Translations under genes and position numbers: made by a program
From: an endosymbiont of Escarpia spicata
GTDB lineage: Bacteria; Pseudomonadota; Gammaproteobacteria; Chromatiales; Chromatiaceae
DNA length: 64,000 nucleotides
Direction: 5' to 3'
NCBI GenBank assembly: GCA_003349915.1
Contig: QFXE01000005.1
Span: 124,001-188,000, forward strand
In this document: positions 1 to 64,000 of the stretch, piece after piece
How positions within the stretch are numbered: the stretch's first letter is position 1
How the letters are laid out: the number at the start of each line of letters is the position of its first letter
Notes under the pieces: model-generated
The model's input: only the letters and a program-made list of their open reading frames with translations
What the model was told of the DNA's origin: nothing
The model's database searches: none

Positions 1-358
1 TGAAGGCGATCTCATCAACCGGGGCACCATCCGGCAGAGGTTTTCCGTCGGCGTCCAGATAGGTGACCTGGGGCATACCCTCACTGGTCAGAGGCACCAA
101 CTCATAGGGCCGCTTCAGAAAGTGGTACTGCAGTGGCGGCTCATAGATCTGGGCGATAAACTCATACTCATTGGAACTGTAGGAGCGGGCCGGATCGAGA
201 TGCTTGGGGCGCTCGGAAAAGGAGCGGTAGAGCACCTGACTGGACATCTCGCCGGCGGGATGAGGCGAGTTCCAGGGGGAGTCATCGCACCCCGTCAACA
301 GCATGCCAATCAGCAGCAGACTGCAGAGTCCTCTCAGTTTTATCAATCTGACGCGCAT
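1..358 (-). CDS. Family 5-type solute-binding lipoprotein (3' end missing)
   Basis: This leftward gene runs off the window, so only the first 119 codons are present. It starts at ATG 356-358 and encodes a hydrophobic signal ending in the lipobox LLTGC, so the product should be a lipoprotein of the periplasmic face. After the signal, residues such as RPKHLDPARSYSSNEYEF and IYEPPLQYHFLKRPYELVP fit the start of peptide/heme-type ABC transporter substrate-binding proteins (SBP family 5). The ligand cannot be judged from this fragment. It is divergent from fabI across about 170 bp. Confidence 0.7.
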   Translation of the reverse strand, partial: MRVRLIKLRGLCSLLLIGMLLTGCDDSPWNSPHPAGEMSSQVLYRSFSERPKHLDPARSYSSNEYEFIAQIYEPPLQYHFLKRPYELVPLTSEGMPQVTYLDADGKPLPDGAPVDEIAF

Positions 359-528
359 AAAATGGCAGGGCTCGCCCTTTTCGATTCGGGAAATTTCCGG
401 TAACTTAGTCGGTTCTTCGTTAGCGTACATCCAGAAAGCTGGAAATAGGCGCAGAGTTCGCCGAGGCAATCGGCCTCTGGCCGCATTATCCGCAATTCTG
501 TTTGATGACACCACCAAGGAATTGTTCC

Positions 529-1302
529 ATGGGTTTTTTGCAAGACAAACGTATTCTTATCGTTGGCGTCGCCAGCAACCGTTCAATCGCCTGGGGCGTT
601 GCCGAAGCCATGCACCGCGAAGGCGCACAGCTCGCCTTCACCTATCAGGGTGACAAACTCAAGAGCCGGGTGCAGAAGATCGCAGACCAGTGCGGTTCGG
701 ATATCGTACTGCCGCTGGATGTCACCAGTGACGAACAGATTGATGCCGTATTTGAGGAACTGGGCAAGAAATGGGACGGTCTCGACGGCATCGTCCACTC
801 CGTAGGTTTCGCTCCCCGCGACCACCTGGAAGGCAGGTATCTGGACAATTTGACCCGTGAGGGTTTTGCCATGGCCCACGACATCAGCGCCTACAGCTTC
901 GCCGCACTGGCCAAAGCAGGCATGCCGATGATGCAGGGCCGCAACGCGTCACTGATCACCATGAGCTATCTCGGTGCCGTGCGCACCGTGCCCTTCTACA
1001 ATGTAATGGGTGTAGCCAAGGCGAGCCTGGAGGCCAATGTCCGCTACATGGCCGATTCAATGGGGCCCGACGGCATCCGCGTGAACGCAGTCTCCGCAGG
1101 CCCGATTCGTACCCTGGCGGCATCCGGCATCAAGAACTTCAAGAGCATGCTCGACGAAGCGGAGAAGAAAACCCCGCTGCGGCGTAATGTGACTACCGCA
1201 GAGGTGGGCAATGCGGCTGCTTTCCTCTGTTCTGACCTCGCCTCAGGCATCACCGGCGACGTGTTGTACGTCGACTCGGGATACCACATCCTGGGGGTGT
1301 GA
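529..1302 (+). CDS. fabI: Enoyl-[acyl-carrier-protein] reductase (NADH) FabI
   Basis: Catalyses the last, NADH-dependent step of each fatty acid elongation cycle in the cytoplasm. The 257-residue product begins [20 protein letters not shown], a typical FabI Rossmann start, and carries the Tyr147, Tyr157 and Lys164 catalytic set within MSYLGA and YNVMGVAK, followed by [13 protein letters not shown]. Length matches the family (about 260). An in-frame ATG nine codons upstream exists, but ATG 529 has an AAGGA at 516-520 and matches the family N-terminus. Monocistronic, convergent with soxB. Confidence 0.96.
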
Positions 1303-1310
1303 TTCGAAAC

Positions 1311-1404
1311 GGAGGAGCGGCGCCTCGCCGCGATTACTCCGTAGAACGTAGGGTGCGCCGTGCGCACCAGAATGAGCAATCAAGGTGATCACGGCACACC
1401 CTAC
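1311..1404. repeat. Palindromic intergenic repeat, family A (with a family E half)
   Basis: Positions 1348-1404 begin GTAGGGTGCGCC and end in CACACCCTAC, forming an imperfect inverted repeat. Related copies lie at 22117-22194, 52856-52933 and, as a half copy, 61239-61261. The preceding 1311-1344 (GGAGGAGCGGCGCC... ACTCCGTAG) resembles the family E hairpins at 24037 and 28667. The element sits between the convergent ends of fabI and soxB, where it could form a hairpin in either transcript. Confidence 0.7.
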
Positions 1405-1418
1405 CCTTGACAGGATCA

Positions 1419-3197
1419 TCAGCTGCTGCGGTACTCCGCAATACCTGGATTACCCTTCACGCCGACCAGTTTCGGGGTGTTGAGCTTTTTGATCTTCACC
1501 GTCTTCTGATGACGCAGGTAGTCACCCACCACATCCCAGATGGGGCGGCCGGGAGATTTTGAACCCACCGTCGCCCAACCGGCAACCACATACTTCTTGT
1601 CAGCATCAATTGCCGTACCGTCGTTCAGGGTCATATTGGTAATGCGCTTGCCGAAACCCTTGCCAGGTTCACAGACATAGTCCAGGCCACCGACCCGCAC
1701 CATGTCACCCCCCTGCTGATAGTAGGGATCCTTGTTGAAGAGGTTGTCACTGACATCCTCCAGGATCGCCTTGATGTCGGCACCGCTCATCTCCCGGCGA
1801 TAGGTCTCGGGATAGGTGATACTGGTCTGATCCATGACGTTGTCCATGGTGATCGTCTGACCCGGCAGCACGGTGGTGCCCCAGCGGAAACCGGGAGAGA
1901 GGGATATCTGGGCGTCATTGACCTCGGTGAGGGCATCGCAGATGACCTGATCGAAGGTGCCGTTGAAGTTGCCACGGCGATAGAGGGTCTCCTCCGCCAC
2001 CGCCAGCTTCTCATCCAGCTGAGCCTTGTAGGGGGCACGCACACCGTCGATATATGCCTGCATCTCCTTGTCTGCGGGCAGCAGGTTGGAGAAGACCGGT
2101 AGCAGCCGGTAACGAAAATCCCGCACCTTGCCACCCTTTACCTCCAGATCCATCACACCGAGGAACTTGCCGTTGGAACCGGCATTGGTCACCAGGGTCT
2201 TGCCGCCGGCATTCTTGACGACCGTCGGGGCCGGCATACCATCATGGGTATGGCCGCCGAAGATGGCGTCGATACCGCTGACCCGGGAGGCCATCTTGAT
2301 GTCCACATCCATACCATTGTGAGAGAGCACCACTACCACATCGGGCTTCTCGTTTTCGCGCACCATATCGACCACCGCCTGCATACTTTCGTCCTGGATA
2401 CCGAAGGTCCAGTCCGGGATGAAGCGCTGGGGATTGGCGATGGGGGTATAGGGGAAAGCCTGGCCGATCACGGCTACACGGGCACCGCCCACATTCTTGA
2501 TCACATAGGGCTTGAAGGCGTTGCCCTCATCTTCGTCAAAACCATCAAAGTCGGCAAACTTGTAGTCGAACAGGGCATCGTCGCTTACCTTGACATTCTG
2601 CGCTACGAAGTCGCCTTTGAAATCATGGATATTGGAGATCACCTCCTTGTCGAGATAGGTGAACTCCCAGTGACCGGTCATGACATCCACACCCAGCATG
2701 TTGCAGGCACCGACCATATCTTTTCCGCGGGTCCAGTAGGCTGTACCGGAACCTTGCCAGGTGTCGCCCCCATCCATCAAAAGGGTGTTACCAGGCCCCC
2801 GCTCTGCACGGATACGGTCCACCAGCGTTCGCAGATGGGCAAAGCCGCCGATCTTGCCATACTTGGCCGAGGCAGCATCAAAATTAAGATAGCTGAAGGC
2901 GTGGGATTCGATGCCGTTCGGTGCGATACCGAAGTGGTTCAGCAGTTTGTCACCCACCAGGTGAGGCGCCTTATTGAATGCATAACCCAGTCCTAAATTA
3001 ACATTGGGTTCCCGAAAGTAGATGGGATTCAGCTGTGCATGTGTGTCGGTAAAGTGCAGCAGAGAGACATTACCAAACTTCGGCACCTCATAGAGGTCGG
3101 CGGGCTGCCTGGCCGCTGCAAAGATCGAGCCGGGCATCATGCCGGCAGCGCCGGCGAGTCCCATCAGGCGAAGAAACTCACGTCTGGAAATAGACAT
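1419..3197 (-). CDS. soxB: Thiosulfohydrolase SoxB
   Basis: SoxB is the manganese-dependent periplasmic hydrolase that removes sulfate from SoxY-bound thiosulfate adducts. The 592-residue protein opens with a twin-arginine signal (SRREFLRL, residues 4-11) followed by a hydrophobic stretch, indicating Tat export. The metallophosphatase core shows HFTDTHAQ (about 48-55), MDGGDTWQGSG, MTGHWEFTY and GGHTHDG, and the family signature LNPIYFREPNVNLGLG. A 5'-nucleotidase C-terminal domain follows. No soxXYZA genes are adjacent, so this is an isolated soxB. An AAAGAGA Shine-Dalgarno-like stretch precedes the ATG. Confidence 0.96.
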   Translation of the reverse strand: MSISRREFLRLMGLAGAAGMMPGSIFAAARQPADLYEVPKFGNVSLLHFTDTHAQLNPIYFREPNVNLGLGYAFNKAPHLVGDKLLNHFGIAPNGIESHAFSYLNFDAASAKYGKIGGFAHLRTLVDRIRAERGPGNTLLMDGGDTWQGSGTAYWTRGKDMVGACNMLGVDVMTGHWEFTYLDKEVISNIHDFKGDFVAQNVKVSDDALFDYKFADFDGFDEDEGNAFKPYVIKNVGGARVAVIGQAFPYTPIANPQRFIPDWTFGIQDESMQAVVDMVRENEKPDVVVVLSHNGMDVDIKMASRVSGIDAIFGGHTHDGMPAPTVVKNAGGKTLVTNAGSNGKFLGVMDLEVKGGKVRDFRYRLLPVFSNLLPADKEMQAYIDGVRAPYKAQLDEKLAVAEETLYRRGNFNGTFDQVICDALTEVNDAQISLSPGFRWGTTVLPGQTITMDNVMDQTSITYPETYRREMSGADIKAILEDVSDNLFNKDPYYQQGGDMVRVGGLDYVCEPGKGFGKRITNMTLNDGTAIDADKKYVVAGWATVGSKSPGRPIWDVVGDYLRHQKTVKIKKLNTPKLVGVKGNPGIAEYRSS

Positions 3198-3587
3198 TCT
3201 CTTTTAATCCTCTCAGGTATCAAGGGCAATTTTTCATTGGGTGGCAAGAGGGGCGTAGTCGATGCTGAATGATTCCAGGCACAGAAAACCTCTGTTGCCT
3301 CAATCAAATTTGACTCCGACCCTTATGAGATTCCAAATATTTTGTACTGCGCCCATTACACATTTTCAGTCTTCAAACTGCGGCAAATAGTTGAGTTGCC
3401 GCAAGACCACTATTGTTATTGCGTAAAAAAAGTTGGCAGGAATAGAGGGGGCGCCTGTCAGAGCTCTCCAATAACCTTTCCTGCCAACATCAGGGCTTCC
3501 CCCCCACTGGCTCCAGGCTGGTCAGGGGGAAATTTATTATCTAACTCTATGTCGCATAAAGAAAATTCCCAATTACGCCAAACCCTA
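3198..3587. other. Intergenic region between soxB and the response regulator gene
   Basis: About 390 bp without a credible gene. It must contain the soxB promoter (reading left) and, nearer 3425-3488, the terminator of the upstream two-component operon. No clear -35/-10 pair for soxB was identified by eye. Confidence 0.5.
3425..3488 (-). terminator. Probable Rho-independent terminator of the two-component operon
   Basis: Perfect 11-bp arms, TTCCTGCCAAC at 3478-3488 and GTTGGCAGGAA at 3432-3442, enclose a 35-nt loop. Read on the minus strand, the second arm is followed by seven T residues (3425-3431). It lies 100 bp downstream of the response regulator stop codon. The long loop is atypical. 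Confidence 0.6.
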
Positions 3588-4214
3588 TTACGGTTTTCCA
3601 TAATTTCTGTCCAGGGACAGCATCATGCGCATCAGGTGGGACAATGTATCCGCATGCATCTTCTCCATCACTTTGGATCGATGCGCCTCGACAGTCGATA
3701 GGGTGATGCCCATTTCATCGGAAATATTTTTGTTGCGTTTACCGGCAATCACCAGTTCCAGGACCTCCCGCTCACGAGGCGTCAGCTGCTCAAAACGATC
3801 CTGTATATCTGTAAGCCGCAGCACTTCACCGCGCCGGTTGGCATCCTGCTCGATGGCACGATGCACACTGTCCAGCAACGTCTGGTCGCGGAATGGTTTT
3901 TCAATGAAATCCACTGCTCCATTCTTGACCGCACGCACCGCCATCGGCACATCACCATGACCCGTAATAAAAATGATCGGCGGGTAAATAGCTTCTCCCT
4001 GTAGCCGCTCCTGAAGTTCCATGCCGCTCATGCCCGGCATGCGGATATCCACCACCAGACAGCCCGGAAGGCTGGCATCGAAAGCATCAAGATAGATCCC
4101 GGCAGAGGCGTAACAGGCAACCGAAAGACCCACGGATTGCATCAAAAGCTGTAGTGCGTTGCGAACTTCCTGGTCATCATCCACGATGAAGACTGTCGGC
4201 GAGTTCTGTTCCAT
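3588..4214 (-). CDS. FixJ/TtrR-type response regulator
   Basis: A 208-residue DNA-binding response regulator. The receiver domain has the acidic pair at Asp12/Asp13, phospho-acceptor Asp56 in VVDIRMPGMSG, and the ITGHGD and EKPF motifs. A LuxR-type helix-turn-helix follows (LTPREREVLELVIAGKRNK). This is the FixJ/TtrR subfamily. The gene starts 3 bp after the stop of the histidine kinase, so the two are co-transcribed and probably translationally coupled. Position directly upstream of soxB on the same strand suggests, but does not prove, that it controls thiosulfate metabolism. Confidence 0.9.
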   Translation of the reverse strand: MEQNSPTVFIVDDDQEVRNALQLLMQSVGLSVACYASAGIYLDAFDASLPGCLVVDIRMPGMSGMELQERLQGEAIYPPIIFITGHGDVPMAVRAVKNGAVDFIEKPFRDQTLLDSVHRAIEQDANRRGEVLRLTDIQDRFEQLTPREREVLELVIAGKRNKNISDEMGITLSTVEAHRSKVMEKMHADTLSHLMRMMLSLDRNYGKP

Positions 4215-4217
4215 ACT

Positions 4218-6389
4218 TCAAGTACCCATAATAGGTGGGAGGGTAAATTGGAATTCCGCTCCGCCATCGGCTGGCGTGACAGTGCTAAGTCTACCACCAT
4301 GGGCGTCAATGATCCCGTAGCTGATAGAGAGTCCAAGTCCCATGCCCTCACGTTTGCTGGTCACAAAGGGCGCGAACAGCGTATCCATGATATCGGGATC
4401 GAGTCCCGGCCCGGTGTCCCTGACCGTCACCTGGACCTGATTGTCACGCAAACCGGTGCGGATGAGCAGTTCGCGGTCCGATTTCGGAGTATTCCCCATC
4501 GCCTCAATGGCATTGCGGGCAAGATTAAGGATCACCTGCTCGATCTGTATCCGCTGAACACCAACCCTGGGCACTTCCGGATCAAGATCCAGTTTCACCA
4601 CCACATCGGCCCGGCGAATCTCGGGGCGGATCAGCACCTCCACGCTCCGCACCAGGTCGTTGATGTCGACCTCGGCACTCTCCAGCGGCTCCTTTTGCAC
4701 CATACGGCGCAGCTGGCGAATGATCTCCCCCGCCCGTTCAGCCTGTGAAGCGATTCGATCCATCACATCTGCACAGACCCGTTTGTTCTGCGAACCGGAC
4801 TCAAGCATACGAATGCTTGCATGGGCGTTGGTTGCAATCGCAGTTAATGGCTGATTCAGTTCATGGGCGATACCTGATGCCATCTCACCCAGCGTACTGA
4901 GCCGCGCCACCCGTGCCAGCTCATTCTGATGCTGACGTGTTTCATCTTCCGCCTGCTTGCGCTTGGTGATATCACGAAACACCACTACGCTTCCCAGCGT
5001 CTTGCCAGATACATCCCGGATCGGTGTACTGGTGTACTCCACGGAAAAACTGCTGCCGTCCTTGCGCCAGAAGAGGTCATCAGAGACATGCCTGGACTGG
5101 TTGTCCCGAAACGCCAGGTAGACGGGGCAATCCTTCTGCGCATGTGGAGTACCATCCGCATGGGTATGGTGCAGAATCTCATGCTGGTTCTTACCAATGA
5201 GGTCCTCCTCCCGCCAGCCGGTGATCTCCACCGCAGCACGATTGACGAAGGTGGAATTGCCCTGAAGGTCCACGCCATAGATACCGTCGGCCACCGAGTC
5301 GAGGATCAGTTCATGCTGCTGCTCCAGTTGCACCTTGGCACCATGCAATTCCCGATTGAGTCGCATCACCCATAAAGTCATGAAGGCCATGAGAAAAAGA
5401 AAAGCCAAGCCGCCCAACAGCCAGTATCGGTAGCGTTTGATGGCGTCCAACAGAGTGAAACGCCCAGGTTCCGCATAGGGAGAGAGTGAAAGCTCCTTGA
5501 GTAGCTCATGCACCGGCTGATAGTCGAGGGGAATCGTCCACCCGGCATATTTGCCGGAGATCGCCGCAGGGTGATCGTGGGGCATGTTCAACAGTGCCAC
5601 AGCCACCTTTTGAGCCAGATCATTGGCAGTATGGCTGACCTTACTGAACGGCCACTCCGGATAGAGCCGGGTGCTGTGGGCAAAGGGAAACTCAGGGCTG
5701 GTCAGCGGATTGATGATATGGAACTCATCCAGGTCGATGACCCCGTCATTTGCCATGCGCTCCAGAATATCCGTGCGCACCGTACCGACATCCACCTTGC
5801 CGTCGCGCACGGCCATCACCACCCGATCGTGGATGCCGCCGAACTCCAGCCTTTCAAAATCGCGGTAGGGATCCAACCCTGTGGATCTCAACTCGCGCCA
5901 CGCCATCTGAAAACCACCGAGAGAGGTCGCATCCACTGCCATCAGCGAACGTCCGCGCAGATCTTCAAGATCCTTTATTTCCGCATGATCCCGGCGGGTG
6001 AACAGTACGCCACCGAAGATATTGTAGGGCACATCCCCGCGCCGATTGTTAAGCGTGGCAATACGTGAAACGCGGAATTTTACTTCCAGATTGACGTAGA
6101 TACCCGGATTCACCAGGATGAAGTCGACCGCACCCTGCAGCACCGCTGGATCGACCTCATCGAAGTCGAGGGGAATGATTTCAAACTGCTTTTCCGGGAT
6201 GGCATTTCCCAGGTATTCGGCAGTGGGACGCCAGGCGGCCAGTGTCGCCCGATCACCGCGGTGACTCAGTACACCGATACGGACCAGATCCTCTTCGGCA
6301 CCCGCACTGCCACTGAAACACCATAGAAGGGACAGCAAAACGAACGGCACGATTCTTGAGTGAAATAGCGACACCAGATAGATCTTCAA
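4218..6389 (-). CDS. PhnD-type periplasmic sensor histidine kinase (TtrS/ThsS-like)
   Basis: A 723-residue inner-membrane kinase. In order: signal peptide (about 1-31), a periplasmic phosphonate-binding-type domain (about 35-310), one membrane span (about 322-342), a PAS domain (about 360-475), HisKA with His509 in GIAHELNQPLTA, and an HATPase domain with DTGPGLDPDIM and GLGLSISYGI. This order is that of TtrS, the tetrathionate sensor, and ThsS, the thiosulfate sensor. Beside soxB, a sulfur oxyanion ligand is the natural hypothesis, though the ligand cannot be read from the sequence. Confidence 0.88.
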   Translation of the reverse strand: MKIYLVSLFHSRIVPFVLLSLLWCFSGSAGAEEDLVRIGVLSHRGDRATLAAWRPTAEYLGNAIPEKQFEIIPLDFDEVDPAVLQGAVDFILVNPGIYVNLEVKFRVSRIATLNNRRGDVPYNIFGGVLFTRRDHAEIKDLEDLRGRSLMAVDATSLGGFQMAWRELRSTGLDPYRDFERLEFGGIHDRVVMAVRDGKVDVGTVRTDILERMANDGVIDLDEFHIINPLTSPEFPFAHSTRLYPEWPFSKVSHTANDLAQKVAVALLNMPHDHPAAISGKYAGWTIPLDYQPVHELLKELSLSPYAEPGRFTLLDAIKRYRYWLLGGLAFLFLMAFMTLWVMRLNRELHGAKVQLEQQHELILDSVADGIYGVDLQGNSTFVNRAAVEITGWREEDLIGKNQHEILHHTHADGTPHAQKDCPVYLAFRDNQSRHVSDDLFWRKDGSSFSVEYTSTPIRDVSGKTLGSVVVFRDITKRKQAEDETRQHQNELARVARLSTLGEMASGIAHELNQPLTAIATNAHASIRMLESGSQNKRVCADVMDRIASQAERAGEIIRQLRRMVQKEPLESAEVDINDLVRSVEVLIRPEIRRADVVVKLDLDPEVPRVGVQRIQIEQVILNLARNAIEAMGNTPKSDRELLIRTGLRDNQVQVTVRDTGPGLDPDIMDTLFAPFVTSKREGMGLGLSISYGIIDAHGGRLSTVTPADGGAEFQFTLPPIMGT

Positions 6390-6428
6390 CCACCGCCAGT
6401 AGAGATAACCAACACCACGCCTGCCAGA

Positions 6429-7229
6429 TTATTCCGTCAACTTACGTAACTTACTGAACAGGCTCTTGCTGTTTTTCTCATCGGCAAGCGCGACCTCCTC
6501 ACGCTGGAGCATCTCTTGCGTCTCCTTTTCACGCTGCTGTTTTTCCATCTGTAGACGTTTACGGATTTTTTCCTTCTCTGAGTCGGAAATATCCAAACTA
6601 TGGAGCTTTTCATGTTTGCGCAGAATAAAATTACCCAGATCATCAAGCCATTTCTCGGTAATTTTTTCAGGCATGTAGAGGTGGCGCTTGATGGAAAATC
6701 CTTCAAAATTCGAGGTAATCATGCGGATGCCACCCTGTTCAGGGTCGGCCTGAAAGAGAAAGATCACTTCAACCTTGACCTGCACCTGAAAAGTGAGGCC
6801 GACCAGCCGCTGCTCCATGTCCCTGACCGGCCACTCGGCAAAACGCATTTGTTGGCTTTCCAGGAAAGACCGTGTCGCATCTGCTTCCGACTTGGGGGTA
6901 ACCGAAAATTCCAGTTCGTTCTCTGTCGCACAGTTGAAACGCAAACGGATAGTTTTGGTCTGATCGGTGCTATCCGCGTTGACGATATAATCCTGTTGCC
7001 GTAATCCCTGAATTTCCCCGTAACCAGGCAGTTCATAGGTACAGCTGACATCCGGGTTGACAAGCTGCAGCTGCTCCGCCAGTTCGCTGAGATAGCGCAG
7101 GATCGCCCGCATGCGTGGTCGCAGGGTCGACTGGTAGAGGACTTCCTGCCTGACTTCAGGCGAGTCCTGTTCGTTATCCGGTTGCTGAAGACGCTCAGCC
7201 TCGTGTTTTAATTCATCAAGCAGGGACAT
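6429..7229 (-). CDS. Conserved hypothetical cytoplasmic protein
   Basis: A 266-residue protein with no signal peptide or membrane span. I do not recognise the family. The middle is a mixed alpha/beta region. The last 70 residues are highly charged (SEKEKIRKRLQMEKQQREKE) and probably form a coiled coil. It lies 39 bp upstream of the histidine kinase gene on the same strand, so they may share a transcript, but nothing in the sequence ties it to signalling. Confidence 0.7.
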   Translation of the reverse strand: MSLLDELKHEAERLQQPDNEQDSPEVRQEVLYQSTLRPRMRAILRYLSELAEQLQLVNPDVSCTYELPGYGEIQGLRQQDYIVNADSTDQTKTIRLRFNCATENELEFSVTPKSEADATRSFLESQQMRFAEWPVRDMEQRLVGLTFQVQVKVEVIFLFQADPEQGGIRMITSNFEGFSIKRHLYMPEKITEKWLDDLGNFILRKHEKLHSLDISDSEKEKIRKRLQMEKQQREKETQEMLQREEVALADEKNSKSLFSKLRKLTE

Positions 7230-7469
7230 GGTGAATCTTCGGTAAAATCAGGTGGTTTCAGTCTTTTCCCTATCGATATTCTCAGGCTTCACTGCCATTC
7301 ACCCCGCCTTATTCATGGCGGGTTCCATCAGGCTAGGCGATACACCCGCCTAAATCAAGGATTTCGATTCTCAAAACCTCATACACAGACATCCCGCAAA
7401 GACAATCTTTTCACGCTCTGCTGCAAGAGGTAGAGTGCCGCTTTTTCCACGTAGAGATAGCCGAATCAA

Positions 7470-9629
7470 ATGAAAAGGATCAGCCAATCGATCGCCGAAA
7501 CACTCTCCGTCAGGCAGGCCCAGGTCGATGCCACTATCCAACTGCTGGATGAAGGCGCTACTGTCCCCTTCATCGCCCGCTACCGAAAAGAGGCCACAGG
7601 CGGCCTCGACGATGCCCAGTTACGCGCCCTGTTTGAACGCCTCGGTTATCTGCGTGAACTCGAGGCGCGCCGGGAGACCATCCTCTCAAGCATCAAGGAG
7701 CAGGAAAAACTCACGCCGGAACTGAAATGCAACATACTGGAAGCCGACACCAAAACCCGGCTGGAAGACCTCTATCTGCCCTATAAGCCGAAGCGCCGTA
7801 CCAAGGCACAGATTGCACGGGAAGCGGGACTGGAGCCACTGGCACTCTCACTGTTGGGAGACCCCAGCCTGTCACCGGAACAAGCGGCAGCTGAGTTCAT
7901 CGATGCAGACAAAGGCATTGAGGGGACCAAGGCCGCCCTGGACGGCGCCAGGCAGATCCTCATGGAACGTTTCGCAGAGGATGCCTCCCTGATCGGTCAG
8001 CTGAGAGACTATGTTCGCGATAACGGCCAGCTAAGCTCTGTGATTGTCACCGGAAAAGAGCAGGAAGGCGCCAAATTCTCCGACTATTTTGAATACAGCG
8101 AGGCGATCAGCAAAATACCCTCCCACCGTGCCCTGGCACTATTCCGGGGCCGCAATGAAGGCATGCTGAGTCTAACCCTTTCGGTTGCAGAGAATCCGGG
8201 CGGCGGCCACCCCTGCGAAGGTTTAATCTCCAAAACCAACGCCATCAGCCAGCAGTCCAGAGCCGCCGATGACTGGCTGTTGGAGACAGTGCGCTGGGCC
8301 TGGCGGGTGAAGATCTCCCTCCACACCGAACTGGAGCTGCTCTCTGAACTGCGGGAACGGGCGGAAGAAGAGGCGATCCGGGTCTTCGCCAGCAACCTTC
8401 ACGACCTGCTGCTGGCCGCACCTGCCGGCCCCCGCATCACCATCGGCCTGGACCCCGGCCTGCGCACCGGCACCAAGGTGGCAGTGGTGGACAGCACCGG
8501 CAAAGCTTTGGAGACCGACAAACTGGCGGCGGAACTGATGCAAAGGCATCCAGAGCTGAAGCTGCAGAAACTGATGGTCAGCGAAGCAGGCGCCTCCGTC
8601 TACTCCGCTTCGGCACTCGCCTCACAGGAATTGTCCGGCATGGATGTCTCCCTGCGCGGAGCAGTTTCCATCGCGCGCCGCCTGCAGGATCCGTTGGCGG
8701 AACTGGTCAAGATCGATCCCAAATCAATCGGCGTCGGCCAATATCAGCACGACGTAAATCAGGGACGCCTGGTCCGATCCCTCGAAGCCGTGGTGGAAGA
8801 CTGTGTGAACGCCGTGGGCGTCGACGTTAATACCGCTTCCGCCCCTCTACTGGCGCAGGTATCCGGCCTCAGCAACACCCTGGCACAGAACATCGTCAGC
8901 TTTCGCGACGAACACGGCGCCTTCGACAGTCGTAAGGTGTTGAAGCAGGTACCGCGGCTCGGCCCCAAAACCTACGAACAGGCTGCCGGATTCATGCGTG
9001 TGATGAACGGCAGCAATCCACTGGATCGCTCATCGGTACACCCGGAGTCCTATCCAATAGTGAAAAAGATCATCAAGGAGACCGGCTGCCGCATCGAAAA
9101 TCTGCTGGGAAACCGCGATGAACTCAAAGCACTGCAACCGGCAAATTTCACCACCGAGAAATTCGGCCTGCCCACGGTGGTGGACATCATCAGCGAACTG
9201 GAAAAACCGGGCCGCGATCCCCGCCCTGATTTCAAGACCGCCAGCTTCAAAGAGGGAGTGGAGAACCTGCAGGACCTGAAACCCGAAATGATCCTGGAAG
9301 GCGTCATCACCAACGTCACCAACTTCGGCGCTTTTGTGGACATCGGCGTCCACCAGGATGGACTGGTACATATCTCCAATCTCTCCAACAAATTCGTCAA
9401 GGATCCCCGGGAGGTGGTAAAAACCGGTAACCTGGTGAAAGTAAAGGTACTGGAGGTGGACATCCCCCGCCGCCGCATCGGCCTCACCCTGCGCCTTGAC
9501 GACAAAGCCGAACGCAAACCGGCTGCAAAACAGCGCCAGGAGATGGCGCATAAACCCCATAAAAAACCCGCTCAGGCGCCAATGGGAAACAGTTTGGCCG
9601 CTGCTTTCGCCAAAGCACGCAAGGACTGA
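7470..9629 (+). CDS. tex: Tex family RNA-binding transcription accessory protein, internally deleted
   Basis: Tex is a nucleic-acid-binding protein of transcription quality control. The 719 residues show the Tex N-terminal domain, the start of the YqgF-like domain ([21 protein letters not shown]), the helix-hairpin-helix region ([12 protein letters not shown]) and a C-terminal S1 domain (about 605-680; [19 protein letters not shown]). In other Tex proteins about 40 residues, ending in a conserved IGNGTASR, lie between the TGK and ETDKLAAEL motifs. Here TGK (343-345) runs almost directly into ETDKLAAEL (348 on), an in-frame loss that accounts for most of the deficit from the usual 770 or so. 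Whether the protein still works is doubtful. Confidence 0.93.
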
Positions 9630-9630
9630 T

Positions 9631-9949
9631 TAGGGCCTGTTAACACCAAGTGTAGGTTAAGTTAGCGTAGCGTAACCCAACAAAATCAAGATCTGTCGGG
9701 TTACGCTATCGCTAACCCGACCTACATCCTACGCATGAAGGCTGCGAAATCCGGATGACAGCGCTTCCTTGGATTTTTCAACAAATGCAGCTATGGTTAT
9801 ATGCGTTTACACTATGTCCACTCCCAGAAAACAATAAGCCTCATGCAGTTTCGGCGAACAGCTTAAATAGATCCTGTAGTGCGGAAGAAATGGGTTTAGG
9901 AAACCTTTGATTTTATTTGCTGATCCCATCGAAACAAGAGGAAGTTCCC
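9631..9949. other. Intergenic region between tex and the secreted protein gene
   Basis: About 320 bp. It holds a TAGGGCCTGTTAACAC motif (9631-9646) that recurs almost unchanged at 40726-40741, then the family B repeat (9652-9725). The remaining 220 bp precede the next gene and presumably carry its promoter; I could not assign one. Confidence 0.5.
9652..9725. repeat. Palindromic repeat, family B, copy 1
   Basis: A 74-bp imperfect palindrome whose arms contain TTAGCGTAGCGTAACCCAAC and GTCGGGTTACGCTATCGC. Its reverse complement matches the copy at 10549-10623 over almost its whole length, so the two copies are in inverted orientation around the gene at 9950-10504. Confidence 0.8.
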
Positions 9950-10504
9950 ATGAAAAAGCAGTTTTTGTTGAGTTGCTGCATCGCAGCAGGGTTAGGTTTT
10001 GCCAATGTCCAGACAGCAGCCGCCTTCAATTTTGGCGACGCGATGAGTCCGAATAAATGGATGAGTCCCAACAAGTGGATGAATAATAACAACAATAGCA
10101 ATAACGACCGCAGGGATGAGCGGCGGGATTATGACGATCGTGATTACGGTTACGACAGAGGCCCCAACCAGGGATATGGCGCTCCTCGTGGCCAGGGTCC
10201 CTATCCGGGTCAACAGGGTAATTACGCAGATCCACGACAAGGTGGCTATCAGGGACATCCACCCCAGGGCATGCCAGGCGGCCAAGGTTATGGAGGGGCA
10301 CCCCAAGCCGGCGCAGGGGCTAATCAATTCAGACCGCAGCCTCAAACCCAGGGTGCTGCCCCTGCCGGAGGAGTACAGGCGCCTCAAGCCGCACCAGCCC
10401 AGGGTGCAGGCTACCCACCCGCGGGAGGTTACTACCCACCGCCCAGAGGATATGCACCCGGTTATGGCACACAGCCCTATGGCGCGCCCTACCCGAGGTA
10501 CTAG
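9950..10504 (+). CDS. Secreted Gly/Pro/Gln-rich low-complexity protein
   Basis: A 184-residue protein with a clear signal peptide (MKKQFLLSCCIAAGLGF, cleavage near ...TAAA). After a short repeat MSPNKWMSPNKWM and an Asn run comes a charged Arg/Asp segment, then a tail rich in Gly, Pro, Gln and Tyr. No catalytic motif is visible. Low complexity suggests an exported structural or disordered protein. The start was chosen because AGAGGAAG lies just upstream of ATG 9950 and the signal peptide begins there. The gene is bracketed by inverted copies of repeat family B. Confidence 0.75.
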   Translation: MKKQFLLSCCIAAGLGFANVQTAAAFNFGDAMSPNKWMSPNKWMNNNNNSNNDRRDERRDYDDRDYGYDRGPNQGYGAPRGQGPYPGQQGNYADPRQGGYQGHPPQGMPGGQGYGGAPQAGAGANQFRPQPQTQGAAPAGGVQAPQAAPAQGAGYPPAGGYYPPPRGYAPGYGTQPYGAPYPRY

Positions 10505-10548
10505 CCTGAACAGCTGATCGTGCAAGTAGGTATCGCAAAAGCCATAAT

Positions 10549-10623
10549 GTAGGTCGGGTTAGCGATAGCGTAACCCGACAAGCCTTTGATTTTGTTGGGT
10601 TACGCTGCGCTAATCCAACCTAC
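10549..10623. repeat. Palindromic repeat, family B, copy 2
   Basis: Begins GTAGGTCGGGTTAGCGATAG and ends in AATCCAACCTAC. It is the reverse-complement partner of the copy at 9652-9725 and lies between the convergent ends of the secreted-protein gene and the metallopeptidase gene. Confidence 0.8.
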
Positions 10624-10669
10624 ACTAAGCTTTGCACTTCGCAGTGAATTTCAGGTTGCAGAATTCCAG

Positions 10670-11590
10670 TCAGAGCGATTTGGCTGAAAAGGTGTCGCAA
10701 TCCTTAAGCTGGCCACTCTGCATGCCGATTTTGAACCACTTGACCCGCTGCTTTGAACTGCCGTGGGTAAAAGAGTCGGGGCTGACATATCCCTGGGACT
10801 GCTTCTGCAGGCGATCATCGCCGATGGCGCTGGCGGCGGTCAGCCCCTCCTCCACATCACCGGCTTCCAGCAACTGCCGGGAGTGATCCGCATGGTGTGC
10901 CCAGATACCTGCAAGGCAGTCGGCCTGAAGTTCCTGTCGCACCGATAGCTGGTTGGCTTTTACCTCATCCAAACCCTTCTTCGCCGCCTGCACCTTTTTG
11001 GAGACGCCAAGCAGCGTCTGCACATGATGTCCCACCTCATGGGCGATCACATAAGCCTGGGCAAAATCACCCGGTGCCTTGAAACGATCTTTGAGATCAC
11101 TGTAGAAACTGAGGTCGATATAGACCTTCTGATCTGCGGGACAGTAGAAGGGACCCATAGCTGCCTGCCCCAAACCACAGGCGGATTTCACCGCACCGCG
11201 AAACAACACCAGCTTGGGTTCTTTGTAACGACTGCCTTTCTCACGAAACAGCTGATGCCAGGTCTCCTCGGTGTCGGCCAGTACGACAGAGACAAACCGT
11301 ACCAGCGCTTTCTCCTCGGCACTCTGTTCGATCTGCTGACTCTGTTGACCCTGCTCGGGGGAGAGACCCTGCATCCCGCCACCCAACAGGCTGTCCAGGT
11401 TCCCGCTAAAGAGGCTATAAGCGCCGATGGCCAGTACCGCCACCAAACCGCCCTTGAAACCAAACAGCTTGAATACCATCGGCAGCAGGTTGAGCATACC
11501 GCCGCCTCCACCAAACCCACGGGCTGAAGGAGTGCGCATTCCGCGCCGGTCTTCGATATTGCCGCTCTGTCGATTTCCCCGCCAACGCAT
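10670..11590 (-). CDS. ypfJ: YpfJ family neutral zinc metallopeptidase
   Basis: The 306-residue protein begins MRWRGNRQSGNIEDRRG, the usual YpfJ start. A glycine-rich linker, one membrane span (about 43-62) and a conserved domain with the zinc motif HEVGH at 184-188 (VIAHEVGHHVQTLLG) follow, then a downstream ELQADCLAG motif that supplies the third zinc ligand in such gluzincin-like enzymes. Function in the cell is poorly known for the family. The gene is preceded by a DUF2780-like gene 12 bp upstream on the same strand, a likely two-gene operon. Confidence 0.88.
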   Translation of the reverse strand: MRWRGNRQSGNIEDRRGMRTPSARGFGGGGGMLNLLPMVFKLFGFKGGLVAVLAIGAYSLFSGNLDSLLGGGMQGLSPEQGQQSQQIEQSAEEKALVRFVSVVLADTEETWHQLFREKGSRYKEPKLVLFRGAVKSACGLGQAAMGPFYCPADQKVYIDLSFYSDLKDRFKAPGDFAQAYVIAHEVGHHVQTLLGVSKKVQAAKKGLDEVKANQLSVRQELQADCLAGIWAHHADHSRQLLEAGDVEEGLTAASAIGDDRLQKQSQGYVSPDSFTHGSSKQRVKWFKIGMQSGQLKDCDTFSAKSL

Positions 11591-11602
11591 CGTTTTACCC
11601 CA

Positions 11603-11995
11603 TCAGTCGCCCTTCAGAACACCAGCCACCAGCGAACTCAGTCCATCTCCCCCTTTGGACTGCAGAAAAGAGAGCAGCACGGGGACAAATTTTCCGATCA
11701 TTCCGGCATCGAGATCCAGTTTGGAGAAACCGCTGGCCAGGGAGGCCATGTTTCCGAGCTCTGAACCACCCAACGCTGAGACCACACCGCCCAGCATTCC
11801 ACCCAGACCGCCGGTATCAGCAGCAGGCGCACCATCGATCAGGTTTTCGACACCCGGAACGGCATCCGCAATCCTGGAGAAATCTCCCGAGGAGAGCTGA
11901 TCCTTTACCAAACCAAACAACAAACCAGCACCGCCTTCAGCCTGCTGCTGGTTCACGCCGGCACCTGCAATCAATTGTTGTACCAGTTCCATCAT
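11603..11995 (-). CDS. DUF2780-like small protein
   Basis: A 130-residue protein with the composition and layout of DUF2780 proteins: an N-terminal helix pair (VQQLIAGAGVNQQQAEGGAG), a Gly/Ala-rich middle, and GMIGKFVPVLLSFLQSKGG near the C-terminus. No signal peptide or catalytic residues are evident. Function is unknown. It is the first gene of a likely operon with the YpfJ-type peptidase. Confidence 0.7.
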   Translation of the reverse strand: MMELVQQLIAGAGVNQQQAEGGAGLLFGLVKDQLSSGDFSRIADAVPGVENLIDGAPAADTGGLGGMLGGVVSALGGSELGNMASLASGFSKLDLDAGMIGKFVPVLLSFLQSKGGDGLSSLVAGVLKGD

Positions 11996-12165
11996 GTTAA
12001 AACCTCCGGTATGAGTAGCCTACCAGCCATAGCGGCCCTAAACACAGGGCCTTGGCCGGTATTCGGATGTCGAGTCTAACCCAGTGATTTAGACCGGCCT
12101 TGCGAAAAATGTAAACCATTGTTAACTACCATGGCCCGAAAAGGGCCTGCAACAGGGAACAGACC

Positions 12166-13644
12166 ATGAGTGAAAATCAGATCCTGCTCGGTGGAAACGG
12201 TAAGGAACAGATCCTGCTCGATGCCGGAATGGCCAACAGGCACGGCCTCATTACCGGCGCAACCGGTACCGGCAAGACAGTCACTCTGCAGGTACTGGCT
12301 GAATCCTTCTCCCGTCTCGGGGTGCCTGTTTTTACTGCAGACGTGAAAGGGGATCTGTCAGGCCTGGCCGGTAGCGGCAAAGCCCATCCCAAGGTCAGCG
12401 AGCGTCTTGAATATATCGGTATCGAAGATCACGACTTTGAAGGCAATCCGGTAATCTTCTGGGATGTCTACGGCAAACAGGGACACCCGGTACGCACCAC
12501 CGTTTCCGAGATGGGTCCCACTCTGCTTGCCAACCTGCTGGAGCTGAACGAGACACAGGGAGGGGTACTGCAGATCGTCTTCAGCGTCGCCGATGACGAG
12601 GGTCTGCTGCTGCTCGACCTGAAAGATCTGCGTTCCATGCTCAACTGGGTGGCCGACAACGCCAAGGAACTTGAACGGGAGTATGGCCGTGTTTCGAGAC
12701 AGAGTGTGGGTGCCATCATGCGCCGCCTGCTGGTATTGGAAGAGGCTGGCGGCGAGATCTTCTTCGGCGAACCGGCAATCCGCATAGAACACCTGATGCA
12801 GACCGACTTTTCCGGTCGCGGTGTCATCAGCATTCTCGATGCCACCACCCTCTACCACTCGCCCCGAATCTACGCCACCTTTCTGCTCTGGCTGCTCTCC
12901 GAACTGATGGAAGAACTGCCGGAACAGGGGGATGCCGACCGTCCCAAACTGGTATTCTTTTTCGACGAAGCCCACTTGCTGTTCAGCAAGGCACCAAAAG
13001 CGCTGCTGGAAAAGATTACCCAAGTGGTCCGACTGATTCGATCCAAGGGCGTGGGTGTCTTTTTCATCACCCAATACCCCAATGATGTGCCCGATGAGGT
13101 CATCGGCCAACTCGGCAACCGCATTCAGCACGCCCTGCGCGCCTTCACCCCCAGGGACAGGAAGGCTGTCAAGGCGGCCGCCGAGACCTTCCGTCAGAAC
13201 CCCGCCTTCGATACCGAAGAGGTGATCGGACAGCTGGGTGTGGGGGAGGCCCTGATCTCAACCCTCAACCACAAGGGTGTGCCGAGCATGGTGGAGCGCA
13301 CACTGATGTCGCCCCCGCGCTCCAAGTTCGGCCCGGTGGATGAATCAGATAGGGAACGGATCATCAGCCGCTCCCCTCTCAAGAGCAACTATGACAAAAT
13401 CCTAGACCGGGAATCGGCCTATGAAATGCTGATCAAGCGTGAGGAAGAGCTGGCCAAACAGCGGGAACAACAGACGCTGGAAGAGAGTGAGGAGAAGGCT
13501 CCGAAGAGATCACGCAGCAGTGGTGGCCGCAAGCGCCAGGGCGTGGGAGAGGCATTCGTAAAGTCGGTGGCCAGGGCAATCGGTTCCAACCTGGGCCGGC
13601 AGATCATCCGGGGCATCCTCGGCAGTATTATCGGCAAGCGCTGA
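12166..13644 (+). CDS. HerA-like ATPase (DUF853/YjgR family)
   Basis: The 492-residue protein is a P-loop ATPase of the FtsK/HerA superfamily. Walker A is GATGTGKT at 31-38, Walker B is LVFFFDEAHLL near 262-272, and a sensor-like ITQYPNDVPDEV follows. The C-terminus is basic and Ser/Arg-rich (KRSRSSGGRKRQ) before a hydrophobic end. This matches the DUF853/YjgR family, whose substrate is not established. No nuclease partner (NurA) is adjacent. It stands alone on the plus strand. Confidence 0.88.
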   Translation: MSENQILLGGNGKEQILLDAGMANRHGLITGATGTGKTVTLQVLAESFSRLGVPVFTADVKGDLSGLAGSGKAHPKVSERLEYIGIEDHDFEGNPVIFWDVYGKQGHPVRTTVSEMGPTLLANLLELNETQGGVLQIVFSVADDEGLLLLDLKDLRSMLNWVADNAKELEREYGRVSRQSVGAIMRRLLVLEEAGGEIFFGEPAIRIEHLMQTDFSGRGVISILDATTLYHSPRIYATFLLWLLSELMEELPEQGDADRPKLVFFFDEAHLLFSKAPKALLEKITQVVRLIRSKGVGVFFITQYPNDVPDEVIGQLGNRIQHALRAFTPRDRKAVKAAAETFRQNPAFDTEEVIGQLGVGEALISTLNHKGVPSMVERTLMSPPRSKFGPVDESDRERIISRSPLKSNYDKILDRESAYEMLIKREEELAKQREQQTLEESEEKAPKRSRSSGGRKRQGVGEAFVKSVARAIGSNLGRQIIRGILGSIIGKR

Positions 13645-13705
13645 TGGCTTTTTTCAGGTGGAAAATAATGGGTCAACGCCGCTTTGAATTGTCCGCTGGA
13701 GCTAT

Positions 13706-13972
13706 TTATGCGATTTTTGCTTTGAGCGGGAAACGATCCGGATGCTCAATCATTTCCCCTGTTAAATCAACATCGATATCAGGCCAATAAAAATGACCAG
13801 GAGATTGTTCTTCTACGTTGATGATTGATTTAACCGCCTGTTCTTTAAACCAAGGGAAATCTTCGTATGACATGAATAGCTCTTTGTCATGAGCTAAGAG
13901 CCATACCCCATGAGTTGAGATATTTATAACTTCAACTGCTAAAGTGCTGTTTCCATGCGCTAATGAGCTCAT
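13706..13972 (-). CDS. DUF2442 domain protein
   Basis: An 88-residue protein starting MSSLAHGNSTLAVEVINIS, with the GVWLL and F-WFKEQ features of DUF2442 proteins. Such genes usually form a two-gene unit with DUF4160. Here the upstream partner overlaps its first 41 bases but is broken by stop codons, so this gene may now be untranslated or translated alone. Function of the family is not established; a toxin-antitoxin-like role has been proposed for some pairs. Confidence 0.75.
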   Translation of the reverse strand: MSSLAHGNSTLAVEVINISTHGVWLLAHDKELFMSYEDFPWFKEQAVKSIINVEEQSPGHFYWPDIDVDLTGEMIEHPDRFPLKAKIA

Positions 13973-14171
13973 TGTAATGAACCTCGGTAAGTGATTCGAT
14001 TTCTTTCAATTACTTTCTTGAATAATGATAGTTCTTTGCAAGCTCGATTTCTGGTTTTAGCCAGAATTTTGCTTCTCCGCTGCCCGATTACACATGAACA
14101 TGCATTCGCTCTTCTTCCCTTGAAAAGAAAAAGAACCTGTAGCCGCGTTCTTTAAATACCGTTGGACTCAT
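13932..14171 (-). pseudogene. DUF4160 gene inactivated by two nonsense codons
   Basis: The reading frame from ATG 14169-14171 gives MSPTVFKERGYRFFFFSREE, then RMHVHV, a stop at 14088-14090 (codon 28), SGSGEAKFWLKPEIELAKNY, a second stop at 14010-14012 (codon 54), and ends EVHYNELISAWKQHFSS with a normal stop at 13932-13934. Apart from the two TAA codons this is a complete DUF4160 protein of about 79 residues. No frameshift is needed, so both changes are point substitutions. Confidence 0.85.
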
Positions 14172-14196
14172 GATTCTTCCTGCACATAACACTTGA

Positions 14197-14289
14197 GTTC
14201 AGCCGACCGCAAAGCGGAGTAGCTTTTGTGGAAAAATGGAGCGCAGCGACTGCCACAAAAGGCGCGTAGCTTTGTGGGTCGGCTGGAAC
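14197..14289. repeat. 93-bp hairpin-forming repeat
   Basis: Ends GTTCAGCCGACC and GGTCGGCTGGAAC are inverted; inside, TTTTGTGG pairs with CCACAAAA. It resembles short miniature elements or repetitive extragenic palindromes. No second copy was seen in this window. Confidence 0.55.
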
Positions 14290-14363
14290 GACTTGATACT
14301 CATTGAGCCTCCTCCCTCAGCGGGCTTGGCAGGCATAACCTACCATCCAATTGTGTACCTTTA

Positions 14364-14735
14364 GCACAATGATGAAGCACGTGACCTGCTGCGCCGTCGT
14401 ATCCATATGATGCACAAACGTTCTGAATTACTGGCCCACGTCCATAATACGACCAGCCAGTACAATCTGTCCTCTATCAGCAAGAATCTGCGGGGAAGAC
14501 CTATGGCACCGGTGGCAGCAAGATCGGCAATGCCTATTTGAAATGGGCGTTCAGTGAGGCTGCCGTTCTGTTTTTGCGTAAGAACCCAGAGGCTCAAGCC
14601 TGGCTGGAGAAAAAGTCGAATCAGCACAATAAGGCAAAGGCGCTAACCATTCTGGCCCACAAGTTGGGTCGTGCCGTCTTTTTCATGCTCAAACGAAAGG
14701 TGACGTTCAATCAGGAACAGTTTCTATCAGGTTAA
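14364..14735 (+). pseudogene. IS110/IS1111-type transposase remnant
   Basis: Two pieces in different frames are recognisable. The first (14364 to about 14505) encodes HNDEARDLLRRRIHMMHKRS and HNTTSQYNLSS. The second (about 14499-14735) encodes KTYGTGGSKIGNAYLKWAF followed by SEAAVLFLRKNPEAQAWLEK and ends at a stop. These are internal and C-terminal segments of IS110-family (IS1111-like) transposases, with the sequence between them deleted and the frame shifted. The DEDD catalytic N-terminus is absent, so it cannot be active. Confidence 0.8.
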
Positions 14736-15042
14736 GGAAGTCGTGTATACAGCTCATCTTTACACGTCATGTTGTGTTACGGGAACTGCACCTTCCCCGA
14801 GCCTGAAACTAACTGGATGGCAACCGCCAAGCCAATGCGCTTTTGAATAGGCCGGTATAAGGTGAACTGAATGCGTTTCTAGTAGCCGTGCTGTTGAAAA
14901 GCAGCCAGACTCTCAATATGTGTTTGGGCAGAACCCAGCCTTGAAGCCAAAGCAGTAAACCCTATGGCACAACATAGTTTCTCTTGAATTGTTAAAGAGC
15001 AGGTTTTCTATTGACTATTGACAGGGGGGCGACTCATATGTG
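14736..15042. other. Non-coding stretch downstream of the IS110 remnant
   Basis: About 300 bp in which I see no credible gene, RNA or ordered repeat. It may include the 3' end of the IS110-type element. A short GACAGGGGGGCGAC motif near 15025 vaguely resembles sequence just outside the right end of the IS3 element, but not enough to call a repeat. Confidence 0.4.
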
Positions 15043-15294
15043 TTAGGGGTTTGGCCATTTTGCACAGCGCTCTAGTAGCTCTTTGATTTCTTCTTCGCTC
15101 ATTCGAATAGATTTACCTAAATACCATGCAATCATCATATAGCGCTCTCTGTGTGCTTGCTCCCAAATATTGTAGTCTTTTTCCCATACTTGAAAGTTGG
15201 TCAGCCGATCTAATGTTTTTAGGAATGGTGGCATATCCGTGCCACTATAGTAATTTAGCTCTTTTTTCTTTAAGAGCTTTTTAAGATCACGCAT
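15043..15294 (-). CDS. Hypothetical 83-residue protein
   Basis: A short, charged protein (MRDLKKLLKKKELNYYSG... KSIRMSEEEIKELLERCAKW) that I do not recognise. No signal or membrane segment. Its start lies only 13 bp from the left end of the IS3 element, so the insertion may have removed its promoter or N-terminus. Codon use is more AT-rich than in the housekeeping genes. Confidence 0.45.
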   Translation of the reverse strand: MRDLKKLLKKKELNYYSGTDMPPFLKTLDRLTNFQVWEKDYNIWEQAHRERYMMIAWYLGKSIRMSEEEIKELLERCAKWPNP

Positions 15295-15331
15295 GATCGG
15301 CGTTTTTCAAGATAGTTGTCGCCTTTTTAGG

Positions 15332-16387
15332 TTATGCAGCTTGTGCTAACTCTCCATTATCCCGCTCGGGATTAAGAGCTACTGAAGCCACCGGCGCCCA
15401 GTTACGTGTCTCTCCTGACCAACGGCTTGGGTTCTTCTTTTTTGCCTGTGTATATACTTGATCCCGCTTCGCGAGGATCGCTACATCTTCTCCCATATGA
15501 CGTTGCGCCGGCGTGACAAATCGAATCTGGCTATGGTGATGTTCTTCGTTGTACCACCTGACAAGTTGACTCACCCACTTGCGCGCTGCCTGCACCGATT
15601 CGAATCCGTGTGAGGGCCATTGCGGACAGTACTTCAGGGTTCGGAACAGTGACTCCGAATAGGGATTGTCGTTACTCACTCTTGGCCGGCTGTGCGATGC
15701 AATGATTCCCAGATCGTATAGCTTGATTCGCATTGTTTGCGATTTCATCGGGCTGCCGTTATCCGCATGCAGCACCAGGGGCTTACGGAAGCAGTGTTCT
15801 GCCAAAACCGTGCGCTGTATCAAGGCGGCAGCTTCTTCACCGCCTTCGCAATCATGAACCTCCCAGCCCACGATTTTACGGCTATAAATATCCATGATCA
15901 GATACAGATAGAAATATTGGCCACGCACACTCGATGGCAGGTAGCTGATGTCCCATGACCAAACTTCATTCGCTGACTGTGCAATATGGGTCGTTGGTGG
16001 TTGCCGCCTCTGTTTCGCTTTTGATCGGCCTCGATGATTCAACTGACCGGCTTCCTGTAAGACACGATAAAAGCTCGACTCAGAGGCCAGATACTCGCCT
16101 TTATCCGCCAGCATTGGCACAATTTGGCTTGGCGGCAAGCTCGCATACTTCGGCTGGTTACAGGTTTCCACTATCTTCCTGCGCTCCTGTTCTGACAGCT
16201 TGTTCCCGGGCTCTGGACGCTGTGCTTTTGATCTCTGGTCTTCACCGATATCTCCATCTTGTGTCCAGCGCTGTAAGGTGCGGATCGTTATCCCTGCTTC
16301 TTCACAGGCCAACGCCTTCCGGGCTCCCGATGCGACTGCTTCGCCAATCCATTTCACCCGTTCTTGCCGCTCTGGGTACGAGGTCAC
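15332..16387 (-). CDS. IS3-type transposase OrfB (DDE integrase)
   Basis: The 351-residue catalytic subunit. An N-terminal helix-turn-helix region (AGITIRTLQRWTQDGD) precedes an rve-type core whose DDE residues are in WSWDISYL, LHADNGSP and NPYSESLFRTLK. The start is a GTG that overlaps the stop of OrfA (GTGA), so translation is coupled rather than made by the -1 frameshift common in IS3 elements. Confidence 0.88.
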   Translation of the reverse strand: MTSYPERQERVKWIGEAVASGARKALACEEAGITIRTLQRWTQDGDIGEDQRSKAQRPEPGNKLSEQERRKIVETCNQPKYASLPPSQIVPMLADKGEYLASESSFYRVLQEAGQLNHRGRSKAKQRRQPPTTHIAQSANEVWSWDISYLPSSVRGQYFYLYLIMDIYSRKIVGWEVHDCEGGEEAAALIQRTVLAEHCFRKPLVLHADNGSPMKSQTMRIKLYDLGIIASHSRPRVSNDNPYSESLFRTLKYCPQWPSHGFESVQAARKWVSQLVRWYNEEHHHSQIRFVTPAQRHMGEDVAILAKRDQVYTQAKKKNPSRWSGETRNWAPVASVALNPERDNGELAQAA

Positions 16388-16881
16388 TCTTCCTCGTCTT
16401 CCCCCCAGAGGGCATTCAACTTTTTTCGCAGCACCAGTAGTGCCGCCGCCTCCGCCAGCGCCTTTTCCTTGCGGTGAAGTTCCCGCTCAAGATCCTTGAT
16501 ACGTTTCTTGTTTTGCTTGGCCTCAAGCCGCCTGTGTTGCTGCTGCTCCACAGATAACTGAGCACCTTGAATACAGGCTTCCTTCCATCGTTCTATCTGT
16601 TCAGGGTAGAGCCCCTTGCTGCGGCTGTATTCACTGATCTCTAGCTCGCTCATCGTGGCTGTTTCTACCACTGCGGCAAACTTCGCCTCTGGTGACCATT
16701 CTTCTGTCTGCTTTCCGCTACCTGGCACGGGTATCCCTTGTTCCTTGGCTTGATTACGCCAATTGTATAACGTCGGTTCTGAGATGCCTTCCTCTTTGGC
16801 CACTTCCGGCACAGAGCGATTATTCGGTGGTAACAGCTTCCGCATGACCGATGCTTTACGTTCTTCTGAATAACGGGGCAT
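16384..16881 (-). CDS. IS3-type transposase OrfA (helix-turn-helix)
   Basis: The 165-residue DNA-binding subunit begins MPRYSEERKASVMRKLLPPN and has a helix-turn-helix (VPEVAKEEGISEPTLYNWR). A C-terminal leucine-zipper-like coiled coil follows (KKRIKDLERELHRKEKALAE). The ATG at 16881 is chosen because GAGGAG lies just upstream; the frame stays open further upstream to 16938, close to the element end. Confidence 0.85.
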   Translation of the reverse strand: MPRYSEERKASVMRKLLPPNNRSVPEVAKEEGISEPTLYNWRNQAKEQGIPVPGSGKQTEEWSPEAKFAAVVETATMSELEISEYSRSKGLYPEQIERWKEACIQGAQLSVEQQQHRRLEAKQNKKRIKDLERELHRKEKALAEAAALLVLRKKLNALWGEDEEE

Positions 16882-16950
16882 TTGCTCCTCTTTCCGTCCC
16901 CTGTTTGCTCTAATTACCCCGTCTCGGGGAGGCGACAACTATCCTGACAC

Positions 16951-17221
16951 AGGGGGGTATGTAGCGACCAAGTATCGTAACTAGCTGAAAGATAAAGGCG
17001 TCATCCAAAGTATGAATCGAAGGGGTGTAATGAATGACAATGCAGAGATGGAATCATTTTTCCATCTGTTCAAGGCAGAACGCATACACAGGAATAAGTA
17101 TATGACGGAGAAGGAGTTACGGGGAGTCATCATAGAGTATGTGGGCTTCTACAACCGAAAAAGGCTACACTCTTCGTTGAACTACATGACGCCAGATGAA
17201 TATGAGGTAAGCATGGCTTAA
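16951..17221 (+). pseudogene. C-terminal remnant of another IS3-family transposase
   Basis: The frame reads GYVATKYRN, a TAG stop, then LKDKGVIQSMNRRGVMNDNAE and ESFFHLFKAERIHRNKYMTE, ending RLHSSLNYMTPDEYEVSMA. This is the last part of an IS3-type OrfB, including the catalytic Glu region but without the two Asp residues. It adjoins the right end of the intact IS3 element. It differs from that element's own OrfB, so it is a separate, older insertion. Confidence 0.8.
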
Positions 17222-17349
17222 CAGCCATCGGATATAACAAGCTATGTGTGCAAAATCGGGGGAGATTCCTCGTTTTGCGTATTCCGCTGCGCTCCATTTT
17301 ACGCAAACCAACCGCCACTTTTGCCTTCCGGTGATTTGCGGCGTTAGGC
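17216..17349. other. attC-like recombination site
   Basis: The segment begins GCTTAAC (17216-17222, fits RYYYAAC) and ends GTTAGGC (17343-17349, fits GTTRRRY). The outer ends are complementary (GCTTAACAGCC against GCCTAACGCC). A central hairpin has arms TTTTGCGTA and TTTACGCAAA around CCGCTGCGCTCC, a loop typical of integron attC sites. The adjoining AbrB-Doc pair would be the cassette content. No integrase gene is in the window. The first bases overlap the transposase remnant's stop, which weakens the case. Confidence 0.4.
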
Positions 17350-17736
17350 AACAAAAATAGATGAATCTTGAAACCAAATAGAGAGATTCTTTTCAGGCAA
17401 CTCGCCAGCTGCCAGTTGCTCAAAAATTACTACTGCTTCAGGCTCAGTGGCATCGAGGCTATATCCATTTATCTCAAGAAAAATGGCGGCTACGGTTAAG
17501 GCAACCCGCTTATTTCCGTCAACGAATGGATGGTTCATTGCAAGACCATAACTGTATGAAGCTGCTAGATCAAATATTGAAATCTCATTGCCATATGAGA
17601 AAAGTTGTTGCGGTCTATTCATCGCAGAATCAAGCAAATCATCATCACGTACACCAGATAATCCGCCATGTTCTGCTATTAAGATTTGATGAACCGCTTT
17701 CACTACATTTGGCAAAATCCATTCAGGCTCATTCAT
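17344..17736 (-). CDS. Doc-type toxin (Fic/Doc family)
   Basis: The 130-residue protein has the Doc motif HPFVDGNKR at 69-77. Doc toxins phosphorylate elongation factor EF-Tu in E. coli phage P1; the same activity here is inferred from family. It starts 4 bp inside the end of the antitoxin gene (ATGA overlap), the usual toxin-antitoxin arrangement. The pair reads leftward between attC-like sequences, consistent with a mobile stabilising cassette. Confidence 0.88.
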   Translation of the reverse strand: MNEPEWILPNVVKAVHQILIAEHGGLSGVRDDDLLDSAMNRPQQLFSYGNEISIFDLAASYSYGLAMNHPFVDGNKRVALTVAAIFLEINGYSLDATEPEAVVIFEQLAAGELPEKNLSIWFQDSSIFVA

Positions 17737-17957
17737 TTTGCCAGCTCATGAAGGGCATTTCGGTATTTTTTCATCACCTTTTCAGCGACAGCCATCTGAT
17801 TTTCAAAATCCTGCTGATAAGGTGTAAGGGTCAATCCTTCTGGAGCATCCACCAAATACAATACATCCCCTTTACCAGCCTTCAGTTTTGTAAGTGCCTC
17901 TTTTGGGAGTACTATTCCCATAGAGTTCCCTATAGGGGTAACTTTAACTTTGAGCAT
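17733..17957 (-). CDS. AbrB/MazE-type antitoxin
   Basis: The 74-residue protein begins MLKVKVTPIGNSMGIVLPKE, the swapped-hairpin AbrB fold with the GNSMGIVLPKE signature. The C-terminal half (ENQMAVAEKVMKKYRNALHE) would bind and neutralise the downstream Doc toxin. Such antitoxins normally repress their own promoter, which would lie just upstream of 17957. Confidence 0.85.
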   Translation of the reverse strand: MLKVKVTPIGNSMGIVLPKEALTKLKAGKGDVLYLVDAPEGLTLTPYQQDFENQMAVAEKVMKKYRNALHELAK

Positions 17958-18040
17958 ACAGACAACCTCGGGGGTTATTACGTAAGTTATAACTTCATTG
18001 TAGTTGTGCCAAATGATCCGGTCAAGCGGAATGCAGAAAT

Positions 18041-18072
18041 GCCTAACAAAGCAAAATCGGGGGAGATTCCCG
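18041..18072. other. Second, truncated attC-like half site
   Basis: GCCTAAC (18041-18047) is followed by AAAGCAAAATCGGGGGAGAT, which matches 17251-17268 in the first attC-like site (GCAAAATCGGGGGAGATTCC). The complementary right half with GTTRGGC is not present before the methyltransferase gene, so the site is incomplete or degraded. Confidence 0.35.
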
Positions 18073-18105
18073 ATGCTTTTTTATGCCTTAAACTACTCTA
18101 GATTC

Positions 18106-18921
18106 ATGACAAATATAGATACCAGTCAATACAAGAAAATCATCGAAGAAACATTTGATGGCGTTTCTACCAGATATGATGAGAACAAGTTCTTTGCCAT
18201 TTCAGCAAAAAGAATGGCTGAGTTAGTTCCGTCTTTTGAAATAATGAATGTTCTTGATGTCTCTACAGGAACCGGCGCTGTCGCCATTGAGGTGGCAAGG
18301 AAACACCACCATGCCAATATTGAAGGCATTGACCTATCGCTTGGAATGCTTAAGCAGGCAAAAAATAAAGCTCAAAATGAAGGTCTGAATAAGATCACAT
18401 TTAAACAATGTGACATTGAAAATATTCCCTATGCTAATGAGGCATTCGATGTCGTTACCTGCGGCTATGCGCTATTCTTTTATCCTGATATGGAAGCAAC
18501 GTATCAAGCAATATGCAAAATAATAAAACGTGATGGAATCTTCGTCTTCTCCTCATTTACAAACGATGCTTTTAACCCGTATGCAGAGCTGTTTCTACAA
18601 CGGCTGGAGGTAGATTATAAAACAGAAGCCCCATCGAGACTTAGAGAAAGACTCAAGACGAAACCACAAATAGAAGAGTTAGTAGCATTAAGCAAACATA
18701 AGAGCGTTAATATAGAACTCTATCCAATTCGCTATTCGATCACTATAAAAGAATGGTGGTCATTACTTAATAACGCTGGCTATAAATCACTTCTTGATCA
18801 ATTGAATACTGAACAATTTGCACAATTCAAACAGGAGCATCTCAGGGAAATTGAGTCCATTTCTGTGGATGGTGTTATTGAACTTAATACTGATACACTG
18901 TTTGGTGTGGTGTATGTGTAG
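18106..18921 (+). CDS. Class I SAM-dependent methyltransferase
   Basis: The 271-residue protein has methyltransferase motif I (VLDVSTGTGAVAIEVA, about 49-64), an acidic residue at the end of the next strand (IEGIDLSLGMLKQA), and FDVVTCGYALFFYPD. The substrate is not evident. The start at ATG 18106 is chosen over an upstream in-frame ATG because the region before it is the attC-like sequence. The gene is clearly more AT-rich than the flanking chromosome, consistent with transfer. Confidence 0.8.
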   Translation: MTNIDTSQYKKIIEETFDGVSTRYDENKFFAISAKRMAELVPSFEIMNVLDVSTGTGAVAIEVARKHHHANIEGIDLSLGMLKQAKNKAQNEGLNKITFKQCDIENIPYANEAFDVVTCGYALFFYPDMEATYQAICKIIKRDGIFVFSSFTNDAFNPYAELFLQRLEVDYKTEAPSRLRERLKTKPQIEELVALSKHKSVNIELYPIRYSITIKEWWSLLNNAGYKSLLDQLNTEQFAQFKQEHLREIESISVDGVIELNTDTLFGVVYV

Positions 18922-19496
18922 AAGACATAAAAGATTTATCGGGTAAGGGAATGTCGCTGACCCACCTCTAAAGCTACATCCGGCTCCGCACTGGGCATTT
19001 TATAAATATATTTTAAAGCAAGCTGGCATCAATTATTTCACACCAAATATTGGAGGAGTCATACATAATAATCTGGAGAGGGCCATAATGCGTATTCCGC
19101 TGAAGATAACCATCGATTTCGGCATCGTGATCAAAGATTCCGGGGAAATTCCCGAAATCGGTCACGATAAAACGGGATCACCGGCCACGTTAGCCCGGAA
19201 TGGGCGGCCATGATAGAACTGCATATTCTGGCTCATTCCGATCACTGATTCTGTTTTAAACCGATCACCCAGTCTGGAACATTCCGATCATTGATTCTGG
19301 TTTCATCCGATCACTTTTTCCGGATTTCCAGAAGCGATGACCGGATATTCCCAGAAACTTCCCTAAAACGTTGATTTAACTTGGCGACTGCTACCCTCGG
19401 CTTTTTTCTGGCGGAGAAATCAGAGACATTCTGCGGTTTCGCTATGAGGCGGGATTGGCCTATCGAGGCATTTGCTATTAATGCTATTCAGGGCAT
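18922..19496. other. Non-coding island segment with IS21 debris
   Basis: About 575 bp without an intact gene. The left 180 bp show nothing I recognise. The right part contains an iterated motif and a piece of istA, annotated separately. Confidence 0.5.
19126..19480 (+). mobile_element. IS21-family left-end remnant with istA fragment
   Basis: CCGATCA occurs at 19238, 19261, 19284 and 19307, exactly 23 bp apart, with related sequence earlier (CGTGATCAAAGATTCC near 19126). Multiple transposase-binding repeats are typical of IS21 ends. About 100 bp downstream, codons from 19413 read GEIRDILRFRYEAGLAYRGI, the N-terminal helix-turn-helix of IstA. The rest of istA and istB are absent. Confidence 0.7.
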
Positions 19497-19784
19497 TTGG
19501 ATCCGTTATGCTGTTTTTTTGCAGTCGACTCCGGGAGAGTAGCTTTCCTTGCCATACTTAGTAACTTTCTTGTAGCCATTCTCCTGTTATCTTCTGGTGG
19601 TGCAATGTTATTTAAAAAGGAGTGGGGACGACAATTATTCCCTATTGGCCAACCAATTTTGATTGGCTTTCAATTCTTTTATCTAACTGCAGCTGTCAGT
19701 ATTAGAGGTGCGGCTCTTTCATCACTTATTGCACTTGGGTTATATATGATTCTTGCATTTTTATTAACGCGCCAATCAGTATGA
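19497..19784 (+). CDS. Small hydrophobic protein, possibly a truncated membrane protein
   Basis: The 95-residue frame has three hydrophobic segments (VAFLAILSNFLVAILLLSSG, ILIGFQFFYLTAAVSI, SLIALGLYMILAFLL) separated by a short charged loop, as in an integral membrane protein. I do not recognise the family. It follows IS21 debris directly and lacks a clear ribosome-binding site, so it may be the C-terminal remnant of a larger gene cut by the insertion. Confidence 0.4.
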   Translation: MDPLCCFFAVDSGRVAFLAILSNFLVAILLLSSGGAMLFKKEWGRQLFPIGQPILIGFQFFYLTAAVSIRGAALSSLIALGLYMILAFLLTRQSV

Positions 19785-19968
19785 GATAACCTTCAGAATA
19801 TATATCCCAACGAAAAAGGCGAGAAGAATATCCGTGAGTTACTGGAAGGCTTTTAGCTACGCAGATACCAGTGTGGCCGCCTTCAACGCGCTATTTAATT
19901 CAGTCACGGCAACTTAATAAAATGGGCAAAATGATAAATGGAGTACACTAGAATTGCGCCATAGACAC

Positions 19969-19999
19969 AAAAAAGGGGTTACGATTTCTCGTAACCCCT
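19969..19999 (-). terminator. Rho-independent terminator of the tRNA operon
   Basis: On the minus strand AGGGGTTACG, a short loop, and CGTAACCCCT form a 10-bp stem followed by a T run (complement of 19969-19974). It lies 10 bp beyond the end of tRNA-Lys, the last gene of the leftward tRNA operon. Confidence 0.85.
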
Positions 20000-20008
20000 T
20001 GATTTTAT

Positions 20009-20084
20009 TGGTGGGCCATGAAGGATTCGAACCTTCGACCAATGGATTAAGAGTCCACTGCTCTACCAGCTGAGCTAATGGCCC
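20009..20084 (-). tRNA. tRNA-Lys (anticodon CUU)
   Basis: The cloverleaf starts GGGCCATTAGCTCAGCTGGT and ends ATGGCCCACCA with an encoded CCA. The anticodon loop is CTCTTAA, giving anticodon CUU for codon AAG. T arm is GAAGGTTCGAATCCTTC. Last gene of the tRNA operon, just before the terminator. Confidence 0.95.
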
Positions 20085-20135
20085 AAAAGATCGCGCTTTT
20101 TCCCTTTCCCGCGGCTTTTGGGAAAGGTCAGTGTA

Positions 20136-20212
20136 TGGGGTGGACGATGGGTCTCGAACCCACGACCGCCGGAATCACAATCCGGAGCTCTACCAACTGA
20201 GCTACGCCCACC
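20136..20212 (-). tRNA. tRNA-His (anticodon GUG)
   Basis: Anticodon loop TTGTGAT gives GUG. The extra 5' G (position -1, base 20212) faces discriminator C73, the identity mark of tRNA-His. The 3' CCA is encoded. Confidence 0.95.
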
Positions 20213-20278
20213 ATAAACTCTTTTAACCGCCGCATTTGGCACGCCCGGCAGGATTCGAACCTGCTACCCTCGGCTTAG

Positions 20279-20938
20279 CTTACCAACTACGCCTTTCGAC
20301 GCCCCACCTGCGTGGGTTTGTGGTCTGGACTATCTCTTCACCATCTCAGGTGCCACACGTATAGTCTCTACGGAGCCCTTCGATAAGCAGAGGCCAACCT
20401 TACATTAGCCGTCTGATTATTCTTGGGTTTCTCTACCCTCAAAGTGACAGACCTGTTGTAGTCTTTGGGATCCAGGTAGTAACACTCATCCGTCTCAGGG
20501 CAATACAGACAATAAAGATCAACTTCATCTTTATCAATCTGTTGCATATGTGTCCCATTCTTATCTGCCCAACTTGAGCGAAAATGAACGGTGATGCTCC
20601 CTGTTTTATCAACAGATTTGTATTTGACCTGTATCCTTTTGAACTCCTTGTCTTTGTACGCTACCAGATCAAAGGAAGCGTGCTCTGTCACCGGGTACAA
20701 AATAATGTACCCTTGCTCGAAAAGATCAAGCTGAGCCTTCAAAACACCCAGATCGCCTTTGTCTTTGGTGTGATGCATCATAAAATGCTACCCAACACCA
20801 ATGGACGGGTCAACCAAAGGTTTCCTCGGGATTGCCATCAGCATGACCTGTTAAGGTTTCCCCGATACAGTGCGGTCCACTTTATGGGTTCTGTTTCCCC
20901 ATAAAGGCTCCTACCGTGTACGCCGTCGTACACACTTA
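20279..20938 (-). ncRNA. Group I self-splicing intron in tRNA-Arg(UCU)
   Basis: The 660-nt insert follows a U at the 5' splice site and ends in G (20279), as group I introns do. Core elements are visible on the minus strand: P/Q-like GGCAATCCCGAGGAAACC (complement of about 20819-20836), R-like AGAGACTATA (about 20361-20370) and S-like AGATAGTCC (20327-20335). GACTAT in R pairs with ATAGTC in S to form P7. A hairpin GTGTACG/CGTACAC (20916-20933) lies in the P1-P2 region. The intron carries an endonuclease gene between the P/Q and R elements. Confidence 0.9.
20368..20781 (-). CDS. Intron-encoded PD-(D/E)XK homing endonuclease
   Basis: The 137-residue protein begins MMHHTKDKGDLGVLKAQLD and has a restriction-like core with Asp38 (HASFDLVAY) and Gln51/Lys53 (RIQVKYKS). 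The D-x12-Q-x-K spacing equals that of I-Ssp6803I, the homing endonuclease of the cyanobacterial tRNA-fMet intron. It presumably cleaves intronless tRNA-Arg genes to spread the intron. The gene lies wholly inside the intron. Its TAG stop (20368-20370) falls within the R element of the catalytic core, so coding and ribozyme sequences overlap slightly. Confidence 0.88.
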   Translation of the reverse strand: MMHHTKDKGDLGVLKAQLDLFEQGYIILYPVTEHASFDLVAYKDKEFKRIQVKYKSVDKTGSITVHFRSSWADKNGTHMQQIDKDEVDLYCLYCPETDECYYLDPKDYNRSVTLRVEKPKNNQTANVRLASAYRRAP

Positions 20939-21001
20939 AAGGCCGATGCTCTATCCAAATGAGCTACGGGCGCAGTAAAACTTTCATCCCTACAAAGCAT
21001 T

Positions 21002-21078
21002 TGGTCGGGGTAGAGAGATTCGAACTCCCGACATCCTGCTCCCAAAGCAGGCGCGCTACCAGACTGCGCTATACCCCG
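21002..21078 (-). tRNA. tRNA-Pro (anticodon UGG)
   Basis: Starts CGGGGTATAGCGCAGTCTGG; anticodon stem CCTGC/GCAGG encloses loop TTTGGGA, anticodon UGG. T arm GGGAGTTCGAATCTCTC-like and 3' CCCCGACCA with CCA encoded. First gene of the leftward tRNA operon. Confidence 0.95.
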
Positions 21079-21121
21079 ATTTCGGGTCTCGCAACACCTC
21101 AAGGATGCGCGAAGAAGCGGA

Positions 21122-21150
21122 ATAATACTGATCAAGGCGGGTCAGGTCAA
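21122..21150 (-). promoter_or_regulatory. Strong sigma-70 promoter of the tRNA operon
   Basis: On the minus strand TTGACC (21145-21150) and TATTAT (21122-21127) are separated by exactly 17 bp. The downstream discriminator is TCCGCTTC. The promoter lies about 45 bp upstream of tRNA-Pro and is divergent from folD. Confidence 0.8.
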
Positions 21151-21238
21151 TGGGCGGTGCCAATGAATTGATTACAGGCCCCACCCTTTCAGGCTATGAT
21201 TTGCTTCCCAGTCAAATCCTGTTTTGGAAGTAGATAAA

Positions 21239-22096
21239 ATGAGCGCACAGATTCTTGACGGCAAGGCGATTGCAGCCGACCTTAAAAAGGAGATCAAAAC
21301 CAAGGTGGAGGCCCGTATAGAGCAGGGTCTGCGCCGCCCGGGGCTTGCCGTGGTTCTAGTGGGTGAAAATCCCGCCTCCCAGGTCTATGTCCGGAACAAA
21401 CGCCGCTCCTGTGAAGAGGTGGGATTCTACTCGGAACGCCACGATTTGTCCGTTGATACCAGCGAGGAAGACTTGTTGGCTTTGATCGACAAACTCAACG
21501 CTGACGACGCCATCGACGGTATTCTGGTACAGCTGCCGCTGCCGGAGCAGATCGACGAGGAGTCTGTCATCGAGCGCATCCTGCCCACCAAGGATGTGGA
21601 TGGATTCCACCCCTACAACGTCGGTCGGCTGGTATTGCGTATGCCCATTCTGCGTCCCTGCACCCCGAAGGGGATCATGACCATGTTGGAGCGCACCGGA
21701 CAGAAACTGGAGGGGCTGGATGCCGTCATCATCGGCCAGTCCAACATCGTTGGCAGGCCCATGGCGCTGGAATTGCTGGCTGCACGCTGCACCATCACCG
21801 TCTGTCACAGCCGCACTAAAGATCTGGAAGAGAAGTGCCGTAACGCCGATATTCTGGTGGCGGCAGTGGGTCGTTCCCGCTTTGTACCCGGCGACTGGAT
21901 CAAACCCGGAGCGATAGTGATCGATGTCGGTATCAACCGCACGGATGAGGGCAAACTGGTGGGGGATGTGGATTTCGACAGCTGCAGCGAACGCGCCAGC
22001 TGGATTACCCCCGTCCCTGGCGGTGTGGGGCCGATGACCATCGCCACGTTGCTGGAGAACACGCTGCAGGCCGCAGAATTGCACAACGCGCTGTAA
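21239..22096 (+). CDS. folD: Bifunctional methylenetetrahydrofolate dehydrogenase/cyclohydrolase FolD
   Basis: FolD interconverts 5,10-methylene-THF and 10-formyl-THF in the cytoplasm. The 285-residue protein has [16 protein letters not shown] with the catalytic Lys, [17 protein letters not shown], and the dinucleotide-binding [14 protein letters not shown]. The C-terminal [17 protein letters not shown] is the second FolD signature. ATG 21239 is preceded by GGAAG at 21226-21230; an in-frame ATG five codons upstream is less likely. Confidence 0.96.
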
Positions 22097-22116
22097 AAGT
22101 AACACAGGAGCGATTT

Positions 22117-22194
22117 GTAGGGTGCGCCATGCGCACCAAAACAAGCCGTGATCACGGTATTTACGCTGATCATGGTGCGCACAGCACACCCTAC
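22117..22194. repeat. Palindromic intergenic repeat, family A
   Basis: GTAGGGTGCGCCATGCGCACC at the left and GGTGCGCACAGCACACCCTAC at the right form 21-bp imperfect inverted arms around a 36-bp middle containing GTGATCACGG. It lies between the convergent ends of folD and a chemoreceptor gene. Confidence 0.8.
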
Positions 22195-22241
22195 ATCCTG
22201 GCAGGATCCGTAACTAGCCACTCCTGCGAAATACCGTTCAA

Positions 22242-23867
22242 TCAGACTTTAAAACGACCTACCAGGGTCTCCATATTACCGGCCAGTGCGGCTACGCCCT
22301 CTCCAGCATCTGACACTGTCTGAGCGCTCTCTCCGGTATGTCTGGCCAGGTCATTGATACTGGTGATACTGCGGTGGATCTCTTCGGTCACAGAGCTCTG
22401 CTCTATTGAACTCGCCACAATCTGCTCATTCATCTGTGCTATCGCTGCAACGGCACCTGTAATCTGCCTGAGCGACTCCCCGGCCTTGCTGGCATGTTCA
22501 ACACTCGCCTCCACCCGCTGCCGGCTCTCAGCCATTACCTTGACCGCGCGGCCAGATCCCGTTTCAAGCCGTTCGATCATCTGCTGAATCTCACTGGTTG
22601 ACTCCTGGGTACGCCCTGCCAGCGTCCTCACTTCATCGGCAACCACAGCAAAACCCCGTCCCTGCTCGCCGGCCCGTGCCGCTTCGATGGCTGCATTCAG
22701 CGCCAACAGATTGGTCTGTTCCGCAATACTCTTGATGACATCGAGTACCGAGCTGATGTTGGCCACATCCCCTTCCAGACTCTGCACCACATCAGCTGCA
22801 CCCTCCACATCCTGCGCCAGCTCTCTGACCTCAATGATACCCGTCTCCACAATCTTACGACCCTCAGTGGAGGCGTCATCCGCACTGCGCGCGGCCTCAA
22901 CGGCTGCTTGGGCGTTACTGGAAACCTGGCTGACCACGTCGGACATCTGATCCATTGCCGTCGCCACCTGCTGGATATCGCCCTGTTGCCGTCCCAGATC
23001 GCCCTGAGTGCTGTGCGTTGCCACAGAGAGATCCCCTGCTGCCCGGGTCAACTCAATGGCAGCACCCCTGACCTCACGGATAATGCCGCCGAGATGTTCT
23101 TTTACCTGTATCGCACTCTCTGCCACTTCGCCCAGTTCACCACCATGATGCCTGATATCGATCTCACTGAAATCACCATCGGCAAAACGTTTGAGAGAAA
23201 AAGAGATATCCTTGGTGGGGTTGATGATAATGCGCTTCACCATCCAGACAGAGATGCCCGTCAAGGCAATCAGCGCCGCTACCACGGTCAGCATACTGAC
23301 GACCATTGCATAGTGACTTTTTTCGGGCAAATGGCTGGTGGATTGGTAGAGCCGCTGCGAGATGTGTTCCGCCGCTTCAGTCAGTTTTTTGGTGGGTTCC
23401 CGATCGATCCCTTTCACCGCTTTGTCACCCATCCTGGGATCAAAACCGGACTGTTTGAACTGCTCCAGCCCTGTCCGGTAGGCGGCCCCCAACTGCTCAT
23501 GGGAGGTTAGAAACGATCGCAAAAGCTTTTTCGCAGTTTCATTTTCCAGCCGGGGCACCAGCTTTTCCCCCGCCGCTCTTATCGAAGCCTCCCTGGCTTC
23601 GAATTTACCCCAGTACTTATCGAAATTCTTCTTTTCAAATCCACGCAGCAGGACATTCTTCCACTCCTGCACCTGTTTCTTGAAGTCACTCTGCATGATC
23701 AATACCTGGCGCTCATTGCCGGCCTGGCGATCCAGGGCATATTCATACGAGTCCAGCACATTGAGTAGTGTAATCACCCCGTATGCGGTAGCCGAACCCA
23801 TCAGCAGGGTGCCGACGAGCGCCAATAGAAGCAATCTGGAGCTAAGCGATTGTCCTTTGATAGACAT
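22242..23867 (-). CDS. Methyl-accepting chemotaxis protein
   Basis: The 541-residue transducer has a first membrane span (about 12-35), a periplasmic ligand region of about 155 residues rich in charged helices, a second span near 190-210, HAMP, and a cytoplasmic signalling domain with the hairpin tip [20 protein letters not shown]. The ligand is unknown. ATG 23867 with GAGGGA upstream is preferred to a TTG one codon earlier. No che genes are nearby, so it must couple to a chemotaxis array encoded elsewhere. Confidence 0.92.
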
Positions 23868-24036
23868 CAAAATTCCCTCATTAAGATCGTCAAAAGCAGG
23901 TTTTGTCTCTCCGGCGCCCTGCTCTGTAGGTTGGGGTCGTAAGAAAACATAAGGATCTACCTTTGATAGGCGTCCGGAGAGGGGATTTCTTTAATCTCTT
24001 TGGGGTAAATTCCCCGAAATTTGCCGAGAAGCATAT

Positions 24037-24104
24037 GTAGGTGCGGCTCACCCATCGCGATTTACCTATCTACGATAGTTTTCGCGGCGGGGCGCCACTC
24101 CTAC
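24037..24104. repeat. Palindromic repeat, family E
   Basis: GTAGGTGCGGCTCACCCATC at the left and GGCGGGGCGCCACTCCTAC at the right are imperfect inverted arms; TCGCGA and TTCGCGG also pair partially inside. Related to 28667-28693 and 1311-1344. It precedes the 3' end of cysS. Confidence 0.6.
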
Positions 24105-24147
24105 ATTTAATACCCCGTCCAATTGCTGGGAATAGGGGTAAGAGGTA

Positions 24148-25536
24148 TCAGCCTCTGCGCCAGGTGGTGCCTTGCGCACCATCTTCGAGGAGGATTCCCG
24201 CCTCTTGCAGCACATCTCGAATGCGGTCTGCCTCGGCCCAATCCTTGCTGACGCGAGCATCGATACGCTGCTGGATCATGGCGTCAATCTCATCGTCCCT
24301 GAGTCCATCATCTGCACCCGGTTCTCCCCCCTTGAGGTAACGCTCCGGATCATCCTGCAGGATACCCAGTACATCACCCAGACGGCGCAGCTCTGCTGCC
24401 AGACCCGCTGCCGCCGCCTGGTCAGTATCACGCAACTTATTGATTTCACGAACCATGTCAAACAACACAGCCAGCGCTTCAGGCGTGTTGAAGTCGTCAT
24501 CCATAGCATCGTGAAAACGCTGAGAAAAAGCCTCTACTCCGGTTGACTCAACCTTCGGCAAACCCCGCATCGCAGTGTAGAAACGGGTCAATGCGCCCCG
24601 GGCATTATCAAGGTGCTCACTATCGTAGTTGAGAGGACTGCGATATTGGCTGGTGAGGATGAAATAGCGCACCTCTTCTGCCTGATAACGCACCAGAATC
24701 TCCCGCACGGTGAAGAAGTTGCCCAGTGATTTGGACATCTTCTCGTCGTTGATGCGCACAAAACCGTTATGCATCCAATATTTTACGAACGGGTGACCGG
24801 TCGCGCCCTCCGATTGAGCGATCTCGTTTTCGTGATGGGGGAACGTCAGGTCGGCACCACCACCGTGGATATCAAAAGTATCGCCCAAGGCGGTGCAGGA
24901 CATGGCGGAGCACTCTATATGCCAGCCCGGACGCCCCTGTCCCCAGGGAGAATCCCATGCCGGCTCACCTGCCTTGGCCGCCTTCCAGAGGGCGAAATCC
25001 AGCGGATCGCGCTTGGCATCCCCCGGTTCGACACGAGCCCCCGATTCCAAATCATCGATCGACTTGCCCGACAGTTTTCCGTACCCGGCAAAACTGCGCA
25101 CGCTGTAATAGACATCGCCATTATCCGCCACATAGGCGTGATCCTTGGTGATCAATTTTTCGATCATGGCAAGAATCTCGTTCATATGGCCGGTGGCCCT
25201 GGGCTCATCATCCGGCGGTTGAATGCCCAATGCTTCCGAATCCTCATGCATCGCCAGGATAAAGCGATCAGTCAGATCCATGAAAGGCTCGCCATTTTCA
25301 TTGGCACGGGCGATAATCTTGTCGTCGATATCGGTGATATTCCGAATGTAGGTAACATCGTAGCCGAGATGACGGAAGTAGCGGGCCACCACATCGAATA
25401 CCACCATCACCCGCGCATGCCCCAGATGGCAGAGGTCGTAGACGGTCATACCACAGGCATACATCCGCACCTTGCCTGCTTCCAGGGGTTCAAACGTTTC
25501 TTTGCGGTTGTTGAGGTCGTTGTAGATCTTGAGCAT
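24148..25536 (-). CDS. cysS: Cysteinyl-tRNA synthetase
   Basis: Charges tRNA-Cys. The 462-residue protein has Cys28 in YACGMTVYD (zinc ligand), the HIGH-type motif HLGH at 37-40, the WHIECSAM region with a further zinc Cys, [10 protein letters not shown], and [10 protein letters not shown] near residue 266. The length is normal for the enzyme. It is monocistronic as far as the flanks show. Confidence 0.96.
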
Positions 25537-25664
25537 GACTGGCCCGCTACCTTATAGAGTGTCTGCGAAATGCGCGCATGGTAGCGAAAACCTGCCCGCT
25601 TCACAAAACAGAGAGGCAGAGAGACAACCGGCAACTCGTGCCGATGTGGATTGTCGCGGCGAAA

Positions 25665-27272
25665 TCAGACCTTGAACTGATTGACCATCTGATCCAGTTG
25701 TCCGGCGATAGCGGCAACTTTTTCACTGGTCTCGGAGGTACTCTGCGCCCCTTTTGCGGTACGGTCCGTGACATCACTGATGGCGAGGATGCTGTTGTTG
25801 ATTCCCACAACCATCGCAGACTGCTCTTCCGAGGCAGTAGCGATGCGGGCATTGATGTCGGTAATTTCATCAACGGCCAGGGTAATCTCATCCAATGCTG
25901 CCCCTGCACGCACAGCGTCCTCGACACTCTGCAACGCCTCCTTTCCGCCCTCCTGCATCACAGTCACAGCCTGGTTGGTGGCGCTATCGAGATGCTCGAT
26001 ACTGACCCGGATTTCCCGGGTTGCCTCCTGGGTTCTCTGTGCGAGATTACGCACCTCATCGGCCACCACCGCGAAACCCCGTCCCTGCTCACCCGCCCTG
26101 GCAGCCTCAATGGCGGCATTGAGCGCCAGCAGGTTGGTCTGCTCCGCAATACCCGTGATCGTCGCTAAAACCTGCCCGATACTCTGGGTATCTCCTGCGA
26201 GTTTCTGCACTACCTCTGACGCCTTGGCGACGCGATTTGAGAGATTGTTGATCGACGCGGAGACCTCTGACACCACGTTTTTGCCACCGGCTGCATGTTC
26301 ACGAGCACTTTTTGCCGTTTTCGCAGCACCCGCGGCGTTCCTGGCCACGTCTTCGGCTGCGGTCGCCATCTCACCAATAGCGATTTTCAACTGATGCGTC
26401 TGGGTTCCCTGCTCGGAGAAATCCTCATGGCTTGAAACGGACACCTGAGCCAACTCATCGGAAGAGAGCGCCAGAGTATCCATCGTGCTACTGAGTTCAT
26501 GGATGGTGGGCTGAAAGCGGTTGAGCATATCGTTCACTGCCCTGCCGACATAGTGAAATTCATCATGCGCACCACTTGCCACCCGGGGGCGCAGGTCGGC
26601 ATGTTGACCGATCTCCTCCATGATCTTGCGCAGATGGCTCAGGGGAGAGATAACGACTTTGTGGATGATCAGAATGACAATACCCAGACCAATCAACAGG
26701 ATCACCAGGTTCATCCCGGCGCCAATCCAGAGTTCCCGCTCGATTGCAGCGTCCCGTTTGGCCAGGGAAAGACTCATACGGCCGGCACCAAGTACCGTAC
26801 CCTCCGGCAGCGCATGGCAGGTCAGGCAGTTGGTACCATTGTGACTGGATTCCGCAAAAAAAGGCTGGATGACGGTGAGCACTCTGGTCCCATCAACCTT
26901 TTTCAGCTCTACGATGCGCTCTCCCACCAGCGCCCGTCTGGCAAGATCATCGGTTGGCTTTTCGATGTCAAAGCCGGGACCATAGACCTTACTGACCGCC
27001 TCTCCTCTGAGCATACGGACATCGACAACCTCTTCGCGGGACAAAATCTTCTCCCGCAACATCTCCCGATTGGCCATGGTGCCGGTAAACATCATGGCAT
27101 TCATGCTATCCAGATAACCGTTTAGCACATCGGTCATCTGGGTTTCGGCGGAGCGCAGAAGCTGAGCTTTCTGCTGATAGGCCGAATAGACCGTGGCGAT
27201 TGCCATGATGAGCAGGAATATCAGGGCCATGGCAGGCACGATTTTCCATTGAACAGAAATATAGCGGGACAT
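25665..27272 (-). CDS. Chemoreceptor with a periplasmic CxxCH (c-type heme) motif
   Basis: The 535-residue transducer has a membrane span near 10-32, a periplasmic domain of about 150 residues, a second span ([20 protein letters not shown]), HAMP, and a signalling tip [20 protein letters not shown]. In the periplasmic part, [11 protein letters not shown] (coding 26799-26831) is a CxxCH heme c attachment motif. This suggests a redox or gas sensor, similar in concept to heme c-bearing periplasmic sensors described in Geobacter. The ATG at 27272 is preferred to a TTG two codons upstream. Confidence 0.9.
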
Positions 27273-27541
27273 TTTCAACTCATCCGATATACGCAGGCGT
27301 AGGGCGCATTAATAAATTAATCGATACGATTTAATTCGGCATCCCCCAAGAAAACTTGAAGTTTTTTGCTAATACCCGCCATTCGGGTGGCGGACCGGGA
27401 AAATGCGCCTGTTTTCTACCAACAGTTTGTCGAGGTGGCGAGCGGTAGGATGATCCCCCAGCCGGAAAGGTCTTTTTCCTGCCTGAGAGAAGCTATATCA
27501 TTGGTCCCTTCAAATTTTCAGTTTTAACGGGGCATCGCTTC

Positions 27542-28111
27542 ATGAAGCAATTATTTATCAAAACACTACTCACTCTGCTGCTGACCGGCGCCTTTGCAAA
27601 TATTGCAGCGGCGGAGACGGTTCGGGTCATGATGGTGACCAATCAGGGAAATATCCTGTTGGCGCTGGATCGTGAAAAAGCGCCGGAAACTGTCGACAAC
27701 TTTGTCCAGTATGTGGAAGACGGCTTCTTCAATGGCACCATCTTCCACCGTGTTATCAAAGGCTTCATGATCCAGGGTGGCGGTTTTACCAGCGATATGG
27801 ATAGAAAAGAGCCCCGTGATCCGATCTCCAACGAAGCCAAGAATGGTCTGAAGAACAAACGCGGCAGCATCGCCATGGCCCGCACCAGCGCCCCCCACTC
27901 GGCCACCGCCCAGTTCTTCATCAACCACAAGGACAACACTACCCTCGATTACCCCAGCTTTGACGGTTGGGGTTATGCAGTGTTCGGAGAAGTGGTTGAA
28001 GGCATGGACGTGGTGGACAGCATTGCATCGCAACCGACCGGTTTCAAAGGCGGCATGGGTGATGTGCCCAACACTCCGATCGTCATCGAAAAGGTCAGCA
28101 TGGTTAAATAA
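27542..28111 (+). CDS. ppiA: Periplasmic peptidyl-prolyl cis-trans isomerase (cyclophilin)
   Basis: The 189-residue protein has a signal peptide (about 1-24, ending NIAAAE) and a bacterial cyclophilin domain: [35 protein letters not shown]. It should catalyse proline isomerisation during folding in the periplasm. It is followed 45 bp downstream by a cytoplasmic paralogue; the two probably arose by duplication. Confidence 0.92.
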
Positions 28112-28156
28112 ACTCTGACCCGGCACAATTCCAACCTAAACAGACAGGCAATTTAC

Positions 28157-28645
28157 ATGATTACATTGACCACCAACCTCGGCCCCATCGTCATCGAGCT
28201 GGATGAAGAGAACGCACCCAACACCTGCGCCAACTTCAAGCAGTATGTCGAGGATGGCTTTTTCGACGGCACCATCTTCCACCGGGTCATCGGCAACTTC
28301 ATGATCCAGGGTGGCGGGTTCCTGCCAGGCATGGTCCAGAAGCAGACCCGCGATCCGATCGAAAACGAGGCGAAAAACGGACTTTCCAACGAGATCGGCT
28401 CCATCGCCATGGCCCGCACCGGAGACCCCCACTCCGCCACCGCCCAGTTCTTCATCAATGTCGCTAACAACAGCTTTCTCGACCATCCGGGACAGGACGG
28501 CTGGGGCTACTGCGTCTTCGCCAAGGTGACCTCCGGCATGGATGTGATCGACAAGATCAAGGGCGTTGACACCACCATGAACTCTGGCCACCAGGATGTT
28601 CCGGCGGAAGACATCATCATCGAAAAGGCAGAAATCACCGATTAA
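28157..28645 (+). CDS. ppiB: Cytoplasmic peptidyl-prolyl cis-trans isomerase B
   Basis: The 162-residue cyclophilin lacks a signal peptide (MITLTTNLGPIVIELDEENA). The active-site segments [33 protein letters not shown] and the C-terminal GWGYCVFAKV are present. It is the second gene of a probable two-gene unit with the periplasmic cyclophilin. Confidence 0.94.
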   Translation: MITLTTNLGPIVIELDEENAPNTCANFKQYVEDGFFDGTIFHRVIGNFMIQGGGFLPGMVQKQTRDPIENEAKNGLSNEIGSIAMARTGDPHSATAQFFINVANNSFLDHPGQDGWGYCVFAKVTSGMDVIDKIKGVDTTMNSGHQDVPAEDIIIEKAEITD

Positions 28646-28666
28646 ACGTCGGCTACTGAGTCGTTC

Positions 28667-28693
28667 GCAGGAGCGGCGGGGCGCCGCTCCTGC
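28667..28693. repeat. Perfect GC-rich hairpin (family E)
   Basis: GCAGGAGCGGC and GCCGCTCCTGC are perfect 11-bp inverted arms around a 5-nt loop. There is no T run after it, so it is not a standard intrinsic terminator. It lies between ppiB and lpxH and matches the cores of the elements at 1311 and 24037. Confidence 0.6.
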
Positions 28694-28740
28694 CGACTCT
28701 GCTCAGCAAGCTGCGTAAAATTAAACCCAAAGAGATTATA

Positions 28741-29472
28741 TTGGGCGAAGTCCTCTTCATATCAGACTTACACCTCTCCGGCGAACGGCCGGAGACGGTG
28801 CAACTGTTCCTCGATTTCCTCGAACACCGCGCCCCTGGCGCAGAAAAGCTCTATATTCTGGGTGACCTCTTCGACGCCTGGATCGGTGACGATCTCGAAA
28901 TCGAACCCGCGCCACAGATTAAGGCCGCACTAAAGAGACTCTACGATAGTGGCACCCGAATCCTGCTGATGCACGGCAACCGGGATTTCCTGCTTGGCGA
29001 GCAATTCTGCGCTCAGACCGGCGCGGAACTCATCAATGATCCAATACAGATCGATCTTTTTGGCACACCCACATTATTGATGCACGGAGACCTGCTCTGC
29101 ACCGATGACCTGCCCTATCAGGCCTTCCGCAAACAGGTTCGCGATCCGGCATTCATCACACAATTTCTCTCCAGGACCATTCCGGAGCGCATTGCCATTG
29201 CCCAGGAGTACCGGGCGAAGAGCGGTGAGGCAACCTCACTGAAAGCGTCAGAAATCATGGACATCAATCAAACGACTGTGGCGCAGTATATGGAGGATCG
29301 CAGCGTAAAACGTCTGATCCACGGACATACCCACCGTCCCGGCCGCCACGACTTCATGTTATCCGGCGTTGCAGTCAGCCGCTTTGTTTTGGGGGAGTGG
29401 CATCCAGATCATGCCGAATTTTTAGTGGCGTCGCCGGAAGGACTCAGGGTGGAAACCATCAAGCCAGGTTGA
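28741..29472 (+). CDS. lpxH: UDP-2,3-diacylglucosamine diphosphatase LpxH
   Basis: Forms lipid X in lipid A synthesis at the inner face of the membrane. The 243-residue metallophosphatase has ISDLHL, GDLFDAWIGDD, HGNRDFLLG, MHGDLLC and HGHTHRP, the metal ligands of LpxH. The start is a TTG at 28741, with AAAGAG about 7 bp upstream; no ATG gives a complete DLHL-containing N-terminus. Confidence 0.93.
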   Translation: MGEVLFISDLHLSGERPETVQLFLDFLEHRAPGAEKLYILGDLFDAWIGDDLEIEPAPQIKAALKRLYDSGTRILLMHGNRDFLLGEQFCAQTGAELINDPIQIDLFGTPTLLMHGDLLCTDDLPYQAFRKQVRDPAFITQFLSRTIPERIAIAQEYRAKSGEATSLKASEIMDINQTTVAQYMEDRSVKRLIHGHTHRPGRHDFMLSGVAVSRFVLGEWHPDHAEFLVASPEGLRVETIKPG

Positions 29473-29491
29473 TGGTTTTCAGACAGCCATC

Positions 29492-30307
29492 TCAATGTTT
29501 TGCACATAACGCCTCCAGGCGTTCCAACTCACTTTCCGAAAAGCCTGCATCCAGCCGCGCCTGCCGATGCAGGGGGCAACGAATTTCGCCGTTTAGAACG
29601 TTGTCCAGCAGATCGAAATAGGTGGTTTCAGGGTCCACTCCCCGCTGCTCACAGAGCCAGGCAAACCAGTTACTGCCGAACTGCACATGCCCCACCTCTT
29701 CGTCCAGGATCACCTGCAACACCGCCACCGTCTCCTGATCTCCCGCCTTGCGGAAGCGCGCCATGATGCCCGGCGTGACATCAAGCCCACGGGCCTCCAA
29801 CATGCGGGGCACCAACGCCATGCGGACCAGTGGGTCATCGGCGGTACGGACAGCCATCTCCCAAAGACCATTGTGGGCAGGAAAATCACCGTAATCGGCA
29901 CCTGCATCCCTCAGACGTTCCCGCAGCAGGCGGAAATGCCGCACCTCCTCCACCGCCACCTGTATCCAGTCGCTATAAAATTTCTCCGGCATGTCGGGGA
30001 AACGCTGCACTGCGTCCCAGGCCAGATTGATGGCATTGAATTCGATATGGGCTATGGCGTGGATCAGTGCGACACGTCCCTGCTCCGTGCCTAGACCGCG
30101 CCGGGGCAACTTGCTTGGATGCACCAGCTCCGGCAGAGGGGGATGACCTGCTTCTATGACATCGTCCGCAGGGCTCCAGTCGCTGAGTCCCAACTCCCCC
30201 AACCGCCAGGCCTGCGCCAACTGGTCTGTAAGATTCAGCTTTGCTTCCACTTCATTTTCCAGCAGGCAGCGGCGGGCAGCCCGATAGAGGCTTGTTTCGT
30301 TTTTCAT
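29492..30307 (-). CDS. DUF455 family ferritin-like protein
   Basis: The 271-residue protein has the DUF455 layout, with Glu/His pairs in HAIAHIEFNAINLA, EVRHFRLLRERLRD and EEVGHVQFGSNWF that could form a di-iron site. The role of the family is not well established. Its ATG overlaps the stop of the upstream glycerate kinase gene by one base (TAATG), so the two are translationally coupled. Confidence 0.88.
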   Translation of the reverse strand: MKNETSLYRAARRCLLENEVEAKLNLTDQLAQAWRLGELGLSDWSPADDVIEAGHPPLPELVHPSKLPRRGLGTEQGRVALIHAIAHIEFNAINLAWDAVQRFPDMPEKFYSDWIQVAVEEVRHFRLLRERLRDAGADYGDFPAHNGLWEMAVRTADDPLVRMALVPRMLEARGLDVTPGIMARFRKAGDQETVAVLQVILDEEVGHVQFGSNWFAWLCEQRGVDPETTYFDLLDNVLNGEIRCPLHRQARLDAGFSESELERLEALCAKH

Positions 30308-31533
30308 TACAACTTCAGTCCCAACATCAGATCCATCACATTTGTCCCGGTAGGCCCTGTGGTCACCAGATCTCCGCTCGCCTCCAACAAAGAACCTGAG
30401 TCGGCCTGCCGCAGTGCCTCACCCGGGTCGAAACCCTCATTTCGTGCTCGGGTCAGTGTGGCGCCATCCACCACTGCACCCGCATCTTCGGTGGGACCAT
30501 CAGTGCCGTCCGTACCGGCAGCGAGAAACCAAAGATTGTCGTGGCCCCGCAACACTCCCGCAGCGGCCAGGGCCAGATGCTGATTACGGCCGCCCTGCCC
30601 CGGTTCAGACGGCAAGACAATCGTTGTCTCCCCACCCCAAATCATCACACCTGGCTCTGCGGTTTTGAGTTCATCAGCCAGCCGCACGCCTGCCGACGAT
30701 GCATCTCCGGCTACGAACTCATCCACCATTGTTGCCCGATAGCCCAGTTTCCGGGCTTCCCGAGCCGCAGCAGCCTTTGCCCGCTCCAGGTTAGCGATGA
30801 TCTCGATGGCTGGACCATGGCCTACATAAATCCGCCGCTGTCGAATGGCCTGTCTGACAACCGAATCCAGCCAGTCGGGCAGGCTCAGGTTTTCCATTCC
30901 ATCAGGCGTTATCATCTCCGGCACCAACAGTCCGGAACCGATCACGTCAGGTTCATCTCCCGGCACATCGGAGATTGCCAGTGCAGTCACCGATCGATCA
31001 CCCACCCAGTGCAGCAATCCACCGCCCTTGATTCGGGAGAGCGCCTTGCGCACCCGGTTCATCTCACCAATCGCCAGACCGCTGCCCAGCAGCCAGCGAT
31101 TGGCGCGGACCAGAAAATCACCCCCCACACCGTCGACAGGAGACTCAACCAGGCTGGATGCTCCCCCTGAAAGCAGAAAAAGCAGCGGTCTCTCTGGTTC
31201 TTGTTGAAGAAAAGTGATCAGGCGATCACCCGCCGCCAGACTCCTGCTATCAGGCAGTGGATGGCCAGCCTCAAACAGCTCCCAGTCCGGCAAACTGGCC
31301 GAAACACTACCCAGATGGCCATGCTTGGAGATCACCAGCGCCGAGACAATACGTTTGCCAAGAATCTCTCTGGCCCCCATGGCCATAGCTCCCGCCGCCT
31401 TACCCACGGCCACTAGGGATATTTGGCCCTTTAACGGCCTCTGCCGCAGCCTCTCCCTTACGCAGCGGCGGCCGTCCACCGCCCGCAGCGCGGCATCGAA
31501 GATCTCCAGCAGTGACATGCGGGGCGTGCTCAT
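30307..31533 (-). CDS. Glycerate 2-kinase (GckA/TtuD, MOFRL family)
   Basis: The 408-residue protein has the DUF4147 N-terminal domain (LVAVGKAAGAMAMGA, LLFLLSGGASSLVESPVDGV, LSRIKGGGLL) and a MOFRL C-terminal domain (GGETTIVLPSEPGQGGRNQH, AAGTDGTDGPTEDAGA). Enzymes of this family phosphorylate glycerate to 2-phosphoglycerate in glyoxylate or tartrate metabolism. First gene of an operon with the DUF455 gene. Confidence 0.92.
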   Translation of the reverse strand: MSTPRMSLLEIFDAALRAVDGRRCVRERLRQRPLKGQISLVAVGKAAGAMAMGAREILGKRIVSALVISKHGHLGSVSASLPDWELFEAGHPLPDSRSLAAGDRLITFLQQEPERPLLFLLSGGASSLVESPVDGVGGDFLVRANRWLLGSGLAIGEMNRVRKALSRIKGGGLLHWVGDRSVTALAISDVPGDEPDVIGSGLLVPEMITPDGMENLSLPDWLDSVVRQAIRQRRIYVGHGPAIEIIANLERAKAAAAREARKLGYRATMVDEFVAGDASSAGVRLADELKTAEPGVMIWGGETTIVLPSEPGQGGRNQHLALAAAGVLRGHDNLWFLAAGTDGTDGPTEDAGAVVDGATLTRARNEGFDPGEALRQADSGSLLEASGDLVTTGPTGTNVMDLMLGLKL

Positions 31534-31690
31534 GGTCTGATTTTCCCACGATTGCCGTCAAATAGCCGTAGACATCTTCCTCATAAGCCGCTCAAGGCAG
31601 TCTCCCGAAAAGAATTACCATCTTCTTCTTAATTCCCGGACTCTCCTGAGGTAAACTGACCCGATTTGAAGCACCATCGGAGAAGCCGCG

Positions 31691-32620
31691 TTGGGAAGCA
31701 TACAGTTACGCCGTAACTTCAGTCGAAACATCCTGATCAGGATGGTCATCATGTCCACCCTGGTCGCGGGACTGATTGTCTGGAAGTTCGATTTCATCAA
31801 CCAGGTCTATTTCCGGGACCAGCTCACCAGCACCGGCCTGATCATTAACGGCACCATTGTCGGGCTGTTCTTTATCGGCATTCTGCGCATGATCCTTATC
31901 TTCATCCACTATGTCCGTGAAGAGAATGCGCTGATCCGTTTCGTGCGCAATCTGCGGGAAGGAATGGAAGAGCCCTACGCCCAGCTACCGAAAAAATCCA
32001 TTATCGTGATGCGCTACCGCATCATGGAAGGACTTTTCAAAGCGAACTGCCCGGTCAACCACGGCTCACTGGCGTCCACCCTGTTGGCCAACGAGAGCAC
32101 GCGCAACAGCCTGCCGAAGTTCATCAACAATATCCTGATCCTGACCGGTGTTTTCGGCACAATCGTCTCCCTCTCCATCGCCCTGATCGGCGCCTCTGAC
32201 CTGCTGGAGAATGCGATCAATGTGGGTGGTATGGGCATGGTGGTACACGGCATGTCCACCGCGCTCTCCACCACCATTACCGCGATTGTCTGCTACGTCA
32301 TCTTCGGCTATTTCCACCTCAAACTCACCGACGTCCAGACCAATCTTGTCAGTGCCGTGGAACAGGTCACGGTCAACGAACTGATCCCGCGTTTCCATGT
32401 CCATACCGACAGCGTTCTCTACGAGTTCACCGGCCTGATCCGCTCCATGCAGGGCCTGGTCAACCAGATGGGCCAGTCACAACAGGCCGTTCAGGAGATG
32501 GAAGAGCACATGCTCACCACGCTGGATGGCTTTGCTGAACAGTCGAAGCCTCACACCCGCGACATGGCCGATATCAAACACATCCTGATTCGCGGCTTTC
32601 GACTGCGCCAGCCTGAATAA
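31691..32620 (+). CDS. MotA/TolQ/ExbB-like proton channel subunit
   Basis: A 309-residue inner-membrane protein with four predicted spans: about 14-31, 48-72, 143-166 and 182-207. The last two carry the MotA/TolQ/ExbB signature (LTGVFGTIVSLSIALIGASD and HGMSTALSTTITAIVCYVIF). The loop between spans 2 and 3 is about 70 residues and cytoplasmic. The start is a TTG at 31691 with GGAGAAG about 7 bp upstream; no ATG fits. It is followed after 5 bp by the MotB-like partner. Which work the pair drives is unknown. Confidence 0.8.
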   Translation: MGSIQLRRNFSRNILIRMVIMSTLVAGLIVWKFDFINQVYFRDQLTSTGLIINGTIVGLFFIGILRMILIFIHYVREENALIRFVRNLREGMEEPYAQLPKKSIIVMRYRIMEGLFKANCPVNHGSLASTLLANESTRNSLPKFINNILILTGVFGTIVSLSIALIGASDLLENAINVGGMGMVVHGMSTALSTTITAIVCYVIFGYFHLKLTDVQTNLVSAVEQVTVNELIPRFHVHTDSVLYEFTGLIRSMQGLVNQMGQSQQAVQEMEEHMLTTLDGFAEQSKPHTRDMADIKHILIRGFRLRQPE

Positions 32621-32625
32621 ACGGC

Positions 32626-33666
32626 ATGGATAACAGCTTCGTCGATCTGCGACTGAACCACCACGCAGCCCAGGCTGAGGAGGGTTTCTGGCCCTCTTTT
32701 ACCGATATCATGACGGTAATCCTCATGATATTCATGCTCGCTATGGTGGTTCTGTTGATCCGTAATATGGAGCTGCTGGACCAGCTGCGCTCAACCATGG
32801 CTGCAGAGCAGGAGGCGATGGAACTGGTTAAGACGACGGGCGAGGAGAATCAGACGCTGGAGGAGCGCCTGCTCTCCCGTGAATATGAGCTCTCGATGAT
32901 GCGCATGCAGCTGATGCGCTCGGAGGAGCAGCAGGAAGCGGCCATCGCCAGCCAGTTGCACCAGATCAGCAGCCTGTCACGGGAACGGGACGACCTGGAG
33001 AGCAACGTAACCCGCCTTACCCATGACAAAGACGATCTCAACATTCTGGTCACCCGGCTCACCCACGACAAAGACAACCTCAATGTCCAGGTCACCCGGC
33101 TGACAACAGATACCAACCGCCTGCAGTTGCAGATCGACGACGCCACCCGCAGCATTGAAAATCTGACTGAAGACATGAATCGAGTCTCCAGCCGTCACGC
33201 TTTGACCCAGGACGAACTGGATAGCCTGCGCACTTCTTTTCGCGCCCAAAGTGAGGAACTGGCTCAGGCACAGGCCAAAAATGTGGACGCAGATCAAACG
33301 CTTGCCGATCTGAAGATCGACTTTCAGGCACTCAAGATCAAATATGACAAACTTGTCAGGCCTGCCCGCACCTCCCGGGATAAATTTGTCGTGGTGGTGC
33401 GTTTCGCCAAGATCAAAGGTCAGCTTGTCATTGATTACAAGGCGCCCGGAAGCGAATCCTTCAAGACCGTGTCGCGCAAACAGCTCGATCAGTCACTTAC
33501 CCGCCTAAAAGCGCACAAAGCCAACCAGCTTTACGTCAAGGTCATCATCCCGAAGAACAGCGGTCTGTCTTATAACGAGGCTTGGACCTTCACTAACCAG
33601 ATGCACAAGAAGTATGACTACTACTTCCAGGAAGACGCGAAAAAAGAGCGTATGATCAACGAGTAA
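32626..33666 (+). CDS. MotB/TolR-like protein with long coiled coil and unknown C-terminal domain
   Basis: The 346-residue protein has a short N-terminal cytoplasmic part, then EEGFWPSFTDIMTVILMIFM, with Asp27 at the start of the single membrane span (about 28-46), the position of the proton-carrying Asp in MotB/TolR/ExbD. Residues 50 to about 250 form a coiled coil with a 14-residue repeat (VTRLTHDKDDLNIL, VTRLTHDKDNLNVQ). The C-terminal 90 residues (RDKFVVVVRFAKIKGQLVID) are alpha/beta-like and do not resemble the OmpA peptidoglycan-binding domain. Confidence 0.75.
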   Translation: MDNSFVDLRLNHHAAQAEEGFWPSFTDIMTVILMIFMLAMVVLLIRNMELLDQLRSTMAAEQEAMELVKTTGEENQTLEERLLSREYELSMMRMQLMRSEEQQEAAIASQLHQISSLSRERDDLESNVTRLTHDKDDLNILVTRLTHDKDNLNVQVTRLTTDTNRLQLQIDDATRSIENLTEDMNRVSSRHALTQDELDSLRTSFRAQSEELAQAQAKNVDADQTLADLKIDFQALKIKYDKLVRPARTSRDKFVVVVRFAKIKGQLVIDYKAPGSESFKTVSRKQLDQSLTRLKAHKANQLYVKVIIPKNSGLSYNEAWTFTNQMHKKYDYYFQEDAKKERMINE

Positions 33667-33811
33667 ACAGCAAGCATTCACGACCGGCGGGGCAGCCTGA
33701 TCCCGTAAAAACGGTCAGTCTGCCCTTAGATTCCCTAAGCCGCCTGTTTGCATGGAATTCCAGCGCCAAACAGTTAAAATAAGATGAATTCCAAACGCAC
33801 GAGAATCTTCT

Positions 33812-34669
33812 GTGAATTCAGCACTCTATCCATCCGAATCAGAACTGCGAAATGCCTATGAAATAATGAAAGGCATAGCCGTTCCCTCCCTGCCCAAGGT
33901 GGTACTCACCATTGAGAAAGAGATGCAGAACAAGGATGCCAACATAGCTGAAATTGCCGACCTGATCAGTCAGGATGCTGCAATTTCCGGGCTGGTACTG
34001 AAGACCATCAACTCCCCTGCGTTTGGCATGCGCCGAAAATTTGAATCAATTCAACATGCTTCGGTTCTGCTGGGCCTGGAAAACATCAAGAACCTGGTGA
34101 TCGCTTCTGCGCTGAAACATGTATTCGAAACTAACCAGCCCGCAGTGCAAATGATCTGGGAAGATGTCAATGCAGTTGCCCAGTGCGCTGTCTGGATCTC
34201 CAGCTCAATCACTTCAATTGCCAATGATGAAGCCTATCTCGCCGGTCTCTTTCATAAATCCGACGCTCTCCTTATGGCTAAACGCTTCACCGACTATGAT
34301 CAGGTTCTCAGGGTAGGGAAGTCAGATCCCGGGAAGTGGATAGAAGAGGAAGAGCGAAGGTACGGGACCAACCACGCGATAATCGGATTTATCCTGGCCG
34401 AGAGTTGGAAATTACCCGAGATCATCTGTCTGACTATTCTTCACCACCATCGAGAGTCGTGCAGTGAAATTGAAGATGAAAAACTCAGAGAGCTGATTGC
34501 GACCATTAAGGTGGCCAACTACATTCTTGACATAATTCTGTTGAGGGAATCCACAACCGCAAGCGACACACTCAATTTCTTTGCAAAGGCGATAAAAGAA
34601 CTGGCGCTGAGCAGTGATGAAATTGAGACTTTGAAAGACCAAATGACTGAGTTTATTTTTTCAAAATAG
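33812..34669 (+). CDS. HDOD domain protein
   Basis: The 285-residue protein is an HDOD domain (LPKVVLTIEKEM, LISQDAAISGLVLKTINSPAFG, IQHASVLLGLENIKNLV). The catalytic HD pair of true HD phosphohydrolases is not kept (GLFHKSDAL replaces GLLHDIG), as is normal in HDOD proteins, which act in signalling by protein contact. The start is GTG 33812. It is 145 bp downstream of the MotAB-like pair; co-transcription is uncertain. Confidence 0.88.
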   Translation: MNSALYPSESELRNAYEIMKGIAVPSLPKVVLTIEKEMQNKDANIAEIADLISQDAAISGLVLKTINSPAFGMRRKFESIQHASVLLGLENIKNLVIASALKHVFETNQPAVQMIWEDVNAVAQCAVWISSSITSIANDEAYLAGLFHKSDALLMAKRFTDYDQVLRVGKSDPGKWIEEEERRYGTNHAIIGFILAESWKLPEIICLTILHHHRESCSEIEDEKLRELIATIKVANYILDIILLRESTTASDTLNFFAKAIKELALSSDEIETLKDQMTEFIFSK

Positions 34670-34854
34670 ACATCTAAGGCCCATTTGTACCAATAAAAGA
34701 CCGCAGGCAGCGTATGGGACAGTGCTGTACCGCCGGATAGTTCTTTATTGAGTGCTGTTGGGACTCCCTCTGCAAGCAAAATCGTTCTACAATTGAATTA
34801 TCGATTGTTCTGCCATATTGGAAAAGGCCTAATAGCTCCAGAAAGCGGTTTTCT

Positions 34855-35412
34855 ATGTTTACCAGAGACAAAATCAGCACCGGCACTCCCTATTATCAAC
34901 GATGCCTGTTCGTTTGTATTTTGGCTGGCTTGCTGAACGGCTGTTCCTCCAATGTGCCCGAACTAATCAAAAAAGCTCCACCAGGAAATATTCAAATTTC
35001 TGAGGTCCACCAGGCTGCAGGGCGTTTCAAACACTCCCGGGTTCGCTGGGGCGGCACTATTATCAGAGTGGATAATCTCAAAGAGAGCACCCTCATCGAA
35101 GTATTGGCACGCTCGCTGGCCTCGGAGGGAAAACCCGATTCTGGCAGTGATGGGCAGGGGCGCTTCATGGTCAAAGTGAAGGGGTTTCTCGATCCGGAAG
35201 AGTATCCAAAAGACCGATTACTCACCGTAACCGGATCTGTCACCCAGGCGATTGAGCGCAGTGTCGGCGACTATAGCTACACCTATCCAGTGGTCGAGGC
35301 AGAAGTCTACTTTCTCTGGCCGGAAGAGAAGGATTATCCTTATCGCTACTATCGTGATCCCTTTTATGACCCCTGGTATCCTTTTGGGTACAGGTACCCT
35401 TACTACTGGTAG
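34855..35412 (+). CDS. Slp family outer-membrane lipoprotein
   Basis: The 185-residue precursor has a signal peptide with lipobox LLNGC and the Slp core: FKHSRVRWGGTIIRVDN, TLIEVLARSLASEGKPD, RFMVKVKGFLDPEEY, LLTVTGSVTQ. The tail is rich in Tyr, Pro and Asp. Slp proteins are outer-membrane lipoproteins linked to stress in E. coli. A paralogue follows after 9 bp. Confidence 0.88.
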   Translation: MFTRDKISTGTPYYQRCLFVCILAGLLNGCSSNVPELIKKAPPGNIQISEVHQAAGRFKHSRVRWGGTIIRVDNLKESTLIEVLARSLASEGKPDSGSDGQGRFMVKVKGFLDPEEYPKDRLLTVTGSVTQAIERSVGDYSYTYPVVEAEVYFLWPEEKDYPYRYYRDPFYDPWYPFGYRYPYYW

Positions 35413-35421
35413 GGCATATCC

Positions 35422-35958
35422 ATGACAAAGTATTTCAAGCGCATTTTCTTCGTCACCCTGTGCCTGTTTTTGGCTGCTTGCGCCGCCCCGCAAACCCGGG
35501 CACCGGCAGGAGATCGTTCAGTCACGCCAAAACAGATAGCTGAAAAAAACCGGAGTATCGGGGCATCCCCTGTGGAATGGGGTGGTGTAATTATGGAATT
35601 GCGGAATCTGAAGAGCAGCAGTGAACTTGAAATAATTGCTTACCCTTTACAAGAGAACGGCAAACCGGATCTCGATGCTTCTCCAACCGGGCGCTTTATC
35701 GCGGTCACACCTGGATACCTTGAGAGTGTCGACTATAGCAAGGGGCGCCAGGTCACCATTAGCGGCCCTGTCAGTGAAATCAGAACGGGCAAGGTTGGCG
35801 AGGCGGATTACCAATTCCCGGTCATCAATACAGCCGATGCCCATCTTTGGCCGAAAGCAGTAGCACAACGCGATACCAAACCCAGAATACACTTCGGCAT
35901 TGGCGTCGGTAGCGGCGGTTACTCCCGCGGCGGCGTCGGGATCGGAGTCGGTTTTTGA
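35422..35958 (+). CDS. Slp family outer-membrane lipoprotein (second copy)
   Basis: The 178-residue precursor has lipobox LAAC and the same order of motifs as the preceding gene (VEWGGVIMELRN, LEIIAYPLQENGKPD, GRFIAVTPGYLESVDY, VTISGPVSE), but a Gly-rich tail (GVGSGGYSRGGVGIGVGF). It is a tandem paralogue in the same operon. Confidence 0.88.
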   Translation: MTKYFKRIFFVTLCLFLAACAAPQTRAPAGDRSVTPKQIAEKNRSIGASPVEWGGVIMELRNLKSSSELEIIAYPLQENGKPDLDASPTGRFIAVTPGYLESVDYSKGRQVTISGPVSEIRTGKVGEADYQFPVINTADAHLWPKAVAQRDTKPRIHFGIGVGSGGYSRGGVGIGVGF

Positions 35959-36013
35959 GCGTCACACAATTTAACAGCCACCTGCGTGCTGCAATCTGTA
36001 GAAAGGTATGATC

Positions 36014-37093
36014 ATGGAATGGCTGTCTAATACATTCCCTTTGTTCAGCCACTATATGCCGGCACTTATCACGGCCGCAGTCATTGTCGTGATCGTCTGG
36101 ACATCCAACAGATTCCTCATCACCCAGCGCACTAACCTGGGCGCAGAGGCAAAGCTGCCCCGCCAGTTACTCATTCTAGGCCTGACATTGGTCGGAATAC
36201 TGATCCTGCTCTTTCAAATCCCGATGTCGGAGGTCGCGCGAGGACAGATACTCGGTCTGCTTGGCATCGTACTTACCGGTGTCATCGGCCTCTCATCCAC
36301 TACCTTTATCACCAATATCATGGCCGGGATGATGCTGCGGGTGGTGCGCAGCTTTCGATCCGGGGATTTCATCCGTATCGGCGATCAATTTGGGAAAGTC
36401 ACTGACCGGGGGCTGTTTCACACTGAGATCCAAACCGAAGACCGGGACCTGACAATCTTTCCAAATCTGTTTCTGATCACGACGCCTGTCACGGTCGTCC
36501 GCAGGTCAGGCACAATTATCTCAACAACTCTCTCTCTTGGTTATGAAATACCCCGCGCCAGTATAGAGGCGTTATTAATCGAAGCGGCGGAAGAGGTAAA
36601 ATTATCCGAATGTTTCGTTCAAGTCACCGAGATTGGCGATTACGCGGTAACCTATCGAATCGCAGGATTTCTGCCGGAAGTGAAACATCTATTGACTGCC
36701 CGCTCGAATCTGCGAAAGATGGTACTGGATGTGCTTCACCAAAACGGCATCGAAATCGTTTCTCCGTCCTTTATGAACCAGCGCCAATATGGATTGGAGA
36801 GTCGGTTTATTCCGACGGACACAAGTGCCAAACAGGATGATTTGGTTGCCAGTGACGATTCACCTGAAACCATCATGTTCGACAAGGCAGATGAGGCAGA
36901 AGAGCTCGACCAATTCCGTGATGAGCTTGAGCGCCGCAAATCGCGTAATCAGGAACTCAGCGAATTGCTAAAAACCAGCAGCGAATCCGATACGACGTCG
37001 ATCAAAGCAGAGGTCGAATCCAACGAACAGCGAATCCTTCAACTTTCAGAAATTATTGAAACGAAAACATCTGATTCAAAGCCTGAAAAATAA
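36014..37093 (+). CDS. MscS-type mechanosensitive channel
   Basis: The 359-residue protein has spans near 10-32, 50-70 and 78-105. The last contains the pore-like GLLGIVLTGVIGLSSTTFITNI, followed by MRVVRSFRSGDFIRIGDQFGKV, the MscS beta-domain start. The C-terminus (about 285-358) is an acidic coiled coil, an extension over E. coli MscS. ATG 36014 has AAAGG at a better distance than the ATG two codons upstream. It is 55 bp after the Slp pair. Confidence 0.87.
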   Translation: MEWLSNTFPLFSHYMPALITAAVIVVIVWTSNRFLITQRTNLGAEAKLPRQLLILGLTLVGILILLFQIPMSEVARGQILGLLGIVLTGVIGLSSTTFITNIMAGMMLRVVRSFRSGDFIRIGDQFGKVTDRGLFHTEIQTEDRDLTIFPNLFLITTPVTVVRRSGTIISTTLSLGYEIPRASIEALLIEAAEEVKLSECFVQVTEIGDYAVTYRIAGFLPEVKHLLTARSNLRKMVLDVLHQNGIEIVSPSFMNQRQYGLESRFIPTDTSAKQDDLVASDDSPETIMFDKADEAEELDQFRDELERRKSRNQELSELLKTSSESDTTSIKAEVESNEQRILQLSEIIETKTSDSKPEK

Positions 37094-37102
37094 TAAAGTT
37101 AG

Positions 37103-38773
37103 ATGAAAATCCAAGTCAGTGAACTAATTATCAAATATATGGAGCGTTTGGGTATCGAGGCTATTTTTGGCATGCCCGGCGCTCACATATTACCTGTTTA
37201 TGACGCATTGTATGATTCAGATATACAAAGCATATTGGCCAAACACGAACAGGGAGCAGCTTTCATGGCTGGCGGATACGCCAGAGCCTCCAATACAATA
37301 TCTGCCTGTATAGCAACTGCCGGACCTGGTGCCACGAATCTGATAACGGGCGTTGCCAATGCTTATGCGGACAGGTTACCCATCCTTGTCATTACGGGTG
37401 AAACATCAACCCATATTTTTGGTAAGGGTGGTCTCCAGGAAAGCTCTGGAGAAGGCGGTAGCATCGATCAGGAAGTCCTGTTCAAAAGCATCACAAAATA
37501 TAGCAAAACAGTAGAAAGGACCGACTATCTTGCCCAGGTTTTGAACCAGGTTTCCACAATACTGCTCTCCCCAAACCCAGGACCGGTACTCCTCAGCTTT
37601 CCATTTAATGTTCAGAAAGAGATGGTTGACGACGCAATTCTGGATAACATAAAGACAAAGCGGCGTGTTCATAGAGTCCAAGAGGATTTTCCAGCCGTAG
37701 AATCGCTATCCAGGCAGATAATCGATGCCAACAACCCTGTAATAGTAGCCGGGTATGGCTGTATAAAATCCGGTGCACAGGAGATCGTCTCCCGGTTGAG
37801 CGAATCGATGAATATTCCTGTTGCAACCAGCCTCAAGGGAAAGGGCATTATAGAGGAGCATGCGACACTATCCCTTGGAAGCTTGGGGGTCACCTCAAAT
37901 GGCAACGCCTACAGATACATCGTAGAAAAAGCGGATCTGTTAATTTTTCTTGGCGCAGGCTTTAACGAAAGAACAAGTTACTTATGGGATGAAAAACTGC
38001 TGAGAAATAAAAAAGTCGTGCAGATCGACAACGATAATGACCAGTTGGAAAAGGTCTTCGAGGCAGAGGTTGCAATTCATGGAGATATCAAAGAAATCCT
38101 GTCTGGTGTACTGAAAAATATCGACAAGAGTGAGTGCACCAAAAAAAACATCAAGGAGATCGGGGAGAATATAGAAAAACTGGCGAGGTATTCAAATGCT
38201 GGAGAATCCTCGGTTTCCCAGCCGGAATTTTCGCTGGCAGAAGGTTTTTTCACAAGATTGGAAAAATATTTCCCAGAGGAGATTCTTCTCTTTGATGACA
38301 ATATCATTTTTGCACAAAACTTCTTTAGCGTATCCCGAGGCAACCACTACTTTCCGAACTCTGGAATCTCCTCATTGGGACATGCTATTCCAGCAGCAAT
38401 TGGCGCAAGGTTCGCCATGCATATGCCGACATTTGCTATTCTTGGTGATGGTGGGTTTCAGATGTGCTGCATGGAGATAATGACGGCAGTCAACTACAAC
38501 ATACCGCTAAATATTGTTGTTTTTAACAACTCCACTATGGGCCTCATCCGCAAGAACCAATTCCAGCAGTACAACAAACGATTCATCAATTGCGACTTCA
38601 TCAATCCTGACTTTAAACACCTCGCCAGGTCTTTTGGGATAAACCACAAAACAATCAAAACTGAGTCAGACATTACCGATTTATTTAAAAGCAGTGACCT
38701 TGAAGGTTCAATAAATCTTATAGAGATAATCATTGATAAAAATGCCTTTCCTACCTACATGTCAAAAAGATAA
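37103..38773 (+). CDS. ThDP-dependent enzyme of the acetolactate synthase family
   Basis: The 556-residue protein has the three ThDP-enzyme domains: N-terminal Pyr domain with catalytic Glu (KHEQGAAFMAGGYAR), a central domain (VIVAGYGCIKSGAQ), and the PP domain with GDGGFQMCCMEIMTAVNYNI, the ThDP-diphosphate and metal motif. Length fits acetolactate synthase and related decarboxylases, but no small regulatory subunit or ilvC is nearby, so branched-chain amino acid synthesis is unlikely. The next gene, a glycosyltransferase-like protein 18 bp on, suggests a role in making a modified sugar or a cell-surface compound. Confidence 0.87.
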   Translation: MKIQVSELIIKYMERLGIEAIFGMPGAHILPVYDALYDSDIQSILAKHEQGAAFMAGGYARASNTISACIATAGPGATNLITGVANAYADRLPILVITGETSTHIFGKGGLQESSGEGGSIDQEVLFKSITKYSKTVERTDYLAQVLNQVSTILLSPNPGPVLLSFPFNVQKEMVDDAILDNIKTKRRVHRVQEDFPAVESLSRQIIDANNPVIVAGYGCIKSGAQEIVSRLSESMNIPVATSLKGKGIIEEHATLSLGSLGVTSNGNAYRYIVEKADLLIFLGAGFNERTSYLWDEKLLRNKKVVQIDNDNDQLEKVFEAEVAIHGDIKEILSGVLKNIDKSECTKKNIKEIGENIEKLARYSNAGESSVSQPEFSLAEGFFTRLEKYFPEEILLFDDNIIFAQNFFSVSRGNHYFPNSGISSLGHAIPAAIGARFAMHMPTFAILGDGGFQMCCMEIMTAVNYNIPLNIVVFNNSTMGLIRKNQFQQYNKRFINCDFINPDFKHLARSFGINHKTIKTESDITDLFKSSDLEGSINLIEIIIDKNAFPTYMSKR

Positions 38774-38791
38774 ACCACGGCTTCAAGCATT

Positions 38792-40639
38792 ATGGTTTCG
38801 GCCTCTTACAAAATTCTCACCCGTTTTCTTGAGACACACACCAATAATCCAGCATTAAACCTTCTTAACAAATCACTCAAGAAGAAACTATCTCTACCTT
38901 CTGCTCAGAAACAGATCGATGAGATTCTTCCTGTCTATCAAACATCCATTCAAAATATTGAAAAAGATTTCCTGACATCAAATTACGATGACGCACTCAT
39001 CGAATGGTATCACCTGCTTTTTCAGGAGATGGAGAGCCATATTACCTTAACTGGGCGCGATTCCAGGCATAAATTCGTCATCATTATTCCTGTAGCTGAC
39101 AGGCCACAACATCTGCGAAACTGTCTGAAAAGCTTGCTCAATCTCTGTCAATCGTTTCAATACGGTGGATTCCAGGATCACAAATTCAACAAAGTATCCG
39201 TAATCATTGCCGATGACTCAAAACACTCAAATAGTATTCTGGATAACAGGGAAATCTCTCATTATTTCAATGTTCATGGGCTTGAAACCCTCTACTTTGG
39301 TCAAGATGAGCAACTGGAACAGATCGCTCAACTGACAAATGAAAAGAGAAAATCATTGTCAGGTGTATTGGGAAGCTTCGACAGATCTGCCTTCTATCAC
39401 AAAGGCCCGTCCTTGATGCGTAATATTGTCTATCTCAAGCTGAATGAGATGAGCAAGCAGGAGGAGAGTCTCTTATTCTATTTTGTTGACAGCGACCAGG
39501 AATTTAGAGCAAGGGTCCATTCAGATAATGGTGATAAGGATATCTACGCCATCAACTATTTTTACGAATTGGACAGGGCATTTTCATCTAATGATATCAG
39601 CGTACTGACGGGAAAGGTGGTCGGCGACCCCCCCGTTTCCCCTTCCGTTATGACCGGAACATTTCTTGATGACGTCATTGCCTTTCTGCTTCAAATGGCA
39701 GAATCAGGTGCCGGACACTCCTGCCTGTTCCACCAGGCAACCCGCCGCAATGCCAACGAGGCCGCTTACCACGACATGGCCAATCTGTTTGGCTTCACAC
39801 CGACATCAAACACCTATAGATACAACTGCACGCTGGATGGCAAGCATGAAAACTGTCACTGCTTTGTAGATTTCTCCAGCAAGTTAAACCAGTTCTTTTA
39901 TGGAGAGCATCCCACCAGAAAAAGTTACTTCAGCCATAAAGTCGATATTCACACCACCACTCCCGCAAGAACCGTCTATACCGGAAATTATATTTTCAAC
40001 AAAAACGGATTGAGCCATTTCATCCCGTTCGCAAGCCTCAAACTAAGGATGGCAGGACCTGTCCTTGGAAGACTGATCAGATCCGAGTTAGAAGATCAAT
40101 TTGTCTCGGCAAACCTGCCGATGCTCCACAATCGAACGGTAGAAAAGACCGGTCGATCAGAATTCAGACCCGGCATAGAGAAACAGGCCGACAACATCGA
40201 CCTGTCAGGAGAGTTCGAACGGCAATTTTTTGGTGATGTAATGCTGTTTACCATCGAAAAACTGGCTGAGGCAGGTTATCCAATACAGATGCCAGCCAAA
40301 GCAGTCATCGTTCAGACATTGGACACAACAGAAGAAAACATCCTTCGGCAATACACTGAAAAGCGCACAGAGATAGTGGGCAAGTTGGAACAGTTAAAGA
40401 CAATCTTTTCCAACAAAGACAGCTGGTGGAATCAATCGAAGGCAATGGAACCTGCAGCCGAAAACTTCAATCTGTTTATAAATAATATAGAAAATAATTT
40501 TGGAAAAAATTCCCGGTGCTATGCACTTATAAATTCAACGGCTCACAGAAAAAAACGCAACGACGATATTCTCAATGCGATCCTGCAATATAGAGAAGAC
40601 AGGAAATCCTGGAAAAGTGCCTTGGCCGCAAGAGAGTAG
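38792..40639 (+). CDS. Large glycosyltransferase-like protein of unknown function
   Basis: The 615-residue protein has a central GT-A-like region (KFVIIIPVADRPQHLRNCLK, VIIADDSKHSN, FYFVDSDQEFR with a DxD-like DSD), flanked by N- and C-terminal helical parts. A Cys/His-rich segment (CTLDGKHENCHCF) lies near residue 350. I do not recognise a named family. The close coupling to the ThDP enzyme upstream (18 bp) suggests that both act on one pathway. Confidence 0.65.
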   Translation: MVSASYKILTRFLETHTNNPALNLLNKSLKKKLSLPSAQKQIDEILPVYQTSIQNIEKDFLTSNYDDALIEWYHLLFQEMESHITLTGRDSRHKFVIIIPVADRPQHLRNCLKSLLNLCQSFQYGGFQDHKFNKVSVIIADDSKHSNSILDNREISHYFNVHGLETLYFGQDEQLEQIAQLTNEKRKSLSGVLGSFDRSAFYHKGPSLMRNIVYLKLNEMSKQEESLLFYFVDSDQEFRARVHSDNGDKDIYAINYFYELDRAFSSNDISVLTGKVVGDPPVSPSVMTGTFLDDVIAFLLQMAESGAGHSCLFHQATRRNANEAAYHDMANLFGFTPTSNTYRYNCTLDGKHENCHCFVDFSSKLNQFFYGEHPTRKSYFSHKVDIHTTTPARTVYTGNYIFNKNGLSHFIPFASLKLRMAGPVLGRLIRSELEDQFVSANLPMLHNRTVEKTGRSEFRPGIEKQADNIDLSGEFERQFFGDVMLFTIEKLAEAGYPIQMPAKAVIVQTLDTTEENILRQYTEKRTEIVGKLEQLKTIFSNKDSWWNQSKAMEPAAENFNLFINNIENNFGKNSRCYALINSTAHRKKRNDDILNAILQYREDRKSWKSALAARE

Positions 40640-40658
40640 CCACATCACTATTCAGAAT

Positions 40659-40721
40659 GTAGGCCCGATCAAGCGTAGCGGATCGGGCATTGCCGGTTCC
40701 GCTACGCTTGAACCGGCCTAC
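40659..40721. repeat. Palindromic repeat, family C
   Basis: GTAGGCCCGATCAAGCGTAG at the left and GCTACGCTTGAACCGGCCTAC at the right are imperfect inverted arms. Related copies lie at 45843-45930 and 60661-60701. It is followed at 40726-40741 by TAGGGTCTGTTAACAC, nearly identical to 9631-9646. Confidence 0.75.
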
Positions 40722-40790
40722 TTGCTAGGGTCTGTTAACACGATGCGCATCGTAATCCAACAACATTGGCCGCGTTCTAAATAGTTCATA

Positions 40791-40894
40791 GGATAGGCGA
40801 CATACACAAATAAGGGTGTCGGCGGAATGGACGCCGCCGTCAAGCCTACAGGGATGTATATTCGGCGTCCCTCATTTGAGGAGGTCGCCTATCC
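40791..40894. repeat. 104-bp palindromic element, family D
   Basis: GGATAGGCGAC (40791-40801) and GTCGCCTATCC (40884-40894) are perfect terminal inverted repeats; the inner arms also pair (GGGTGTCGGCGGAAT near 40814 against TTCGGCGTCCCTC near 40861). It lies just upstream of the tsaB 3' end. No second copy was seen in the window. Confidence 0.7.
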
Positions 40895-40930
40895 AACGTT
40901 CTCCTTGGCATGTTGAATTGTGCTGAATAG

Positions 40931-41614
40931 TTACCCGGCTTTTTTATTGGCAACACGATCCCTGAGATAGATCGGCAAGGCCAATTCAGGTGCCACACTA
41001 TTCCCCGCCTCAAAACCCGCCACACCCAGCAGGGCCACATCCTCCGCACTGCAATAGAGATCAGGCATCTGCTCTTCCAAACCTGCACCCATACGTTCTG
41101 CCAACAGCCCACCATATGCAGCCCATCCTGTGCCGACACCGTACCAGCCGTCACCATCCGGAAGGTTAACATCTTCGGCTTTCGCGGCTGCCTCCCTACC
41201 CTCTAATTCAACCAGTCCAGCCGCACCAAGATGATAAGCCGCCCAGTAGACCTCACCCATACGCGCATCAAACGCCGGCAACAGCCGCTTAAAGCCGTTC
41301 TCCCGGCAGGCACGCTGGGCCAAAGCAGCAAGCGTGGAGACCGGCACTACCGGCAGGTCAGCTGCAAATGCCACGCCCTGAACCACGCCGGTGGCAATCC
41401 GCACTCCAGTGAATGATCCCGGACCCCGGCCGAATGCAATGGCATCCAGTTGCGGCGGCACCAAACCCGCCTCACTCAACAGTTCATCCATCATGGCAAG
41501 TACCAGCTCACTGTGACCTCTTGGGCGTACTTCGTAGCGCAAGTGAATCTCACCATCGATTGAGAGGGCAACGGAGCAGGCTTCGGCAGCAGTTTCGAGG
41601 GCAAGCAATTTCAT
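40931..41614 (-). CDS. tsaB: tRNA threonylcarbamoyladenosine biosynthesis protein TsaB
   Basis: TsaB is the dimerisation partner of TsaD in t6A37 modification of ANN-decoding tRNAs. The 227-residue protein begins MKLLALETAAEACSVALSID and has GPGSFTGVRIATGVVQGVAF, the family signature. It is the first gene read leftward after the RND pair; the 39-bp gap to the RND permease gene allows but does not prove read-through. Confidence 0.94.
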   Translation of the reverse strand: MKLLALETAAEACSVALSIDGEIHLRYEVRPRGHSELVLAMMDELLSEAGLVPPQLDAIAFGRGPGSFTGVRIATGVVQGVAFAADLPVVPVSTLAALAQRACRENGFKRLLPAFDARMGEVYWAAYHLGAAGLVELEGREAAAKAEDVNLPDGDGWYGVGTGWAAYGGLLAERMGAGLEEQMPDLYCSAEDVALLGVAGFEAGNSVAPELALPIYLRDRVANKKAG

Positions 41615-41653
41615 TGAGGGGGTATCAACTCAAAAAACAGGAGACCGATTTTA

Positions 41654-44600
41654 TCAGTTCGTTGCCCGCAGCGCTTTTCTGCGTTCACGACGTTCCTGCA
41701 AGCCCTGCAACAGATCCCACAAAACGGGCACGATAAACAGGGTCAGGGCGGTTGCCGTCGCCAGTCCGGCAACAAAGGTCGAAGCCATGGTGCCCCAGAT
41801 GAGCGAATAGCTTGGAAAACCGACTGCCATCGGCAGCAGGCCCAGGGTCGTGGTGAGCGTCGTCAAGACAATAGGGCGCAATCGAACCTGGACTCCGTCA
41901 ACGATTGCATCCCGGCGTGACATACCGCTTCGATAGCGTTTATTGATAAAATCTACCAGTACCAGCGCATCGTTTACCACTACACCCGCCACGCCGATGA
42001 CAGCAATAAAACTGTTGACCGTGAAGAGTGTCTGACTCACCAGCTTACCGAACACCACGCCAATCAACGCAAAAACGATTGCAGACAGAATGATCAACGG
42101 TTGCAGATAGGACTGAAACTGCGTCGCCAGGATCACATACATGACCAACACTGCAATGATGAAAGCGTAGGCCAACGACTCGAATGACCGCTGCGTATCT
42201 TCATGCTCGCCACCAAAAGTGACCGTTGCGCCGGGATACAAATCACGAACAGATTCATAATAGCGCTTTACCCCGTTCACGATGGCAGGCGTCGAGGTCG
42301 GTGCACCCGGCTTGATGTTTGCCTTCAGGCTGATGGCTCTTTGCCCCCGATATCGTTTTATCTCTCCGGCTTCACTGTAAGCATGGATTCTGACAAGATC
42401 GGCCAGGTGGACAGGGCGTTCAGCATCCTCCACAACCGGAATATAGAGCGCATTCTCCGGTTCTATCAGCCTCTCCGGATCAATATAGAGCTTGAGATCA
42501 ACCTCTTCATCAATGTGCCGGTATTTACCCAGATAGCGGCCATCCAATACACTGGCGGCCAACTGCGTCACATGCGCGCTGTCGAGTCCATACTCAGCTA
42601 CTCGATCCTGCAGCACTTCAAATTGAATCGCCCGTTTCGGTAGCCCCCGGTCATCCGCCAGATCAAGCAAGTGTGTTCCAATTTCCGGATCTCCGCGCAT
42701 ATAATCAAGCAGATCCGTCGCCAGGGCCGATACCGATTCGATATTTGAACCCACCACACGCACGTTGATGTCCTTGCCACTTGGAGGGCCATCGTTCTGT
42801 GGGTGAATGTGCAGTTCAAATCCATCTGTCTCAAAGATCGGTTTGAGTTTTTCCCGCATCCGATCCAAATGCAGCAGGGGATCATCAAAAGCCTGTTCAT
42901 TCGCTGATGGCATGGTCACCATCACCGAACAGTGATTGTTACCATAGACCGGCTCATAATCCTCATTGAAGTAGAAACCGGCATAACCGGCCGCTGCCTT
43001 GGCCATCCCCGGCCCATCTGCCATCACTGCCTCAGAGATCTTCCGCACGCGTTTGTCCACCACCTCGATCGGTATGCTGCCTGGCCCCACCACATCGACA
43101 TAGTAGAGTTTGTAGTCATCGGGAAAGAATTGAATACGGATCAACGGCACCTTGCCGCTGGCCGACAGACCCAACACGACCACAGCAGCAGCGAACAGCA
43201 GCATCACCAAAGCCACGCTGGTCAGGCGAAAACGCATTGTCAGTTTCAGCAGGCTGCTGGTAAATCGCCGCAACACCCGCATCAGGGCATTGTCCCGCTT
43301 CACTGCGGTATTCTTCTTATCGGCTCTGGGCCCAAAGTCGAGGTAGTGAATGGGCAGGATCAGCAGACATTCGACCAGCGAGGCCACTATGGCAAAGGTG
43401 ACCGCCTTCGGCACCAAGGCAAAAAACTGTCCGGTCGTTCCGCTCATGATCAGCATCGGCAGAAAAGCTGCCACCGTGGTCATGGTTGCGGCGATCACCG
43501 GCAGGGCCACTTCGGAAGTCCCCTTGACGATCGCCTCCCGAAGCGGACGGCCTTCCTGCACATGACGATAGATATTTTCCGTCACCACAATGGCATCGTC
43601 CACAACGATGCCTGTCACCAGTACAAAGGAGAAGAGCGTGATTTCGTTCAGGCTGTTGCCGGTGAGGTACATGATCAGCATGGTGATCATGAAAGAGAAG
43701 GGTATCCCGATGGTAACCAGACCGGCATTACGTATGCCCATGAAATACCAGATAATCAGGGAGACCAGAGAGATACCCACCAGCATATTCATACCGAGGG
43801 TATTCAGCCCGTCCTTGATATAGACGGTGGAGTCCTGGGTCAGGACCAGCCCTACATCCTGTGCCTGCAGCAGGGGACGATACTCATCGACCACTGCCGC
43901 GACAGCATCACGGATATCCATGGCATTGCCGGCATCCGACTTGGTCACCTTCAGCGCCAGTGAAGGTTTGCCGTTTACCGACGAGATCACGGTTGGATCC
44001 CGGTAGCCCATCCCGGCCCGGCTTATTACATCTTCAACCCGTACCAGGCTGCCATCGGCATCAACCCGGATCACTGTCCCCAGAACCTGTTCCAGAGAGT
44101 CGAAACGTTCGTCAACCTTGACCAGGAATTGACCTGTACCGTTACTGAAATTACCGGCGGGCAGTGACACATTGGCCCTGTTTAATGCATTGGCGACAGC
44201 ATCGAAACTGACCCCAAGAGATTTAAGCTTCTCCGGATCAAGTTTGACATGAAACTCCTGGACATACTCCCCCGAGAGTTCAACCTCCTGTACTCCACTG
44301 ATCTTCTGCAGCCGGGTTTTCATCTCCCCAGCCATCAGGGCCAGCGCCCGGTTCTCATGATCTCCAGTGAAATTCACCACGATCACCGGCAGCCAGTCCT
44401 GCACCTTGGCATTGATCAGGTTGGGCGGATCAACGCTTTCCGGTAGTTCGCTGATAACGTTGAGCACCTCAAACCGCACCTCGTTATAGAGCACGTCATA
44501 ATCGGCGTCATCGACAAACTTTAAGCGAATGTGTGATCGGCCGCTGAATGATGTGGCGCTGATCCACTCCACATCGTCTACCGATTCGAGCGCCTCCTCA

Positions 44601-44803
44601 ATCTTGCGGGTTACCAGACTCTCCACATCGACCGGAGAGGCCCCTGGATAGACCGTGGAGATGATTACCTCTCCGAAACCAAAATTGGGATAGCGTTCCG
44701 CCGGCAAGGAAAAAAGAGAGAAAAATCCCACCACGATCAGAACGACAAACATCAGGTTGTAGAAAACCTTCTGTTTTAGCGAGAATTTGACCACCGATTC
44801 CAT
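41654..44803 (-). CDS. RND family efflux permease
   Basis: The 1049-residue protein has the RND layout: span 1 (KQKVFYNLMFVVLIVVGFFS), a large periplasmic loop, spans 2-6 with the paired Asp residues in TGIVVDDAIVVTENIYRH (span 4), a second periplasmic loop, and spans 7-12. It is of AcrB-like HAE type or of related sequence class; the substrate is unknown. It is preceded by the adaptor gene with a 6-bp gap. No outer-membrane TolC-like gene is adjacent. Confidence 0.93.
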   Translation of the reverse strand: MESVVKFSLKQKVFYNLMFVVLIVVGFFSLFSLPAERYPNFGFGEVIISTVYPGASPVDVESLVTRKIEEALESVDDVEWISATSFSGRSHIRLKFVDDADYDVLYNEVRFEVLNVISELPESVDPPNLINAKVQDWLPVIVVNFTGDHENRALALMAGEMKTRLQKISGVQEVELSGEYVQEFHVKLDPEKLKSLGVSFDAVANALNRANVSLPAGNFSNGTGQFLVKVDERFDSLEQVLGTVIRVDADGSLVRVEDVISRAGMGYRDPTVISSVNGKPSLALKVTKSDAGNAMDIRDAVAAVVDEYRPLLQAQDVGLVLTQDSTVYIKDGLNTLGMNMLVGISLVSLIIWYFMGIRNAGLVTIGIPFSFMITMLIMYLTGNSLNEITLFSFVLVTGIVVDDAIVVTENIYRHVQEGRPLREAIVKGTSEVALPVIAATMTTVAAFLPMLIMSGTTGQFFALVPKAVTFAIVASLVECLLILPIHYLDFGPRADKKNTAVKRDNALMRVLRRFTSSLLKLTMRFRLTSVALVMLLFAAAVVVLGLSASGKVPLIRIQFFPDDYKLYYVDVVGPGSIPIEVVDKRVRKISEAVMADGPGMAKAAAGYAGFYFNEDYEPVYGNNHCSVMVTMPSANEQAFDDPLLHLDRMREKLKPIFETDGFELHIHPQNDGPPSGKDINVRVVGSNIESVSALATDLLDYMRGDPEIGTHLLDLADDRGLPKRAIQFEVLQDRVAEYGLDSAHVTQLAASVLDGRYLGKYRHIDEEVDLKLYIDPERLIEPENALYIPVVEDAERPVHLADLVRIHAYSEAGEIKRYRGQRAISLKANIKPGAPTSTPAIVNGVKRYYESVRDLYPGATVTFGGEHEDTQRSFESLAYAFIIAVLVMYVILATQFQSYLQPLIILSAIVFALIGVVFGKLVSQTLFTVNSFIAVIGVAGVVVNDALVLVDFINKRYRSGMSRRDAIVDGVQVRLRPIVLTTLTTTLGLLPMAVGFPSYSLIWGTMASTFVAGLATATALTLFIVPVLWDLLQGLQERRERRKALRATN

Positions 44804-44809
44804 AGCGGA

Positions 44810-45802
44810 TTACTCCCCACCCATGACGAACTGATCGCCTGGCTTGACCCCGGGAGCCGTCACCCTGACCCACTCCCCTGCCCTGCCCTTGGCACGGCCC
44901 AGGAATACAACCCTGATATCACTGCCGTCAGTACGCTTCAGCCAGTGCTCCTCATAGCGTTCCGACACTGCCCCTGCAGGCAATACCACTGCCCCGGAAC
45001 GGGCGGGAAGATCAAGTGTCAACTCAGCACGCAGTCCACCCCTTGCACTCCCGGCATCTACCGCTATCTCCAATTCAACATAGATCTTGTGGGAGGCTTC
45101 ATCAAAGGAGGGTGAGACCCGCTCGATCTTCGCCACCATCTTCTGACCCAGTCCGGGCAGAAAGAGCGCCAACTTCTCACCCAGCCCCTGCAGGGTCTGA
45201 AATTCCGCCAACGATAGTGCGAATGGGACCAGCAATCGGCTGTAATCTCCAACCCTGACCACCGGTTCGCCGCTATTGATCCACTGCCCCCGCTCCACAT
45301 GGCGCTCGACCAGATGCCAACCATCAGGCGCGTTTATGCAGTGGCGATTCTTTTTCTCACGCAGTTTCTCTTTCTGCACCTTGAGGGAAACAATCTGACT
45401 GCGGGCGCTGTCAAGATTGCGTTGCGCATCGTCCAGTTGGCTCTCGGAGGAGCTCTTCTGTTTCAGCAACTGACTGAAACGTTTCACCTGCTTTCGATAG
45501 TGACGGACATCGACTTCAAGACGCTGTGTCTCAGCGCTGTTGGCACGCAGATCCAGTTTAATAAAGGTGTCATCAAGACAAACCAGCGGACGCTTGGCGT
45601 CGATTCGGTCACCCACATCAGCATTTACCTCCTCCACCCTGCCTGAGGCTTCAGCGGAGAGTGTCAGCAACGTGCGCGCCCCGGTAAATCCGGAGAGCAC
45701 CTCCCGTTGCGTGGCGAGTTGCGCCGCCACCAACTCTTGCGCACGGATATCAGTAGCGATCAGGCCACTGATCAGTAGCAGCACTCCCAAAACCTTCTGC
45801 AT
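44810..45802 (-). CDS. RND efflux periplasmic adaptor (membrane fusion protein)
   Basis: The 330-residue protein has a signal peptide, biotinyl-lipoyl-like halves (LSAEASGRVEEVNADVGDRI, and APDGWHLVERHVERGQWINS), and a coiled-coil hairpin between them (RHYRKQVKRFSQLLKQKSSS). Cys residues appear in both (LVCLDDTF, RHCINAPDG). It links the permease to an outer-membrane channel. ATG 45802 is preferred over GTG 45811 because GGGAG lies at the right distance. First gene of the RND operon, divergent from a TetR regulator. Confidence 0.9.
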   Translation of the reverse strand: MQKVLGVLLLISGLIATDIRAQELVAAQLATQREVLSGFTGARTLLTLSAEASGRVEEVNADVGDRIDAKRPLVCLDDTFIKLDLRANSAETQRLEVDVRHYRKQVKRFSQLLKQKSSSESQLDDAQRNLDSARSQIVSLKVQKEKLREKKNRHCINAPDGWHLVERHVERGQWINSGEPVVRVGDYSRLLVPFALSLAEFQTLQGLGEKLALFLPGLGQKMVAKIERVSPSFDEASHKIYVELEIAVDAGSARGGLRAELTLDLPARSGAVVLPAGAVSERYEEHWLKRTDGSDIRVVFLGRAKGRAGEWVRVTAPGVKPGDQFVMGGE

Positions 45803-45842
45803 CGCTTCCACTCCCTATGTCACTATTTGCTCTATTTCAGAT

Positions 45843-45930
45843 GTAGGCCGGTTCAAGCATAGCGGAATCGGCAAGCGCTATGCGTTGTACCTAATTCATT
45901 GCCTGATCCGTTGCGCTTGATCAGGCCTAC
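45843..45930. repeat. Palindromic repeat, family C, in the RND-TetR intergenic region
   Basis: GTAGGCCGGTTCAAGCATAG at the left and CGTTGCGCTTGATCAGGCCTAC at the right are imperfect inverted arms, related to 40659-40721. It lies 40 bp upstream of the RND adaptor start and may affect its promoter. Confidence 0.7.
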
Positions 45931-45984
45931 GAACTCATGGAGGACAAAGCACGATATCGACATGCATACCAGTAATGTTGGCAG

Positions 45985-46004
45985 TGTATACATAGATGTA
46001 TGCA
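45985..46004. promoter_or_regulatory. Probable TetR operator
   Basis: TGTATACATAGATGTATGCA is a 20-bp palindrome with one mismatched pair, centred between the divergent RND and TetR genes. An outer inverted pair (AATGTTGG near 45973 and GTCAACAT near 46007) surrounds it. Palindromes of this size and place are usual for TetR-family autorepression and control of the divergent efflux genes. Confidence 0.6.
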
Positions 46005-46046
46005 ATGTCAACATCGACTGATATACTCCCCCTGAGGAGATTGTTA

Positions 46047-46670
46047 ATGAGCAAGAGATCGGGCGAAACATATCACCACGGTAATCTGCATGACACGCTG
46101 ATCGCCGCTGCAATCGAACTGATCCGCGACAAAGGCCCGAATGCATTCAGCCTTCGGGAACTGGCTAAAAAGGCAGGTGTCAGCCACACTGCGCCCTATC
46201 GTCACTTCAAAGATAAAAATGCGCTGCTTTCAGCGATTGCCGAAACAGGTTTCAAAACACTGACAGAGCGCACACAAAACGCCGCCATGCAGTTTGATGG
46301 TGACCCGAAGCGGCAACTGATCGAAACCGGTGTCGCTTATGTAGAGCTTGCATTGGACAGCCCCGAGATCACGCAGTTGATGTTCGGTGGCTTCATCGAT
46401 ACGAAAAAATGTCCAAAAGAGAATTTGGATTCTGAAGCGGATAACGCCTTTCAGGGTTTGGTAAACTTGATAGAAAGCGGCAAGCAGTCCGGAATTTTTC
46501 GCAATGAAGAGACTGAATTGCTTGCGCTGGCAACCTGGTCCATGGTGCATGGATTGGCCATGCTGATCACGGGTGGCCAGCTATGCGGGATTGCGGATGA
46601 GCAGGATCAGGTGCGCAACCTGAGTGCAAAGGTGGAGACTCTGTTGATGGAGGGCATACTGGTCAGGTAA
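46047..46670 (+). CDS. TetR/AcrR family transcriptional regulator
   Basis: The 207-residue protein has a TetR helix-turn-helix (FSLRELAKKAGVSHTAPYRHF) near residues 36-56 and a TetR_C-type ligand domain. ATG 46047 is preceded by GAGGAGA; the open frame upstream to 45996 runs through the operator and is unlikely to be translated. It probably represses the divergent RND genes and itself. Confidence 0.9.
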   Translation: MSKRSGETYHHGNLHDTLIAAAIELIRDKGPNAFSLRELAKKAGVSHTAPYRHFKDKNALLSAIAETGFKTLTERTQNAAMQFDGDPKRQLIETGVAYVELALDSPEITQLMFGGFIDTKKCPKENLDSEADNAFQGLVNLIESGKQSGIFRNEETELLALATWSMVHGLAMLITGGQLCGIADEQDQVRNLSAKVETLLMEGILVR

Positions 46671-46671
46671 C

Positions 46672-46947
46672 TCACCATCTGCGCTCAAGACCATGAATTT
46701 TCTTGTCCTGATTCTTTCTCATCACACGACAGTCTGCAAAACCACATTCAACTACCAGCAGGTAGTTTTCCAAGGCAGAACACCAACCGACATAGATCTC
46801 CTGCCCTTCCATGGCAGCCAGCAACTTTGTCTTGAAGGAGTCGCAACCTGCATCCCTGAAGGTACTTTCCACCAAATAATAAGATGCCGAAAATGCAGGC
46901 GCGGCCATAGCGGACAGAAGTACAAAAACCGCAACAATTTTACCCAT
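46672..46947 (-). CDS. Small exported Cys-containing protein
   Basis: A 91-residue protein with a signal peptide (MGKIVAVFVLLSAMAAPAFS). The mature part has four Cys (DAGCDSF, GWCSALEN, VECGFADC), which may form disulfides in the periplasm. I do not recognise the family. It converges with the TetR gene with one base between them. Confidence 0.6.
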   Translation of the reverse strand: MGKIVAVFVLLSAMAAPAFSASYYLVESTFRDAGCDSFKTKLLAAMEGQEIYVGWCSALENYLLVVECGFADCRVMRKNQDKKIHGLERRW

Positions 46948-47052
46948 ACTGAATACTCATGTTTCGAATGCCGGCCGCAGGAATTCATCACCACGGCAGT
47001 TCTATTGATTATAAGCCCACGCAGGTTGAAAAAAGTTCCCGTGATCGCTGCG

Positions 47053-47862
47053 TTAATCTTCCTTGTTGAGAATATTCACCAGTCCCACCCCATCTGCCGA
47101 CTGTAGTTCATGACTGGCAGCCACAACGATACGCTGGGACTTGCCTGCCAGGGCGGGAACATTGTTCATATCCTGGCTGAAGAGCGGCACCATTGCATCC
47201 CCAATACCCACCGGTCCCGGACGCATTACTGAGATATAGTCGATGTCCGGATGCGGCTGGGTATTCAACCAGTAGAGCAAACTACCGGGTTGGGCTGGTG
47301 TCAGATCGATCAACACACCCCAGGAGTCCTGGACCAGATCGTAGAGATCCCCCCCAAAGAAATCCTTGATAATGCCAAAGAGCCCGGAACTGTCTGTCGC
47401 ATCCAGGGCCTCTACGGCACGCATGGTGCCGAGATGTGGTGAGCCGATGGTAATCAAACGCTTCGTCTGGGGCGCCCCGCCCTGCACCAAGACCATTCTT
47501 GCCACCACTCCACCGGCGGAATGACCTGCCAGGATCAATGACTCGTCAGGATGCCGGGCAGAGATCGCAGAGACCATGCCACCCAGAAGGTTCGCCTGTA
47601 CCGCAATTGGTGCAAGAGACGGCAATTCAACCGGGTAGACCTTATTGACTGCGTTGCCTCCCGGTCCCGGAAGAATTCCCTGAGGGGTGGCAAGACCAGC
47701 ACGCTGCCAGCCATTTTGAGCCAGCATAGCATTGACGCCACTGGTCTCCCAAGACGATGCGCTGCCCAGATAACCATGCACCAGGACTAAAACATCAGGG
47801 CTGGCCGGCAGGCTCTGCAGACCAAGAAAGAACAGAATGAAGACTTTTACTGCGCGCCTCAT
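47053..47862 (-). CDS. Exported alpha/beta-hydrolase (lipase/esterase-like)
   Basis: The 269-residue protein has a signal peptide (VKVFILFFLGLQSLPAS), the oxyanion segment VLVHGYLGSASSWETSG, and the nucleophile elbow GHSAGGVVARMV. Asp and His of the triad are likely in the C-terminal half (VAASHELQSADG). ATG 47862 follows AGAGGTG; the ATG six codons upstream lacks such a site. The substrate is not predictable. Confidence 0.85.
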   Translation of the reverse strand: MRRAVKVFILFFLGLQSLPASPDVLVLVHGYLGSASSWETSGVNAMLAQNGWQRAGLATPQGILPGPGGNAVNKVYPVELPSLAPIAVQANLLGGMVSAISARHPDESLILAGHSAGGVVARMVLVQGGAPQTKRLITIGSPHLGTMRAVEALDATDSSGLFGIIKDFFGGDLYDLVQDSWGVLIDLTPAQPGSLLYWLNTQPHPDIDYISVMRPGPVGIGDAMVPLFSQDMNNVPALAGKSQRIVVAASHELQSADGVGLVNILNKED

Positions 47863-47908
47863 GGTTTCACCTCTCTTCACATCAAGTCAGTCAAATATTG
47901 CCAGATTG

Positions 47909-48886
47909 CTACGCCATGCTCTGGTAATAGAGATTCTGCGGATGCTGCGCCTCGGTAAAGAAATGATAGCGTTCCAAAATCAGGCCGAGGTATTGGATCC
48001 CAAAGGCCAGCAACGGCAAGGTTTCCGACTCCAGGACGTAAGCGAGCAGAATCAGAATCACGGGCACGACAAACACCATCAGCAGAAATGCATACCGGAT
48101 CAGGTTCAGCAATCCCTGGGATCTACCGTGGAAAAACTCACGGGTATTAAATGATCCACCCATGAAACCCTGGGCCTTCTGCTCCAGCTGGGAGTGGTGA
48201 ACACCCACGGCCGACTTTAAATCAACCTTGCATCTGAACTGACCGTTCCGGTAGAGGGTAGCCACACGGGTCAGCAGGCCGAACAGAGTCGCAATCACCG
48301 CCCAAGTGCCATAGAAACCGACAAGTGAAGTCCCCTGATAGGCGGAGAAAGCCGCTGCCAGCATGAACCCTGAAGCAACACCGAGAAACAGAAAATTTGC
48401 TACTGTCAGCGGTGAATACCACGCCTTGATGAAGCGCAGACTGGCATAGATCATTGCGGTACAGAGAAACAGGCCAAAAACCGCAAACGTGCCCAGACCA
48501 CCCATAATCAGGGAGAAATCGACAGGCAGGGTGCCTGAGATAACAAACAGAGGTTTTGTCAGATCAAAAAAGTGCACCGTACCGTAGAGAAAGATCAGTC
48601 CCATGGCAGCCGGCAGGGCCAGTACCTCGCGGGAGAGCCAGGATGTACGCCATTGGGTGGCCGCACGCCAGGCACGCTCCGGATGCCCCAAGTGGAAAAA
48701 CGAGGCGATCAGACCCGCAAACAACAGCGCCAGTGAGACCATGCTTCCAACCGCATAGAAGTTACTGCTCTGCGCAGGCAGCAAATTAGCCAACGCATAG
48801 AGTTGACCGGTATAAAGCGCCAGAAACAGCCCCTGGCCCACACCAATGAGGGTGGTTAGAAAAATAACGGAGAACGCGGGATGCAT
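47909..48886 (-). CDS. soeC: Sulfite dehydrogenase membrane anchor SoeC (DmsC/NrfD-like)
   Basis: The 325-residue protein has eight or nine hydrophobic spans of the DmsC type (GVGQGLFLALYTGQLYALAN, FHLGHPERAWRA, LSREVLALPAAMGLIFLYG). SoeC holds the cytoplasmic SoeAB module to the membrane and passes electrons to quinone. It is the last gene of the soe operon, separated from soeB by a 149-bp gap that contains an inverted repeat. Confidence 0.88.
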   Translation of the reverse strand: MHPAFSVIFLTTLIGVGQGLFLALYTGQLYALANLLPAQSSNFYAVGSMVSLALLFAGLIASFFHLGHPERAWRAATQWRTSWLSREVLALPAAMGLIFLYGTVHFFDLTKPLFVISGTLPVDFSLIMGGLGTFAVFGLFLCTAMIYASLRFIKAWYSPLTVANFLFLGVASGFMLAAAFSAYQGTSLVGFYGTWAVIATLFGLLTRVATLYRNGQFRCKVDLKSAVGVHHSQLEQKAQGFMGGSFNTREFFHGRSQGLLNLIRYAFLLMVFVVPVILILLAYVLESETLPLLAFGIQYLGLILERYHFFTEAQHPQNLYYQSMA

Positions 48887-48904
48887 GGTCAGTTCCTCCC
48901 GGAA

Positions 48905-49032
48905 CAGGGCCAGGGGCCGAGGGCCGAGGAAAAAGGCTCAGCGAACCGGATCGTATCTCCGTCACATCATTCATCTTCAAAAAAACTCCAAAATTCATTC
49001 CCAGGCCCTTGGGCCTATACCCTCGGCCCTGT
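48905..49032. repeat. Inverted-repeat insertion inside the soe operon
   Basis: CAGGGCCAGGGGCCGAGGGC (48905 on) is an imperfect inverted match of CCAGGCCCTTGGGCCTATAC and CCTCGGCCCTG (49000-49032). Soe subunit genes are normally close together, so this element accounts for the unusual 149-bp gap between soeB and soeC. Confidence 0.6.
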
Positions 49033-49035
49033 CAG

Positions 49036-49761
49036 CTACCAAGCCACATCGTCAAGAGTTTCACCGACATCAGGCAGCGTCGGCAGCTCCTCTTTCTTCA
49101 ACGGATTATCGACCCGCACCAATTCATCCTCGTGGATCTGAATCCGGGTCTTGCGCCGTGGCAGATAGTGGTTTGAGGGCTTTGTTCCCCACTCAGGCTG
49201 CAGCGCATACCCCCCCTGCTCACGAATCGCCACTGACACTTCAGAGTCGGGATCATGAATATCGCCGTAGATTCGCGCACGGGTGGGACAGGCCAATACA
49301 CAGGCCGGCTTGCGTTCCGATTCAGGCAGGGTCATATCGGTAATCCGGTCGATGCAGAGGGTGCACTTCTTCATCACCTTCTGCTGCTCGTCGAACTCAC
49401 GAACGCCATAGGGGCAGGCCCAGGAACAGTATTTGCAACCGATGCACTTGTCGTAATCCACCAGCACCACACCGTTGTCCTCCCGTTTGTAGGAGGCCCC
49501 GGTGGGACAGACCGGCACACAGGGGGGATCTTCACAGTGCAGACAGGATTTGGGGAAGTGGTAGGTCTCAGTATTCGGGAACACCCCCGCCTCATAGGTC
49601 TGCACCCGATTGAAGAAGACGCCGGTAGGATCGGCATCATAAGGACGCTGATCAGTCATGGGACCCGCCCAGCCGGAGGTATTCCACTCCTTGCAAGAGG
49701 TCACACAGGCATGACAGCCCACGCAGACATTGAGGTCGATAACCAGTGCGAGTTGAGTCAT
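49036..49761 (-). CDS. soeB: Sulfite dehydrogenase iron-sulfur subunit SoeB
   Basis: The 241-residue electron-transfer protein has four Cys clusters for [4Fe-4S] centres: CVGCHACVTSCKEW, CLHCEDPPCVPVCPTG, CIGCKYCSWACPYG, and CTLCID with CVLACPTRA. It carries electrons from SoeA to SoeC in the cytoplasm. It has no Tat signal, as expected for the cytoplasmic Soe enzyme rather than a periplasmic Dms/Psr enzyme. Confidence 0.9.
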   Translation of the reverse strand: MTQLALVIDLNVCVGCHACVTSCKEWNTSGWAGPMTDQRPYDADPTGVFFNRVQTYEAGVFPNTETYHFPKSCLHCEDPPCVPVCPTGASYKREDNGVVLVDYDKCIGCKYCSWACPYGVREFDEQQKVMKKCTLCIDRITDMTLPESERKPACVLACPTRARIYGDIHDPDSEVSVAIREQGGYALQPEWGTKPSNHYLPRRKTRIQIHEDELVRVDNPLKKEELPTLPDVGETLDDVAW

Positions 49762-49791
49762 AACATTAACCGTCTTTCCGTTCCTGCTTCT

Positions 49792-51315
49792 TCATTCCTG
49801 AATCTTCGCCTTTTTGCGAAAAGCACCCGCCACGAACGCCTGCCACTTGCCACGCTTCGGATCCTGGCCCGGCACTCTCTTCTGCGGCTTGAATTGGGGC
49901 GAAGTCACCTCCGGCTCACCAGCCTCCGCCGGGTAGATCTTCACCCGCACATCGAACCAGGCAGCCTGCCCGGTGACAGGATCGGAGTTGGACATATGGT
50001 CCCCCGCCTCGCAGGGCGGCAGCTCTTCGGAGATAACGTGATTGAGCAGGAAGCCCTTCTGGGACTCATTCGCCTTGGGTGATAAGCCCCAGCTGCCTGC
50101 CGCCTTGCCGATAGCGTTCCAGGTCCAGACTGTGCCCGGCTCCACCGCCTCGGAGAAGCGGGCCATGCAGCGCACCTTGTTGATGGGCGACTCGACCCAG
50201 ATCCAGTCGCCATCGCCAAAGCCGTTGGCTTCAGCGGTACGGGGATTCACAAACAGGTAGTTGTGGGTATGGATCTGCCGCAACCAGGCATTCTGTGAGT
50301 CCCAGGAGTGATACATCGCCATCGGCCGCTGAGTCAGGGCATTCAGCGGATAGGTATGGGTATCCACCAGCTTGTGTTCCAGCGGCGCAGAGTAGAACGG
50401 CAACGGATCGAAATTATCCTCGACACGTTTACGCAGACGCTCCGGTGGAATGCGGCCGGGCCACTTGCCTTGGGCTGCCAGACGGAAGCGCTGCAACACC
50501 TCAGAATAGAGATGAATCGTAATAGGCTCTGCGTAACGGGTCATGCTGTGTGCCCGTGCCCACTCCAGGTAGCCGCGATTCCAGTTACGCATGTACTGAT
50601 AGGACTTCGGCAGTTCATAGTGGTAGACACAGCCGTTCTCCTTGTACATCTCCCACTGCCGGGGATTGGGATCGCCCTTAAGAAACTTCTCACCACCCTT
50701 GCCGCGCCAACCGGCAAGAAAACCGATACCGGAACCCGGCGAGGTCTCATAGTTGACGACAAAATCGGGGTAGTCACGAAACTTGCGGCTGCCGTCCTCT
50801 TTGACAAAGGCGGGCAGGCCGAGACGGGATCCCAGTTCGATGAGCACCTCCTGAAAGGGCTTGCAGTCGCCACGGGGCGGCACCACCGGGATACGCACCG
50901 AATCCACCGGCCCGTCGAACTCGGAGATCGGCCGGTCGAGCATCGACATGGCGTCATGACGCTCCAGATAGGTGGTGTCCGGCAATACCAGGTCCGCGAA
51001 CGCCACGGTCTCCGATTGGAAGGCATCGGCAACGATCAGGAACGGGATCTTGTACTCCCCGGTCTCATCCTTGTCGGTGAGCATCTTGCGTACATTCTCG
51101 GTGTTCATGGAGCTGTTCCACGCCATATTGGCCATGAACAGCAGCAGCGTATCGATCTTGTAGGGGTCACCGCGCCAGGCATTGGTAATGGCGTTGTGCA
51201 TCAGACCGTGTACCGACAACGGATACTCCCAGGAGAAGGCCTTGTCGAGACGCACCGCCTCTCCATCCTCATCGACGAACAGGTCATCCGGTTTCGACGG
51301 CCAGCCCAGGGGCAT
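49792..51315 (-). CDS. soeA: SoeA, C-terminal part after a frameshift
   Basis: This 507-residue frame continues SoeA (MPLGWPSKPDDLFVDEDGEA) to the normal end, including the molybdopterin dinucleotide-binding domain (YNSWDSQ-type region with HNYLFVNPRTAEANGFGDGD). It cannot be a separate gene: the ATG at 51315 lies inside the conserved protein, and the preceding frame (52706 to about 51322) reads directly into it if one base is restored at 51321-51326. It ends 30 bp before soeB. Confidence 0.85.
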   Translation of the reverse strand: MPLGWPSKPDDLFVDEDGEAVRLDKAFSWEYPLSVHGLMHNAITNAWRGDPYKIDTLLLFMANMAWNSSMNTENVRKMLTDKDETGEYKIPFLIVADAFQSETVAFADLVLPDTTYLERHDAMSMLDRPISEFDGPVDSVRIPVVPPRGDCKPFQEVLIELGSRLGLPAFVKEDGSRKFRDYPDFVVNYETSPGSGIGFLAGWRGKGGEKFLKGDPNPRQWEMYKENGCVYHYELPKSYQYMRNWNRGYLEWARAHSMTRYAEPITIHLYSEVLQRFRLAAQGKWPGRIPPERLRKRVEDNFDPLPFYSAPLEHKLVDTHTYPLNALTQRPMAMYHSWDSQNAWLRQIHTHNYLFVNPRTAEANGFGDGDWIWVESPINKVRCMARFSEAVEPGTVWTWNAIGKAAGSWGLSPKANESQKGFLLNHVISEELPPCEAGDHMSNSDPVTGQAAWFDVRVKIYPAEAGEPEVTSPQFKPQKRVPGQDPKRGKWQAFVAGAFRKKAKIQE

Positions 51316-52706
51316 ACCATCCTTAACGGCGTATTGGGCTGCACAGCCTCCGGTCCTTTCGGCGGTTTGGGACAGGGGGGAATCGGACGCGGGAACGGCG
51401 CCTTGTGACGAAAGCCACCGGGGCGGTCGATGGTGCCCAACAGGGTCATCAGGATACTCAGTGCGCGTATCGATTGGAAACCGTTGGAGTGGGCAGCCAG
51501 ACCGCGCATCGCATGAAAAGCCACCGGATTACCGATTACCGAATCGTGGTCGTTGCCCCAGGTATCGGTCCACTGAATCGGCAGCTCGATCTTCTGATCG
51601 CGCGCCACCACCCCCATCTCATGGGCGAGGCGGCGGATGGTGTCAGCCGGGATACCGGTGATGTGCGCGGCCCACTCCGGCGTATACTCCTCGACCCGAT
51701 CCTTCAGCAACTGGAATGCCGGTTTTACCGGCGTTCCATCCTCCAGCTTGAACTCGCCCATCAGGCGGGGATCGACACCAGGCGTATGGGTGGATATCTC
51801 ATGGTCCAGATCTATATCCCACCAGAGTTTGTTCTCGGGGTCGAAACAGCCCTCTTCGACATGCATCTCAAAGCGGCGAAAGAGGCCGTGGTCATCACGG
51901 CTGGGATCATCCACCACCAGCTCAGCCGAATTGGTATATTTGATCAGGAAGTCACGATCGTAGAGCCCCTGCTTGATCAGCTCATGGGTGATCGCCATGA
52001 TCAACGCACCGTCTGTGCCTGGCTTGATGGGCACCCACTCATCGGCGATCGCCGAGTAACCGGTGCGTATCGGATTGATGGAGATGAAGCGGCCGCCACG
52101 GCGTTTGAAATCTGCGAGGGCAATCTTCAGAGGATTGGAGTGGTGATCCTCCGCCGTGCCGATCATGATAAACAGCTTGGCCCGATCCAGGTCGGGACCA
52201 CCGAACTCCCAGAAGGATCCGCCAATGGTATAGATCATACCGGCGGCCATATTCACAGAACAGAAACCGCCATGTGCTGAGTAGTTCGGGGTGCCGAACT
52301 GCTTGGCAAACATGCCGGTCAGGGCCTGCATCTGGTCACGCCCGGTGAACAGGGCGAACTTTTTGGGGTCCTCGGCACGGATCTTCGACAGCCGCCCCTC
52401 TATCAGCTCAAACGCGTGTTCCCAGGAGATCTCTTCAAATTCAGAACTGCCACGCTCTGCCCCCTGCTTGCGCAGCAGCGGTTTGGTCAGTCGTGCCGGC
52501 GAATACTGCTTCATGATGCCGGAGGGGCCCTTGGCGCAGATCGCCCCCTTGTTCAGCGGATGGTCAGGATTGCCTTCGATATGGCGAATCTCACCATCCC
52601 GCAAGGTCACCCGAATGCCGCAACGGCAGGCGCACATGTAACAGGTGGTCTCTTTGACCTCGACGCGTCCCTGATCACTATCAGACCTGGAAGTGGGATC
52701 CTGCAT
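51201..52706 (-). CDS. soeA: SoeA molybdopterin subunit, N-terminal part up to a frameshift
   Basis: SoeA is the catalytic sulfite-oxidising subunit, a complex iron-sulfur molybdoenzyme. The N-terminus carries the [4Fe-4S] motif CYMCACRCGIRV...GAICAKG and no Tat signal. Conserved sequence continues to PEAVQPNTPL near 51325, after which the frame runs into unrelated residues to 51201. One missing base in TTAAGG (51321-51326) would join it to the next frame for about 970 residues, the family length. ATG 52706 is preferred; an in-frame ATG at 52748 lacks a ribosome-binding site. Confidence 0.85.
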   Translation of the reverse strand: MQDPTSRSDSDQGRVEVKETTCYMCACRCGIRVTLRDGEIRHIEGNPDHPLNKGAICAKGPSGIMKQYSPARLTKPLLRKQGAERGSSEFEEISWEHAFELIEGRLSKIRAEDPKKFALFTGRDQMQALTGMFAKQFGTPNYSAHGGFCSVNMAAGMIYTIGGSFWEFGGPDLDRAKLFIMIGTAEDHHSNPLKIALADFKRRGGRFISINPIRTGYSAIADEWVPIKPGTDGALIMAITHELIKQGLYDRDFLIKYTNSAELVVDDPSRDDHGLFRRFEMHVEEGCFDPENKLWWDIDLDHEISTHTPGVDPRLMGEFKLEDGTPVKPAFQLLKDRVEEYTPEWAAHITGIPADTIRRLAHEMGVVARDQKIELPIQWTDTWGNDHDSVIGNPVAFHAMRGLAAHSNGFQSIRALSILMTLLGTIDRPGGFRHKAPFPRPIPPCPKPPKGPEAVQPNTPLRMVCPWAGRRNRMTCSSMRMERRCVSTRPSPGSIRCRYTV

Positions 52707-52855
52707 GCTAAAAAACCTATGCAAAAAAGCGGAAATGAAGATCGGCAATGATTTTAATATATTAGCCTTTTCTTATTAATAATGCCAATCGTGATGGTGT
52801 GACAAAAACCAAATTGGATCAACCAGAGATAAAGGTAGCGCAGAAAAAGCAGGAT

Positions 52856-52933
52856 GTAGGGTGCGCTGTGCGCACCATGATTAGGGTAAATACCGTGATT
52901 AGGGCTTGTTTTGGTGCGCATGGCGCACCCTAC
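52856..52933. repeat. Palindromic intergenic repeat, family A
   Basis: GTAGGGTGCGCTGTGCGCACC and GGTGCGCATGGCGCACCCTAC form 21-bp inverted arms. The middle shares TAAATACCGTGAT and GGCTTGTTTT, in inverted order, with the copy at 22117-22194. It lies between soeA and the CheY-like gene. Confidence 0.8.
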
Positions 52934-52970
52934 AAATCCTATTTTTGTTTATTGAAAGACTACTGACATT

Positions 52971-53363
52971 TCAGCTGCGGGCCGGTAGCACATGGCCCGT
53001 TTTTGCCAGCATGGTATTCACCGCTTTTTGCAGGCGTTTAGGGTCGAAGGGTTTCTGCAACCAACCGTTGGCACCCATGCGCTTGGCTTTATCTTTTTTG
53101 AAGTCCGCGCTTTCGGTGGTCAACATGATGATCGGCGTCTCCGCATAGTGATCCAGACGGCGCAGTTTGCTGACAAGACTGATACCGTTCATATTCGGCA
53201 TATTGATATCACTCAGGACCAGATCTACGGCATTGTCGCGGGCAACTTGCATCGCTTGCATACCATCCTCCGCGAGCAACACTTCGTGCCCCTCACCTTC
53301 AAGCACACCCCGCACCAGTTCCCGCATCACTTTCTGATCATCCACCGCAAGAATTATCGCCAT
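52971..53363 (-). CDS. CheY-like single-domain response regulator
   Basis: The 130-residue receiver has the acidic Asp pair (ILAVDDQKVMRE), phospho-acceptor Asp in LVLSDINMPNMNG, Thr in IIMLTTES, and Lys in LQKPFDPKRL. There is no output domain. It is not next to a histidine kinase or che cluster. Chemotaxis or twitching control is possible given the two chemoreceptors at 22-27 kb. Confidence 0.9.
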   Translation of the reverse strand: MAIILAVDDQKVMRELVRGVLEGEGHEVLLAEDGMQAMQVARDNAVDLVLSDINMPNMNGISLVSKLRRLDHYAETPIIMLTTESADFKKDKAKRMGANGWLQKPFDPKRLQKAVNTMLAKTGHVLPARS

Positions 53364-53426
53364 CTCCAGACTCCCGTTTCAATAGAGGATTGAGTTCTCT
53401 CATATATCGTCGGGTGGGTGAAAAAC

Positions 53427-53605
53427 TTAAGGAAGCTCTGATTAATTGGGTCATTGTCATCTCGACCGCAGGGAGAGATCTCAAACTACAGAGTGCTTAA
53501 CAGCTTTCGAGGTATGAGATTTCTCACTACGTTCGAGTAGTGCTACACGGATGTAGCGTTTACGAACCTAAGGATGGAAACGACAATTAATCAGAGACTC
53601 CTTAA
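53427..53605. repeat. MITE-like element with 22-bp terminal inverted repeats
   Basis: TTAAGGAAGCTCTGATTAATTG (left) and, read inward from the right, TTAAGGAGTCTCTGATTAATTG agree at 20 of 22 positions. The 179-bp interior has no gene and contains CATCTCGACCGCAGGGAGAGATCTC and GAGATTTCTCACTACGTTCG, a partly self-complementary pair. TTAA at both ends may reflect target preference. Confidence 0.75.
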
Positions 53606-53660
53606 ATCGCTTTTGGGTTTAATTCCCTATAGTTTGTTGCGATTCAATCGTAGGAACGGC

Positions 53661-54081
53661 TCAATAGCTGAATTTCTTCAAAACCTCATAGCCATACTCC
53701 GGTTTCCAGCCCCAGGAGTAGTTACGCAGATCCTTTAACGCCGCTTGCTCCGCCTGAGCCGCAGATCCGGCGCTATAACCACAGCCATAGCTGGTTCTGG
53801 GTTTTCCGATGGCACTTTTGTAGTCAGTTTGTACTATGACCACATGGGCATGGGGGAGATTGGTGTTGGCCTGGGGATGGGCGTCCTGGTATTTCTTGTG
53901 CCAACCCTGCTCGCGCAGCTTGGCTTTGGCCTTTTTAATCGCGCTGGCCACGCTCTCATTCTGGCCTGCAACCCACTGAATTTCCCAGCTTTTTCACCAC
54001 GACACAGGCGGCTCCGGCCTGGACATTCTGCCCAGCCAGCAACAGCATCAGGCCAATCAGGTATCCACTCATCTGTCGCAT
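53661..54081 (-). pseudogene. Exported hypothetical protein, frameshifted at an A run
   Basis: From ATG 54081 the frame gives MRQMSGYLIGLMLLLAGQNV, a signal peptide, then VVVKKLGNSVGC and a stop. A second frame gives SWEIQWVAGQNESVASAIKK and continues MASAIKKAKAKLREQGWHKK to the stop at 53661. The join is at five A residues (53990-53994 on the plus strand as T). Removing one A gives a single protein of about 139 residues with four Cys. It overlaps nothing and lies between the MITE and uup. Confidence 0.65.
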
Positions 54082-54102
54082 GATAATTTCCGTAGTCTGG
54101 CT

Positions 54103-55995
54103 TCAACTTTGTTGGGCTTCCAGCGTCTCCCAGCGATCGAATGCGGTTTCCAGTGCCTGTTCCAATTCTTTCAGTTCCTGCTGCAGGCCGGTAACTTTGT
54201 CACCACCCTGCTGATAGATTTCAGGATCACTCAACTGCTGCTGTATATCCCCCATCTCTTTCTCGATGGTTTCAATCCTTTGCGGCAGAGCGCCCAACTC
54301 ACGCTGGTCTTTGTAACTGAGCTTTCCTGCCCCCTTTTTCGGCGGACTCGGCTCAGACTTTACCGCTTTTTCTGAGGAAGCCACCGGCAGAGCCTGCTGC
54401 TGTTTGCGATGGCGGTCCCAGTCGCTGTACCCCCCGACGTACTCGGCGATCCGCTTTTCCCCCTCGAACACCAGGCAGGCAGTGACCGCATTATCGAGAA
54501 AATCACGGTCGTGACTGACCAGTAGCAGCGTACCCGTGAAGTTGATAAGCAGCTCTTCGAGCAGTTCCAGGGTCTCTACATCCAGATCGTTGGTGGGTTC
54601 ATCGAGCACCAGCACATTGGCCGGTTTTGTAAACAACTTGGCCAGTAGCAACCGGTTGCGTTCACCACCGGAGAGCGCCTTCACTGGGGTGCGCCCCCGC
54701 TCTGGGGTAAAGAGAAAATCCTGCAGATAGGAGATGATGTGTCTGCTGCTGCCGCCGATTTCGACCTTGTCGCTGCCACCACCCACATTATCCTGTACCG
54801 ATAATTCCTCCCGCAGTTGGCTGCGCATTTGATCAAAGTAGACCACTTCCAGATTTGTCCCGAGCTTCACACTGCCGCTGTCCGGTTGCAACCGTCCAAG
54901 CAGCAGATTGAGCAGGGTGGTCTTACCGGCGCCATTGGGGCCGATGATGCCTATCCGGTCACCCCGCATAATGGTGGTGGAGAAACCGCGGATCACCGGC
55001 TCCCCCTCCCATGCATAGCTGATGTCATCCACCTCAACCACCAGCTTGCCGGAGCGTTCACCTGCCTGCAGCTGCATACGCACCTGGCCAGTTTCACTAC
55101 GCCTGCGGCTATGCTCATCCCGCATCGCCTTCAGAGCCCTCACCCGTCCCTCATTTCGAGTGCGGCGGGCCTTGATCCCCTGACGGATCCAGACCTCCTC
55201 CTGCGCCAGCTTCTTGTCGAAACGGGCATTCTCCTGCGCCTCGGCATTGAGCATCTCCTCCTTGCGGCGCAAAAAATTGTCGTAATCTCCCGGCCAGTCG
55301 GTCAGGCGTCCCCGATCAAGTTCCAGAATCCGGGTGGCGAGATGACGCAGAAATGCACGGTCGTGGGTCACAAAGAGCAACGCCCCACCGTAACCGAGCA
55401 GAAATTCTTCCATCCAGTCGATGGATTCGATATCGAGATGATTGGTAGGTTCGTCCAGCAACAGCAGATCAGGTTCAGTCACCAGCGCCTGGGCCAGCAG
55501 CACCCGTCGCTTGAGTCCACCGGAAAGTGCCTCGAACTGCATGTCGGGATCCAGCGATAGTCGGGAGATTACCGTCTCGACCCGCTGCTCCAACTGCCAG
55601 CCATCCCCTGCCTCAAGCTCATGCTGAACCCTGGCCAGGGATTCGAGCAGGGTTTCGTCACCCGTCTCCGCAAGACGGGAGCTGATCTGATGGTACTGTT
55701 TTATCACATCAGAGAGCACCCCGACGCCATTTGCCACCACGTCGAAAACAGAACCCTTCAGCGCTTTGGGTACCTCCTGCATGAGGCGTGCAATGCGCAC
55801 GCCGCCACTGACAACCCGCTCACCGTCATCAGCGGTCAACTCCCCAAGAATGATCTTCATGAGGGTCGATTTGCCGGCACCATTGCGCCCAAGCAAACAG
55901 ATCCGCTCACCCCGCTCAATGGAGAGATCCACACCATCCAGCAGCAGCGGGCCACCAAATCCAAGTTGTATATTTCTCAGTCTGATCAGCGACAT
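54103..55995 (-). CDS. uup: ABC-F ATPase Uup
   Basis: The 630-residue protein has two ATP-binding domains: Walker A GRNGAGKST and GPNGAGKTT, signatures LSGGLKRRVLLAQAL and LSGGERNRLLLAKLF, and DEPTNHLD and DEPTNDLD Walker B. The C-terminal coiled coil (LPQRIETIEKEMGDIQQQLS) is the Uup DNA/ribosome-binding region. It has no membrane part; ABC-F proteins act at the ribosome, and Uup also affects transposon precise excision in E. coli. Confidence 0.94.
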   Translation of the reverse strand: MSLIRLRNIQLGFGGPLLLDGVDLSIERGERICLLGRNGAGKSTLMKIILGELTADDGERVVSGGVRIARLMQEVPKALKGSVFDVVANGVGVLSDVIKQYHQISSRLAETGDETLLESLARVQHELEAGDGWQLEQRVETVISRLSLDPDMQFEALSGGLKRRVLLAQALVTEPDLLLLDEPTNHLDIESIDWMEEFLLGYGGALLFVTHDRAFLRHLATRILELDRGRLTDWPGDYDNFLRRKEEMLNAEAQENARFDKKLAQEEVWIRQGIKARRTRNEGRVRALKAMRDEHSRRRSETGQVRMQLQAGERSGKLVVEVDDISYAWEGEPVIRGFSTTIMRGDRIGIIGPNGAGKTTLLNLLLGRLQPDSGSVKLGTNLEVVYFDQMRSQLREELSVQDNVGGGSDKVEIGGSSRHIISYLQDFLFTPERGRTPVKALSGGERNRLLLAKLFTKPANVLVLDEPTNDLDVETLELLEELLINFTGTLLLVSHDRDFLDNAVTACLVFEGEKRIAEYVGGYSDWDRHRKQQQALPVASSEKAVKSEPSPPKKGAGKLSYKDQRELGALPQRIETIEKEMGDIQQQLSDPEIYQQGGDKVTGLQQELKELEQALETAFDRWETLEAQQS

Positions 55996-56098
55996 CGATT
56001 CACCGTTGGAGATTGACGCAGAGAGAGTCCTATCGACCCACCGGTCGCGCCAAAGGAAAAGCCGGGTAGTTTAACAGGCTTGAAGTGGAATTAAGGAT

Positions 56099-56249
56099 CG
56101 CGAAAAAAATAAAGTATCCCATAATGCGCAGGATATCAGCCAAGATTCAAGGCGCAGATGAGGGCGCATATCATCGATTATGTAACTGAATCTGCAACGC
56201 TGAAGCTGGGCTTAGAGACAAGCAGGATGGGACAGTTTATTTTTTCGCG
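56099..56249. repeat. MITE-like element between uup and the histidine kinase
   Basis: CGCGAAAAAAATAAAGTATC (56099-) and, read inward from the right, CGCGAAAAAATAAACTGTCC (to 56249) are near-matching inverted ends. The 151-bp interior has no gene. Its right end is only 3 bp from the histidine kinase stop codon. Confidence 0.65.
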
Positions 56250-56252
56250 GCC

Positions 56253-57770
56253 CTAAGGGCAGAAAGGCGTACGGGGAATGATAAAGCTGAAGACAGCGCC
56301 ACCATCATCGGCATTTTCCGCCCAGATGCGGCCCCGATGCCCATCGATGATCTCATGGCATATAGCCAAACCCAGACCGGTGCCGCCCGCACCATTATTG
56401 GTCTTGCTGCTCTGGATAAACTTATCAAACACGGCCTCGAGTTCATCTTCCGGAATTCCTATACCCTGATCCCGAATGGTGAAACGCAGTGCATCGCAAT
56501 CTTTACCATCGTCTTCCCGCCGCCCCATGGGGATTACATCAGCAACGATGGTGATATGGACAGCTTTTCCGTCAGGAGTGAATTTAATGGCATTGGAGAG
56601 TAGATTCGTAATCACCTGGCCGATGCGTAACGCATCGAAAGTTGCCAGCGCTGACTCTTTTATCGGGTCGATGAAGACCCTCAAGTCATGCTCCTTGAGT
56701 CTGGCCTCCTGTTCTGCGAGACAGGTATTGAAGACTTTTGCCAAGTCATTCTGTTCCAGCTCGAACTCCATGCGCCCGGCTTCCAGTTTCGACAAATCAA
56801 GCAAATCGTTCAGCAGTGCCAGTAGCCGATTACCGCTCTCATTGATGCGCAGAAAGTATTTGTTCAGCTTTTGATCCACCTCCGCGGAGACCTTATTGAG
56901 GCCAAATTTGGAGAAGCTCAAGATTGCGTGCATCGGTGTACGCAACTCGTGGGACATGTTGGCAAGAAATTCCGACTTACTCTGGTTTGCCCGCTCAGCC
57001 GCCTCCATTGCCTCTCGCAGATCCCGGGTCTGCTCCGCCACCAGTTCCTGCAGGTGATCACGATGCAGCCTGACTTCACTCTCCTTCTCTTCGAGCAGTT
57101 TCAACGCCTTGTCCAGACTGCGGGCATGTCCTTCCGACTCCACCAGGCTGATCTGCCCCTGCCAGTATTCGGCAGCAATGCGATGACCGACCAGAAGAAT
57201 AAATCCCCAATAGATACCGGCATAGACCACCATCAGATAACCCAGGGTATCGCCCTGAATCCCTATATAGAAGCTGATTATTATGACCGGCATCCAGATC
57301 AGGGCGAGAAACGCGTTCCAGACTTTCGGGAACTGCGTCATCGTACCTATCGCTCCGCCGCTCATACCAGCCGTCGCGATCAGCATGACGAAACCATCTG
57401 CGCTAAGTCCGGCGACGTGAAGTGCAAGCACGGAGAAGAATCCCAGCAGAAAGCCGCTCGCCAAACTCCAGAAAGTGTATCCACTGCGTGATTCGACGAG
57501 CCTCTCATCGGCAATCAGGGAGAGTCGTTTCGAGTAGAAATAACGAATGCCGCTGGCGGCAAGCAGCATCAGAGCAACAGGTCCCATGATCTGTAGCTGA
57601 CTTCTGAGAAGCGTACTGCCGATGAGGATAAATGAGACAAGCGCGGGGTAGGCAAAAACGATAATCCCGGCCCGGCGCCCCATGTCCCGGCTACCGCGCT
57701 CATTGACCTGGAGTCTCAGTTCAGACGAAATTTCAGATGCAATATGACTGTTTGAAAAGAAATCAGGCAT
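56253..57770 (-). CDS. Membrane-bound sensor histidine kinase
   Basis: The 505-residue protein has about six hydrophobic spans (residues 35-200), a coiled-coil linker (LEEKESEVRLHRDHLQELVAE), HisKA with ANMSHELRTPMHAIL (His near residue 274) and an HATPase domain (DQGIGIPEDEL, GGTGLGLAICHEI). There is no receiver domain. It is downstream of a receiver protein on the same strand, 33 bp apart, a likely two-component pair. ATG 57770 has GGAGAG upstream; an in-frame ATG at 57782 lies directly on a GGGAG. Confidence 0.9.
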   Translation of the reverse strand: MPDFFSNSHIASEISSELRLQVNERGSRDMGRRAGIIVFAYPALVSFILIGSTLLRSQLQIMGPVALMLLAASGIRYFYSKRLSLIADERLVESRSGYTFWSLASGFLLGFFSVLALHVAGLSADGFVMLIATAGMSGGAIGTMTQFPKVWNAFLALIWMPVIIISFYIGIQGDTLGYLMVVYAGIYWGFILLVGHRIAAEYWQGQISLVESEGHARSLDKALKLLEEKESEVRLHRDHLQELVAEQTRDLREAMEAAERANQSKSEFLANMSHELRTPMHAILSFSKFGLNKVSAEVDQKLNKYFLRINESGNRLLALLNDLLDLSKLEAGRMEFELEQNDLAKVFNTCLAEQEARLKEHDLRVFIDPIKESALATFDALRIGQVITNLLSNAIKFTPDGKAVHITIVADVIPMGRREDDGKDCDALRFTIRDQGIGIPEDELEAVFDKFIQSSKTNNGAGGTGLGLAICHEIIDGHRGRIWAENADDGGAVFSFIIPRTPFCP

Positions 57771-57803
57771 GGCCCTCTCCATCTCCCATCAACCTGCCTG
57801 TTG

Positions 57804-58025
57804 TTACACGACTTCAGATTCGACCGCATCGAGCAGCAGAACCATCTGATCGATAACCCGCTCAACGCTACTCCTGCTCATTCCCTCGGATGAATCATTT
57901 GCATTCCGCATATCAGACAGAATGTTCCGTGTCAGATCCTGCATCCGAAGCAGTGTTTCACCCTGCCTTTGCAATCGCTGCTCATTGTCGATTCCGACAA
58001 CTCTTGCATTCGATATCTGCAGCAT
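57804..58025 (-). CDS. C-terminal coiled-coil part of the frameshifted response regulator
   Basis: This 73-residue frame (MLQISNARVVGIDNEQRLQR...) begins exactly where the upstream receiver frame ends (TAATG). Upstream of its ATG the same frame reads KNLEV in sequence that overlaps the receiver gene. Adding one A to the A7 run at 58036-58042 joins both into one protein, RWKKNLEVMLQISNARVVGI, of about 337 residues from 58816. It is therefore probably not a separate gene. Confidence 0.55.
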   Translation of the reverse strand: MLQISNARVVGIDNEQRLQRQGETLLRMQDLTRNILSDMRNANDSSEGMSRSSVERVIDQMVLLLDAVESEVV

Positions 58026-58816
58026 TACTTCCAGGTTTTTTTCCAGCGGGCATGTCTATTCGCGTCTTCTACCGGCATATTCCTGATCAATACGGAAACA
58101 CCGCCGTATTTGGCCAGTGTGCGGCGTCCGAAATCGATGAAACGTCCATCATCCGGCCCCATCTCCAGCACTTCCTGCTCCAATGGACCGACATCGCCTT
58201 CATGGGAGAGGTAGAGATCACCTTCTTCACTCTCTATTCTCAACACAACTCTCAACCCGTAACACTCAAACATATCAAGCATGCTCTTGCCGAGATCCGC
58301 TCGACTGTTCAACGGGTAGGCAGCACCCAAAAAATGGAGGAGTGCTTCAGCTTCACCACTGGCAGACAGGGCCGTTTGCGCCACATCCAGGGCATCAGTT
58401 GAGGACTGCTGAAGCGAATCGAGCTGACGCTTGGTCGCAAGCGCAAGCTTGACCTTGATCAGGAGTTCCTCATCGTCGAAAGGTTTCGTGACGTAATCAT
58501 CACCCCCTGCCTGGTAGCCCGCCAATCGCTCTTCCAGTTTGGAGTAGGCGGAGACGAAGATGACCGGAATTTCCGAGGTATCGGGTTCTGCCTTTAAACG
58601 ACGGCAGACCTCCAGACCGTCCATCCCCTGCATATTGACATCAAGCAGAATCAAGTCAGGCGGAGCGGCATTTGCCTCGTCCAGGCAGACACGGCCACTG
58701 CTTACAAGCGTCAACTCAAACTGATCTCCCAGAATCTCCTCGAGAATTTCCAGGTTCTGTGGTTCATCATCCACACCGAGAATCCAGAATTTATGATCAT
58801 CTTGACCTGCAGCCAT
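58025..58816 (-). CDS. Response regulator with long C-terminal extension (frameshifted)
   Basis: The receiver domain (WILGVDDEPQNLEILEEILG, LILLDVNMQGMDGLEVC, VTKPFDDEELLIKV) is followed by about 145 residues without a DNA-binding motif. The frame ends early at KKTWK, just after A7 at 58036-58042. ATG 58816 has GGAGGAG upstream; GTG 58846 is an alternative. It heads a two-gene set with the histidine kinase. Confidence 0.85.
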   Translation of the reverse strand: MAAGQDDHKFWILGVDDEPQNLEILEEILGDQFELTLVSSGRVCLDEANAAPPDLILLDVNMQGMDGLEVCRRLKAEPDTSEIPVIFVSAYSKLEERLAGYQAGGDDYVTKPFDDEELLIKVKLALATKRQLDSLQQSSTDALDVAQTALSASGEAEALLHFLGAAYPLNSRADLGKSMLDMFECYGLRVVLRIESEEGDLYLSHEGDVGPLEQEVLEMGPDDGRFIDFGRRTLAKYGGVSVLIRNMPVEDANRHARWKKTWK

Positions 58817-59049
58817 ATCTCCTCCATTGCCATCAGGCACGAGCACGCAAAAACGCAGCTATGGTAGCATCAAGAAACTGCCTGAATGGACAGTTTGTAC
58901 CATTTCAGATGAAATCGGGAAATAAATTCAGGCTTTTTCTCACACTGATATCTGCTATCGTGCAACCTGACCCCACACTCGGGAAAAAGCAGGCGTTTGA
59001 CCTGCGACAGGGCTTGCCAGCCTACTTACATACCGTCGGAAAAGCCAAC

Positions 59050-59757
59050 ATGGTAAAAAATGTCACATTCAAAGAAGCCTGGGATGGTATTGCAGACTGC
59101 AAAGTCTGTGCACTCAGAGAATCGGTGCTTTTTTCAGGGCTGGACGAAGATAATTTTGAACAGATACACGACCCTATCGATCAATACACACTTCCGGTAG
59201 GGTCAACGCTCTATCGCGCCGGCGACGTCGGCGACCGCATGTATACTATCCGATCCGGAGTACTCAAACTGGTACAGTACCTGCCGGACGGCAGCCAACG
59301 CATCGTACGTCTGATCCGCGCCACGGATGTCACTGGACTGGAGTGCCTGCTCGGAGAAAACTACAAGCACGATGCCGTCGTCCTGCAACCGACTGAGGCT
59401 TGCAGCCTGCCGGTCAAGGTCGTGGAAAAACTGAGCAAAGAGAACCCAAAACTTCACCGGGAATTGCTCAACCGCTGGCAACGGGCCCTCAACGAAGCTG
59501 ACGCCTGGCTTACTGAACTCTCAACCGGATCCGCCAAGCAGCGTGTGGCCAGATTGCTGCTGCGCCTGGTCAGCGATGCTGAAACCAGCGAATGCCAACT
59601 CTTCGCCCGTGAAGACATGGGTGCGATGCTGGGTATTACCACTGAAACCGCCAGCCGTACCATTGCGGAATTCAAACGGCAGAGTCTGTTGGTAGAGACC
59701 AGCAGCAACCATTTCCTGCTCGACATTCCCAATCTGCAGCGTATCGCCGAAGATTGA
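59050..59757 (+). CDS. Crp/Fnr family transcriptional regulator
   Basis: The 235-residue protein has a cyclic-nucleotide-binding fold (LPVGSTLYRAGDVGDRMYTI, LIRATDVTGLECLLG) and a Crp-type helix-turn-helix (REDMGAMLGITTETASRTIA, residues about 184-203). The N-terminus has only Cys17 and Cys20 (ADCKVCALRES), so it lacks the four-Cys set of the oxygen sensor FNR. An open frame extends upstream to 58672 but contains no plausible protein; ATG 59050 matches the family start. Confidence 0.9.
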   Translation: MVKNVTFKEAWDGIADCKVCALRESVLFSGLDEDNFEQIHDPIDQYTLPVGSTLYRAGDVGDRMYTIRSGVLKLVQYLPDGSQRIVRLIRATDVTGLECLLGENYKHDAVVLQPTEACSLPVKVVEKLSKENPKLHRELLNRWQRALNEADAWLTELSTGSAKQRVARLLLRLVSDAETSECQLFAREDMGAMLGITTETASRTIAEFKRQSLLVETSSNHFLLDIPNLQRIAED

Positions 59758-59859
59758 CTATTTTCAATGCCTCCAGCCGGGATGAGACTTAGCATTCCCA
59801 CTGTCCTGATTGATAGGTTTTTCTGGGCGGAAACTAACTAGACGGCTTGGAGTGGCAAG

Positions 59860-60264
59860 GTGAAGCAAACACTGCTGGAAGAAACTTATTCTGTTTTTCA
59901 ACTGGAGATCAAGCGGCCGGAGTGCCGATTCAATGCTGTAGATGAGATAGTTGCCCATATCAGGCAACAGATCGAAGCTCATCGGAGCGCCCGATTCATC
60001 GCAGTTTTTGATCATTTCGCCCATACGACTGCCCTACCGGAAGGTCAGGTTGCTGAAGAGATCACTGCAGCAGTCAACATCGTTTTCTGCTTCGGCCTAA
60101 CGCTGCAAGACCCCATGCAGCTGGCGGTACGTCCACGCTCCATCGGTGTCTGCGAAACCGACGGGCATTTCATTATCACCTTCATGGAAGCCCCCATGCC
60201 TGTCGCCAATGCGGCAATGGAAGAGTGGGCCAGGTCACTCATTGCAAACCGGGCAGCCGCCTGA
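59860..60264 (+). CDS. Conserved hypothetical protein upstream of the NifX-like gene
   Basis: The 134-residue protein (MKQTLLEETYSVFQLEIKRP... FIAVFDHFAHTTALPEG... IGVCETDGHFIITFMEAPMP) starts at GTG 59860 with GGAG upstream. I recall similar small proteins beside NifX-like genes but cannot name a function. It lies 7 bp before the next gene and 100 bp after the Crp/Fnr gene. Confidence 0.7.
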   Translation: MKQTLLEETYSVFQLEIKRPECRFNAVDEIVAHIRQQIEAHRSARFIAVFDHFAHTTALPEGQVAEEITAAVNIVFCFGLTLQDPMQLAVRPRSIGVCETDGHFIITFMEAPMPVANAAMEEWARSLIANRAAA

Positions 60265-60271
60265 GGTCATT

Positions 60272-60649
60272 ATGAAAATCGGTATCACCAGCCAGAATTT
60301 CCGGACCATCACCGGTCACGCCGGAAAAACCCGTCGTTTTCTGGTGTTCGAACAGGATGATAGTGGTCAGATAATCGAAGGCAAGCGGCTAGATCTCCCA
60401 AAGGAGATGAGCATGCATGAGTTCCGCGGCAGCCAGCATCCCGTTTTTGAACTGGACGTGCTGATTACCGGTGGCTGTGGAGAGGGCTTCGTTCGCCGCA
60501 TGGCATCTCAGGGTGTCCGGGTTGTCGCCACCAGCGAGACCGATCCACAAGCTGCAGCCGCCAAGGTTGTTGCCGGGGAGGCATTACCGCCCGCTGAACC
60601 CCATGACCATGACCACGATCATCATCACAATTCGGTAATGCCCGGCTAA
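60272..60649 (+). CDS. NifX/NifB-like (dinitrogenase cofactor-binding fold) protein with His-rich tail
   Basis: The 125-residue protein has the NifX/MTH1175-type fold (MKIGITSQNFRTITGHAGKT, LITGGCGEGFVRRMASQGVR). Such proteins bind iron-molybdenum cofactor precursors or other metal clusters. The C-terminal HDHDHDHHHN is a likely metal-binding tail. No nif genes are present here, so nitrogen fixation is not implied. Seven bases separate it from the preceding gene. Confidence 0.8.
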   Translation: MKIGITSQNFRTITGHAGKTRRFLVFEQDDSGQIIEGKRLDLPKEMSMHEFRGSQHPVFELDVLITGGCGEGFVRRMASQGVRVVATSETDPQAAAAKVVAGEALPPAEPHDHDHDHHHNSVMPG

Positions 60650-60660
60650 CAAAAAAACAG

Positions 60661-60701
60661 CCGATTCAAGCCGCCAGATCCGCTGCGCTTGATCAGGCCT
60701 A
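60661..60701. repeat. Palindromic repeat, family C half copy
   Basis: CCGATTCAAGCCGCCAGATC is followed by CGCTGCGCTTGATCAGGCCT; the right part matches 45909-45930. The stop codon of the neighbouring GlcG-like gene (60699-60701) lies in its last bases. Confidence 0.6.
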
Positions 60702-61202
60702 CATCGACATCTCCAGGTCGTCAATGACCTTGTCGATCCCCGCTTGAGCGCATGCCTCATCGGTCTTGCCCGAAGGTGCCCCGCTGACGCCGATACCACC
60801 CACCAACTGCCCACCCACCTGGATTGCCAGACCGCCCGCAGCCATCACCAACCCGTCGATACGGCCAATCGGCGTATCGGCCCGATCACTGAGTTGAGAG
60901 GTTGCCGCATTGAAGTTGACGGCGGTAAAAGCCTTTTGCCGGCTGATCGGCACGGTGATCGGAGCCGCAATGGTATCTCTGAGCACGACCTGTACCGTTC
61001 CCTCACGATCCACCACGGTGGCGGCAATCTGTATACCCTGTTCGCGGCAGGCTGCAACTGCACCTTGGGCAATGGATGTTGCCACCTCCAGGGTGAGGCG
61101 TTGCGTCGACACCAGAAGTGCGGGTTCTTCATCCGCCGGTACGGCTTGGGACAGGGTCAGGCCTACCGCTGCCAATAATAGGTTTTTTGCAGATTTTCTC
61201 AT
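60699..61202 (-). CDS. Exported GlcG/HbpS family protein
   Basis: The 167-residue precursor has a signal peptide (KSAKNLLLAAVGLTLSQAVP) and the GlcG/DUF336 domain (LTLEVATSIAQGAVAACREQ, VVDREGTVQVVLRD, SRQKAFTAVNF, GGLAIQVGGQLVGGIGVSGA). Some family members bind heme or cobalamin; the ligand here is unknown. ATG 61202 follows GAGAGAAGG and starts the signal peptide; the longer frame to 61256 runs through repeat A. Confidence 0.85.
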   Translation of the reverse strand: MRKSAKNLLLAAVGLTLSQAVPADEEPALLVSTQRLTLEVATSIAQGAVAACREQGIQIAATVVDREGTVQVVLRDTIAAPITVPISRQKAFTAVNFNAATSQLSDRADTPIGRIDGLVMAAGGLAIQVGGQLVGGIGVSGAPSGKTDEACAQAGIDKVIDDLEMSM

Positions 61203-61238
61203 TGCCTTCTCTCGGCTGATTATTGAATAAGGAGCGTC

Positions 61239-61261
61239 ATGGTGCGCACAGCGCACCCTAC
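61239..61261. repeat. Family A repeat, half copy
   Basis: ATGGTGCGCACAGCGCACCC continues to TAC at 61261 and equals the right arm of the copies at 22117 and 52856. The left arm is missing. Confidence 0.6.
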
Positions 61262-61303
61262 CACCTCTGGTTTTCAGGGGTAATCAGGAATTTTTTATGC
61301 GAC

Positions 61304-61339
61304 AAAAATGGGACGGTGGGATGATTATTCCCACCGCCC
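61304..61339 (-). terminator. Rho-independent terminator
   Basis: On the minus strand GGGCGGTGGGA, a 7-nt loop and TCCCACCGTCCC form a stem with one mismatch, followed by ATTTTT. It lies 37 bp after the stop of the exported hypothetical gene. Confidence 0.8.
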
Positions 61340-61375
61340 TTATTTCTGTTTTCCTGGAACGCTTATACAGCAAGT

Positions 61376-61903
61376 TTAGGTAGGCTCTTCTGGTGGGGGG
61401 ACATAATCGCCCCCGCCCCCACTATCAGTGGTCACAGCATCATCCCTATGAAAGCAAGGCCACTGGTCGTTGGCACAGGAAATCGCCAAGCCGGCGGCTG
61501 CGCCGCCCAGGATCGCCCAAAGCCAGGGAAAATCTTGAAAGCTCGCTTTCGAGGCCTGGGGGGTCGAGCTTGATCCATCTTCACCGCCGGGAGAATAGGC
61601 GAGCGTCTGACCACGCAGATCAATCGAACCCGCGCCGGCTCCAGTCATATTGAAATCGAGTAGTGGCGCCATACGGAAACGCGACGCGCCCCATCGCACT
61701 CTTTTCTCATTCCACAACTGCCGGGAATCATAGTCGAGCCGAAATCCGAGCCGTTCGTCACCGCTATTCCGGGAACTACTCTGCCCAAAAGGCACATTCA
61801 CGTAGAACATCACGCCCGGATCGAACATGGGCTCCGCCATGGCCGTGGAGTGCACGCAAAACGAGGCTGCCGCCGCCAGTGAAATCAGTGTCAATCTGTT
61901 CAA
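61376..61903 (-). CDS. Exported hypothetical protein
   Basis: The 175-residue precursor has a signal peptide (MNRLTLISLAAAASFCVHST). The mature part begins like a short beta-rich outer-membrane or periplasmic protein (FDPGVMFYVNVPFGQSSS, RLGFRLDYDSRQLW). It has one hydrophobic Ala/Gly segment (PWLWAILGGAAAGLAIS), and a disordered acidic Gly/Pro C-terminus. I do not recognise the family. Confidence 0.65.
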   Translation of the reverse strand: MNRLTLISLAAAASFCVHSTAMAEPMFDPGVMFYVNVPFGQSSSRNSGDERLGFRLDYDSRQLWNEKRVRWGASRFRMAPLLDFNMTGAGAGSIDLRGQTLAYSPGGEDGSSSTPQASKASFQDFPWLWAILGGAAAGLAISCANDQWPCFHRDDAVTTDSGGGGDYVPPPEEPT

Positions 61904-62048
61904 TGTCTTATCCTCCGCTTCTGTTTCCGCTCCCGCTAAGCCGCGGGTAGCGGTCTTTTGCCGACGTACTCCTCTCCTGGGAACTCGCCGTCAAATTGGG
62001 TGGTGTCACCCAAATTCTCACCTTGCTCGAATCGCATCCCATCTGGTT

Positions 62049-63026
62049 TCACTGCCCGGCCAGGACACTCTCCTGCTTGATATCTTCGCACCTCGACAAC
62101 ACCGCCGTTTCGGGCAGAGCCCCGTACATCTCGTCCGCCAGCTCCCGCACGGCAAGCCGAACCTCCCGCTCATCGACCTCACTGTCCAACGGAAACAGCG
62201 CCAGACCCGTATCCATGAATCTGTCTACCGGCTTTCTCAGTCGCACTTTGAATCCGTTCCAATAAAAGAGGTTGCCCAAGCGCTGATCACAGGTGAAACG
62301 ACGATGCAGCTCCTCTTTCAATGCGTTGAGCAGATAGATCTCGGTCAGTGTATGTCTAATGCTCAGCAACGCCACCCGCTTTGATGCAACAACAAGATCT
62401 GAAGGCATCAACAGTCCGTGGTCGGGGATCTTCAGCCAATCCAACACCACGGAAACCGAACGATTTGGGCGATTCGGAGGGAGTTCGAAACGTTCTGCGC
62501 CTCCCGCTTCCAGCGCCAACGCGATGAATTCGGTGCAGTAGAGCTTTTCGTGCTCGGCGTAATTGAAATAGGGGTCGAACGGCGCCTCCTCACGGAGCTG
62601 CGTCCGGACATAGGCCGCAATACGCTCCTTGTCCAGACCCGTTGGTTCGTAGATCGCAACATGATGGTAACGTCGGAGAAACCGCCCCAAAGGAGTACGC
62701 TGCACCTTGCCTTTGATCACATCCGTTGGCGGAAGGCCGGTCAGGTTGAAACCGGCGACACCCGTGATGTGGTAGACATAGGGTGAGCCGTCATCGATTA
62801 CCAGGATGCCGACATGAAGATAAGGGGGATAGGACTCGGGGATCAAGCTAATGCCCATATCCATGATGGCGCCGGAGCCGATCACCACCACCTGACCGGA
62901 GGCGAGGGGCAAACTGAGAAACTGCTGCGGGTCCTCACCGGCCACCTGCCAGGCCTTGAAATCTTGCCGCGTCGGATTGGCGCAGGCGGTCAGTAGGAAG
63001 ACAAGGGAAAGCAGCAGCAAGCGCAC
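62049..63026 (-). CDS. YiiX-like permuted NlpC/P60 lipoprotein
   Basis: The 325-residue lipoprotein (lipobox LLTAC) has the YiiX/YebB-type order of papain-like residues: His in SYPPYLHVGILV and Cys in KLYCTEFIALAL. Members are lipid- or peptide-acting enzymes of the permuted NlpC/P60 superfamily; the substrate here is unknown. The start is a GTG at 63026; a small lipoprotein gene ends 3 bp upstream, so the two are an operon. Confidence 0.78.
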   Translation of the reverse strand: MRLLLLSLVFLLTACANPTRQDFKAWQVAGEDPQQFLSLPLASGQVVVIGSGAIMDMGISLIPESYPPYLHVGILVIDDGSPYVYHITGVAGFNLTGLPPTDVIKGKVQRTPLGRFLRRYHHVAIYEPTGLDKERIAAYVRTQLREEAPFDPYFNYAEHEKLYCTEFIALALEAGGAERFELPPNRPNRSVSVVLDWLKIPDHGLLMPSDLVVASKRVALLSIRHTLTEIYLLNALKEELHRRFTCDQRLGNLFYWNGFKVRLRKPVDRFMDTGLALFPLDSEVDEREVRLAVRELADEMYGALPETAVLSRCEDIKQESVLAGQ

Positions 63027-63029
63027 TGC

Positions 63030-63221
63030 TCAGTTCCCCTTGCCGACCGTTTCGGAACTGCGACTGTCACGCGCTTCCGATGAGAAGTTGTTCGGCTGGC
63101 CCGTCAGGGGTTCGAGCAGCTCCGCCTTTACCTCCGGCGGCAGACTCACGCAACCAGACAGTGCCGGCAGCGACACCAGAAAAATACAAAATAGACCTGC
63201 TTTCACTACCTCTCGAGCCAT
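63030..63221 (-). CDS. Small lipoprotein
   Basis: A 63-residue precursor with lipobox LSGC (SLPALSGCVSLPPEVKAE). The mature protein has about 40 residues, polar and probably disordered. It is directly upstream of the YiiX-like gene and may be its partner. Confidence 0.6.
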   Translation of the reverse strand: MAREVVKAGLFCIFLVSLPALSGCVSLPPEVKAELLEPLTGQPNNFSSEARDSRSSETVGKGN

Positions 63222-63397
63222 AACGGTTTCCCTGACCTAAGGTTGTCATGCAAGTGAAGACTATCTTTTGGCAGGCATTATAACAAAAAAACTACTTTAA
63301 GTATGGCTATTGAATTATTGATTGCCACATAGGAGATAATTATTAATTCATCCGCCCTCTTCTGCTTGCTGTGCGACGATGTAGAAAACATTGAACA

Positions 63398-64000
63398 CTA
63401 TTCTCCCTGTGGATCTCGCCCGTAGCGATCCTTCACATATCCATCCACAATCCCCATAAACTGCACCGCAATATCATCTCCCTTGAGTGTAGCCACTTTC
63501 TCTCCATCCACAAATACCGGCGCAGAGGGACTCTCTCCGGTACCCGGCAGGCTGATACCGATATTGGCTTGCTTGCTCTCTCCGGGGCCATTGACCACGC
63601 ATCCCATCACTGCCACCGACATCCCTTCCGCACCTGGGTATTGCCGCCGCCAGACCGGCATCTGCGCCCGCAAGTGGCTCTGCACGTCCTTGGCCAATTG
63701 CTGGAATAAGGTACTGGTGGTACGCCCACAGCCGGGGCAAGCCACTACCATCGGTGCAAAGGCCCTCAGTCCCATCGACTGCAGGAGCTCCTGGGCAACC
63801 ACCACCTCCTGGGTGCGTGCGCCGCCGGGCTCCGGCGTCAGGGAGATGCGGATAGTGTCACCAATCCCCTCCTGCAGCAGCACCGCCAGCGCAGCTGTGG
63901 AGGCAACGATCCCTTTCGAGCCCATCCCCGCCTCGGTCAACCCGAGATGCAAGGCATAGTCACTGCGGGCGGCCAGTTTCCGGTAGACGGCAATCAAATC
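63398..64000 (-). CDS. ispG: 4-hydroxy-3-methylbut-2-enyl diphosphate synthase IspG (C-terminal part)
   Basis: IspG makes HMBPP in the MEP isoprenoid pathway. The gene runs off the right edge; 200 C-terminal residues are present, with the iron-sulfur Cys in [12 protein letters not shown] and [30 protein letters not shown] and [14 protein letters not shown] are also typical. The stop is at 63398; the N-terminal TIM barrel lies outside the window. Confidence 0.95.

Follow-up and report, generated by a model that had tools for sequence, protein, structure and literature searches.

A putative mobile group I intron encoding a PD-(D/E)XK homing endonuclease in the anticodon of tRNA-Arg(UCU) of an Escarpia spicata endosymbiont

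The stretch analysed here (the window) comprises 64,000 nucleotides, positions 124,001 to 188,000 of contig QFXE01000005.1 (assembly GCA_003349915.1), from an endosymbiont of Escarpia spicata belonging to the Chromatiaceae. It carries a tRNA cluster on the minus strand, in which ARAGORN placed tRNA-Pro(UGG) upstream (21002-21078) and tRNA-His(GUG) and tRNA-Lys(CUU) downstream (20136-20211 and 20009-20084) of a split tRNA-Arg(UCU) gene. Run without its intron option, ARAGORN did not report this split gene in the window; with introns allowed, it found Arg(tct) with a 660-nt intron at the locus. The 5' exon (20939-20973, minus strand, 35 nt) ends with U34 and is identical to the respective part of the uninterrupted gene in four of five same-genus genomes, and the 3' exon (20237-20278, minus strand, 42 nt), delimited by ARAGORN and by the same-genus comparison, extends from C35 to the CCA end. 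Joined on the minus strand (20973-20939 and 20278-20237), the two halves give a 77-nt cloverleaf with a UCU anticodon according to ARAGORN. The insert occupies 20279-20938 on the same strand, between U34 and C35, and its last base is G (20279), as delimited by ARAGORN, the alignment of the flanks and the fold described below. These exon and intron coordinates are exactly those that a sequence-only reading of the window had proposed, and ARAGORN agreed with its identification of the joined exons as tRNA-Arg(UCU).

An uninterrupted tRNA-Arg(UCU) gene, identical in 77 of 77 bases, is present in four of the five other species of the genus, always between tRNA-Pro and tRNA-His, tRNA-Lys, as in the Pro-Arg-His-Lys cluster of the window. 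In the fifth species (G001), the search for Arg(UCU) gave Arg(CCG), Arg(ACG) and one short fragment only, so the gene is either absent from this assembly or too divergent for the search. When the flanks of the window locus were joined without the insert and aligned to one of the empty sites (L179), they were 96% identical over 675 bases, the main difference being the spacer directly upstream of the 5' exon, which is about 20 bases longer in the window. Since the first base of the intron is C in three relatives (L054, L069 and L116), we placed the splice site directly behind U34 rather than one position further on.

The secondary structure of the insert was written by hand from the window sequence and consists of P1, P2, P3, P4, P5, P5a, P6, P7, P8, P9, P9.1 and P10 (56 pairs). 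We compared it with the introns of 33 loci from which the ORF had been excised; 30 could be aligned, and three (L063, L079 and L121) were dropped as the anchor patterns failed. Standard pairs were found in 96.0% of 1677 cells and double-sided changes in 30 of the 56 pairs. Slid controls, in which the 3' partners were moved by 1 to 3 columns, gave 35-43% standard pairs and 8-13 pairs with double changes; as the structure was derived from one of the aligned sequences, some excess over these slid versions is expected anyway. Shuffling the letters 500 times resulted in a mean of 84.7% and a maximum of 86.1% standard pairs, with a mean of 17.5 pairs showing double changes.

All helices lie on the minus strand. 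Covariation was found in P2 (20880-20906; 20906-20898 with 20888-20880), with standard pairs in 99.6% of 270 cells and double changes in eight of nine pairs, in P3, whose 5' strand (20870-20875) pairs with 20358-20353 in a pseudoknot with P7 (100% of 180 cells, five of six pairs), in P8 (20352-20349 with 20342-20339; 100% of 120 cells, three of four pairs) and in the hairpins P9 and P9.1 ahead of the 3' splice site (20289-20316; 91.8% with five of five pairs, and 95.3% with four of five pairs, respectively). The 5' strand of P4 (20861-20864, partner 20830-20827) showed standard pairs in 99.2% of 120 cells and double changes in one of four pairs. P6 (5' strand 20819-20825, partner 20378-20372, the latter formed by the final ORF codons) is the weakest helix, with 82.9% of 210 cells, double changes in two of seven pairs and one constant mismatch, a pair that is never standard. 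The P7 pairing GACTAT/ATAGTC, which had been predicted from the sequence, was located at 20366-20361 with 20333-20328, within the segment 20328-20366 that also holds the 3' strand of P3 and P8; it was standard in 98.9% of 180 cells, without covariation. In the internal guide (20908-20912), positions 20908-20910 pair with C32, U33 and U34 to form P1, with a U34.G wobble at 20910, and 20911-20912 pair with C35 and U36 to form P10. P1 was standard in 100% of 90 cells and P10 in 95% of 60 cells (57/60), both with zero double changes, that is, conserved and non-covarying. P1, P7 and P10 give no covariation support because they are nearly invariant. The U.G pair at the P1 splice site and the terminal G of the intron, the latter also anticipated, were present in 30 of 30 aligned rows. 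The insert therefore has the structural features of a group I intron, namely the conserved core P3-P8 with the P3/P7 pseudoknot and P4-P6, and the covarying fold together with the exon anatomy supports the original proposal of a group I intron with a homing endonuclease at U34|C35 of tRNA-Arg(UCU). The window intron has no helix between P7 and the 3' strand of P3, which would be compatible with subgroup IC3.

The sequence-only reading had named a match to the Rfam model RF00028 as a check and its absence as a refutation; searching the window gave no match at E ≤ 1. This is probably due to the 137-aa ORF that fills P6, as the model would need to bridge a 400-nt ORF. Among nine ORF-less relatives, four matched at E ≤ 0.01, two of them above the cut-off of 50 bits (the viral contigs L211 with 87.5 bits and L220 with 81.8 bits) and two below it (the bacterial loci L194 with 35.9 bits and L191 with 29.7 bits); the other five (L196, L198, L203, L208 and L210) gave no match at E ≤ 0.01. 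We did not count the missing match as a refutation, because a profile match is a detection tool and not a defining feature, and the structural features are present. Weak matches of the window to YrlA and plastid Rfam models coincide with tRNA genes, and we attributed them to a resemblance to tRNAs.

The ORF in the P6 loop (20368-20781, minus strand) encodes 137 amino acids. It stops at a UAG (20370-20368) located between P6 and P7, and its last codons form the 3' strand of P6. The product matched Pfam family PF11645 with 138 bits (cut-off 26); no NCBIfam family scored above its cut-off. ("2ost", I-Ssp6803I of Synechocystis, was the sole significant sequence match in the PDB, with E = 4e-4.) An AlphaFold model built with 36 sequences had a mean pLDDT of 89.4, and its first four Foldseek matches were all 2ost chains, with E-values down to 1.1e-10 and TM-scores of 0.66-0.78. 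D10, D38 and K53 are invariant across 36 relatives and Q51 is nearly so; by analogy, we presume these residues to be catalytic. On the strength of the family match and the predicted fold, we identify the product as a PD-(D/E)XK homing endonuclease resembling I-Ssp6803I, a type that the sequence-only reading had left unnamed, with cleavage as its predicted function. Among 15 intron-borne ORFs, dN/dS was 0.04-0.11 in the nine of 105 pairs that were usable (pS < 0.62; the others were synonymous-saturated), and pN/pS over all 105 pairs had a median of 0.25 and a maximum of 0.37. These substitution ratios indicate purifying selection on the window ORF.

The longest ORF ended in a proline codon followed by the stop in 31 of 33 intron-borne loci, the ORFs of the other two (L122 and L126) being broken, and UAGAGACUA was found in 30 of 30 aligned intron rows. 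The free-standing relatives examined mostly extend beyond the end point of the intron ORFs. A joint between ORF and intron that is common to several phyla hints that the composite arose once, or that a constraint is at work. GATGGACGGGTCA, located ahead of an actinobacterial nuclease that is free-standing (L081, 2970-2982), resembles inverted GTTGACCCGTCCATTGG, which precedes the ORF in the window (20814-20798).

The sequence-only reading had made the need for splicing depend on the number of tRNA-Arg(UCU) genes. The host assembly (4.06 Mb, 23 contigs, completeness 100) has 42 tRNA matches, and neither these, nor ARAGORN, nor BLAST with the joined tRNA revealed another tRNA-Arg(UCU) in it; the ARAGORN tRNAs include Arg(ACG), Arg(CCG) and Arg(CCU). 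The assembly has gaps, since Ile(GAU) and Ala(UGC), which are usual in rRNA operons, are absent from its tRNA list. The split gene thus appears to be the only tRNA-Arg(UCU) of the genome, and judging from the gene complement its splicing is likely to be essential to the cell. AGA accounts for 78 of 14501 codons in 35 mechanically chosen ORFs of the window. Of the 31 genomes with nuclease and intron, 30 could be surveyed with ARAGORN at one best-match locus each, and an uninterrupted Arg(UCU) was found at a single locus, that of the intron-bearing MAG G429, where it lies at a contig end. A degenerate second tRNA-Arg(CCU) with 31 bits is located in the host genome about 0.9 kb from the intact copy (contig C16, L045, 30-95) and is perhaps an integration-site remnant.

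The intron is not confined to the window. We ran a P7-P8 pattern with up to two mismatches on 369 sampled genomes of the class and on IMG/VR contigs, and found the core in 15 of the 369 genomes, including that of the window, at 16 places. At 13 of these, ARAGORN recognised an intron-bearing Arg(UCU); two more, L200 and L201, share the junction but received the label Ser, and parts of the exons are missing in L205. A full nuclease match was present at four places, two fragments at L204 and none at 11, and the nuclease-less introns of the class sample were 235-389 nt long. The distribution in the class is patchy. The sequence-only reading had suspected that a U34|C35 insertion in tRNA-Arg(UCU) is uncommon; this holds only in part, as the insertion is not isolated and had already appeared in print for giant sulfur bacteria. 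In IMG/VR, 16 contigs matched the pattern, and in 15 of them the junction lies before CTAAGC, while L207 ends too early. ARAGORN identified eight of the 16 as Arg(UCU), mislabelled six and missed two. The L213 intron carries a nuclease with 53% identity and that of L214 a broken one, whereas five others (L215, L217, L218, L221 and L222) contain an HNH-like ORF instead of the PD-(D/E)XK one, with HNH_3 confirmed in L215 and L221, the two that were tested. The viral-contig introns of 219-231 nt, which leave no room for an ORF of this kind, are found in L208, L210, L211, L212, L216 and L220, among others. Phage replication genes are present on L221 and L222 and a weak tail match on L211; the proteins of L212, L216 and L220 belong to families without known function or had no match. 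Some of the remaining IMG/VR contigs may not be phage.

With high confidence, we interpret the insert as a group I intron that is mobile and interrupts the apparently sole tRNA-Arg(UCU) gene of the genome; for this intron we infer splicing, cleavage and homing. The precursor tRNA would fold into P1-P9, and a guanosine bound in P7 would cut after U34, which is paired as U.G in P1. U34 would then attack after the terminal G, joining the tRNA halves into a working tRNA that reads AGA. Translation of unspliced precursor would yield the 137-aa PD-(D/E)XK endonuclease, which would cut uninterrupted tRNA-Arg(UCU) genes near the anticodon, and repair from the intron-bearing copy would spread the intron.

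A splicing intron that has lost its mobility, its ORF being kept for another use (e.g. as a splicing helper) or decaying, is a rather unlikely alternative to this mobile intron. The ORF-less and decayed copies speak for it, i.e. the 11 of 16 class places without nuclease match, the fragments in L204 and the broken ORFs of L122 and L126; however, the window ORF is intact, dN/dS in its lineage is as low as 0.04-0.11 in the usable pairs, the site is empty in four species of the same genus, and the free-standing relatives beside intact genes cannot help this intron to splice. We consider it very improbable that the insertion is dead and the tRNA a pseudogene, with AGA decoded by some tRNA that the assembly lacks. 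Splicing is deduced from DNA, the assembly is in 23 contigs and AGA is rare (78/14501), all of which would be compatible with a pseudogene, but the exons are letter-perfect in comparison with intact genes, the fold is maintained by compensatory change, no second Arg(UCU) was found in the assembly, and only one of the 30 best-match loci in nuclease- and intron-containing genomes showed an uninterrupted copy. The position in the anticodon loop would also suit an archaeal-type intron, which a splicing endonuclease excises by acting on a bulge-helix-bulge. This has next to no probability in view of the group I helices P1-P9 with the P3/P7 pseudoknot, the RF00028 matches of relatives and the U34|C35 site, which differs from the position 37/38 usual for archaeal-type tRNA introns. 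We rejected both the archaeal-type and the pseudogene reading.

The nuclease itself is closely associated with tRNA-Arg(UCU). Scanning GTDB contigs gave 82 confirmed loci, of which the best 80 were classified by script: 43 adjoin an intact tRNA-Arg(UCU) at a distance of 59-326 nt (39 upstream on the opposite strand, four downstream on the same strand), 31 lie in an intron with a readable junction, two have the intron core only (L055 and L061) and four were unassigned. Reading by hand showed three of the latter (L063, L095 and L121) to be introns in tRNA-Arg(UCU), and the fourth (L066) to be such an intron cut by the contig end, as seen from its twin L010, which brings all 80 of the best 80 loci inside or beside tRNA-Arg(UCU). 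The script placed 21 of 23 IMG/VR loci with at least 47% identity (L132-L154) beside Arg(UCU); L132 is beside it as well, its CTTCTAA loop having been read as Pyl by ARAGORN, and in L148 the nuclease lies beside Arg(CCU). The close relatives are thus inside or beside tRNA-Arg(UCU) at 102 of 103 loci (the best 80 of GTDB and 23 of IMG/VR), many of which are near-copies or from species of one genus, so that these are not 103 independent cases. The script did not tie 24 distant IMG/VR relatives (L155-L178, 28-41% identity) to tRNA-Arg(UCU), and plasmids gave no match. In Synechococcus phage Sf-FR1 and Acinetobacter phage Herod, the nuclease gene directly follows tRNA-Arg(UCU).

The nuclease is free-standing beside an intact gene in Actinobacteria, Deltaproteobacteria and phages, and fused into the intron in Gammaproteobacteria, Bacteroidota, Acidobacteriota and viral contigs, with decayed copies also present. 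Wenzhouxiangella limi (L073), which is in culture, has the intron, and Nocardioides L082 has a free-standing nuclease. The viral contig L208 shows a further arrangement: its tRNA-Arg(UCU) is interrupted by an ORF-less intron of 229 nt, and about 75 nt downstream begins a PF11645 nuclease that is free-standing and extended at its C-terminus. By analogy, this single case corresponds to what is called collaborative homing. A protected target allele in the hosts of free-standing nucleases was considered and rejected, as the anticodon loops beside these nucleases vary without a simple rule.

It is possible, if doubtful, that the free-standing relatives lie beside tRNA-Arg(UCU) because the tRNA is cargo, as in phage tRNA cassettes, or because the adjoining spacer is the target. 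The viral-contig copies do occur in tRNA arrays, and more distant relatives are found beside other tRNAs (e.g. in Vibrio phage Chester). Against this, ten actinobacterial genomes with a free-standing nuclease (30 loci scanned of 49 matches) have one Arg(UCU) each, which suggests that it is the resident gene and not an extra one; the orientation and side differ between groups (39 versus four of 43 loci), which is more readily explained by a shared target than by a single inherited cassette; and where the lineage is intron-borne, the insertion lies precisely in the anticodon of tRNA-Arg(UCU). In a tree of the nuclease (91 rows, 142 columns), the intron ORFs of Gammaproteobacteria group together (SH-aLRT 83), and those of Acidobacteriota are near the free-standing nucleases of Actinobacteria (support 87). 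A single clade of all intron-borne members was not rejected (p-AU 0.427, with five long rows left out); the second constrained tree scored above the free quick search, which was thus not exhaustive. Because the backbone of the tree is unresolved, we claim no direction or number of moves into the intron. We give about even chances to a broader proposal, in which the tRNA is the target of a dedicated nuclease lineage that is found in every state needed by theories of mobile-intron birth (free-standing, beside an ORF-less intron, fused, and also decayed). Phages with the nuclease and the intron in their own tRNA genes may then be the vehicles, collaborative homing at an essential tRNA of the cell would have yielded the window intron as its end product, and introns of viral contigs would have taken up HNH nucleases as well.

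Among known systems, I-Ssp6803I is similar to the window nuclease in its fold, in being encoded by a group I intron and, reportedly, in its specificity for a tRNA anticodon region; it differs in its tRNA (tRNA-fMet) and has 24% identity in the structural alignment. The bacterial introns in tRNA-Arg(CCU), tRNA-Ile(CAU) and tRNA-Leu(UAA) also belong to group I, are small and interrupt the anticodon loop, but they occupy other host tRNAs and are not known to carry an ORF. For tRNA-Arg-TCT itself, passages of PMC4853749, citing MacGregor 2013, mention putative group I introns from Beggiatoa BOGUAY and Ca. Thiomargarita nelsonii. They share with the window the host tRNA and the anticodon, and come from sulfur gammaproteobacteria, as the window presumably does. 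The coordinates given there span 324 bases, i.e. about 247 without the 77 exon bases, which is the size of the ORF-less relatives found here; those passages, unlike the present case, give the intron without endonuclease, structure or splice site. In searches of the open-licence PMC literature, we found no other earlier mention of introns in bacterial tRNA-Arg-TCT and no report tying the nuclease family to tRNA-Arg(UCU). What looks new is the nuclease lineage tied to this tRNA, with 102 of 103 close relatives inside or beside the gene.

Collaborative homing, in which a free-standing endonuclease and an ORF-less intron share one site, is described for phages in section 12 of Hausner 2014 (PMC3984707) and in passages of PMC10448857. 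The case named there concerns the terminase gene of a phage, and T7-like phages and a cyanophage are cited. The ORF-less tRNA-Arg(UCU) intron of L208 with its free-standing nuclease just downstream is similar; in the present case, however, a tRNA gene is the site, and members of the nuclease lineage are also found inside introns and beside intact genes, and in cellular chromosomes too. According to Hausner 2014 (PMC3984707), all phage introns known by then were in protein-coding genes, and the long-standing question of how mobile elements were born from a splicing RNA and a DNA-cutting gene was argued there from few phage systems. Group I introns can now be placed in phage tRNA genes, and related nucleases at one short target, the anticodon of tRNA-Arg(UCU), are free-standing, neighbouring or intron-borne in bacteria and phages. 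Steps of mobile-intron assembly may be visible at this gene, and the three forms make the union of intron and nuclease testable: do they share a cut site, and does the free-standing one drive the ORF-less intron? The wider interest lies in this family of nucleases and introns and not in the single window copy, although the latter also illustrates that a probably essential tRNA escapes a standard tRNA search (ARAGORN without the intron option).

Several loci deviate from these patterns. In L055, L061 (2700-3560) and L205, tRNA-Pro(UGG) and the intron-bearing tRNA-Arg(UCU) both appear truncated at T-arm or splice-site sequences, either by real decay or by misassembly at tRNA repeats. L062, a MAG record titled Halobacteria archaeon, contains the intron and the nuclease in a tRNA cluster of gammaproteobacterial type and is probably a misbinned contig. 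In four viral contigs (L138, L142, L146 and L147), tRNA-Arg(UCU) and a free-standing nuclease lie between two halves of another tRNA-like gene, which ARAGORN with introns read as Lys(CTT) or Ile(TAT) with the halves 566-689 nt apart, as though a second tRNA gene had received the unit. More distantly related nucleases (26-30% identity) in Salmonella phage SM5 (L285) and Vibrio phage Chester (L291) adjoin non-Arg phage tRNA genes, in SM5 a tRNA that is Met according to the depositor and Asn according to ARAGORN, and in Chester between Met and Tyr tRNAs; the wider family may specialise in tRNA genes. Microcoleus phage My-WqHQDG (L286) has a group I-like intron in Arg(CCT), annotated as a 286-nt tRNA, and the uncultured phages LR756508 and LR756501 (L288 and L289) carry group I-like introns in a tRNA that was labelled Lys by ARAGORN and in Leu(TAA).
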